32,389 nucleotides of DNA, taken from contig NZ_BAOL01000168.1 in NCBI RefSeq assembly GCF_000350145.1, positions 1 through 32,389 on the forward strand, written 5' to 3'. How positions within the stretch are numbered: the first letter of the stretch is position 1; every line of letters starts with the position of its first letter. Of the stretch, positions 1-32,389 are shown one piece after another. This DNA is from Ilumatobacter nonamiensis YM16-303. Lineage in GTDB: Bacteria; Actinomycetota; Acidimicrobiia; Acidimicrobiales; Ilumatobacteraceae. The notes beneath the pieces are model-generated. The model was given only the letters and a program-made list of their open reading frames with translations. It was not told where the DNA came from and made no database searches. A program made the translations under genes and the position numbers.

Positions 1-8
1 GCCCATCC

Positions 9-21
9 GGTGTCAGGCACC
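9..21. repeat. Intergenic 13-bp dyad, copy 1 (GGTGYC-N-GRCACC family)
   Basis: The sequence reads GGTGTCAGGCACC. It can fold as a 5-bp stem with a 3-nt loop, with one T-G wobble. Two further dyads of the same layout lie at 10735-10747 and 12214-12226, both intergenic and both followed by a GATG sequence, as here. It lies 45 bp upstream of trkH. The function is unknown. The repeat-family call rests on three copies seen in this window. Confidence 0.5.
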
Positions 22-52
22 CGATGAGGCGCTGACGGAGACCCGCTGTACG

Positions 53-58
53 TAGGCT
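53..58 (+). promoter_or_regulatory. -10 hexamer TAGGCT of a probable leaderless trkH promoter
   Basis: TAGGCT fits the actinobacterial TANNNT -10 consensus and ends 7 nt before the trkH ATG at 66. Transcription would therefore begin at or next to the start codon, and no Shine-Dalgarno sequence is visible. The same arrangement recurs at several other genes here. No convincing -35 element is seen. Confidence 0.5.
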
Positions 59-65
59 CACCGGA

Positions 66-1457
66 ATGCGCCGAAGCGGGCTCCTCCGTGTCATCCGGAA
101 CCCCGCCCAACTGGTCGTTGCCTCCTTCGCGTTGCTGATCGCGATCGGCACGGCGCTGCTGTTCCTGCCGTGGGCGACCGATGGCCCGACCGGTACGGGC
201 TGGGAGGATGCGCTCTTCGTGTCGACGTCGGCCACCACCGTCACCGGGCTCTCGACCGTGCCGATTCCGTCGTTCTCCCTGTTCGGTGAACTGGTGATCC
301 TGGCCCTGATCCAGATCGGCGGCTTCGGGATCATGACGATCGGGTCGGTGTTCGCGCTGGTGACGCTGCGCCGGATCGGGTTGCGGCAGCGGATGCTCGC
401 GCAGGCCGAGATCGGCGCGGTCGACATCGGTGAGCTGAAGCGGTTGTTGCTCGCGATCGGCAAGATCACCCTCGTCGTCGAAGGGTCGCTCGCGACGATC
501 CTGTTCCTCCGCTTCTGGCAGGGCGGCTACGAGGACGGGCCGATCCGATCCGCGTACTCGGCCGTGTTCCACGCCGTCTCGGCGTTCAACAATGCCGGGA
601 TCTCGCTCTACCCCGACAACCTCGAGGGGTTCCAGGACGACGCGTGGGTGATCTTCCCGGTCACCTTCGGCTTCATCGTCGGAGGGCTCGGTTTCCCGGT
701 GTACGTCGAGATTCTCAACCGGTGGAAACACAACCGAGCCGAGCGCCGTCACGTGGAGACCGCCGGCGCCGAGCGTGCCAAGCCGTGGAGCCTGCACGCG
801 AAGATCACGGTCGGAGCGACCGTCGTGTTGCTCGTCGGTGGCCCGCTGATGGTGCTTGCGTTCGAATGGACGAATCCCGACACCCTCGGCCCACTGGGGA
901 TGTTCGACAAGCTGTCGAACGGTTGGTTCCAAGGGGTCACGCCGCGCACCGCTGGATTCAACACGGTCGACATCGGCGCGATGAACGAAACGACCCACCT
1001 GGGGACCAGCATCATGATGTTCGTCGGCGCCGGCCCGGCCTCGACCAGTGGTGGGATCAAGGTCACGACCGCCGCGGTACTGGCCGCGGTCCTCTGGGCC
1101 CAGATCCGCGGTGAAACGGATGTGAACGTGCTGCGCCGGCGGATCCCGACGGCGATGATCCGACAGGCGGTGACGATCGCCCTGCTGTCGATCGGCTTCG
1201 TCGGGCTGACATCGCTGGTGTTCATGGCGAGCGATGGGCTCGACCTGTCCGACGCGTTGTTCGAGTCCACATCGGCGTTCGGCACCGTCGGATTGTCGAC
1301 CGGGGTCACGGGGTCGATCAGCACCGGCGGGCACCTCGTGCTGACGCTGGCGATGATCTGCGGTCGTGTCGGGCCACTCACGTTCGTGACCGCGATCGCG
1401 CTGCGCGAGCGCACCCGCCTCTATCGTCATCCCGAGGAGCGTCCGATCATTGGCTGA
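66..1457 (+). CDS. trkH: TrkH/KtrB-family potassium uptake membrane protein
   Basis: This is the membrane subunit of a Trk/Ktr K+ uptake system (463 aa, a usual KtrB length). It has many hydrophobic segments and the four pore-loop signatures of the superfamily: TVTGLST near residue 60, SAFNNAGIS near 172-180, TPRTAGFNT near 292-300 and SAFGTVGLST near 403-412. Each carries the glycine of the K+ selectivity filter. The last 8 bases overlap the start of the RCK-domain gene trkA, so the two subunits are probably translationally coupled and assemble as one complex. The ATG at 66 was chosen because it begins just before the first hydrophobic segment and sits 7 nt behind a -10 hexamer. The family call is secure; Trk versus Ktr naming is not. 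Confidence 0.93.
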   Translation: MRRSGLLRVIRNPAQLVVASFALLIAIGTALLFLPWATDGPTGTGWEDALFVSTSATTVTGLSTVPIPSFSLFGELVILALIQIGGFGIMTIGSVFALVTLRRIGLRQRMLAQAEIGAVDIGELKRLLLAIGKITLVVEGSLATILFLRFWQGGYEDGPIRSAYSAVFHAVSAFNNAGISLYPDNLEGFQDDAWVIFPVTFGFIVGGLGFPVYVEILNRWKHNRAERRHVETAGAERAKPWSLHAKITVGATVVLLVGGPLMVLAFEWTNPDTLGPLGMFDKLSNGWFQGVTPRTAGFNTVDIGAMNETTHLGTSIMMFVGAGPASTSGGIKVTTAAVLAAVLWAQIRGETDVNVLRRRIPTAMIRQAVTIALLSIGFVGLTSLVFMASDGLDLSDALFESTSAFGTVGLSTGVTGSISTGGHLVLTLAMICGRVGPLTFVTAIALRERTRLYRHPEERPIIG

Positions 1458-2157
1458 GAAATTCGTTCACAACATGATGCGCGGGCTCGGCAGCCCGGTC
1501 GAGCATCGCGGAGAGATCATCGTGATCGGTCTCGGCCGCTTCGGCTCTGCGCTGTCGCGCTCGCTGGTCGACATGGGCCACGAGGTGCTCGGCCTCGACG
1601 TGAACCCGGGACCGGTCCAGGAACACACCGGCCTGCTGACCCACGTCGCCGAAGTCGACACCACCAGCGAACGCGCCCTCCGCCAACTCGGCGTCGCCGA
1701 TGCAACGACGGTGATCGTGTGCATCGGCAACGACGTCGAGGCGAGTGTCCTGACGACGGCGGCGCTGTCCGACCTGGAGGTCCCGAACATCTGGGCGAAG
1801 GCGATGACCGAACCCCACGGGCGCATTCTGACCCGAGTCGGCGCTCGCAACGTGGTCTTCCCGGAGGCCGACATGGGCGAGCGCGTTGCGCACCTCGTGA
1901 CCGGCCGGATGATGGAGTACCTGGCGCTCGACGAAGACTTCGTGCTCGCCGAGATGGTCGCCCCGAAACTCATCGTGGGGATCCCGCTCGGCGACTCGAA
2001 CCTCCGCCGCGATCACCGCGTCACGATCGTCTGCCACAAGCCGCAGAACGGACGCTTCACGCACGCTGACCGGGACACGGTCCTCGACGGGCAGGACCTG
2101 ATCGTCGTCGCGGGCGGCCGCGACGACGTGGAGGACTTCGGCCGCGCGACGCGCTGA
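1450..2157 (+). CDS. trkA: TrkA/KtrA RCK-domain regulatory subunit of K+ uptake
   Basis: This is the cytoplasmic gating subunit (235 aa, one RCK unit). A Rossmann-type NAD(H)/nucleotide-binding motif, GLGRFG, lies at residues 27-32, and the acidic residue closing the second strand is D50 (LGLD). The RCK-N core runs to about residue 145. A TrkA_C-like domain follows (KLIVGIPLGDSNLRRDHRVTI and similar). The TTG start at 1450 has a GAGGAG Shine-Dalgarno 10 nt upstream, inside trkH. The ATG at 1474 is an alternative that would remove only a short N-terminal tail. It ends next to a hairpin shared with the convergent hydrolase gene. Confidence 0.92.
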   Translation: MAEKFVHNMMRGLGSPVEHRGEIIVIGLGRFGSALSRSLVDMGHEVLGLDVNPGPVQEHTGLLTHVAEVDTTSERALRQLGVADATTVIVCIGNDVEASVLTTAALSDLEVPNIWAKAMTEPHGRILTRVGARNVVFPEADMGERVAHLVTGRMMEYLALDEDFVLAEMVAPKLIVGIPLGDSNLRRDHRVTIVCHKPQNGRFTHADRDTVLDGQDLIVVAGGRDDVEDFGRATR

Positions 2158-2191
2158 CGGTCAACCGGCGTCAGACCGCCAGTTGATCCGT
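2157..2191. terminator. Bidirectional hairpin terminator between convergent genes
   Basis: ACGGTCAAC (2157-2165) pairs with GTTGATCCGT (2182-2191). Inside it GGCG (2167-2170) pairs with CGCC (2177-2180) around a TCAGAC loop. The stem has only small imperfections. It fills the space between the stop of trkA (+) and the stop of the hydrolase gene (-). No T tract follows on either strand. Confidence 0.6.
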
Positions 2192-3513
2192 CACTTGACG
2201 AGGTAGACGACGTCGTCGGGGATCTCGGTCGTGTCGGGGTCGATCATCTCGGTGCCTTCGAAGATCGAGTCGAGGAAGCTGATCGCGAACGTGTTCGTGA
2301 CTTCCTGGGCTCGGTCGATCGGCATGTCGCCGGGGGAGCATCCCTCCGCGCCCATCGTGATCACCGTGTCGAGGACCAGCGGGTTCACCTCGGGCAGCGT
2401 CGGAAAGAACTCGATGTAGTCGCACAGATCGGTGAACGTCTGGTGCTGTGCATCCACGAGTTCGAGGCGGTAGCTCGGGTCACTCGACGTGAGGTCCCAC
2501 GCCCGTCGCACGTTGGGTTCGATCGGAGTGGTCTGGTCGTTGGTGCCGGCGATCACCAGCGCCGGTGTGGTGATCGCCTCGAGCCGCTCGTCGGACAGCA
2601 GTTGCTGATCCGGATCATCGCTGCCGACGGCTGGGGCGATCGGGATGATCGCGTCGACCAGCGGATCGGCCTCGACCGATCCCAACTCGTTGTCGTACCC
2701 GGACGCCGCCGCGTAGGCGGTGAATCCGCCGAACGAGTGTCCCGTGACCGCCACCCGCTCGGGGTCGGTCGACGCGACGAAACCGGCGGTCTCGGGATTC
2801 TCGGGATCGAGCATCGCGTCGATGACCACCCGAACGTCCGCGGGCCGGTTGAGCGCGATGAGCGCTTGGTCGTCGGAGGTCTCGGAGATCCGTTCGACGG
2901 CGGTGTTGCCGGTGTGGTCCGGTGCCACGACCACGTATCCGTGGCTGGCGATGGCTTCGGTGTAGTTCGAGGCGATGTAGCGCTGGCCACCGGAGCCGTG
3001 GGAGTACACGACGAGTGGGAACGGCCCGTCGGGTGCGATCGACGCGGCATCGGCACTGATCGCCGTCGGCGACTCGTAGTAGTCGCCGGTGACGAACGTG
3101 TACCGATGCGGCTCGCCGGTCGTGCCGTCGGCGAGCGGGTACCAGACGTCGACGGTGAGCGGACGGTCGCGTTCGGTGTCGGTGATCGTGATCGTCGACA
3201 CGCCGACGTCGTACTCGCCGGGGCCGATGAGTGCGAGTTCGTCGAGCTCGGCCGCCGTCGTCGTGGTCTCTGCGGGAGCATCCGTCGCCGGTGGGTCCGT
3301 CTGCGCGACGGACTCGGACGGCTCGGTCGCCGAAGGTTCTGCCGGCTCGGTCGCAGGAGTGGTCGACTCGGCCTCGTCATCGACGGTCTCGATGGTCTCG
3401 GTGGCCGTCGTCGCGGCGGTGGAGTCCGAGGTGTCGCTCGTTCCGGCGTCGTCGCTCGCGCATGACGCGGCGACGAGCAGAGATCCGACGAGGACGGCGA
3501 GGGTGCGACGCAT
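2191..3513 (-). CDS. Lipoprotein alpha/beta hydrolase (PAF-acetylhydrolase/chlorophyllase-like)
   Basis: This is a probable surface-anchored esterase or lipase of about 440 aa. The N-terminus is a lipoprotein signal peptide with lipobox VAASC near residues 15-19. A Ser/Thr/Glu-rich, low-complexity linker of roughly 80 residues follows, then an alpha/beta-hydrolase domain. That domain has an oxyanion segment VVYSHGSGG, the nucleophile elbow GHSFGG, an acid in the segment GTNDQTTP and a catalytic His in the segment AQHQTF. This pattern matches the PAF-acetylhydrolase/chlorophyllase group; the substrate cannot be read from sequence. The ATG at 3513 puts the signal sequence at the very N-terminus. 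An in-frame ATG at 3531 would add six residues. It is convergent with trkA and shares its terminator hairpin. Confidence 0.85.
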   Translation of the reverse strand: MRRTLAVLVGSLLVAASCASDDAGTSDTSDSTAATTATETIETVDDEAESTTPATEPAEPSATEPSESVAQTDPPATDAPAETTTTAAELDELALIGPGEYDVGVSTITITDTERDRPLTVDVWYPLADGTTGEPHRYTFVTGDYYESPTAISADAASIAPDGPFPLVVYSHGSGGQRYIASNYTEAIASHGYVVVAPDHTGNTAVERISETSDDQALIALNRPADVRVVIDAMLDPENPETAGFVASTDPERVAVTGHSFGGFTAYAAASGYDNELGSVEADPLVDAIIPIAPAVGSDDPDQQLLSDERLEAITTPALVIAGTNDQTTPIEPNVRRAWDLTSSDPSYRLELVDAQHQTFTDLCDYIEFFPTLPEVNPLVLDTVITMGAEGCSPGDMPIDRAQEVTNTFAISFLDSIFEGTEMIDPDTTEIPDDVVYLVK

Positions 3514-3550
3514 CCCCGGATGATGCACCATCGTGAGGTGCGCTGCGCAG

Positions 3551-4291
3551 TCAGGCGAGCGTGCGGACGAGCAGCGCGATCGCGCTGAACGCCGACAAGC
3601 CGAGCACGACCGGTCGCACGCCCGAGCCGACGAGGTGTGCCTTGTAGCGGCGTGCGGTCCAGAGACCGACCAACACCGACGGCATGAGCAGCGCTGCGAG
3701 TTCGAGCTGTCGGGCCCCGAGTTCGCCGGCGAAGTAGAGCGCGATCGCGGTCAACGCCGACCCGACGGAGAAGAACAGCGAGATCGTCGCCCGCATCGTG
3801 ACCGGATCGCTGTGTTGGTAGGTCAGCGCCATCGGAGGACCGCCGACGCCGACCGCCGTTCCGGTGAACCCCGATCCGAACCCGGCGATCACCAGCGCGG
3901 CCGGGGTCGGCGTGAATCGCTTGGCGGTCAACGAGACGGCGACGCCCAGCAGCACGGTCGTTCCGACGAGGATGGCGAGCATGTCATCGGAGATCGAGGC
4001 GACGACGAGCGCGCCGAGGATCAGCCCGGGAACCCGTCCGATGAGCGCGGCGATCACGCCCGGTCGGTCGATGTGGGATCGGTCGGCCCACGCGACACCG
4101 AAGGTGATCGGCAACACCACGAGCACGATGCAGGCCGGGACGAAGTCGGGGTCGACCAAGAGCAGCACCGGCGACGACAGGATCCCGACTCCCACGCCCG
4201 TGGCGGCCTGCATCACCGCTCCGACGTAGACGACCGCGACACAAGCGAGGGCGCCCGCGGCCGGAAGGCCGAGAATCGTGAATGCGGTCAT
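3551..4291 (-). CDS. TSUP (TauE/SafE) family membrane transporter
   Basis: This 246-aa membrane protein has about eight hydrophobic segments and the two-halves layout of the TSUP family. Its repeated glycine-rich segments, GVGVGILSSPVLL near the N-terminus and GFTGTAVGVGGPPMAL in the second half, are typical. TSUP members export sulfite, sulfoacetate or related sulfur and organic anions; the substrate here is unknown. The ATG at 4291 overlaps the stop codon of the upstream helicase gene in an ATGA, which fixes the start. A much longer open frame to 4978 is only the helicase read in another frame. It is the last gene of a three-gene minus-strand operon. Confidence 0.88.
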   Translation of the reverse strand: MTAFTILGLPAAGALACVAVVYVGAVMQAATGVGVGILSSPVLLLVDPDFVPACIVLVVLPITFGVAWADRSHIDRPGVIAALIGRVPGLILGALVVASISDDMLAILVGTTVLLGVAVSLTAKRFTPTPAALVIAGFGSGFTGTAVGVGGPPMALTYQHSDPVTMRATISLFFSVGSALTAIALYFAGELGARQLELAALLMPSVLVGLWTARRYKAHLVGSGVRPVVLGLSAFSAIALLVRTLA

Positions 4292-6855
4292 CGGTCCTTC
4301 ATCCGCCGTGGCGGGGCAGACGCAGGGTCGTCGGGCCAGCGGTGTTTCGGATACCGGCCGGCCATCTCCTTCTTCACCTCGGTCCAGGTGCCACTCCAGA
4401 AACCGGGGAGGTCGGCGGTGACCTGGATCGGGCGGTCCGCAGGCGAGAGCAGCTCGAGTCGGATCGGGATGCCGCCGGCGGTCGGGTGCACGGTCACCCC
4501 GAACAGGTCCTGCACGCGAACCGAGGCGGTCGGTGCTTCGCCCGAGTAGTCGACGGGCACCGACCGACCCGTGGGGAGCTCGAGCGTGTCGGGCACGAGC
4601 CGTTCGAGGTCGCCGCCTTCGGGCCACGGGAGCTGCGATCGCAGCACCATCGCGACGTCGAGCGAGTCGAGGTCGCGACGTCCGGACGCACCGGGCAGGT
4701 ACGGAGCGAGCCACTCGTCGACCGACGCCACCAGCGCATCGACCGACCAGTCCGGCCACGGATCGCCGACGTTGCGGTGCAGGAACTCGACCCGCTCGCG
4801 CAACCGGGCCGCACTCGCCGACCATCCGAGCACGGCGAGACGGGTGTCTCGGACGCGACGCATCAGTGCGTCGGTCGTCTCGTCGCCGGGTTCCGGGCGA
4901 CGATCCTGGCTTCCGAGTCGAATCGCACCGAGCCGTCGCTCGACGGTCTCGACCAGCTCGTCGCGGTCGGTGTTCCACGACAGTGTCCGCTGTTCCTTGA
5001 TGTCATCCCCCGATGACGCGATGACATCATCGACGTCCACGGCGGCGGCGAGTCGGATGCGGGCGCGGTCGGCCTTTCCGTCGAGGTCGGCCGCGACCAC
5101 GAACGGCTCCTGGGCGAGCGGGTCCGTGTCGCGGATGAAGGCACCGCTCCCACCGCGCATCGTGTATTGGCCGGGTCGACGTCGACCGGCGAGTCGATCC
5201 GGGAAGGCCAGCATCAGAACCGCTCCGGTGCGATCGTGGTCGATCCGTTGGCGGTCGAAGTCGATCCCGACTCGGCGCGCGAGCTCTCGGGCACGGTCGC
5301 GCAGCCGGTGCACCGCGCCGCGGTCGGCGCGGTCGTGTCCCGCCGCGCCGGAGATCACCGCAACCCGGAGCGCCAGGTCGACCGGAAGCTCGTCGGGTCG
5401 CCCTCGGAACACGTCTCGTTCGTCGACGAGCGTCGCCACCACGCAGGCGAGCGGGGAGCGCTCGATGGCGACCATCCGGGCCAGCCGAGGATGGACCGGG
5501 AGCGCGAGCATGTCCCGACCGAGCGGGGTGAGGGCACCGCGATCGGCGTCGATGGCATGGAGGTCGACCAGCAGGTCGCGTGCCTGGCGCATCGCGCCGA
5601 TCGGTGGAGGATCGATGAACACCAGATCGCCGGTGGGTCGGTCGCGGTCGTTGCCGATGCCCCACGCCGCGAGTTCGAGAGCGAGCCCCGCGAGGTCGGC
5701 CTGCAGGATCTCGGGTGTGCGATGACGAGCGCGGGTTCCGTGCTCGAGCTTGCTCCAGAGTCGATACGCGGCGCCGGGTTCGGTGCGCCCGGCACGACCG
5801 GCACGTTGCTCGGCCGACGCGCGACTCGTCGACACCGTCGTGAGGCGGGTCATCCCGGTGCGGGCATCGAAGCGCGGCTCCCGGGCGAGCCCGGAGTCGA
5901 CCACGATCCGAACGCCATCGACGGTGAGCGAGGTCTCGGCGATGTCGGTGCTGAGCACGACCCGACGTCGCCCCGGCGGAGACGGTTGAAGCGCACGATC
6001 CTGTTCGTCCTGCGAGAGCGCGCCGGCGAGTGGGAGCACGTCGACGCCGTCGCCGAGAACTCGACCGAGTTGTTCCTGTGTGCGCTGGATCTCTCCGATC
6101 CCCGGAAGGAACGCCAGCACGTCACCCTCGTGCTCACTCAGCGCCTGGACGATCGCGGCCGTCATCGCCGGCTCGATCCGGTCCTGGGGGCCGGGGCGGC
6201 GTGGGCCGCGCTGCTTCCGGCCGCCGCCGCGCCTGCCCGAGGCGGCTGGTGACCGCGGAAGCCAGGTCATCTCGATGTCGAACGTGCGGCCCTCACTGAC
6301 GATCACCGGCGCATCGAGCACGCGCACGAGGCCCTCGGTGTCGGGTGTCGCCGACATCGCCAGGATTCGGAGCTCCGGCCGGATCGATCCGGCGACGTCG
6401 AGGGTCAGGGCGAGGCCGACGTCGGTCGGCAGGTTCCGCTCGTGGACCTCGTCGAAGATGATCGCTCCGACCCCGGGGAGTTCGGGATCGCGTTGGAGCC
6501 GCCGGGTGAGGATGCCTTCGGTGACGACTTCGATCCGGGTGTCGGGCCCGATGTGGCGCTCGTCGCGGGTCTGGTAGCCGACGAGGTCGCCGACGCGCGT
6601 CCCGGTCAGCGCGGCCATCCGCTGCGCGGCCGCCCGAGTGGCCAGTCGCCGCGGCTCGAGCATCACGATGCGCTGGTCTCCGAGCCACTCCGCGTCGAGC
6701 AGCGCGATCGGGACGACCGTCGTCTTGCCGGCTCCGGGAGGCGCCACGAGGACCACCCGCCGCTGTTCGGTCAGTGCTGCCTCGACCGCGAGCAGCGCGT
6801 CGAGAACCGGGAGATCGGGAAGTGGTCGCCGGTTGCCGGGGGCATCGCTGGTCAT
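4288..6855 (-). CDS. hrpB: ATP-dependent RNA helicase HrpB
   Basis: This is a DEAH/RHA-type superfamily 2 helicase of 855 aa, close to the usual HrpB length. Visible motifs are Walker A APPGAGKTT (38-46), the Walker B variant DEVH (135-138), SAT (168-170) and motif VI QRAGRAGR (350-357). The C-terminal region carries the HrpB-specific domain with conserved PxxW and YP.HRWP-like segments. A basic, glycine-rich insert lies at about 205-222. The bacterial role of HrpB is poorly defined; RNA remodelling is the family expectation. The ATG at 6855 precedes the first conserved segment, and the open frame further upstream to 7041 has no family character. It follows the thioredoxin-like gene by 37 nt and overlaps the TSUP gene by 4 nt. 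Confidence 0.9.
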   Translation of the reverse strand: MTSDAPGNRRPLPDLPVLDALLAVEAALTEQRRVVLVAPPGAGKTTVVPIALLDAEWLGDQRIVMLEPRRLATRAAAQRMAALTGTRVGDLVGYQTRDERHIGPDTRIEVVTEGILTRRLQRDPELPGVGAIIFDEVHERNLPTDVGLALTLDVAGSIRPELRILAMSATPDTEGLVRVLDAPVIVSEGRTFDIEMTWLPRSPAASGRRGGGRKQRGPRRPGPQDRIEPAMTAAIVQALSEHEGDVLAFLPGIGEIQRTQEQLGRVLGDGVDVLPLAGALSQDEQDRALQPSPPGRRRVVLSTDIAETSLTVDGVRIVVDSGLAREPRFDARTGMTRLTTVSTSRASAEQRAGRAGRTEPGAAYRLWSKLEHGTRARHRTPEILQADLAGLALELAAWGIGNDRDRPTGDLVFIDPPPIGAMRQARDLLVDLHAIDADRGALTPLGRDMLALPVHPRLARMVAIERSPLACVVATLVDERDVFRGRPDELPVDLALRVAVISGAAGHDRADRGAVHRLRDRARELARRVGIDFDRQRIDHDRTGAVLMLAFPDRLAGRRRPGQYTMRGGSGAFIRDTDPLAQEPFVVAADLDGKADRARIRLAAAVDVDDVIASSGDDIKEQRTLSWNTDRDELVETVERRLGAIRLGSQDRRPEPGDETTDALMRRVRDTRLAVLGWSASAARLRERVEFLHRNVGDPWPDWSVDALVASVDEWLAPYLPGASGRRDLDSLDVAMVLRSQLPWPEGGDLERLVPDTLELPTGRSVPVDYSGEAPTASVRVQDLFGVTVHPTAGGIPIRLELLSPADRPIQVTADLPGFWSGTWTEVKKEMAGRYPKHRWPDDPASAPPRRMKDR

Positions 6856-6892
6856 CGGCCAGCGCCCACGGATCGAACGTGACGAGGAATGA

Positions 6893-7414
6893 TCAGCCGA
6901 GCGCCGGCGAGCCGTGGAACGGAACGGGATCGCCGGCCGCGGGCAGCTCGATCGACGACCACTTGGTGATGCGCGCGATTGCGTCGCACACCTGCTCCCA
7001 CTCGTCGGGCTTCCAGCCTTCGGCCTTGGCGTCGATGACACCGTCGACGCGGGTCAACACGAACGCGGGGAGCTCGGTCAGATGCATCGCCTTCACGGTG
7101 TCACGGTTCGGGTCACAGAACACGAGGAACCGGTCGGCGAGCGGCCCGAGGAATTGGGCCGCGTCGTCCGGTCCGGCGGTGACGATCAGGTTGGTCCGTA
7201 CGTCGCAGTCCCGGAATTCCTGGAGCACGCGGGTCGCGGTGCGCAGGATCCACGACGACTCGTTCGTGTACGGATCGAGCACGACCGAGGCCAAGTGGAA
7301 CGTCGTCAACCACTCCATCACGGGACGGCTCGTTCCCGCGGCGCCCTTGGTCAGGGGGGTGAGGGAGAGGTCGGTCGGAAGCTTGATGTCCGAGTTCGTT
7401 TCGGTGACGGCCAC
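6893..7414 (-). CDS. Thioredoxin-fold protein lacking a CXXC motif
   Basis: This 173-aa protein has the outline of a thioredoxin or peroxiredoxin-like domain: strand VVLDPY, a helix, strand TNLIVTAG, strand RFLVFCDP, the cis-proline-like segment TELPAFVLT, then VDGVIDAKAEGW and a final helix. The position where thioredoxins carry CXXC instead reads YTNESSW, so dithiol redox chemistry is unlikely. A binding or structural role is inferred. The GTG at 7414 is chosen because TATCAT, a -10 hexamer, lies 7 nt upstream, giving a leaderless start; no ATG exists before the conserved region. It is first in an operon with hrpB and the TSUP gene, and divergent from the eIF-2B-like gene. Confidence 0.72.
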   Translation of the reverse strand: MAVTETNSDIKLPTDLSLTPLTKGAAGTSRPVMEWLTTFHLASVVLDPYTNESSWILRTATRVLQEFRDCDVRTNLIVTAGPDDAAQFLGPLADRFLVFCDPNRDTVKAMHLTELPAFVLTRVDGVIDAKAEGWKPDEWEQVCDAIARITKWSSIELPAAGDPVPFHGSPALG

Positions 7415-7421
7415 GCGGCGA

Positions 7422-7468
7422 ATGATAGCGGCGCGCCTTGGCGCCGACCGCTTTGCGTGCCGTACGTT
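7422..7468. promoter_or_regulatory. Divergent leaderless promoter pair with central dyad
   Basis: TATCAT on the minus strand (7427-7422) is 7 nt from the GTG at 7414. TACGTT on the plus strand (7463-7468) is 6 nt from the GTG at 7475. Between them an inverted repeat, CGGCGC (7429-7434) and GCGCCG (7441-7446), flanks a 6-nt centre. Both transcripts would begin at the start codon. A regulator binding the dyad could control both directions; that part is inferred. Confidence 0.45.
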
Positions 7469-7474
7469 GGCAAG

Positions 7475-8287
7475 GTGCATCCGATCGAGCATCTCCGCTA
7501 CGTCGCACGAGCCCACGGTGTCGATCCGGCCGGGTTGGTGTCCGAGACGGCGCACGCCCTCGGATCGATGCACTTCGACGCCGCCGGTCTCGTGGTCGCG
7601 TGTCGCCGGATCGTCGAGCGGCATCCCTTCGCAGGTCCGCTCTGGTGGTTGTGCGCCAACGTCGCCACCTCGTCGGAGCCGTTCGACGCCGTGTGGGAGC
7701 TGGCCGAGCAGGTGCACTCCGACCGGACCGCGTCGGAGCTGGCGGCCGCGCTGCCCGACGAAGCTGACGTGGTGACGATCGGCGACCCGAGCGTGATCGG
7801 TTCCGGCCTCGCCCGCCGCGGTGACGTCCGCGTCCTGGCGCTCGACATCGACCATTCGGCGACGTCGTTCGTCCGGCGCCTCGAACGCAACGACGTGGAC
7901 TACGAGCCGGTCGACGCGGGTGCGGCGGGCACGGTCGCGCAGGTTGCCGACGTCGTGCTCGTCGAGGCATTGGCGTTGGATGCCGACCGGGTGATCGTGC
8001 CGTCGGGGTCGACCACGATCGCCGCCTGTGCCGCGGCGTTCGACACCCCGGTCTGGCTCGTCGCGGGTATCGGTCGACGGTTGCCGACCGAGTTCATCGA
8101 CGCAATGGTCGTCCGACGCGACGCGATCGCGGCCGATCAGGACGAGTGGACGATCGACGTGGAGGTGCTCCCGACCCGGCTCGTCACCGACATCGTCGGC
8201 CCCCACGGCATCATGCCGATGGGTCCACCCGCGGCCCGCCCCGAGTGCCCCCTCGCCGCAGAACTCCTCCGCACCCCCGCCATGTGA
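7475..8287 (+). CDS. eIF-2B-like (ISOCOT fold) protein of unknown substrate
   Basis: This 270-aa protein has a helical N-terminal half (to about residue 95) and a C-terminal Rossmann-like half. The C-terminal half carries features of the eIF-2B alpha/methylthioribose-1-phosphate isomerase family: a strand ending VVTIGDPS, VRVLALDID, and especially VIVPSGSTTIAACAAAFDTPVWLVAG, the equivalent of the family's conserved GTxxxAxxAxxxxxPVxV segment. It is shorter than true MtnA (about 340 aa), so an isomerase function is not assured. The GTG at 7475 follows a TACGTT -10 by 6 nt. It is transcribed away from the helicase operon and ends 12 nt before the inverted-repeat unit. Confidence 0.65.
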   Translation: MHPIEHLRYVARAHGVDPAGLVSETAHALGSMHFDAAGLVVACRRIVERHPFAGPLWWLCANVATSSEPFDAVWELAEQVHSDRTASELAAALPDEADVVTIGDPSVIGSGLARRGDVRVLALDIDHSATSFVRRLERNDVDYEPVDAGAAGTVAQVADVVLVEALALDADRVIVPSGSTTIAACAAAFDTPVWLVAGIGRRLPTEFIDAMVVRRDAIAADQDEWTIDVEVLPTRLVTDIVGPHGIMPMGPPAARPECPLAAELLRTPAM

Positions 8288-8303
8288 GGTGACCTCCTGC
8301 CCC

Positions 8304-8353
8304 GTTTGCGTTGTACTTCTGGTTCCTCTGCGCACCAGAAGTACAACGCAAAC
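8304..8353. repeat. 50-bp palindromic repeat, copy 1 (perfect 20-bp arms)
   Basis: GTTTGCGTTGTACTTCTGGT (8304-8323) and its exact reverse complement (8334-8353) enclose a 10-nt loop. The repeat lies between the convergent stop codons at 8287 and 8355, so the long stem could also end transcription from both sides. It shares its outer sequence and total length with the copy at 9301-9350. Confidence 0.85.
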
Positions 8354-8354
8354 G

Positions 8355-9258
8355 TCAGGAGAGGCGGCGTCGGAGGTCGGCGGCGATCCAGACCGGTTGT
8401 CCGAAGACCTGGGTCGAGGTGTACTCGATGACGGTGCAGCCGAGATCCTGCAGCTCATTGCGACGTTGAGCGTCCCGGGCGCGCTCCGCGTCGGAGACAT
8501 GTCCGAGTCGCCCGGTCACCTCGACGACCAAGCGGTGGTCGACGAACTCGAAGTCGACCCGGGCGACGTGGCGACCCTGGTGGTCGCGGTGGACGACCTG
8601 CGTGCGCGGTCGGGGCAGTCCGGCCTCCCGGATGATCCGGAGCAAGCGCCGCTCGAGCGGTGAGTGGCCCCCGGAGTCGGGGAGGAGCCGGTCGATCAGC
8701 CGGCATCCCCAACGGCCCGATCCGCGCAGGGTCTCCAGGCGGGTGGCGAGCACCCGTGGATGCGAGAGGCCCAGGCGGATCGCACTGTCCATCGCCGCTT
8801 CCACCCTCCGGCGGGGCGCTCGTGCGTGCGCGAGATCGATGATGGTGCGGGTCGCCGAGGTCGCCCGCAGTCCGTCGACGACGACGGCGTCAACCGGAGC
8901 GAACATGGACGTCGTGTGCACCCGAAAGCCGTGCCGTGGCGGCGTCGCGGCGCGGGGAATCGTGAACTCCACGGCGGTGTCGTCGCTGCGGTCCAGTCCG
9001 TGCAGCGAGGCGGCGGATTCGTAGCTGATGCGGCTGTCGTCGCCGAGGCAGAGCAGGCCGATGCGGAGGCGCTGGCGATGCGAGTCCGGCGCCCCGGCGA
9101 TGCGATACACCCGTGGCGCCACCTTCTCCAGCCATCCACGCTCGGTGAGCCGGCGCCGCTGCGCCCCGCGAGAGCCCGTTCAGATCTCTCGCACCGAGGA
9201 GACCATCCTGCTGCGCGGCGATGCATGTGAGCGCCCGGACATCGATCGGTGTGGCCAC
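8355..9258 (-). pseudogene. Frameshifted AbiEi-like wHTH / DUF559 (Vsr-like) endonuclease gene
   Basis: The gene resembles actinobacterial proteins that join an AbiEi-type N-terminal winged helix to a C-terminal DUF559/Vsr-like PD-(D/E)XK nuclease. The N-terminal part (GTG at 9258; VATPIDVRALTCIAAQQDG, then DLNGLSR) is in one frame. From RRRLTERGWLEKVAPRVYRIAG onward the protein continues in the next frame. The switch falls at a run of four C (9164-9167; GGGG in the gene). Removing one G restores a 300-aa protein, a usual length for the family. The nuclease region has SPLERR, VDFEF and LVVEVTG, where relatives usually have E-x-D-G. It may be a true pseudogene, a sequencing error or a frameshifted product. 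An internal GTG at 9122 could express the part without the wHTH. Confidence 0.7.
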
Positions 9259-9268
9259 ACCCACCACG

Positions 9269-9280
9269 GGGTCGTGACCC
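9269..9280. promoter_or_regulatory. Dyad GGGTC-GT-GACCC upstream of the nuclease gene
   Basis: This 5-bp-arm palindrome is centred about 16 nt upstream of the GTG at 9258, between that start codon and the right-hand repeat. AbiEi-type winged-helix proteins are known to bind inverted repeats in their own promoters, so an autoregulatory operator is possible but unproven. Confidence 0.3.
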
Positions 9281-9300
9281 GCCCCCAACCGGAAAACCAC

Positions 9301-9350
9301 GTTTGCGTTGCGGAAATGGTTGGCGGAACGACCAGAAGTACAACGCAAAC
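9301..9350. repeat. 50-bp palindromic repeat, copy 2 (interrupted arms)
   Basis: The right arm (9331-9350) is identical to that of the copy at 8304-8353. The left arm keeps the outer 10 bases GTTTGCGTTG and an inner TGGT, but the 6 bases between them differ. The stem is therefore 10 bp, a 6x6 internal loop, then 4 bp, with a 10-nt loop. Total length is again exactly 50 bp, which shows the two are copies of one element. Confidence 0.82.
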
Positions 9351-9382
9351 GGGGTTGCGGGCGGGTGGAGAGTGGCGGTGGA

Positions 9383-9415
9383 GGGAGGGGTCAGAGGGGG
9401 CGGCGGCGGGGTGGG
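9383..9415 (+). other. Potential G-quadruplex run
   Basis: Five runs of three or more G (GGG, GGGG, GGGGG, GGGG, GGG), separated by 1-7 nt, lie on the plus strand. They cover the 3' end of the small DUF2007-like gene and the adjoining spacer next to the repeat-bounded unit. This satisfies the usual G3+N1-7 pattern. Folding is not demonstrated, and base composition alone could produce it. Confidence 0.35.
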
Positions 9416-9696
9416 TGGCCGAGGAGGTCCTCGACCAGCTGCTGCGCTTCGGCCTGGCGATCCTCGGTGACGAAGATGCGCGCCATCGGCTCCCGGGTGT
9501 ACATCGTGAGGTTGATGTTGAAGTCGTCCACGACCACGGCGGGGATGCCCGCTGCAACGAGTTCGTCGGTCACCATCCGGCTCAGGAACTGGGGCAACCA
9601 GGCGGCTTCGACGGTCTTGTCGGCGTTCGGCGGGTCGACGGGATCCCGCCCGCGGATCCAGTCCCACAGTTCTCCGAAGGTCCGTGGCGTGCTCAC
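9391..9696 (-). CDS. Small DUF2007-like (putative signal-transducing) protein
   Basis: This is a 101-aa protein. Its second half reads as the compact alpha/beta domain of DUF2007 proteins: a helix ending in DELVAAGIPAVVVDD, then PMARIFVTEDRQAEAQQLVEDLLG, with the typical LxxxGIPAxV and VxxED..EAxxLL spacing. The first half, TFGELWDWIRGRDPVDPP, is polar and unassigned. Family function is not established; a role in sensing or metal and nucleotide binding has been suggested for relatives only by annotation. GTG at 9696 is the only sensible start. A TAACAT hexamer (9711-9706) ends 9 nt upstream and may be its -10 element. It is divergent from the catabolic operon. Confidence 0.65.
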   Translation of the reverse strand: MSTPRTFGELWDWIRGRDPVDPPNADKTVEAAWLPQFLSRMVTDELVAAGIPAVVVDDFNINLTMYTREPMARIFVTEDRQAEAQQLVEDLLGHPPRRRPL

Positions 9697-9773
9697 TGCG
9701 GACTCATGTTACGGATGTGATTCCGAACGATGAACGCAGCGAGCGGGCTGCCGAACCGGATCTCGGCGAGGTG

Positions 9774-9779
9774 TAGTGT
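9774..9779 (+). promoter_or_regulatory. Possible -10 element (TAGTGT) of the catabolic operon
   Basis: TAGTGT fits TANNNT and would give a leader of about 100 nt before the first operon gene at 9882. The 9697-9881 spacer otherwise holds no recognisable riboswitch or hairpin. Support is weak because no clear -35 is seen. Confidence 0.25.
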
Positions 9780-9881
9780 GCGAATCACCGTCGACGAGAA
9801 CGAACCGCGTCGATGCGGGATCGCGTCACGTCGCCGAACAGTGGTGCAGCCAGTACCCGACCAACCGACGAGAGGACAAAC

Positions 9882-10724
9882 ATGGCGAACATCGTCACCG
9901 CGGCTCTGCTGCAGACCGACTGGACCGGCGACAAGGAGTCGATGATCGTCAAGCACGAGGAGGCGGCGCGAGAGGCCGCCGCCCAGGGTGCTCAGATCAT
10001 CTGCTTCCAGGAACTGTTCTACGGGCCGTACTTCTGTCAGGTGCAGGATCCGGAGTACTACGAGTACACCGAGTACATCCCCGACGGGCCGACGACGAAG
10101 CGCTTCCAGAAGCTGGCTGCAGAGCTCAACATGGTGATGGTGCTGCCGATGTACGAGATCGAGCAGCCGGGCGTGTACTACAACACCGCCGCCGTGATCG
10201 ACGCCGACGGCAGCTACCTCGGCAAGTTCCGCAAGCAGCACATTCCCCAGGTCAAGGGATTCTGGGAGAAGTTCTACTTCAAGCCGGGCAACGGCGGATA
10301 CCCGATCTTCGACACCGCGGTCGGCAAGGTCGGCGTGTACATCTGCTACGACCGTCACTTTCCCGAGGGGTGGAGGGCACTCGGTCTGAACGGTGCCGAG
10401 ATCGTGTTCAACCCGTCGGCAACGCACCGCGGTCTGAGCGAGTACCTGTGGTCGATCGAGCAACCGGCCGCGGCGTGCGCCAACATGTACTACGTCGGGG
10501 CGATCAACCGGGTCGGTATCGAACCGCTCGGCGAGAACGACTTCTACGGCCAGAGCTACTTCGTCGACCCGCGCGGCCAGTACGTGGGCGAGAAGGGCGA
10601 TGCGTACAAGCCCGAGTTGATCGTGCGCGAACTCGACATGGACCGGATCAAGGAGGTCCGTGACGGCTGGGCGTTCTACCGCGATCGTCGCCCTGACGCG
10701 TACGACGAGCTCGTCGAAAGCTGA
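9882..10724 (+). CDS. N-carbamoyl-beta-alanine amidohydrolase (beta-ureidopropionase), nitrilase superfamily
   Basis: It would hydrolyse N-carbamoyl-beta-alanine (or another N-carbamoyl amino acid) to the free amino acid, CO2 and ammonia: step three of reductive pyrimidine breakdown. The 280-aa protein has the nitrilase catalytic triad: Glu44 in the segment FQELFYG, Lys118 in the segment FRKQHIP and Cys155 in the segment YICYDRHFPEG. NPSATHRGLSEYLW and the C-terminal FYRDRRPDAYDEL match the beta-alanine synthase branch. The ATG at 9882 has a GAGAGGA Shine-Dalgarno six bases upstream, which overrules longer open frames. It is the first gene of the operon, 55 nt before the hydantoinase. Specificity among pyrimidine, hydantoin and related carbamoyl substrates cannot be fixed from sequence. 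Confidence 0.88.
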   Translation: MANIVTAALLQTDWTGDKESMIVKHEEAAREAAAQGAQIICFQELFYGPYFCQVQDPEYYEYTEYIPDGPTTKRFQKLAAELNMVMVLPMYEIEQPGVYYNTAAVIDADGSYLGKFRKQHIPQVKGFWEKFYFKPGNGGYPIFDTAVGKVGVYICYDRHFPEGWRALGLNGAEIVFNPSATHRGLSEYLWSIEQPAAACANMYYVGAINRVGIEPLGENDFYGQSYFVDPRGQYVGEKGDAYKPELIVRELDMDRIKEVRDGWAFYRDRRPDAYDELVES

Positions 10725-10734
10725 AATGTCCGTG

Positions 10735-10747
10735 GGTGCCCGGCACC
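10735..10747. repeat. Intergenic 13-bp dyad, copy 2 (GGTGYC-N-GRCACC family)
   Basis: GGTGCCCGGCACC is a perfect dyad around one central base, in the 55-nt gap between the amidohydrolase and hydantoinase genes. Compared with the copy at 12214, the inner T-A pair is replaced by C-G, a compensatory change that keeps the symmetry. The sequence ACCGATGAACA overlaps its right end and recurs upstream of the binding-protein gene. Confidence 0.5.
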
Positions 10748-10779
10748 GATGAACATTCGAGACAAGGAGAGGACAGAAC

Positions 10780-12195
10780 ATGGCAACCACATTGATTTCC
10801 GGCGGAACGGTCGTCTCGGCCATCGGACGACGAACCGCGGACGTGCTGATCGACGGTGAATCGATCGCCGCGATCCTGGCTCCCGGGCACGCCGCCGCGT
10901 ACGGCATCACGGCCGACACGACCATCGACGCGACCGGCAAGTACGTCGTTCCCGGCGGTGTCGACGCGCACGTCCACATGTCGCTCCCGTTCGGCGGGAC
11001 GATCTCGGCCGACGACTTCGACACCGGATCGCGCGCGGCGGCCTGGGGCGGGGTCACGACAATCGTCGACTTCGCGTCGCAGACGTTCGGCCTCGACGTG
11101 TACGACACGCTCGGCGCACGCCACGAGGAAGCGGCCGGCGAGTGCCATGTCGACTACGCGTTCCACCAGATCATCGGTGACGTGAACGAGGACTCGCTGA
11201 AGGCGATGACCTACCTGGTCGACAACGAGGGCGTCACCAGCTTCAAGATGTTCATGGCCTACCCCGGCGTCTTCTACTCCGACGACGGCCAGATCCTGCG
11301 CGCGATGCAGAACGCCTCGGAATCGGGCGCGTTGATGATGATGCACGCGGAGAACGGCATCGCGATCGACGTGCTGATCGGTCAGGCGCTCGCCCGCGGC
11401 GAGACCGACCCGAAGTATCACGCCTTCACCCGGCCGGAGGAGACCGAGTCGGAGGCGACCCACCGCGCGATCAAGCTCGCCAGGGTCGCGGGGAACGTGC
11501 CGCTCTACATCGTGCACATGTCGGCGTCGGAAGCACTCGAAGAGGTGTCCCGGGCGCAACACATGGGCCTCAACGTGTTCGCGGAGACGTGCCCCCAGTA
11601 CCTCTACTTGTCGATCGAGGATCACCTCGCGCAGCCGGGTTTCGAGGGTTCGAAGTGGGTGTGTTCGACGCCGATCCGTTCCAAGCACGAGCATCATCAC
11701 AAGGACCTGTGGAAGGGCTTGCGGATGAACGAGCTCGCCGTCGTGTCGACCGATCACTGCCCGTTCTGCTTCAAGGATCAGAAGGAGCTCGGCCTCGGCG
11801 ACTTCTCCAAGATCCCCAACGGGATGGGCGGTGTCGAGCACCGCATGGAGCTGATCTACCAGGGTGTCGTGATGGGTGAGATGACCCTCGAGCGGTGGGT
11901 CGAGACCTGCTGCACCACTCCGGCGCGGATGTTCGGTCTGGAGAAGAAGGGTGTGCTCGAGCCTGGAGCGGACGGCGACGTGCTGGTCTGGGACCCGAAC
12001 GGCAAGACGAAGATCGGCGTGAACGACAAGCACCACATGAACTTCGATCACTCCTCCTACGAGGGGTTCGAGGTCGAGGGCAAGGTCGACACCGTGATCT
12101 CCCGCGGACGCGTCGTCGTCGAGAACGACACCTACGTCGGCCAGAAGGGCCACGGCAAGTTCGTCAAGCGCACCTTGTCGCAATACCTGCACTGA
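10780..12195 (+). CDS. hydA: Dihydropyrimidinase / D-hydantoinase
   Basis: This cyclic-amide hydrolase of the amidohydrolase superfamily opens dihydrouracil, dihydrothymine or hydantoins to N-carbamoyl amino acids. The 471-aa length is normal. Binuclear-metal ligands are visible: His64 and His66 in DAHVHM, the carbamylatable Lys156 in SFKMFMAY, His189 in MMMHAEN, His246 in YIVHMSAS and Asp325 in VSTDHCPF. Tyr161 just after the lysine matches the substrate-binding tyrosine of the family. An AGGAGAGGA Shine-Dalgarno precedes the ATG at 10780. Its product is the substrate of the upstream amidohydrolase, so the two form a consecutive pair. Pyrimidine versus hydantoin as the natural substrate remains open. 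Confidence 0.92.
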   Translation: MATTLISGGTVVSAIGRRTADVLIDGESIAAILAPGHAAAYGITADTTIDATGKYVVPGGVDAHVHMSLPFGGTISADDFDTGSRAAAWGGVTTIVDFASQTFGLDVYDTLGARHEEAAGECHVDYAFHQIIGDVNEDSLKAMTYLVDNEGVTSFKMFMAYPGVFYSDDGQILRAMQNASESGALMMMHAENGIAIDVLIGQALARGETDPKYHAFTRPEETESEATHRAIKLARVAGNVPLYIVHMSASEALEEVSRAQHMGLNVFAETCPQYLYLSIEDHLAQPGFEGSKWVCSTPIRSKHEHHHKDLWKGLRMNELAVVSTDHCPFCFKDQKELGLGDFSKIPNGMGGVEHRMELIYQGVVMGEMTLERWVETCCTTPARMFGLEKKGVLEPGADGDVLVWDPNGKTKIGVNDKHHMNFDHSSYEGFEVEGKVDTVISRGRVVVENDTYVGQKGHGKFVKRTLSQYLH

Positions 12196-12213
12196 TCGAG
12201 CAGCGCGCCAACG

Positions 12214-12226
12214 GGTGTCAGACACC
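12214..12226. repeat. Intergenic 13-bp dyad, copy 3 (GGTGYC-N-GRCACC family)
   Basis: GGTGTCAGACACC is a perfect dyad around a central A, in the 81-nt gap between the hydantoinase and semialdehyde dehydrogenase genes. As in the other copies, a GATG follows directly. The ATG at 12229 within it is not the true start of the next gene. Confidence 0.5.
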
Positions 12227-12276
12227 GGATGGCGCACATCGGACAACGGGTGCATCACGGAAAGAAGACGGGAATC

Positions 12277-13761
12277 ATGAATCGCATTTCGCATTGGATC
12301 GACGGCCGAGTGGTCGAATCGACGTCGGGGAACTCGGCGCCGGTGTACGACCCGGCCACGGGTCGACAGAGCGCGTCGGTCGACCTGGCGTCGGTCGACG
12401 AGGTCGACGCCGCGGTTGCGGCAGCGAAGGCGGCACTTCCCGACTGGCGTTCGACGTCACTGTCGAAGCGCTCCGAGGTGATGTTCCGCATGCGCGAACT
12501 CGTCGACGCCAACCGCAAGGAGATCGCCACTCTGTTGACGGCGGAGCACGGCAAGGTGCTCTCCGACTCGCTGGGTGAAGTCGCCCGCGGGCTCGAGAAC
12601 ATCGAGTACGCGTGCGGGATCCCCCAGCTGATCAAGGGCGAGTACTCCGAGCAGGCAGCGTCGGGGATCGACGTGTACTCGATCCGCCAGCCGCTCGGTG
12701 TCGTCGCCGGCATCACGCCGTTCAACTTCCCGGCGATGGTCCCGATGTGGATGTTCGCCAACGCTCTCGCCTGCGGCAACACGTTCGTGCTGAAGCCGAG
12801 CGAGAAGGACCCGTCGGTGAACATGTTCGTCGCCGAGTTGCTCGCCCAAGCGGGTCTGCCCGCCGGTTGCTTCAACATCGTCCAGGGCGACAAGGTCGCG
12901 GTCGATCGCATCCTCGAACACGACGATGTCGCCGCGGTGAGCTTCGTCGGATCCACCCCGATCGCGAAGTACATCTACGAGACCGGCACCAGTCACGGCA
13001 AGCGCGTCCAGGCGCTCGGCGGAGCGAAGAACCACATGCTCGTGCTCGCCGACGCCGATGTCGACATGGCCGCCGACGCAGCGGTCAGCGCCGGTTACGG
13101 GTCGGCGGGGGAGCGGTGCATGGCGATCAGCGTCGTGCTCGCTGCCGACGAGATCGCCGACGAACTCGTGTCCAAGATCGCCGATCGCATCCCGGGGGTG
13201 AAGGTCGGTCCCGGCAACGAACCCGACAGCGAGATGGGCCCGTTGATCACGGGCGAACACCGGGACAAGGTTCGCGGGTACGTCGACGGTGCCGCCGAGA
13301 GCGGGGCGACGGTCGTGGTCGACGGGCGCGACGGTGCGCCGAGCGATGGCTTCTTCCTCAACCCGACACTGCTCGACAACGTCGAGCCGGGCATGGCCTG
13401 TTACGACGACGAGATCTTCGGACCCGTGCTCAGCGTGAAGCGCGTGTCCGGCTACCAGGACGGTCTCGACACGATCAACGCCAGCCCCTACGCGAACGGG
13501 ACGGCGATCTTCACCCGCGACGGTGGAGCAGCCCGCCAGTTCCAGTTCGACGTCGAGGTCGGCATGGTCGGCATCAACGTTCCCGTACCCGTCCCGGTCA
13601 GCTACTACAGCTTCGGTGGCTGGAAGGCGAGCCTGTTCGGCGACACCCACATGTACGGCCCGGAGGGCGTCAACTTCTACACCCAGGGCAAGGTCGTCAC
13701 CAGCCGCTGGCCCGACCCGAGCACCAGCACGATCGACCTCGGGTTCCCCGAGACGCGATGA
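12277..13761 (+). CDS. mmsA: CoA-acylating (methyl)malonate-semialdehyde dehydrogenase
   Basis: This 494-aa aldehyde dehydrogenase would convert malonate or methylmalonate semialdehyde plus CoA and NAD+ to acetyl-CoA or propionyl-CoA with loss of CO2. The catalytic Cys281 lies in GSAGERCMAIS, and Asn150 in ITPFNFPAM is conserved. The segment GGAKNHMLV, in place of the usual ELGGK glutamate region, is diagnostic of the CoA-dependent MMSDH subfamily, as is the C-terminal YGPEGVNFYTQGKVVTSRW. The ATG at 12277 begins the typical SHWIDG N-terminus; an in-frame ATG at 12229 lies inside an intergenic dyad and is rejected. In this operon it would drain malonate semialdehyde made from beta-alanine. 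The transaminase for that step is not in the window. Confidence 0.9.
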   Translation: MNRISHWIDGRVVESTSGNSAPVYDPATGRQSASVDLASVDEVDAAVAAAKAALPDWRSTSLSKRSEVMFRMRELVDANRKEIATLLTAEHGKVLSDSLGEVARGLENIEYACGIPQLIKGEYSEQAASGIDVYSIRQPLGVVAGITPFNFPAMVPMWMFANALACGNTFVLKPSEKDPSVNMFVAELLAQAGLPAGCFNIVQGDKVAVDRILEHDDVAAVSFVGSTPIAKYIYETGTSHGKRVQALGGAKNHMLVLADADVDMAADAAVSAGYGSAGERCMAISVVLAADEIADELVSKIADRIPGVKVGPGNEPDSEMGPLITGEHRDKVRGYVDGAAESGATVVVDGRDGAPSDGFFLNPTLLDNVEPGMACYDDEIFGPVLSVKRVSGYQDGLDTINASPYANGTAIFTRDGGAARQFQFDVEVGMVGINVPVPVPVSYYSFGGWKASLFGDTHMYGPEGVNFYTQGKVVTSRWPDPSTSTIDLGFPETR

Positions 13762-13818
13762 AGCGAGCGTGACCGCGCCGCACCGATGCGCGCGGGCACG
13801 CACGAGAGGAGAAATCAC

Positions 13819-14835
13819 ATGGACATCGGAGTTGTACTGCAGGCGACGCCACCCGCGTCGCGGGTGATCGACCTCGCGAAGCGCGCGGAGACCTTCGGGT
13901 TCAGCCACGTCTGGACCTTCGACTCGCACATCTTGTGGGAGGAGCCGTACGTCATCTATTCGCAGATCCTGGCCGAGACACGCAACGTCATCGTCGGTCC
14001 GATGGTCACCAATCCGGCAACCCGCGACTGGACCGTCACCGCATCGACGTACGCCACGCTCAACGAGATGTACGGCAACCGCACCGTGTGCGGGATCGGC
14101 CGCGGCGACTCCGCGGTGCGCGTGACCAACGGCAAACCGACGACGCTCGCCACGATGCGCGAGTCGATCGATGTGATCCGCGAACTCGCCAACGGACGGG
14201 GGGTCGAGTACAACGGTTCGACGATCACACTGCCGTGGGCGGCGAAGAGCGAACTCGAGGTGTGGGGAGCGGGCTACGGCCCGAAGGCGTTGAAGCTGAT
14301 CGGCGAGACGTGCGACGGTTTCATCCTCCAGCTCGCCGACACGTCGATCGCCGAATGGACGATCGGGGCGGTTCGGGCAGCTGCGTCGGACGCCGGCCGT
14401 GACCCCGACGACATCACGATCTGCGTCGCGGCGCCGGCCTACGTCGGCGACGACCTGGCGTACCTGCGCGATCAGACGCGCTGGTTCGGCGGGATGGTCG
14501 GCAACCACGTGGCGGACCTCGTCGAGCGCTACGGCGACGATTCCGCCGTGCCAGCGGCGCTGACCGACTACATCAAGAACCGCCAGGGATACGACTACAA
14601 CCAGCACGGGAGCGCGTCGAGCGAGCACGTCGACTTCGTTCCCGACGAGGTGATCGATCGTTTCTGCATCCTCGGTCCGGTCGAGGCTCACCTCGAACGT
14701 CTCGCCGAACTGAAGGCTCTCGGCGTCGACCAGTTCGCGATCTACCTCCAGCACGACGGCAAGGACCACACGCTCGCCGAGTACGGCGAGAAGATCATTC
14801 CGGCGATCGCGGAACACGGGTTGGCCAAACGGTGA
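13819..14835 (+). CDS. LLM-class F420-dependent oxidoreductase (TIGR03842-like)
   Basis: This 338-aa luciferase-like TIM-barrel protein is related to F420-dependent methylene-tetrahydromethanopterin reductase. The N-terminal MDIGVVLQATPP, HVWTFDSHILWEEPYV, VTNPATRDWTVTAS, CGIGRGDSAVR and WFGGMVGNHVADL agree with what I recall of family TIGR03842, whose reaction is undefined. It probably uses F420 or a flavin and acts in the cytoplasm. A GAGAGGAG Shine-Dalgarno precedes the ATG at 13819. The stop overlaps the GTG of the first permease by 4 nt (GTGA), tying it to the transporter. Its place beside hydantoinase and ureidopropionase suggests it performs the redox step on the same substrate, perhaps pyrimidine reduction; that is inference. 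Confidence 0.85.
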   Translation: MDIGVVLQATPPASRVIDLAKRAETFGFSHVWTFDSHILWEEPYVIYSQILAETRNVIVGPMVTNPATRDWTVTASTYATLNEMYGNRTVCGIGRGDSAVRVTNGKPTTLATMRESIDVIRELANGRGVEYNGSTITLPWAAKSELEVWGAGYGPKALKLIGETCDGFILQLADTSIAEWTIGAVRAAASDAGRDPDDITICVAAPAYVGDDLAYLRDQTRWFGGMVGNHVADLVERYGDDSAVPAALTDYIKNRQGYDYNQHGSASSEHVDFVPDEVIDRFCILGPVEAHLERLAELKALGVDQFAIYLQHDGKDHTLAEYGEKIIPAIAEHGLAKR

Positions 14836-15719
14836 CAGCACGAAGCGGGCGGACATCATCCATCGCGGCGCGGTCGGCGCGCCGGATCGCCATGCTGTTC
14901 GCGTCACTGGCCATCGCGATCCTCCTCTGGGAGTTCTACAAGGCGGTCGGACCGGAAGACGGCGGTGACATCTTCGGATGGCGGATCATCCCGAAGACCA
15001 ACGACCGCGTCATGCCGCACACCTGGACGATGGCGGCCGAGTTCGGTGACGATGCCATCGGGAGCGGTGACCAGAAGGTGTGGCAGGTACTGCTCGGTTA
15101 CGCGTGGTACACGTTCCGGATGGCGATCGCCGGGCTCGCGCTCGGCGTGTTCGTCGGCGTCGGCCTCGCCGTCTTCATGGCTCGCTTCAAGATCGTCGAA
15201 CGCGGGCTGCTCCCGTATCTCGTGATCAGCCAGACGATTCCGCTGATCGCGCTCGCGCCGCAGGTCACGGTCATCCGCGGCAGCCTCGACCTCCCGCAGT
15301 GGACGTCGGCCGCAGCGCTCGCTGCGTTCCTGTCGTTCTTCCCGGTCACGGTGTCGACGCTGCGCGGGTTGCAGTCCGCTCCCGCCGCCTCCCTGGAATT
15401 GATGGACAGCTATGCAGCGAGCTGGTGGACGACGTTGCGCAAGCTCCGCTTCCCCGCAGCCGTGCCGTACATGGTGCCCGGCCTGAAGCTGGCGGCGACC
15501 GCCTCGGTGATCGGCGTGATCGTCACCGAGATCACCCTTGGTGGGTTGCGCGGTGTCGGCTTCGCGACGATCGACTACAGCCAGAAGGTCACCTCGCAGC
15601 CGGCATCGGTCTACGCCGCCGTGTTCGCCGCTGCGGTGCTCGGCCTGATCATGTTCGGCATCGTCGTCGCCGGCGAGTCCATCGCGATGCGACGTCGGCC
15701 GAAGGAGGTCGTCGGATGA
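14832..15719 (+). CDS. ABC transporter permease (SsuC/TauC/ThiX type), first copy
   Basis: This 295-aa inner-membrane permease has a first membrane span near residues 20-36 and a cluster of spans from about residue 95 to the end. The EAA-type loop that docks the ATPase is present as ELMDSYAASWWTTLRKLRFPAAVPYMVPG near 198-226. A periplasm-facing insert of about 55 residues follows the first span. The GTG at 14832 overlaps the stop of the preceding oxidoreductase. It is followed by an ATGA overlap with the ATPase gene. It pairs with the second permease at 16534 to make a heterodimeric channel. The substrate is inferred from the operon: a pyrimidine, hydantoin or related N-heterocycle. Confidence 0.88.
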   Translation: MTARSGRTSSIAARSARRIAMLFASLAIAILLWEFYKAVGPEDGGDIFGWRIIPKTNDRVMPHTWTMAAEFGDDAIGSGDQKVWQVLLGYAWYTFRMAIAGLALGVFVGVGLAVFMARFKIVERGLLPYLVISQTIPLIALAPQVTVIRGSLDLPQWTSAAALAAFLSFFPVTVSTLRGLQSAPAASLELMDSYAASWWTTLRKLRFPAAVPYMVPGLKLAATASVIGVIVTEITLGGLRGVGFATIDYSQKVTSQPASVYAAVFAAAVLGLIMFGIVVAGESIAMRRRPKEVVG

Positions 15720-16537
15720 GTGACGCAACCCCGCAGACGCGAGCTGTCGAGGTCTCCGACGCGTCGATGGTGTTCAACCCCGGCACGCCGGGCGAAGTGG
15801 CCGCCCTCGACCACGTCGACCTCACGGTCGAACCCGGTGATTTCGTCTCGTTGATCGGGCCCTCCGGCTGCGGGAAGTCGACGCTGCTCCGCGTGATCGC
15901 GAACCTGCTCGAACCGACCGATGGAAGCGTTCTGGTCAACGGCAAGTCCGCCCACCAGGCGCGGATCGACCAGGACTACGGCATGGCGTTCCAGCAGTCG
16001 GGCCTGTTCGAGTGGCGGACGGTCACGAAGAACATCGAGCTCCCGCTGGAGCTGAAGGGCTGGGACAAGAAGCGCCGCCAGGAACGTGTGCGCGAGATGC
16101 TCGACCTCGTCAAACTGCCCGACCGCGGCGAGCACATGCCATGGGAACTCTCGGGTGGACAACAGCAGCGGATCGCGATCGCTCGCGCGCTCGCGGCGCA
16201 CCCGCCGCTGCTCCTGATGGACGAACCATTCGGTGCACTCGACGAGATGACCCGCGAGCACATGCAGAGCGAGCTGCTCCAGATCTGCGCGGCGACCGGA
16301 ACGACCGTCGTGTTCGTCACGCACTCGATCCCCGAGGCCGTGTACCTCTCCGATCGGGTCGTCGTCATGTCGGCCGGTCCGGGTCGGATCACGGAGATCG
16401 TGTCGGTCGATCTCGGTCGCGATCGTGACGAGGACACCCGTGAGGACGACACGTTCTACAAGAAGATCACCGAGGTGCGTGAGGCGCTCCGGGGGAGCGA
16501 GATGTCCGCCGAAGCGCGCGGGATCGAGGATCGATGA
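15716..16537 (+). CDS. ABC transporter ATP-binding protein (nitrate/taurine/NMT1-type importer)
   Basis: This 273-aa ATPase subunit has a complete nucleotide-binding set: Walker A GPSGCGKST (48-56), Q-loop Gln93 in MAFQQSGLF, signature LSGGQQQR (145-152), Walker B LLLMDE (165-170), D-loop GALDEM and switch His203 in VTHSIPEAVYLSDR. The latter string is characteristic of the SsuB/TauB/ThiZ subgroup. A strong GGAGG Shine-Dalgarno and an ATGA overlap with the first permease fix the ATG at 15716. It overlaps the second permease gene in the same way, so all three membrane-complex genes are translationally coupled. Confidence 0.93.
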   Translation: MSDATPQTRAVEVSDASMVFNPGTPGEVAALDHVDLTVEPGDFVSLIGPSGCGKSTLLRVIANLLEPTDGSVLVNGKSAHQARIDQDYGMAFQQSGLFEWRTVTKNIELPLELKGWDKKRRQERVREMLDLVKLPDRGEHMPWELSGGQQQRIAIARALAAHPPLLLMDEPFGALDEMTREHMQSELLQICAATGTTVVFVTHSIPEAVYLSDRVVVMSAGPGRITEIVSVDLGRDRDEDTREDDTFYKKITEVREALRGSEMSAEARGIEDR

Positions 16538-17301
16538 GACTGCGGCACCTCGCGCGATCGCTGTGGCCGCCGGCGTTGTTCGGCGTCGCGTTCCTCGTGC
16601 TGTGGGAAGCCGTCGTCGCGATCTTCAGCATTGCGCCGTTCACGCTGCCGGCTCCATCGGCGATCTGGACCGCGTTCGTCGATCGTTTCGACCAGGTGGC
16701 CGACGAGACGTGGGTGACCGGGTTCAATGCGTTCGTCGGACTGCTGCTCGGGGTGGTCTTCGGCGTGCTCGCCAGTTTGATCACCGTCCGATTCATCCAG
16801 GTCGAGGCGTTGCTCACCCCGTTGGCTGTCGCTGTCAACGCGATTCCGATCGTCGTCATCGTCCCGATCCTCAACAACATGTTGTTCGGCACGACGAGCC
16901 AGGTTCCCCGCCGGCTGATGGTGATGCTGATCGTGTTCTTCGTCGTGTTCGTCAACGTGAGCAAGGGCCTGCGCCAGGTGTCGGCGACCCATCTCGAACT
17001 GATGCGTTCCTACGCCGCGTCACCGACCGAGATCATGCGCAAGGTGCGCGTTCCGAACGCGACCGGCTACCTCTTCACCGCTCTGAAGATCGCGGCGCCG
17101 CTCGCCGTGATCACCGCGTTCGTCGCTGAATACTTCGGTGGCGTACAGAGCGGCCTCGCCACCGGCGTCCGCAACAGCCTCAACGGCAGCAAGGACGTCA
17201 CCTGGGCGTACGTGATCGGAGCGTCGGCCCTCGGCCTGACGTTCTACCTGATCTCCAGCGGACTCGAGAGACTCCAACGGGGAAGACATCCGGCGGACTG
17301 A
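16534..17301 (+). CDS. ABC transporter permease (SsuC/TauC/ThiX type), second copy
   Basis: This 255-aa inner-membrane permease has about six spans. Its EAA loop reads ELMRSYAASPTEIMRKVRVPNATGYLFTALK, parallel to the first permease (same MxSYAAS core), so the two arose from one ancestor. The ATG at 16534 overlaps the ATPase stop (ATGA). It lacks the N-terminal extracytoplasmic insert of its partner. It is separated from the binding-protein gene by 79 nt containing two hairpins. Confidence 0.88.
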   Translation: MRLRHLARSLWPPALFGVAFLVLWEAVVAIFSIAPFTLPAPSAIWTAFVDRFDQVADETWVTGFNAFVGLLLGVVFGVLASLITVRFIQVEALLTPLAVAVNAIPIVVIVPILNNMLFGTTSQVPRRLMVMLIVFFVVFVNVSKGLRQVSATHLELMRSYAASPTEIMRKVRVPNATGYLFTALKIAAPLAVITAFVAEYFGGVQSGLATGVRNSLNGSKDVTWAYVIGASALGLTFYLISSGLERLQRGRHPAD

Positions 17302-17327
17302 ACACCCGCTTTCACAACCGATGAACA

Positions 17328-17364
17328 CCGATCATCGATCGGACCGAGCGGAGGTACGCCTCCG
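17328..17364 (+). other. Two tandem hairpins upstream of the binding-protein gene
   Basis: CCGATC-ATC-GATCGG (17328-17342) has a perfect 6-bp stem with a 3-nt loop. CGGAGG-TACG-CCTCCG (17349-17364) has a perfect 6-bp stem with a 4-nt loop. They lie directly before the ribosome binding site (17367-17374). Such structures often protect the 3' part of a processed operon mRNA, raising binding-protein output relative to the membrane subunits. That role is inferred. Confidence 0.55.
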
Positions 17365-17380
17365 AAGGGGAGAGACAGAC

Positions 17381-18676
17381 ATGAAGCGATCCATCACCAG
17401 GGCCACGGCCGGTCTTGCCGCGCTGGCGCTCGTCGCCGGCGCGTGCGGCAGCGACGACGATTCGTCCGCCGACGACAGCGGCGATGCCGAGGAGACGGCC
17501 GACACCGAAGCCGCTGCCGACGAGGCCGAAGCCGAGAGCGACGAGGCCAACGACGACGTCGATGCCGATGCCGATGCCGAGGAGACCGAGGACACGGCGG
17601 CGGCGGACGATGCAGCCGAGAGCGACGCCGGCGGCGAGTGCGACGAACCGGAATCGGTGAGCCTGCAGTTGCAGTGGTTCACGCAGGCTCAGTTCGGTGG
17701 TTACTACGCGGCGATCGACCAGGGCTTCTACGAGGACCAGTGCCTCGACGTGGAGATCAAGGAAGGCGCGGTCGAGATCGTTCCGCAGACCGAACTCGCG
17801 AACGGCAACGCCGACTTCGCGATCGCGTGGGTGCCCAAGGCACTCCAGACCCGTGAAGCCGGAGCCGAGATCACGAACATCGCCCAGGTGTTCGAACGCT
17901 CGGGCACGCTCCAGGTCAGCTTCGCCGACGCCGGAATCACCTCGCCCGCCGACTTCGAGGGAAAGACCATCGGAAACTGGGGCTTCGGCAACGAGTACGA
18001 GGTCTTCGCCGCGATCGGCGAGGCGGGGCTCGACCCGGCCAGCGACGTCGAACTCGTCGGCCAGCAGTTCGACATGGTCGCGCTGCTCGAAGGCGAGATC
18101 GACGCCGCCGAGGCGATGACCTACAACGAGTACGCACAGGTGCTCGAAGCGGTCAACCCCGACACCGGTGAGCTGTACCAGCCGGAGGACTTCAACGTCG
18201 TCAACTATGAGGAGGAGGGCGTCGGCATGCTGCAGGACGCGATCTGGGCCGACTCGACCCGTCTGGCCGACGACGAGGCCTACCGCGATCAGGCGGTCCG
18301 GTTCGTCGCTGCGTCGCTGCAGGGTTGGGCCTACTGCCGGGACAACGTCGAGGAATGCGCGACGATCGTCACCGACGCCGGTTCCACGCTCGGAGCGAGC
18401 CACCAGCAGTGGATGATGAACGAGGTCAACAAGCTGATCTGGCCCGCCTCGGGTGAGAGCATCGGCCTGATCGACCAGGAAGCCTGGGACCGGACCGTCG
18501 AGATCAGCAAGAACACGCCGAACCTCGAAGGTGCCACGGTACTCGCCGAGGACCCGGCCGAGGGTGCGTTCACGAACGACATCGTCACCGAAGCGGTCGC
18601 ATTGCTCGGCGACGTCGACCTCGTCGGCGCTGACTTCGCGGCGATCGAGGTCACCCTGAACGAAGGCGGCGAGTGA
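17381..18676 (+). CDS. NMT1/THI5-like ABC substrate-binding lipoprotein
   Basis: This 431-aa extracytoplasmic solute receptor belongs to the importer encoded just upstream. The signal peptide ends in a lipobox, AGAC, with Cys22. An extremely acidic Asp/Glu/Ala linker (about residues 24-85) follows; it probably spaces the domain from the membrane or cell wall. The globular domain begins SVSLQLQWFTQAQFGGYYAAIDQGFY, the usual opening of NMT1/THI5-like proteins. Typical elements after it include ADFAIAWVPKALQTR, TIGNWGFGNEYEVFAAI and MTYNEYAQ. A GGGGAGAG Shine-Dalgarno lies seven bases before the ATG at 17381. NMT1-like receptors bind pyrimidines, riboflavin or sulfonates; the operon favours a pyrimidine or hydantoin. 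The gene ends ahead of a strong terminator. Confidence 0.9.
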   Translation: MKRSITRATAGLAALALVAGACGSDDDSSADDSGDAEETADTEAAADEAEAESDEANDDVDADADAEETEDTAAADDAAESDAGGECDEPESVSLQLQWFTQAQFGGYYAAIDQGFYEDQCLDVEIKEGAVEIVPQTELANGNADFAIAWVPKALQTREAGAEITNIAQVFERSGTLQVSFADAGITSPADFEGKTIGNWGFGNEYEVFAAIGEAGLDPASDVELVGQQFDMVALLEGEIDAAEAMTYNEYAQVLEAVNPDTGELYQPEDFNVVNYEEEGVGMLQDAIWADSTRLADDEAYRDQAVRFVAASLQGWAYCRDNVEECATIVTDAGSTLGASHQQWMMNEVNKLIWPASGESIGLIDQEAWDRTVEISKNTPNLEGATVLAEDPAEGAFTNDIVTEAVALLGDVDLVGADFAAIEVTLNEGGE

Positions 18677-18713
18677 AGCCATCGTCGGCCGCCTGACGGC
18701 TGACACCTGAATC

Positions 18714-18768
18714 CGCGGACGCTCGGCCGTGAGGACCGCCTCCTCGCAGCCGAGCGTTCGCGCATTTT
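18714..18768 (+). terminator. Strong intrinsic terminator of the catabolic operon
   Basis: A 14-nt arm, CGCGGACGCTCGGC (18714-18727), pairs with GCCGAGCGTTCGCG (18749-18762) with a single G-T wobble, and an inner GAGG/CCTC stem lies in the loop. A short T run (CATTTTC) follows. It separates the transporter operon from the dienelactone hydrolase gene. Confidence 0.82.
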
Positions 18769-18787
18769 CGGTGCCGGCGATTCGGTC

Positions 18788-18793
18788 TAGGTT
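18788..18793 (+). promoter_or_regulatory. -10 hexamer TAGGTT, leaderless promoter of the hydrolase gene
   Basis: TAGGTT lies exactly 7 nt before the ATG at 18801, right after the terminator of the preceding operon. It has the same layout as the TAGGCT before trkH, so the gene has its own leaderless promoter. Confidence 0.5.
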
Positions 18794-18800
18794 GGTCGGC

Positions 18801-19496
18801 ATGGGAGAGATGATCGACATTTCCAGCGACGGGCTCGATGCCCGCGGATATCTCGCGACGCCGGAGTCCGGTTCCGGGCCCGGCGTGATCGTGGTGCAGG
18901 AATGGTGGGGGCTCGATTCGGGGATCAAGGAGATGGCCGATCGGCTCGCCGCCGAGGGGTTCGTCGCCCTTGCGCCCGACCTGTACCACGGCGAACTCGC
19001 AGCACACGACGAGATGGACAAGGCCGGTCAGCTCATGTCCGACCTTCCGCCCGACCGCGCGACGCGGGACATGAGCGTGGCGGTCGATCATCTGGATGGT
19101 CTCGACAGCACCACCGGCGAGGGCCTCGGTGTCGTCGGTTTCTGCATGGGAGGGATGCTCAGTTTCCTGCTCGCTGCTGATCGCCCCGACAAGATCGCGG
19201 CGGCCGTCCCGTTCTACGGCTTTCCCCACGGGGACTCGCAGCCCGACTTCTCGAAGATCGAGGCGTCGATCCAGGGGCACATGGCCGAGCACGACGACTT
19301 CTTCCCGCCCGGTGCGGCGATGCATCTCGAGGCGGAGTTGAAGGCGCTCGGCAAGGACGTGTCGTTCACCGTGCACGAGGGTTCGGGGCACGCGTTCATG
19401 GCGCCGCACAACGCGCTGGGTACCCGGGATCAGGAGCTGTACGACCTGATCTGGCCGCAGGTGACCGCGTTCCTGCATGATCAGCTCGGAGCCTGA
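18801..19496 (+). CDS. Dienelactone hydrolase family protein
   Basis: This 231-aa cytoplasmic alpha/beta hydrolase carries the DLH signature. Cys115 lies in the nucleophile elbow GFCMGG, Glu34 in VVQEWWGL (the residue that positions the cysteine), an acid at Asp165 in AEHDDFFPP, and His197 in HEGSGHAFM. Classical members hydrolyse dienelactone in chloroaromatic breakdown, but most relatives have unknown esters or lactones as substrates. The ATG at 18801 is set by the -10 hexamer 7 nt upstream. It is followed after 2 nt by a HAD hydrolase gene, so the two are likely cotranscribed. The terminator before it argues against membership in the pyrimidine operon. Confidence 0.88.
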   Translation: MGEMIDISSDGLDARGYLATPESGSGPGVIVVQEWWGLDSGIKEMADRLAAEGFVALAPDLYHGELAAHDEMDKAGQLMSDLPPDRATRDMSVAVDHLDGLDSTTGEGLGVVGFCMGGMLSFLLAADRPDKIAAAVPFYGFPHGDSQPDFSKIEASIQGHMAEHDDFFPPGAAMHLEAELKALGKDVSFTVHEGSGHAFMAPHNALGTRDQELYDLIWPQVTAFLHDQLGA

Positions 19497-19498
19497 GC

Positions 19499-20182
19499 GT
19501 GCCGCGCTTCGACGCGGTGCTCTTCGACGCGGGTGGCGTGCTCGTTCTTCCCGACCCGCTCGTGCTCGCTCCGCTGCTCGCCTACTTCGGCGGCGACCCG
19601 TCGCTCGACTCGCATCGTCGTGCGCACTACGCCGGGATGAAGGCGAAGTCCGACATCGACGCCGGTGAGTCGAGTTGGGACGCGTACAACGATGCGTACG
19701 TCGCGGCCGTCGGAGTCGACGAGGACGATCGGGCGGAAGCGGCCGAGATGCTCGACCGGACTCGCTATCACGCGACCTGGCGGTGGGTGATCCCGGAGTC
19801 GAGGGCTGCGCTCGACCGGCTCGCCGAGTGCGGCGTCCCGATGGGCGTCGTGTCGAACGCCAGCGGTCAGATCGAGGCGATGCTCGCCCGCGAGATCTGC
19901 CAGGTCGGACCCGGTGACCACATCGAGATGCGGGTCATCGTCGACAGCGAGCTGGTCGGTGTCGCCAAACCCGATCCGAGGATCTTCGACCACGCGCTGC
20001 CGGCCTTCGACGGGTTCGACCGGTCTCGGATCGCGTACGTGGGTGATTCCGTGACGATGGACATCGGCGCGGGGGCGGCGGCGGGGCTGCATCCGATCCT
20101 GCTCGATCCGTACGACCATCACCCCGAGGCCGACTTCGAGCGGATTCGCTCGCTCGACGAGCTGGTCGCCGAATTCGGCTGA
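19499..20182 (+). CDS. HAD-superfamily hydrolase
   Basis: This is a 227-aa HAD phosphatase-like protein. Motif I is FDAGGVLV with nucleophile Asp10. The usual second Asp (DxD) is replaced, as in the DxGGV subgroup, so the acid/base step may be altered. Motif II is VVSNAS, motif III VAKPDPRIF and motif IV GDSVTMDIGAG; a helical cap lies between motifs I and II. The GTG at 19499 immediately follows the dienelactone hydrolase stop. The substrate is unknown. It converges with the methyltransferase gene, leaving only 14 nt, and no terminator is visible there. Confidence 0.85.
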   Translation: MPRFDAVLFDAGGVLVLPDPLVLAPLLAYFGGDPSLDSHRRAHYAGMKAKSDIDAGESSWDAYNDAYVAAVGVDEDDRAEAAEMLDRTRYHATWRWVIPESRAALDRLAECGVPMGVVSNASGQIEAMLAREICQVGPGDHIEMRVIVDSELVGVAKPDPRIFDHALPAFDGFDRSRIAYVGDSVTMDIGAGAAAGLHPILLDPYDHHPEADFERIRSLDELVAEFG

Positions 20183-20196
20183 CGGAGTGAGTCGGA

Positions 20197-20988
20197 TCAA
20201 CACGCGCTCGCGTTCATCAGGATCCGTTTGAAGGTGTAGAGGTAGGGCCCCCGTTCACCGATCGTGGCGAGCAGTTCGTCGCGGTAGGCGTCGACGAACG
20301 GCTCGTGCAGGCTCTCGGGAAGCACCGCGAAGAACCGGGTGAGGCTCGTGCCCCGGGTCCACTCGACGACATCGGCCGACGAAGCCATCACCTGTGGGTA
20401 CACGACGAGGCGCACGAGCGGGTCGTCGAGGCCGAGTCCGTGGAGGAGTTCCGCGTACGCCTCGGGTGTCAGCACATTGTCGGCCACCGGGTCAGGCGGA
20501 GGTGATCCGTCCATTGCCGAACGGAACGGTTCGCGAGCGGCGACGGCTGCCGAGCACGTGTGCGACGGATGATCCGCATTCGCCGGGACCTGGACGGCCA
20601 GGCGACCACCGGCGGCGAGTTGTCCGACCCACCGTTCGAGCACCGTCGGATGGTCCGGAACCCATTGGAGGCTGGCGTTCGCGAGGATCAGATCGACCGG
20701 TTCGTCGCTTGCCCACGTGGCGATGTCGCCCGTGGCGAACGAGCACCGGTCGTCGGCGTGGTCCCGTGCTCGCTCGAGCATGGAGCTGGACGAGTCGATC
20801 CCGAGTGCCGAGTCGACGGAGAGCCGGGTCGCGAGTTCGGCCGTCAGTTCGCCGGTACCGCAACCGAGGTCGACGATCGTGCGAATCGTGGTCGAGGTGT
20901 CGATGCCGTCGGCCAGATCCCAGAACGGACGTGCCCGGAACCCGGCGAATCGGGCGTACGTGTCGGGATTCCATGCGTTCGGTGCCAT
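20197..20988 (-). CDS. tam: Trans-aconitate 2-methyltransferase-like SAM methyltransferase
   Basis: This is a 263-aa class I SAM-dependent methyltransferase. Motif I, VDLGCGTGE, lies at residues 39-47, the acidic loop GIDSSSSML follows, and LILANASLQWVPDH matches the distinctive post-motif region of trans-aconitate methyltransferase (usually SNAALQWxPDH). The N-terminal WNPDTYARFAGFRARPFWDL also fits Tam. Tam methylates trans-aconitate, a toxic by-product of the citric acid cycle. The ATG at 20988 is 6 nt downstream of a TAGGGT hexamer, indicating leaderless transcription. The substrate assignment is family-based and should be treated as likely rather than certain. Confidence 0.75.
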   Translation of the reverse strand: MAPNAWNPDTYARFAGFRARPFWDLADGIDTSTTIRTIVDLGCGTGELTAELATRLSVDSALGIDSSSSMLERARDHADDRCSFATGDIATWASDEPVDLILANASLQWVPDHPTVLERWVGQLAAGGRLAVQVPANADHPSHTCSAAVAAREPFRSAMDGSPPPDPVADNVLTPEAYAELLHGLGLDDPLVRLVVYPQVMASSADVVEWTRGTSLTRFFAVLPESLHEPFVDAYRDELLATIGERGPYLYTFKRILMNASAC

Positions 20989-20994
20989 CGTGCC

Positions 20995-21028
20995 ACCCTA
21001 GCCAACTTGTATTCTACTTGTCTACAAG
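20995..21028 (-). promoter_or_regulatory. Leaderless -10 (TAGGGT) and palindrome upstream of tam
   Basis: On the minus strand TAGGGT (21000-20995) is 6 nt before the ATG at 20988. Upstream lies CTTGTCTACAAG (21017-21028), with 5-bp arms CTTGT/ACAAG and a second CTTGT half-site nearby (21006-21010). The AT-richness of this stretch stands out from its surroundings and overlaps the end of the GtrA gene. A repressor site is possible. Confidence 0.4.
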
Positions 21029-21544
21029 CCGCTCGTCGAGGTCACGGAGTCGGCGCTCACCCGTCGAGTGCGGCTCGCGGTGTCGAGCCGGCCGAAAGAG
21101 GTATCGATCGAGCACGAGGTACTGCACGATCCACAGCCCGCCGAAGGTCACGATGTTGACGGCGAGCACCAGTGTCGTCCTCGTGGCGTCGCTGACGCCA
21201 CGTGCCTCGGCCCACCCAGCTGCGGACGACACCGTGAGCGTGGACGCGACGAGGGCGAGCAGACCCATCGCCCAGAACGGACCGATCTCGCGTCGGATGC
21301 TGCTCCGCCCCTCACGACGCCACACCCACCGCCGGTTGAGCGCATAGGACGGGCCGATTCCCGAGATCGTCGCGATCACGTTGGCGACGCCGGCGGTCAC
21401 GGAGTCGGTGAAGGTCAAGACGCCGAGCACGCTGAGGCTCAGAGCGCTGGTCGCGAGCGAGACCAGCAGCGACTTGCTGACCTTTTGGAGCGCGGTGGGC
21501 CGATCGTCGCGCGCCGACCCGAAGATCGCGTCGAGATGGGTCAT
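21014..21544 (-). CDS. GtrA-like polysaccharide-associated membrane protein
   Basis: This 176-aa protein has four predicted membrane spans: near LLVSLATSALSLSVLGVL, VANVIATISGIGPSYALNRRWVW, FWAMGLLALVASTLTVSSAA and LVLAVNIVTFGGLWIVQYLVLDRYLF. That is the GtrA/DPMS layout, including the NRRWVW and VxRYLF-type endings after spans two and four. GtrA proteins help flip undecaprenyl-linked sugars made by GtrB-type transferases. A GtrB-like gene is in this window (31178-32233) but not adjacent. The ATG at 21544 is preferred; an upstream ATG at 21595 would add 17 non-conserved residues. It sits upstream of tam on the same strand with a 25-nt gap. Confidence 0.78.
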   Translation of the reverse strand: MTHLDAIFGSARDDRPTALQKVSKSLLVSLATSALSLSVLGVLTFTDSVTAGVANVIATISGIGPSYALNRRWVWRREGRSSIRREIGPFWAMGLLALVASTLTVSSAAGWAEARGVSDATRTTLVLAVNIVTFGGLWIVQYLVLDRYLFRPARHREPHSTGERRLRDLDERLVDK

Positions 21545-21642
21545 CGGGTCGTCGCAACGCCGTCTGAGCGAAGCAGGCCCCGTCCGGGTGAGCACGTGTC
21601 GAAGCCGGTGTGCATGGACATGGTTCGCTGCTCGACGGGATC

Positions 21643-21665
21643 GAGATCACGGTTTCCGGGATCTC
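21643..21665. terminator. Hairpin downstream of the acyl-CoA dehydrogenase gene
   Basis: GAGATC (21643-21648) pairs with GATCTC (21660-21665), and inside it CGG pairs with CCG around a TTT loop, with one A/G mismatch. It sits about 40 nt after the dehydrogenase stop on the minus strand. A second possible stem, GACGCC/GGCGTC (21677-21682 and 21702-21707), overlaps the stop itself. There is no T tract. Confidence 0.5.
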
Positions 21666-21705
21666 ACGTGTGTGACGACGCCAACGCCGGTTGCGCCGCG
21701 GGGCG

Positions 21706-23349
21706 TCAGTCGGCCTTGCTGGCGGCGATCAGCTGGCGAGCGATCACCTTGAGGCACAGCGTCTCGTCGGCGCCCTCGAAGATCGACAGCACGCGGGCGT
21801 CGACGAACAGGCGGCTCACCGGGAACTCCTCGGCGTATCCCATCCCACCGTGGATCTGCATGGACTCACGGGTCACCCATTCGGCGGCTTTGCAGACGTA
21901 CGCCTTGACCATCGACGCCTCCATCTGTCCGGCGCCCTTGGCCATCAACGTGGCCACCGAGTACGCGAACTGGCGTCCGGCCTGCGTGAGCACGGCGATC
22001 CGGCCGAGCTTGGCGCGGATCAACTGGTAGTCGATGATCGCCTCGCCGAACACCTTGCGGTTCTCGGCGTAGTCGAGACCTTCCTCGTAGGCAGCCTGCA
22101 TCACGCCGACCGCACGAGCGGCCGTCTGCAGACGTCCGTTCTCGAACCCGGCCATCTGGTAGTAGAAGCCCTTTCCGAGTCCATCTGCGCCGCCGATCTG
22201 GTTTTCGGCCGGGACCCACCAGTCCTCGAGCGCGATCTCGTAGGAGTGCATGCCGCGATAGCCGATGGTGTCGATCGGGCGACCCTCCATCTTCCCGCCG
22301 GTGGCAGTGCCGTCGATCTCCTGGCGGAGATCGAACCCGTGGGCGTCACCACGCGGCTTCGGGACGATGAACAAGCTCAGTCCGCGGTGGGTCTTCGAGC
22401 GATCCGGATCGGTACGGGCGAGCAACGTCAATGCGTCCGCCCGAGCGCCGAACGTGCACCACGTCTTCACACCGTTGATGACCCAGCCGTCCTCGCCGTT
22501 CGGCCCGGGCGCCGGAGTCGCCATCACCTTGATGCCGGCGACGTCGGAGCCGTAGTCGGGCTCGGTCACGGCAACGGCCGGCATGACCTCGGCGGTTGCG
22601 AGCAGCGGGAGCCACTTCTGCTTCTGCTCTTCGGTGCCACCCTTGACGAGGGCCCGCGTGAGGATTTCGGGCCGCGTGATCAACGATCCGCCGATGCCGA
22701 GCGACGCCTTCGACAGCGCCTCGGTCGCCGCGACCATCGCGATGTACTCCTCGTCGCCACCCTCGCTGTAGCCGCCGTACTCGGCGGGGACGCTCAGGCC
22801 GAATGCGCCGAGTTCGGCCATGCCGGTCACGATCTCCTCGGGGACGTCGGCGTTCGTGCGGTGCACGTGTTCGGCGTGGGGAGCGATCACGTTCTGGGCG
22901 AACGAACCGAACGTGTCGGAGACCATCTCCATGTCGCTCGACAGGTGCAGCGGGCCGGGTGTGTCCGCCAGCGACGCGAGGAACGCAGGCGCGCGATAGG
23001 TCGCCATGAACTCGTGTGCGCCCGCCAGCGCGTCGCGCTCGACACCCCAGTCGGATTCGCGCCCCAGGATCTTCGATCCGAGGTCGTGCACCATGTCGGC
23101 GGTGAACGCGCAGGTGATCTTCGCTTCGACGTCACCCTTGTTGCCGTAGTCGATGAGCGACTTCGCAGTCGCCACTCCGGCCGCTGCGTGGGCGATCTCG
23201 TAGGCGAGGACCTGGTGGGTGTCGGCACCTCCGTCGAGCGAGGCGAGTCGGCGGACGGCCTTTCCGACGACGGCATCGGCGAGGTCGATCACATCGGCGG
23301 CGGCCGTCAGGTCTGCGGTGGCATCTGGCGTGGCGGGGGAGTCGCTCAT
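21706..23349 (-). CDS. mcd: Long acyl-CoA dehydrogenase, methylsuccinyl-CoA dehydrogenase-like
   Basis: This FAD-dependent acyl-CoA dehydrogenase is 547 aa, against about 380 for common family members. The extra length is an N-terminal helical domain of about 130 residues (including LIDYGNKGDVEAKITCAFTADMVHDL), which resembles the extension of (2S)-methylsuccinyl-CoA dehydrogenase of the ethylmalonyl-CoA pathway. The core follows with AVTEPDYGSDVAG, GVKTWCTFG and ENRKVFGEAIIDYQ, and the C-terminal IFEGADETL places the likely catalytic base at Glu525. The ATG at 23349 lies 8 nt behind a TAATCT hexamer that overlaps a perfect palindrome. No other ethylmalonyl-CoA pathway gene is in the window, so the specific substrate is a moderate-confidence call. 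Confidence 0.8.
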   Translation of the reverse strand: MSDSPATPDATADLTAAADVIDLADAVVGKAVRRLASLDGGADTHQVLAYEIAHAAAGVATAKSLIDYGNKGDVEAKITCAFTADMVHDLGSKILGRESDWGVERDALAGAHEFMATYRAPAFLASLADTPGPLHLSSDMEMVSDTFGSFAQNVIAPHAEHVHRTNADVPEEIVTGMAELGAFGLSVPAEYGGYSEGGDEEYIAMVAATEALSKASLGIGGSLITRPEILTRALVKGGTEEQKQKWLPLLATAEVMPAVAVTEPDYGSDVAGIKVMATPAPGPNGEDGWVINGVKTWCTFGARADALTLLARTDPDRSKTHRGLSLFIVPKPRGDAHGFDLRQEIDGTATGGKMEGRPIDTIGYRGMHSYEIALEDWWVPAENQIGGADGLGKGFYYQMAGFENGRLQTAARAVGVMQAAYEEGLDYAENRKVFGEAIIDYQLIRAKLGRIAVLTQAGRQFAYSVATLMAKGAGQMEASMVKAYVCKAAEWVTRESMQIHGGMGYAEEFPVSRLFVDARVLSIFEGADETLCLKVIARQLIAASKAD

Positions 23350-23357
23350 GGCCCACG

Positions 23358-23374
23358 AGATTACCGAGCGGTAA
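23358..23374 (-). promoter_or_regulatory. Operator TTACCG-AG-CGGTAA over the -10 of the dehydrogenase gene
   Basis: A perfect 6-bp-arm palindrome (23361-23374) lies 12-25 nt before the ATG at 23349. On the minus strand it overlaps TAATCT (23363-23358), a -10 hexamer giving a nearly leaderless transcript. This is the geometry of repression by a TetR-type acyl-CoA-responsive regulator. No such regulator gene is in the window. Confidence 0.6.
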
Positions 23375-23423
23375 CCGACCTCACCATTCCTGGTCAGCCT
23401 GCGCCGGGATGGGTCTGGGGGCC

Positions 23424-24290
23424 TCAGCGTCGCTCGGCTCCCGCGGTCGACACCACCCAGAGCGCCTCGGGGGCCGGTTCGAACTCCTGGGCCGGGAGGT
23501 CGAACGTGACACCGTCGACGGTCATGGCCACCAGCGTGTAGACGAGCGCCTGCTCCGTCAGCCCGTCACGGCTCGGGACGGCTCGGGACGCAGGCACCCA
23601 CGCGGTACGGTCAGCCGACAGCCGGAGGGGCCCCGCCGTACTCTCGAATACGAGCTGGGCACCCTCCGGGACGGCTTGCTGGGCCGAGACCGTCACACGA
23701 TTGCTCACGACCAGTCCGATCTCCGCCGTCGGGCCGTCGATGTCGGCCACATCGCGGTTGGCGAGAGTACTCCCGTCGGACCAGACTCCGACGGCGACCT
23801 CGCGAAGTGAGGGCTGCGCCTGGACCCCGATGAACTCGAACTCGGAGTTCGGCTCCGCCGTGGAGAGGTCGATCACGCCCGCTGCGTCGGAGGCGAAGCT
23901 GCGACCGTCGATGCCGACGATCACGTCCCGCAGCGGCGGCACGAGCTGCACCGTGCGGAGCGGGACTCGCGGCGTGGTCGTGGTCGTCGGCGTGGGCGTG
24001 GTCGTGGTCGTCGTCGTGTCGTCGGCCTCGTCGTTCGTCGTGGTCGGAACGGTTCGGGCGGGTTCGGTGGAGGTGTCCTCGTCGAGCGCTGTGGTCGGCG
24101 CCTCGGGGGTCGAATCGGCGGGTGGGCCGAGCGTCTCGACCTCGGGTTGGTTCAATCGATCGGACAGCGCATCGACGAGGGTCGGGCCGGCAACGACCGA
24201 CGCGCCGACCGCAGCGACCATTGCCACGAACGTGATCCGTCGACGCCGATCGAGTGAGCGGTCGTCGTTCGGGCGGCGGGGTTGCTTCAT
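23424..24290 (-). CDS. Membrane-anchored exported protein with Thr-rich linker, function unknown
   Basis: This is a 288-aa protein I do not recognise. A short basic cytoplasmic N-terminus (DDRSLDRRRR) leads into one hydrophobic segment at about 19-37. A linker of Thr, Pro, Asp and Glu (about 55-108, with runs of Thr) follows, then a C-terminal domain rich in beta-strand pattern (VPPLRDVIVGIDGRSF and similar). The layout is that of a wall-spanning surface protein. The ATG at 24290 overlaps the stop of the sortase gene (ATGA), so it is cotranscribed and may be a sortase partner. No LPXTG-like C-terminus is present. It is the last gene of the minus-strand surface cluster. Confidence 0.7.
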   Translation of the reverse strand: MKQPRRPNDDRSLDRRRRITFVAMVAAVGASVVAGPTLVDALSDRLNQPEVETLGPPADSTPEAPTTALDEDTSTEPARTVPTTTNDEADDTTTTTTTPTPTTTTTPRVPLRTVQLVPPLRDVIVGIDGRSFASDAAGVIDLSTAEPNSEFEFIGVQAQPSLREVAVGVWSDGSTLANRDVADIDGPTAEIGLVVSNRVTVSAQQAVPEGAQLVFESTAGPLRLSADRTAWVPASRAVPSRDGLTEQALVYTLVAMTVDGVTFDLPAQEFEPAPEALWVVSTAGAERR

Positions 24291-25051
24291 GACTCGATCC
24301 GATTCAAGTAGACGATGATGTTGTCGTAGTAGCTGCGCGCGGAGCGGTCGAACTCTCCCCCGCAGGTCACGAGTCGGAGCTGGCGCCCGGGAACAGCCCC
24401 GTACACGTCGTTGGTCGGAAACTCGACCTTTGCGTGCTGTTCGGTTCGATCGACGACGAAGTCGACGGATCCATCGGCGGTGTCGATCGAGACCACTGCC
24501 CCGGGCTGGATCTCGCGCAGGCGGTAGAAGACCCCCGGTCCGGTGCGGGCCGAATCGACGTGGGCCATGACGACCGAAGGGCCGGGCTCACCCGGACGCG
24601 GTCCCGGCTCGAACCATCCGGCGACGTCAGCGCTCGGTGGAACGGCGACGGTGCCATCCGGGTTCACGCCCGTCGGAACGATCGGGCTGTCGACCTCGAG
24701 CGACGGAATTCGGATGCCGATCGGGTCGCCGACTGCGTTCTCCGGTCCGACGTCGGCGCCCGAGCGTTCGACCGCCTGCGGTGTGGTCGTGGGAGGAGAG
24801 GTCGTTGGTGTGCTGGTGATGGGAACGGGCGCTGCGGTGGTCGGAGGCGTGGTGGCCGTGGCAGTAGGCGCGACCCCGTCATCGTCCGCTGTGGTGGTGG
24901 TCGTCGTCGACGCTGACGGCTCGACCACCACCACGGGTGCCGACACGCCAGCGGAAGCGTCGGCATCGCGTGCCTCGGCACCCGCGCACGACGAGACCAG
25001 TGCGAACGCCGCAATGGCGAGCGCGGCGGGACGACGACGGGCGGGGGTCAT
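24287..25051 (-). CDS. Sortase (class E/F-like), lipoprotein-type N-terminus
   Basis: This 254-aa transpeptidase-type sortase has a signal sequence ending in LVSSC (Cys22, possible lipidation) and a Thr/Pro/Val linker of about 70 residues. The catalytic domain follows: IGIRIPSLEVDSPIVPTGV, His164 in VVMAHVDSA, Cys230 in RLVTCGG and Arg239 in SARSYYDNIIVY. These form the His-Cys-Arg triad, and the spacing fits actinobacterial class E/F enzymes. The start overlaps the stop of the DUF4397 gene (TGATG), and its own stop overlaps the next gene, so enzyme and candidate substrate are translationally coupled. Class F versus E cannot be settled by eye. Confidence 0.88.
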   Translation of the reverse strand: MTPARRRPAALAIAAFALVSSCAGAEARDADASAGVSAPVVVVEPSASTTTTTTADDDGVAPTATATTPPTTAAPVPITSTPTTSPPTTTPQAVERSGADVGPENAVGDPIGIRIPSLEVDSPIVPTGVNPDGTVAVPPSADVAGWFEPGPRPGEPGPSVVMAHVDSARTGPGVFYRLREIQPGAVVSIDTADGSVDFVVDRTEQHAKVEFPTNDVYGAVPGRQLRLVTCGGEFDRSARSYYDNIIVYLNRIES

Positions 25052-25962
25052 CAGGCGGCGCGCTTCCTGAGGATCCGAGTACCGAGCGCTGCGGTGACGC
25101 CGATCGCCGCGACCCCGGCGAGCACGACGGAGCCAGGGAGGGGTGCGCCGCTCGATGACGAGCCGTCGATCGGATCGAGCACGTCGGCCATTGCGCCTCC
25201 GCCGGTCTGGATGCCGCCGCTCGGAGCCTCGGCGACGGCGACCGCATCCTGAACCGGTGCGACGTCGATCTGGCCGTCGTTGCCGCGCACGATGACGATC
25301 GAGGACTGGACGCCCGCAGCGATCGACCAGTCCGTGACGCGGAGGACGACGTCATCGGTTCCGGCGTCGCGGACCTCCACGTCGTATGTGCCCGGTGCGA
25401 CGTCCTGATAGTCGGTTGCCGACGGGTAGGGGACGTTGGCCGCGAGCGTCGGCCCGTCGACGACGCGCACGTCGACCGCTCGGACGTCCGGAGCCGCATG
25501 GATGAAGCGCACGAGTGATGCGTCGGGGTTCGGCTGGACGAGTTCGTCGGTGTAGACCTGTGGCGCGAGTCCGTCACGGGTCGACACGGCACCCACCGTC
25601 ACCGAACCGTCGTCGGGGACCCCGGCCTCGACGCTGAGCAGCGGTGCGCTGTCGGGCTGTCCGGCCGCACGGACGTCGAACGTGTGGGGACCGGTCGGCA
25701 GCGGCATGTAGTTCGAGACCGTGCGGAACGCGATCCCACTGGCGAACGGTGCGCCGTCGACGAAGACGTCGACGTCGGCTTCGCTCGGCGCGAAGTGGCC
25801 GAACCGGACCCAGCCGGAACTCGGCGGGAGTTCGGGCGCGGCGTTCACGCTCGGCGTCGCGAGCGGTACGAACGCGAGCGCCAGCAGAGCCACGACGAAC
25901 CCGAACGCGCGGGCCAACCGGGAACCTGTGGGGGCGGGTCGTGGGATGGATGTGGTGTTCAT
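25051..25962 (-). CDS. DUF4397 surface protein, probable sortase substrate
   Basis: This 303-aa secreted protein has a signal peptide with a likely cleavage after VNA (about residue 41). Two tandem DUF4397 beta-domains follow, opening WVRFGHFAPSEADVDVFVDG and SLVRFIHAAPDVRAVDVRV. The C-terminus carries a Gly/Ser stretch (GGIQTGGGA), then APLPGS, a hydrophobic segment VVLAGVAAIGVTAALG and the basic tail RILRKRAA. This is the order of a cell-wall sorting signal, but without a canonical LPXTG. DUF4397 function is unknown. An AGAGGAG Shine-Dalgarno precedes the ATG at 25962. The sortase gene follows with a 1-nt overlap. Confidence 0.83.
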   Translation of the reverse strand: MNTTSIPRPAPTGSRLARAFGFVVALLALAFVPLATPSVNAAPELPPSSGWVRFGHFAPSEADVDVFVDGAPFASGIAFRTVSNYMPLPTGPHTFDVRAAGQPDSAPLLSVEAGVPDDGSVTVGAVSTRDGLAPQVYTDELVQPNPDASLVRFIHAAPDVRAVDVRVVDGPTLAANVPYPSATDYQDVAPGTYDVEVRDAGTDDVVLRVTDWSIAAGVQSSIVIVRGNDGQIDVAPVQDAVAVAEAPSGGIQTGGGAMADVLDPIDGSSSSGAPLPGSVVLAGVAAIGVTAALGTRILRKRAA

Positions 25963-26044
25963 GGTTGCTCCTCTTCTTGTGTCGTAGAACGGGATGTTCC
26001 GGGTCGGGACGTCGCCAACTCCTGTAGCCGGGTCGACTGCGTGC

Positions 26045-27202
26045 TCATGGGTTCTCCAGCCTCGAGCACACGTCGAGACGATCGGTGTCGACCATCAACC
26101 GGGTGAGGGCGATCCAGGCGCCGAGGTAGTAGCTGGGGGCGCCGGCATCGATGCGCTCGGCCCGATCGGCGAACTCGTTGGCTCGTTCGTCGTCGCCTGA
26201 CGCTTCGGCACCGGAGGCGGCGGCCAGGAGGAAGAGCGGGTTGGATCCGTCACCGTCGACGGGATCGCCGTTGAGGTCCAGGATCTGTCCCTCGGCCTCG
26301 GCCGCGCGTTCCACGACGGGGCCGAGGGCAACGGCGAGATCGCGGCTCCCGGCGTCGCATGCCTCGGCCAGTCGGGGGATGGTGCGGAAGGCGTCGAAGC
26401 CGTAGGTGGGACGATCGGAGCCTCCCGGCGCACCCGAGGTGTCGGGGTTCCCGTCGGAGTCCAGCCGAGCCCAGTCGCTCGGAAGCAGCGTGCCGGCGTC
26501 GGTCACGTCGTCGAGCAGCCGCAACGCGTCCTCGCGAAGTCCGGTCCACATCGGGTCACCGGTCTCGGTGGCGAGCAGATCGAACGAAGCCGGCGCGAGG
26601 TAGCTCGGATTCCAGGCGTACGGTGCGGTGGTCGCCCACGGTCCGGCCACGAGGACCGACGTGTCGCCGGCCGTCACGACGTCCTCGTCGACCAGCGCGT
26701 CGGCGAGGTCGAGTGCTGCGTCTCCGAAGTCAGGGCGCTCGAATCGCTCGCTCGCCATGAACAGGGCGCGCGCCACGTCGAGGTCGGCGTCCGTTGCCGC
26801 GTTCGGGTCGATGATCCGACTGTTGCTCCATTTCCAAGCGAGCGTTCCGGACTCGGTCAGGAGGTTGTCCCGGGTCCATTGCCAGACGCGATCGAAGGTC
26901 GTTTCGTCGTGGAGGGCGACCGAGATCAGCAGCGCGTAGGCCTGACCTTCGCTCACCGTGTCCCCTTCGTCGCGCTCGACCCTGCCGTCGAGTCCGACGT
27001 ATGCGTCGAGGAATCGCTGCGCCGAGCGCACCGCCTCTTCCTCAGGGTCGAGTTGCTCGCCGATCTCGATCGGGCTGTTGGGGTCGGGATCGGAGCTGTC
27101 GGAACGGTTGCCGAGGACGACGACCGCGATCGCCACGGCTCCGAAGAGCGCGACCAGGGCGACCAGCAACTGGGGGACGCGCTTGCTCATCGGCTCGGTC
27201 AT
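26045..27202 (-). CDS. Glycoside hydrolase family 8 (BcsZ-like endoglucanase), membrane-anchored
   Basis: This 385-aa protein has one N-terminal hydrophobic anchor (about 11-30) and a GH8 (alpha/alpha)6-barrel domain. Glu85 in DTVSEGQAYALL matches the family's general acid region. Asp138/Asp140 in NAATDADLDVARAL match the conserved substrate-site Asp pair, and Asp270 lies in TYGFDAFRTIPRLAE. GH8 enzymes cleave beta-1,4-glucan. Next to a BcsA-like synthase this is the usual BcsZ role of trimming nascent polymer. The ATG at 27202 overlaps the stop of the synthase gene (ATGA); an in-frame ATG at 27190 is an alternative. An 82-nt gap separates it from the DUF4397 gene. Confidence 0.87.
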   Translation of the reverse strand: MTEPMSKRVPQLLVALVALFGAVAIAVVVLGNRSDSSDPDPNSPIEIGEQLDPEEEAVRSAQRFLDAYVGLDGRVERDEGDTVSEGQAYALLISVALHDETTFDRVWQWTRDNLLTESGTLAWKWSNSRIIDPNAATDADLDVARALFMASERFERPDFGDAALDLADALVDEDVVTAGDTSVLVAGPWATTAPYAWNPSYLAPASFDLLATETGDPMWTGLREDALRLLDDVTDAGTLLPSDWARLDSDGNPDTSGAPGGSDRPTYGFDAFRTIPRLAEACDAGSRDLAVALGPVVERAAEAEGQILDLNGDPVDGDGSNPLFLLAAASGAEASGDDERANEFADRAERIDAGAPSYYLGAWIALTRLMVDTDRLDVCSRLENP

Positions 27203-28740
27203 GCCGCGACCTCCGCCGAGTTGACCGACGAAAGTTGCGCCGGGCGGAGACTGTCACCGACGAGCGCGGGCCACGCGCCGCATGCGAGGACGACGAGGTG
27301 GAGTCCGGCGTAGGCGACGTTGTTGAACGTCGACGGGCTCGGGTCCCGCGCCAGGCCCACCACGATCGCCACGGTGAGTGCGATCGCGAACGCGATGGTG
27401 ACCCGGATCGGCCGCAGCTGGCGTCCCGCTGCACCGTGTTTCGGCGTCACCACGAACGAGCCGCGACGCCGGAAGACCACGCGACCGAGTGAGCGGATGT
27501 GCACCCAGAACGTCGCCGAGTTCAACGCGAACGCCGAGAACGTGAACGCTCCGCCGGAAGCGATCGCGACGGTGGCCAGCGATGCGACGAAGTACGGCCC
27601 GAAGTGCAACAAGAACTCGTCGGTGCCGACGTCGCCGATGGGTTGGACCCCGAACACCAGTCGCATGATCGGCAACGACATGTACAACATGACGGTCCAA
27701 CCCGACAGGAAGTAGGTGCCCGACGAGAGGTACTGCAACCGTTGGCGGAGTGGGAGCTTCGACCGCAACACCCGCGGGATCCCGCCGAGGCAGCCCTGGG
27801 CCCAACGCATCTGTTGGCTGACGTAGGACGACATGTCCTCTGGACCCAGACCGACAGCGAGCACCTCGGCCACGTAGCGCGACTCCCACCCGCGTTCGTG
27901 GAGTTCGACCGAGAGCGCGAAGTCTTCGGTCAGCGAGTCCTCGGGGAAGCCGCCAACGGATTCGAGCGCGCTGCGACGGAACACGACGTTCGTCCCGCAG
28001 CAGAACATCGCTCCACGGGTGGCCTTGCCGCGCGAGATGACGCCGAAGAAGAGCTCCTGCTGAGCCGCCGACGCTGCAGCGATCGTCGAGTCGCTCTGAT
28101 TCGCGTAGTACTGGGGAGTCTGGACGAAAGCGACGTCGTCGTTGCCGAAGTAGCCCATTGTCGCGTCGAGGAAGTGCGACTTCGGGACGTGGTCGCAGTC
28201 GAACACGACGACGAAGTCTCCGGACGTTTCGCCGAGCGCATTGTTGATATTGCCCGCTTTCGCGCCCTTGTTCACCGAGCGACGGATGTAGCCGACATCG
28301 TGGCGTCGGGCGAGGCGGGCCATGTCGTCGCTCTTGCCGTCGTCGAGGAGGTGCACGGTGACGTGCGCCCCCTGGAGACGGGTCGCCGCGATGATCGTCG
28401 GCTCCACGATGTCGACGGGTTCGTTGTAGACGGGAATGAACACGTCCACCACTGGCAGTGGTCCGGTCCACGCCGGGGCGCGCTCGTGGCGCCGGTCGTT
28501 GGTGACCGTCCACCAGAACATCGCACCCTGCATCACGTTGAAGCACTCGGCGACGAGCAACGCGCCGTAGAGCCAGAGGTTGTTGGCGTGGTCGAGATCG
28601 ATCAGCCAGGAGAAGTACCAGACGGTGAGCGCGACGTTGAGTGCAACGGCGAGGCGAACAGGCCACCGTGCCGGAACATCGCCGGCATCCCAGACGCCGG
28701 TCTCGGCGGGAGCACCCCGATGGGTGTCGATGAGGGTCAT
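27199..28740 (-). CDS. BcsA-like family 2 glycan synthase without PilZ domain
   Basis: This 513-aa processive membrane glycosyltransferase resembles cellulose synthase. Two N-terminal membrane spans are followed by the GT2 domain with DD at 133-134, DCD (181-183), CCGTNVVFRR near 247-256, TED (271-273) and QQMRW (QxxRW, 309-313), then several C-terminal spans. FFGVISRG followed by the CGTN segment is typical of BcsA. The protein ends after the last span, so the C-terminal c-di-GMP-binding PilZ domain of proteobacterial BcsA is absent. The polymer is probably a beta-glucan, given the downstream GH8 gene. Start and stop both overlap neighbours by ATGA. Confidence 0.88.
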   Translation of the reverse strand: MTLIDTHRGAPAETGVWDAGDVPARWPVRLAVALNVALTVWYFSWLIDLDHANNLWLYGALLVAECFNVMQGAMFWWTVTNDRRHERAPAWTGPLPVVDVFIPVYNEPVDIVEPTIIAATRLQGAHVTVHLLDDGKSDDMARLARRHDVGYIRRSVNKGAKAGNINNALGETSGDFVVVFDCDHVPKSHFLDATMGYFGNDDVAFVQTPQYYANQSDSTIAAASAAQQELFFGVISRGKATRGAMFCCGTNVVFRRSALESVGGFPEDSLTEDFALSVELHERGWESRYVAEVLAVGLGPEDMSSYVSQQMRWAQGCLGGIPRVLRSKLPLRQRLQYLSSGTYFLSGWTVMLYMSLPIMRLVFGVQPIGDVGTDEFLLHFGPYFVASLATVAIASGGAFTFSAFALNSATFWVHIRSLGRVVFRRRGSFVVTPKHGAAGRQLRPIRVTIAFAIALTVAIVVGLARDPSPSTFNNVAYAGLHLVVLACGAWPALVGDSLRPAQLSSVNSAEVAA

Positions 28741-31181
28741 GCCGCGGGTCCGATCTTCCAGACGGTCACTTGCGCGAACGTGTAGCGAGCATCGACGGAG
28801 CGGCCTTGGTCGACGAACTCCGTGAGCGCGGCGTCCACCAGGTTCCGGGCGTCGTCGCTGTCGGCAAAGCTGTCAGCCTCGATGATGAACACCGAGTTCG
28901 CACCGGCCGTCGGGACCCCGTCCTCGAGCGGAGCGCTCGGGATCGTGGGCTCGTAGTAGTCGAGCGTGTAGTTGAAGTACTGGGGTGCGAAGACGACCGA
29001 GTCGCCGGGGCGGGCATCGTCGCGGATCTGTTCGACGGCTTCCTCGTATTGATACAGCCGCGGGTTGTCCGTGTCGAACTGTTGGACGACCAGTGCCCCC
29101 GACATCACTGCGACGATCGATCCGACCGCGACGCGCTGCAGGCGGCGGCTCCGGGCGACCGTGCCGACGCCGGCGGCGAGCAGGACGAGGAAGATGGGGA
29201 CCGCGCCGGCGAAGTAGCGCACCTCGGCCAGGCTGCGACTCTGTGCGGCGATGAAACTGGCGCCGAACACGGCGAGCATCGGGATTCCCGCCAGGGTGAG
29301 CAGGATGCGATTCGACGTCCGCCGAGGGGTGCCCAGCAGGAGGAGGAGGACGAGCAACCCGATGGGCCACAGGGCGACCAGTCGGATGGACACGTCGTCG
29401 GGTTGATAGCCGAGGAAGATCCACTGCAGGTTGGTGAGGAAGCCGTCGAGTCCGGGTGGTGGCACGACGTCGGAACCTGCGGTGATCCCCGTCGTGCTGA
29501 AGCCGAATCCCTCGTCCTGGTTGCGCATCGCCTGCGCGAGCGCGAACGGCACGAGCGGTGCGAGCAGGACCGCGTGGGCGACGATCGAGCCCATCTCGCC
29601 CCGCAGGAGTGCATGCATTCCGGGTGTGTGGCGCCGCCGGTAGACCTCGATGGCCAGCACGACGACCGTGGCCACCACGTGCAACACACCGAAGTACTGG
29701 GTGTACACGAGCGCCACGTTGGCGAGGGTGAAGATCACCCAGTACCTGCGCTGTCCGGACTTCAGGATGCGTGCAAGTCCGTAGGTCGAGATCGCCGCCA
29801 GCAACATGAACTGCGAGTACATCCGGGCTTCCTGCCCGTACCAGACCGCGACCGGCGCCACCGTCGCGAATGCTGCGGCATACAGGCCGATCCGGCGGTC
29901 GAAGAACTCGCGGCCGATCAGGTACACCATCGGGATCAGCGCGGCACCCATGAGCATCATCGGGAGCCGCAGTGCGAACTCGCTGTCACCGACGAGGCGG
30001 ATGTCGGCCCAGAGGACGATGTGGTGGAGCGGCGGGTGGTTGTCCGTCTCGCCGATGAATTGCACCATGTCGACGAGCGGCTTCTTCGCCTGGAAGACAC
30101 TGGTCGTCTCGTCGAGCCACAGGCCACGATGCGTGAACGTCCGGACCGCGAACCCGATCAGGGTGAGTCCGGCGACGATGCGTCGCGACGAACTCGGCGA
30201 CGGATCCGGTGGGGCGGAAGGCGTCGGTGTGTGGAGCGACGCCGAGCGCCTTGACCGGCTCGCAACGGCGGCCGCGACCGCGATGGCGAGAGCGAGGAAC
30301 GTGACGCCGGTTCCCCCGGCGCCGATCACGAGCAACAGTGCGGCCGGTGTGAGCCATCCGGTCGAGTGCACGGGTCGCAAGACGTGCCCCACGATCTGCT
30401 CCGGGGTCGACAGCGCGATCAGCGCGGCGATCGCGATCGCGATTCCCGCGAGGACGGGGAGCGCGGACGACGGGACCTGGCCGGGGAGTGTCAACGCTGC
30501 GCCGATGACACCGGCGAAGCCGGCGAGGGCTGCGCGGGTCGTCGGCACGAGTTGGCTCGACCGCGACGGAAGGTCACCGGTCGACGCCCGAAAGATGCAC
30601 AGTGCGAGGGGGACCGCGAACGCGATGATCGTCGCCGACCGGTCGAAGCCGTCGAACGCCGAAGCGAGCGCACAGGACAAGCCGACAGTGGCAGCTCCCG
30701 GGAGGAGCAGTCGGTCGTACTGGAACGACCGAGACGCTTCGAAATCGGTCGGGGCATCGGAACGGAAACGAAGGAACCTCCCGGTGACCAGCATGGTCAC
30801 GAACCACACGAGGGCGAACTGAGCGGCGACGGCCGAGGTCGACCCGGCACCGACGCCCGCGGCGCCCACGGAGGCGATGATGCCGGCCGCGGCACCGATC
30901 GCCGCTCGCGTCGGTCGGGTCGAGGAGCGCACCGTTGTCGACGACATCGTGACGAGCGCGACGAAACCGGCGGTCGCTACGGCGGTCGAGAGGGCCCGCC
31001 CCAGGTCGGTCATCAGGATCGTGATCGTCGCGGTGAACACCACGGCGGGGACCACCGTCCAGGCCACTCCTCGGGTCGGCTGCAGCGCGGGTGGCGCTGG
31101 CCGCACGGCCGACGACGTGCGCGTCGGTGAGGCGGTTCCGGCCGACGGCGACCGCTCGTCGATTCTTTCGATCGTGCTCAT
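28737..31181 (-). CDS. GT39/ArnT-like polyprenyl-phosphate-dependent glycosyltransferase
   Basis: This 814-aa polytopic protein has two parts. The N-terminal 320 residues hold about nine spans with no family I recognise. The C-terminal part resembles protein O-mannosyltransferase/ArnT-type GT-C enzymes: LWLDETTSVFQAKKPLVDMV with the conserved loop acids, DNHPPLHHIVLW and WYGQEARMYSQFMLLAA. A soluble C-terminal segment (after about residue 720) follows. GT-C enzymes take sugars from a polyprenyl-phosphate donor on the outer membrane face, and the gene upstream would make that donor. The ATG at 31181 overlaps the stop of the GtrB-like gene. The open frame extending to 31949 is only that gene in another frame. 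The acceptor is unknown. Confidence 0.8.
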   Translation of the reverse strand: MSTIERIDERSPSAGTASPTRTSSAVRPAPPALQPTRGVAWTVVPAVVFTATITILMTDLGRALSTAVATAGFVALVTMSSTTVRSSTRPTRAAIGAAAGIIASVGAAGVGAGSTSAVAAQFALVWFVTMLVTGRFLRFRSDAPTDFEASRSFQYDRLLLPGAATVGLSCALASAFDGFDRSATIIAFAVPLALCIFRASTGDLPSRSSQLVPTTRAALAGFAGVIGAALTLPGQVPSSALPVLAGIAIAIAALIALSTPEQIVGHVLRPVHSTGWLTPAALLLVIGAGGTGVTFLALAIAVAAAVASRSRRSASLHTPTPSAPPDPSPSSSRRIVAGLTLIGFAVRTFTHRGLWLDETTSVFQAKKPLVDMVQFIGETDNHPPLHHIVLWADIRLVGDSEFALRLPMMLMGAALIPMVYLIGREFFDRRIGLYAAAFATVAPVAVWYGQEARMYSQFMLLAAISTYGLARILKSGQRRYWVIFTLANVALVYTQYFGVLHVVATVVVLAIEVYRRRHTPGMHALLRGEMGSIVAHAVLLAPLVPFALAQAMRNQDEGFGFSTTGITAGSDVVPPPGLDGFLTNLQWIFLGYQPDDVSIRLVALWPIGLLVLLLLLGTPRRTSNRILLTLAGIPMLAVFGASFIAAQSRSLAEVRYFAGAVPIFLVLLAAGVGTVARSRRLQRVAVGSIVAVMSGALVVQQFDTDNPRLYQYEEAVEQIRDDARPGDSVVFAPQYFNYTLDYYEPTIPSAPLEDGVPTAGANSVFIIEADSFADSDDARNLVDAALTEFVDQGRSVDARYTFAQVTVWKIGPAA

Positions 31182-32233
31182 CGATGTGTGTCCACGAGCG
31201 CGGCGCCCTGGCGGGTCCGGATCGGACGCACGTTGTCGTGCCCGCGCTCGACACCGGCGATGGCCGGGTCGGTCTCGTGCGACTGCTGCCGTGGAAGGCG
31301 CCGTCGGACCTCCTGGGTGACGTACAGCGGTCGATCCGTCGACTCGTCGAAGATGCGCGCGACGTACTCGCCGATCAGGCCCAGGGCAACGAGTTGGACC
31401 CCGGCCACTCCGGCGGAGCGCATCGCGGTCGGCGGGCGGGCCAGTCCGGCCGTCTTGGCAACGAGCGCCGCGGCACCGGCGGCTGCGCTGACCGCGGTGA
31501 GCCCCGCACCGAGGACGGTGATCGAGCGGATGGGCGCCTTGGAGTATCCGATGACACCGTCGTTCGCCAGCCGCAGCATCTTCGTCAATCCGTAGCTGGT
31601 CGTGCCCGCAGCGCGCTCCGGGCGGGCGTATTCCACGCCGATCTGGCGGAACCCCAGCCATGCGAACATGCCGCGGACGTACCGGTTGCGCTCGGGCATC
31701 TCGGCGATCGCGTCGATGACGGCGCGGTCGATCAGCCGGAAGTCGCCGACTTGGGCCGGAATGTCCACATCCGACAGCGCGTTCAGGCAGCGGTAGAAGC
31801 CTGCTGCCGTCACCCGCTTGAAGCGGGTGTCCTGCTGGCGGTCCGTGCGGACGCCGAAGACGACGTCGTAGCCCTCGCGCCACCGCCGACTCATCTCGAG
31901 CACCGTCTGCGGCGGATCCTGGAGATCGGCATCCATGATCACGGCGCACTCACCGGTGGAGTGCTCGAGGCCGGCCGTGACGGCGATCTGGTGGCCGAAG
32001 TTGCGGGACAGCCGAACGAGCGAGATCGACGGATCGAGGTCGGCGAGCGTCGTCAGGATCGACCAGCTGTCGTCGGCGCTGCCGTCGTCGACGAAGATCA
32101 CCTCGCTCGTCCCGTCCAAGCGGTTCCGGAGCGCGCCGAGTTCGCCGACCAGTTCTCCGAGGACCTCCTCTTCGTTGTGGACCGGGATCACGAATGAGTA
32201 CGTGATGTCGTCGGCTGTCGAGATGTCCGCCAT
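31178..32233 (-). CDS. GtrB/DPM-like family 2 glycosyltransferase (polyprenyl-phosphate sugar synthase)
   Basis: This 351-aa protein has an N-terminal GT2 domain: VIPVHNEEE (16-23), FVDDGSADDS, LSRNFGHQIAV and MDADLQDPP with the DxD metal site at 101-103. Two C-terminal spans (about 235-260 and 275-296) follow, including GLIGEYVARIFDE. That is the bactoprenol-glucosyl/dolichol-mannosyl synthase pattern. It would load a sugar onto undecaprenyl phosphate for the GT39-like enzyme encoded immediately downstream (ATGA overlap). The ATG at 32233 has GAAAGG about 10 nt upstream. It is the first gene of the polysaccharide operon. Confidence 0.9.
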   Translation of the reverse strand: MADISTADDITYSFVIPVHNEEEVLGELVGELGALRNRLDGTSEVIFVDDGSADDSWSILTTLADLDPSISLVRLSRNFGHQIAVTAGLEHSTGECAVIMDADLQDPPQTVLEMSRRWREGYDVVFGVRTDRQQDTRFKRVTAAGFYRCLNALSDVDIPAQVGDFRLIDRAVIDAIAEMPERNRYVRGMFAWLGFRQIGVEYARPERAAGTTSYGLTKMLRLANDGVIGYSKAPIRSITVLGAGLTAVSAAAGAAALVAKTAGLARPPTAMRSAGVAGVQLVALGLIGEYVARIFDESTDRPLYVTQEVRRRLPRQQSHETDPAIAGVERGHDNVRPIRTRQGAALVDTHR

Positions 32234-32248
32234 GGGTCTGGAACCTTT

Positions 32249-32277
32249 CGATTCGGGTGAGGTGCCGACGACGTCAA
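32249..32277 (-). promoter_or_regulatory. Possible promoter of the polysaccharide operon
   Basis: On the minus strand TTGACG (32277-32272) matches a -35 element. At 17 nt spacing the -10 position reads GAATCG, which is poor. The rest of 32278-32389 shows no gene that I can support. Confidence 0.25.
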
Positions 32278-32389
32278 CACCGCCGATCGATCAGAGTTCG
32301 GACACCGTCGACCATCGGATCAGCACGCGAACGTGACGGTCGACACAACGATCGCTCGTGTTCTCGTGAACAGTTCGCGCACGGAGCGC

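Follow-up and report, generated by a model that had tools for sequence, protein, structure and literature searches.

The window analysed here is a stretch of 32,389 nucleotides from Ilumatobacter nonamiensis YM16-303 (contig NZ_BAOL01000168.1), and its top inverted repeat encloses a single gene. The two arms of this repeat are 24 nt long and lie 1.05 kb apart on the forward strand: the left arm (8300–8323) consists of CCCC followed by GTTTGCGTTGTACTTCTGGT and is the exact complement of the right arm (9331–9354), which reads ACCAGAAGTACAACGCAAAC followed by GGGG. The preliminary description of this locus reported these exact repeats and the one gene between them, and both are confirmed; it also took the 24-bp repeats as the ends of an element, which has to be revised. 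Both arms belong to 50-bp palindromes (20 + 10 + 20), of which they form the outer halves, and it is the palindromes of about 50 bp, at 8304–8353 and 9301–9350, that form the ends. The left palindrome has perfect 20-bp arms around a 10-nt centre and lies between the stops of two convergent genes; in the right palindrome, the inner (left) arm has decayed to GTTTGCGTTG with mismatches.

The enclosed gene is of the AbiEi/DUF559 nuclease type and occupies 8355–9258 on the reverse strand. Its stop is 1 nt from the left palindrome and a possible GTG start at 9258, read from the frame, is 42 nt from the right palindrome, in agreement with the spacing first described. The gene carries one frameshift, such that a frame of 255 amino acids covers 8355–9122 and the N-terminal piece is out of frame. 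Comparison with an intact homologue (locus L093, see below) places the frameshift at approximately 9176–9190, and the window copy is therefore probably broken, barring an assembly error. The left neighbour (7457–8287, forward strand) has no Pfam hit, and the right neighbour (9391–9696, reverse strand) is DUF2007-like with a score under the curated cut-off. Elsewhere in the window, positions 3–34 and 12201–12232 form an inverted pair on GGTGTCAGRCACC (32 nt, 84% complementary, 12 kb apart).

The product of the window gene matches DUF559 (Pfam, E 2.5e-5) and AbiEi models. Judged by sequence comparison, the protein is an AbiEi-like part joined to a domain resembling Vsr and the EDxHD homing endonucleases. 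AbiEi models of the PADLOC library match all 26 aligned members of the family; the AbiEi part covers about the first 170 of 296 residues and is followed by the conserved nuclease domain. A profile of the 26 members matches 3hrl (endonuclease-like, 2e-10), 3r3p (‘mobile intron protein’, 1.6e-5), 6y8q (‘abortive phage infection protein’, 6e-4) and 9hlo (AbiGI), and more weakly Vsr itself (1cw0, 0.013); we take 3r3p to be I-Bth0305I. Among 60 genes with matching flanks, E199 is conserved in 55, D231 and E242 in 60, and H249 and D258 in 58; whether or not a gene is flanked, D231 and E242 are invariant and the other three residues almost invariant. The E, D, H and D residues are equated with the EDxHD motif on the strength of the family name. 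Pfam searches of eight nuclease proteins returned DUF559, MTES_1575 and AbiEi_4, with one additional sub-threshold transglutaminase-like match in the window protein, and no Y1/HUH domain. No recognised transposase family was found in the element proteins scanned, and no relatives on viral contigs were confirmed using the window protein as query. A single-sequence fold of the window protein was too poor to use (pLDDT 48.7).

Palindromes in Ilumatobacter and its relatives

Genomes and loci are designated below by G and L numbers, G000 being the genome of the window. A search of this 4.28-Mb genome with the arm, allowing up to three mismatches, gave 22 matches versus none for a reversed control pattern. 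The 22 matches make up 14 palindromes, and a covariance model built from them recovered the same 14; these copies are not chance. Twelve of them are solo. The preliminary description had regarded the CCCC/GGGG extensions as a feature of the outermost ends; since CCC beside the left arm and GGG beside the right arm each occur in nine of the 14 copies, they do not mark special terminal repeats. Nuclease-type genes in G000 amount to three DUF559 loci, four in a protein search and five matches in a profile search, and because there are only three to five of these against 14 palindromes, most palindromes have no adjoining nuclease.

Other palindromes are also present in this genome. A second G000 nuclease (L073, contig C397) has a different palindrome upstream, GTTCTCGTCGCGC..., at 5352–5427, and a solo palindrome similar to it lies on another contig (L063, 1341–1383); these are possibly a second family within G000. 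Another near-perfect palindrome, GCGTTACGT...ACGTAACGC, is found on two contigs (L069, 6742–6776; L072, 7173–7209).

The covariance model matched eight of 40 genomes, own included: G000, G004, G005, G006 and G008 in the genus, G032 in the order, where there are many copies, and, weakly, G019 and G026. Across the matched genomes the layout is kept and the arm sequences diverge. There was no match in G001, G002, G003, G007 or G009; G007 has its own palindrome, which the model does not detect. Dispersed copies are found in G000 (14), G004, G005, G006, G032 and G007 (12 clusters).

The G007 palindrome has 14-bp arms, GTTTGTGTGACCGA, and spans 49 bp wherever both arms were matched; its centre shows no self-complementarity on inspection by eye. 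In this genome, which is one contig, there are 41 arm matches versus none for the control, and they form 12 clusters. One cluster brackets a nuclease gene, with two palindromes on each side, and there are eleven further clusters. Eleven of the 12 clusters were read, the one with the nuclease among them, and none of these falls inside a called gene. G032 disperses the palindrome GGTTCTGGCACCAGATCTGGTCGCC (L094–L103), which is unlike the palindromes bracketing the L187 nuclease and matches neither of the two G032 nucleases read, in a genome that is 70% complete. None of the G005 loci read yielded a nuclease, in a single-protein search that also missed a known homologue in L072. Two palindromes at G005 locus L079 (2434–3642) lie 1.1 kb apart around two overlapping frames that have no Pfam or NCBIfam match at E ≤ 0.01 and are perhaps other cargo or a decayed unit. 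At L074 (4385–4661), in the same genome, two palindromes lie 177 bp apart between homologues of two genes that in G004 and G006 enclose a single palindrome, and this pair is perhaps a deleted unit. An 80-nt tandem run of CCAGCTGG units is present in G006 (L093, 2144–2223).

When named genomes were scanned with the outer motif, 37 stretches were obtained, 23 in Ilumatobacter, two in Ilumatobacteraceae, two in Actinomycetota and ten in other phyla. Several of the last ten look unrelated by eye, but the one in Geofilum rhodophaeum (L250, 4416–4467) is clearly a palindrome, near-perfect and 52 nt long, and carries the outer CGTTTGTGT motif as well. According to heuristic gene calls, 22 of 59 elements lie between convergent genes, 31 between co-directional and four between divergent genes, with one at a contig edge and one inside a called gene. 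Units and solo palindromes are thus nearly always intergenic.

Occupied and empty sites

A second unit, which is intact, lies in G006 (L093), where a frame of 296 codons is found between palindromes at 5884–5933 and 6871–6920, downstream of glyA and upstream of a wecA-like gene; we presume these two gene names, and queA and tgt below, from the sequence. At the same site, G004 has both palindromes with about 180 N-terminal codons absent, an internally deleted unit. The glyA and wecA genes lie close together with no unit in G001, G003, G007, G010 and G011. This comparison covers 11 of 22 loci, and G000, G005, G008 and G009 are uninformative, glyA being not found or separated.

The window site gives a comparable picture. 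A broken unit occupies the orthologous site in G006 (L088) and a remnant with one palindrome that in G008; in G007 and G013 the two neighbour genes nearly abut, with no palindrome and no nuclease gene. The DUF2007-like gene is present in nine genomes, counting the window's own; in G001, G002, G003 and G009 the left neighbour was not found beside it, making these four uninformative (the G009 contig ends there). The first 62 bases of L197 hold this G009 contig end, which comes a few bases into a possible CAAAC arm; repeats may be what breaks assemblies there.

Solo palindromes were compared at two of three queried sites; for the third there was a single good match beyond G000. Between queA and tgt, G000 has a solo palindrome that five congeners (G001, G002, G003, G004 and G006) lack, the two genes nearly abutting there; it is likewise absent from three genomes outside the genus in which the next gene was found. 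The extra DNA in G000 amounts to approximately 105–113 bp, the relatives being too diverged to fix its ends. At the second site, only G002 of seven other genomes retains the neighbour, and it has no palindrome. No target-site duplication was identified, the ends of the queA/tgt insertion being obscured by this divergence. Comparison with relatives therefore shows that the units and solo palindromes look like insertions, present where relatives have none.

Flanking palindromes across the Actinomycetota

A search with the L093 protein found matches in 120 of 298 genomes of the order, and a profile search found matches in 116 of 396 genomes of the phylum at E ≤ 1e-25. Flanks were taken from high-scoring loci only. 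A first set of 73 loci was reduced to 65, after six without a tblastn match (L171, L172, L181, L186, L187 and L072) and two over-long frames were removed. A second set of 144 loci was reduced to 136 by removing eight repeats of the same gene and to 131 by length and flank limits, and 130 distinct genes with both flanks entered the pairing test.

Pairing was measured as the best match between the 250 nt upstream and the 250 nt downstream of a gene, with a threshold of at least 25. This threshold was reached by 60 of 130 nuclease genes versus 11 of 780 mismatched pairings. Among 163 called genes of similar size in large loci, the same measure gave two positives, one of which is itself such a nuclease, the sole one among the 163, leaving one of 162 other genes. 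The result is similar (55 of 123) without seven genes that were found or chosen via palindromes or are the window genome's own (L093, L072, L073, L186, L189 and L190) or that are the window gene (L303). Pairing is seen in 38 of 71 genes of the order (control 13 of 568), in two of three of the same class and in 20 of 56 from other classes of the phylum (control 0 of 448). The other 70 of the 130 genes score below 25, so that many homologues lack matching flanks as measured here. Some pairs are overlooked by the measure: the window's own unit scores only 13.5, probably due to a misplaced gene end.

The palindromes concentrate at the ends of these genes. Scored as palindromes alone, at least one lies near an end in 44 of 131 genes and both ends carry one in 12; their density is 60 in 67.9 kb near gene ends, six in 298.6 kb away from them and six in 111.8 kb inside genes. 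Some loci have tandem palindromes on one side (for example, L126, L135, L137 and L297). The sequences are lineage-specific, and the layout is kept: the median span is 49 bp (45–53 bp in 46 of 60), the upstream palindrome precedes the inferred start by a median of 54 nt and the downstream palindrome begins at a median of 4.5 nt past the stop. No Pfam family is common to more than three of 43 neighbouring proteins (25 of 65 families shown, mostly metabolic or housekeeping).

The preliminary description had proposed a repeat-nuclease element analogous to REP-RAYT, in Acidimicrobiia. This proposal is partly supported: by the family-wide bracketing, which is far above background, by solo repeats in the window genome and in G007, and by relatives whose orthologous sites lack the whole unit (G007 and G013 at the window site, five genomes at glyA/wecA) or the solo repeat. 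Recognition of the hairpins by the nuclease, which the preliminary description also suggested, would be a further, putative property. The element is indeed found in Acidimicrobiia, and the association extends to other classes of the phylum. A distribution of repeats unrelated to that of the nuclease had been named as an observation that would refute the proposal; locally this is what is seen, most copies of the window genome being solo, but the family-wide bracketing contradicts it, and a predominance of solo repeats in a genome is likewise the pattern of REP-RAYT.

Known systems, competing explanations and a putative mechanism

The likeness to REP-RAYT systems is the most extensive. REP sequences are outlined in PMC3733652 as palindromes of 20–40 bp, found mainly after genes and often in close pairs, with a RAYT gene flanked by repeats and some families being species-specific. 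Palindromes dispersed mainly after genes and often in close pairs, some species-specific families of repeats and a repeat-flanked enzyme gene are shared by the element described here, and in G000 and G007 the dispersed extragenic palindromes match those that flank the enzyme gene. The differences lie in the enzyme, which here is an AbiEi plus Vsr/EDxHD-like nuclease that lacks a Y1 HUH domain in all eight proteins searched, and in the length of the palindromes, about 49–50 bp compared with the 20–40 bp given for REP. Inspection of the 14 G000 copies by eye revealed no GTAG or CGTC tag at a palindrome end.

The other systems are matched in part. With the EDxHD homing endonuclease I-Bth0305I, the nuclease shares the catalytic domain, by profile, and the conserved E, D, H and D residues, and the very long target of that enzyme, nearly 60 bp (PMC3943268), is comparable. 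The unit here differs in that it is not in an intron or intein, the DNA-binding part is AbiEi-like, and putative target palindromes are kept on both sides (in L093, and in the window, where the right one is decayed) in place of one split site. AbiEi antitoxins share the N-terminal AbiEi match and an operator that is an inverted repeat of 49 bp (PMC7319586); here, in contrast, the AbiEi part is fused to a nuclease, no AbiEii partner was seen, and palindromes both flank the gene and are dispersed. The element resembles insertion sequences and MITEs in being a single gene, of roughly 1 kb, enclosed by inverted ends, in having an internally deleted derivative (G004) and solo derivatives, and in presence–absence at orthologous sites, but no known transposase family was found and no target-site duplication was identified. 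Among the families tested, there is none whose full definition fits the element, and no published description was found among titles and abstract openings in the open-licence literature. The recurrence of the bracket with differing palindromes and the insertion-like pattern of units and solo copies suggest an undescribed kind of mobile DNA, and there is a fair chance that the element will prove to be a class of its own.

We consider that 8304–9350 is probably, though by no means surely, a copy of a mobile repeat-nuclease element, likely disabled by its frameshift, in which an AbiEi plus Vsr/EDxHD-type nuclease gene is bracketed by its cognate palindromes of about 50 bp. The existence of such a mobile element is well supported by the comparison of genomes, and the nuclease probably takes part in moving it. 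The chief alternative is that the palindromes are moved in trans by another enzyme, RAYT-type or an unknown transposase, and that the nuclease is cargo, as in composite elements. The 12 palindromes without an adjoining nuclease in G000 would fit, as would the presence of Y1_Tnp genes in G000 and in seven of nine congeners, a 7.1-kb contig of G005 (C296, L251) that has a palindrome at 1709–1760 and a Y1_Tnp gene at 6682–7014, about 5 kb apart, and the dispersed G032 palindrome, which corresponds to neither of the two nucleases read in that genome. However, Y1_Tnp genes, found in ten of 40 genomes (own included), are absent at E ≤ 0.001 from G008 and G032, both of which bear palindromes; ten Y1_Tnp loci (out of 19 matches), taken with flanks of up to 1.5 kb, contain none of the four known arms, even with as many as four mismatches allowed. 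A RAYT was rejected as the mobiliser on these grounds. Unit neighbours are moreover varied, and cargo would not explain why one gene family is repeatedly bracketed by unrelated palindromes. We regard mobilisation in trans as unlikely.

Less probable again is that the palindromes are operators, with the AbiEi-like domain repressing its own gene through the upstream palindrome and the remaining copies forming a regulon. AbiEi autorepressors do bind inverted repeats of equal span (PMC7319586), and the upstream palindromes lie close before the inferred start. Such a role is hard to reconcile with a downstream palindrome that begins a few nucleotides past the stop, with the position of most solo copies after gene ends (only four of the 59 elements are between divergent genes) and with the queA/tgt copy, an insertion absent in relatives; autoregulation could nonetheless coexist with mobility. 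A stand-alone AbiEi antitoxin, belonging to a type IV toxin-antitoxin or defence operon, would account for the PADLOC matches to every member scanned, but none of 43 neighbouring proteins at 27 loci (43 of 50 neighbours found) matches an AbiEii toxin, and the AbiEi part is followed by a conserved nuclease domain, so that this explanation is most improbable. We give just as little credence to ordinary transcription terminators that are alike by chance or by selection. Many copies do lie directly past stop codons, but they share sequence beyond their shape, vary from species to species, are lacking at orthologous sites and pair around one gene family far more often than around other genes.

Concerning mechanism, we conclude that the mobile element would work like REP-RAYT with an unrelated enzyme, and we infer that the nuclease may bind, cut or move the palindromes. 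A nuclease dimer on two half-sites is the simplest reading. In one known AbiEi operator a 3-bp gap separates a pair of 23-bp inverted repeats, which makes 49 bp in all, and a second operator has wider spacing (PMC7319586); I-Bth0305I dimerises on its target (PMC3943268). The arms of the G000 and G005 palindromes vary independently, covariation being no better than in shuffles, which fits two protein half-sites. The arms in G032 do covary (none of 500 shuffles was as good), which favours a hairpin there and does not fit the half-site reading. A conserved RNA hairpin was rejected for G000 and G005 on this covariation result, which is the opposite of that in G032, and Rfam returned only matches far under gathering scores, mostly to animal microRNA models. 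Across 68 units, the similarity of palindromes correlated with that of the nuclease half (partial r 0.15, Mantel p 0.008) and less with that of the AbiEi half (0.08, p 0.11), the flanks including neighbouring genes, which confounds both values. The AbiEi half as sole reader of the palindrome was thus unsupported, the nuclease half correlating better. By eye, there was no clean pattern of palindrome type tracking nuclease rather than host in G006.

In the proposed cycle, the AbiEi-like parts of two protein molecules would bind the two half-sites of a palindrome and the nuclease domain would cut or nick there. Repair of the break, templated by another palindrome or unit, could then copy the unit or leave a solo palindrome, and solo palindromes would be both footprints and future targets. 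Double cutting at both flanking palindromes could excise the unit instead. Repair alone would not account for the entry of palindromes at palindrome-free sites. In its broadest form, this would be a new class of selfish DNA, mobilised by its own product: a Vsr/EDxHD-fold nuclease with an AbiEi-type reader would recognise palindromes of about 50 bp as a dimer, cut at them and spread both a one-gene unit and solo copies, with each nuclease lineage evolving its own palindrome: a parallel to REP-RAYT that uses restriction-type chemistry. We hold this full scenario tentatively, as possible and somewhat short of an even chance.

AbiEi/DUF559-type genes are common in Actinomycetota, as the profile search of the phylum indicates, and PADLOC labels them as AbiEi, part of defence. 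If many of them are mobile nucleases with their own target palindromes, the AbiEi label would mislead. A source of dispersed palindromes in these genomes would also be identified, and a set of natural nucleases, every one with a long site specific to its lineage, would be available for direct test.
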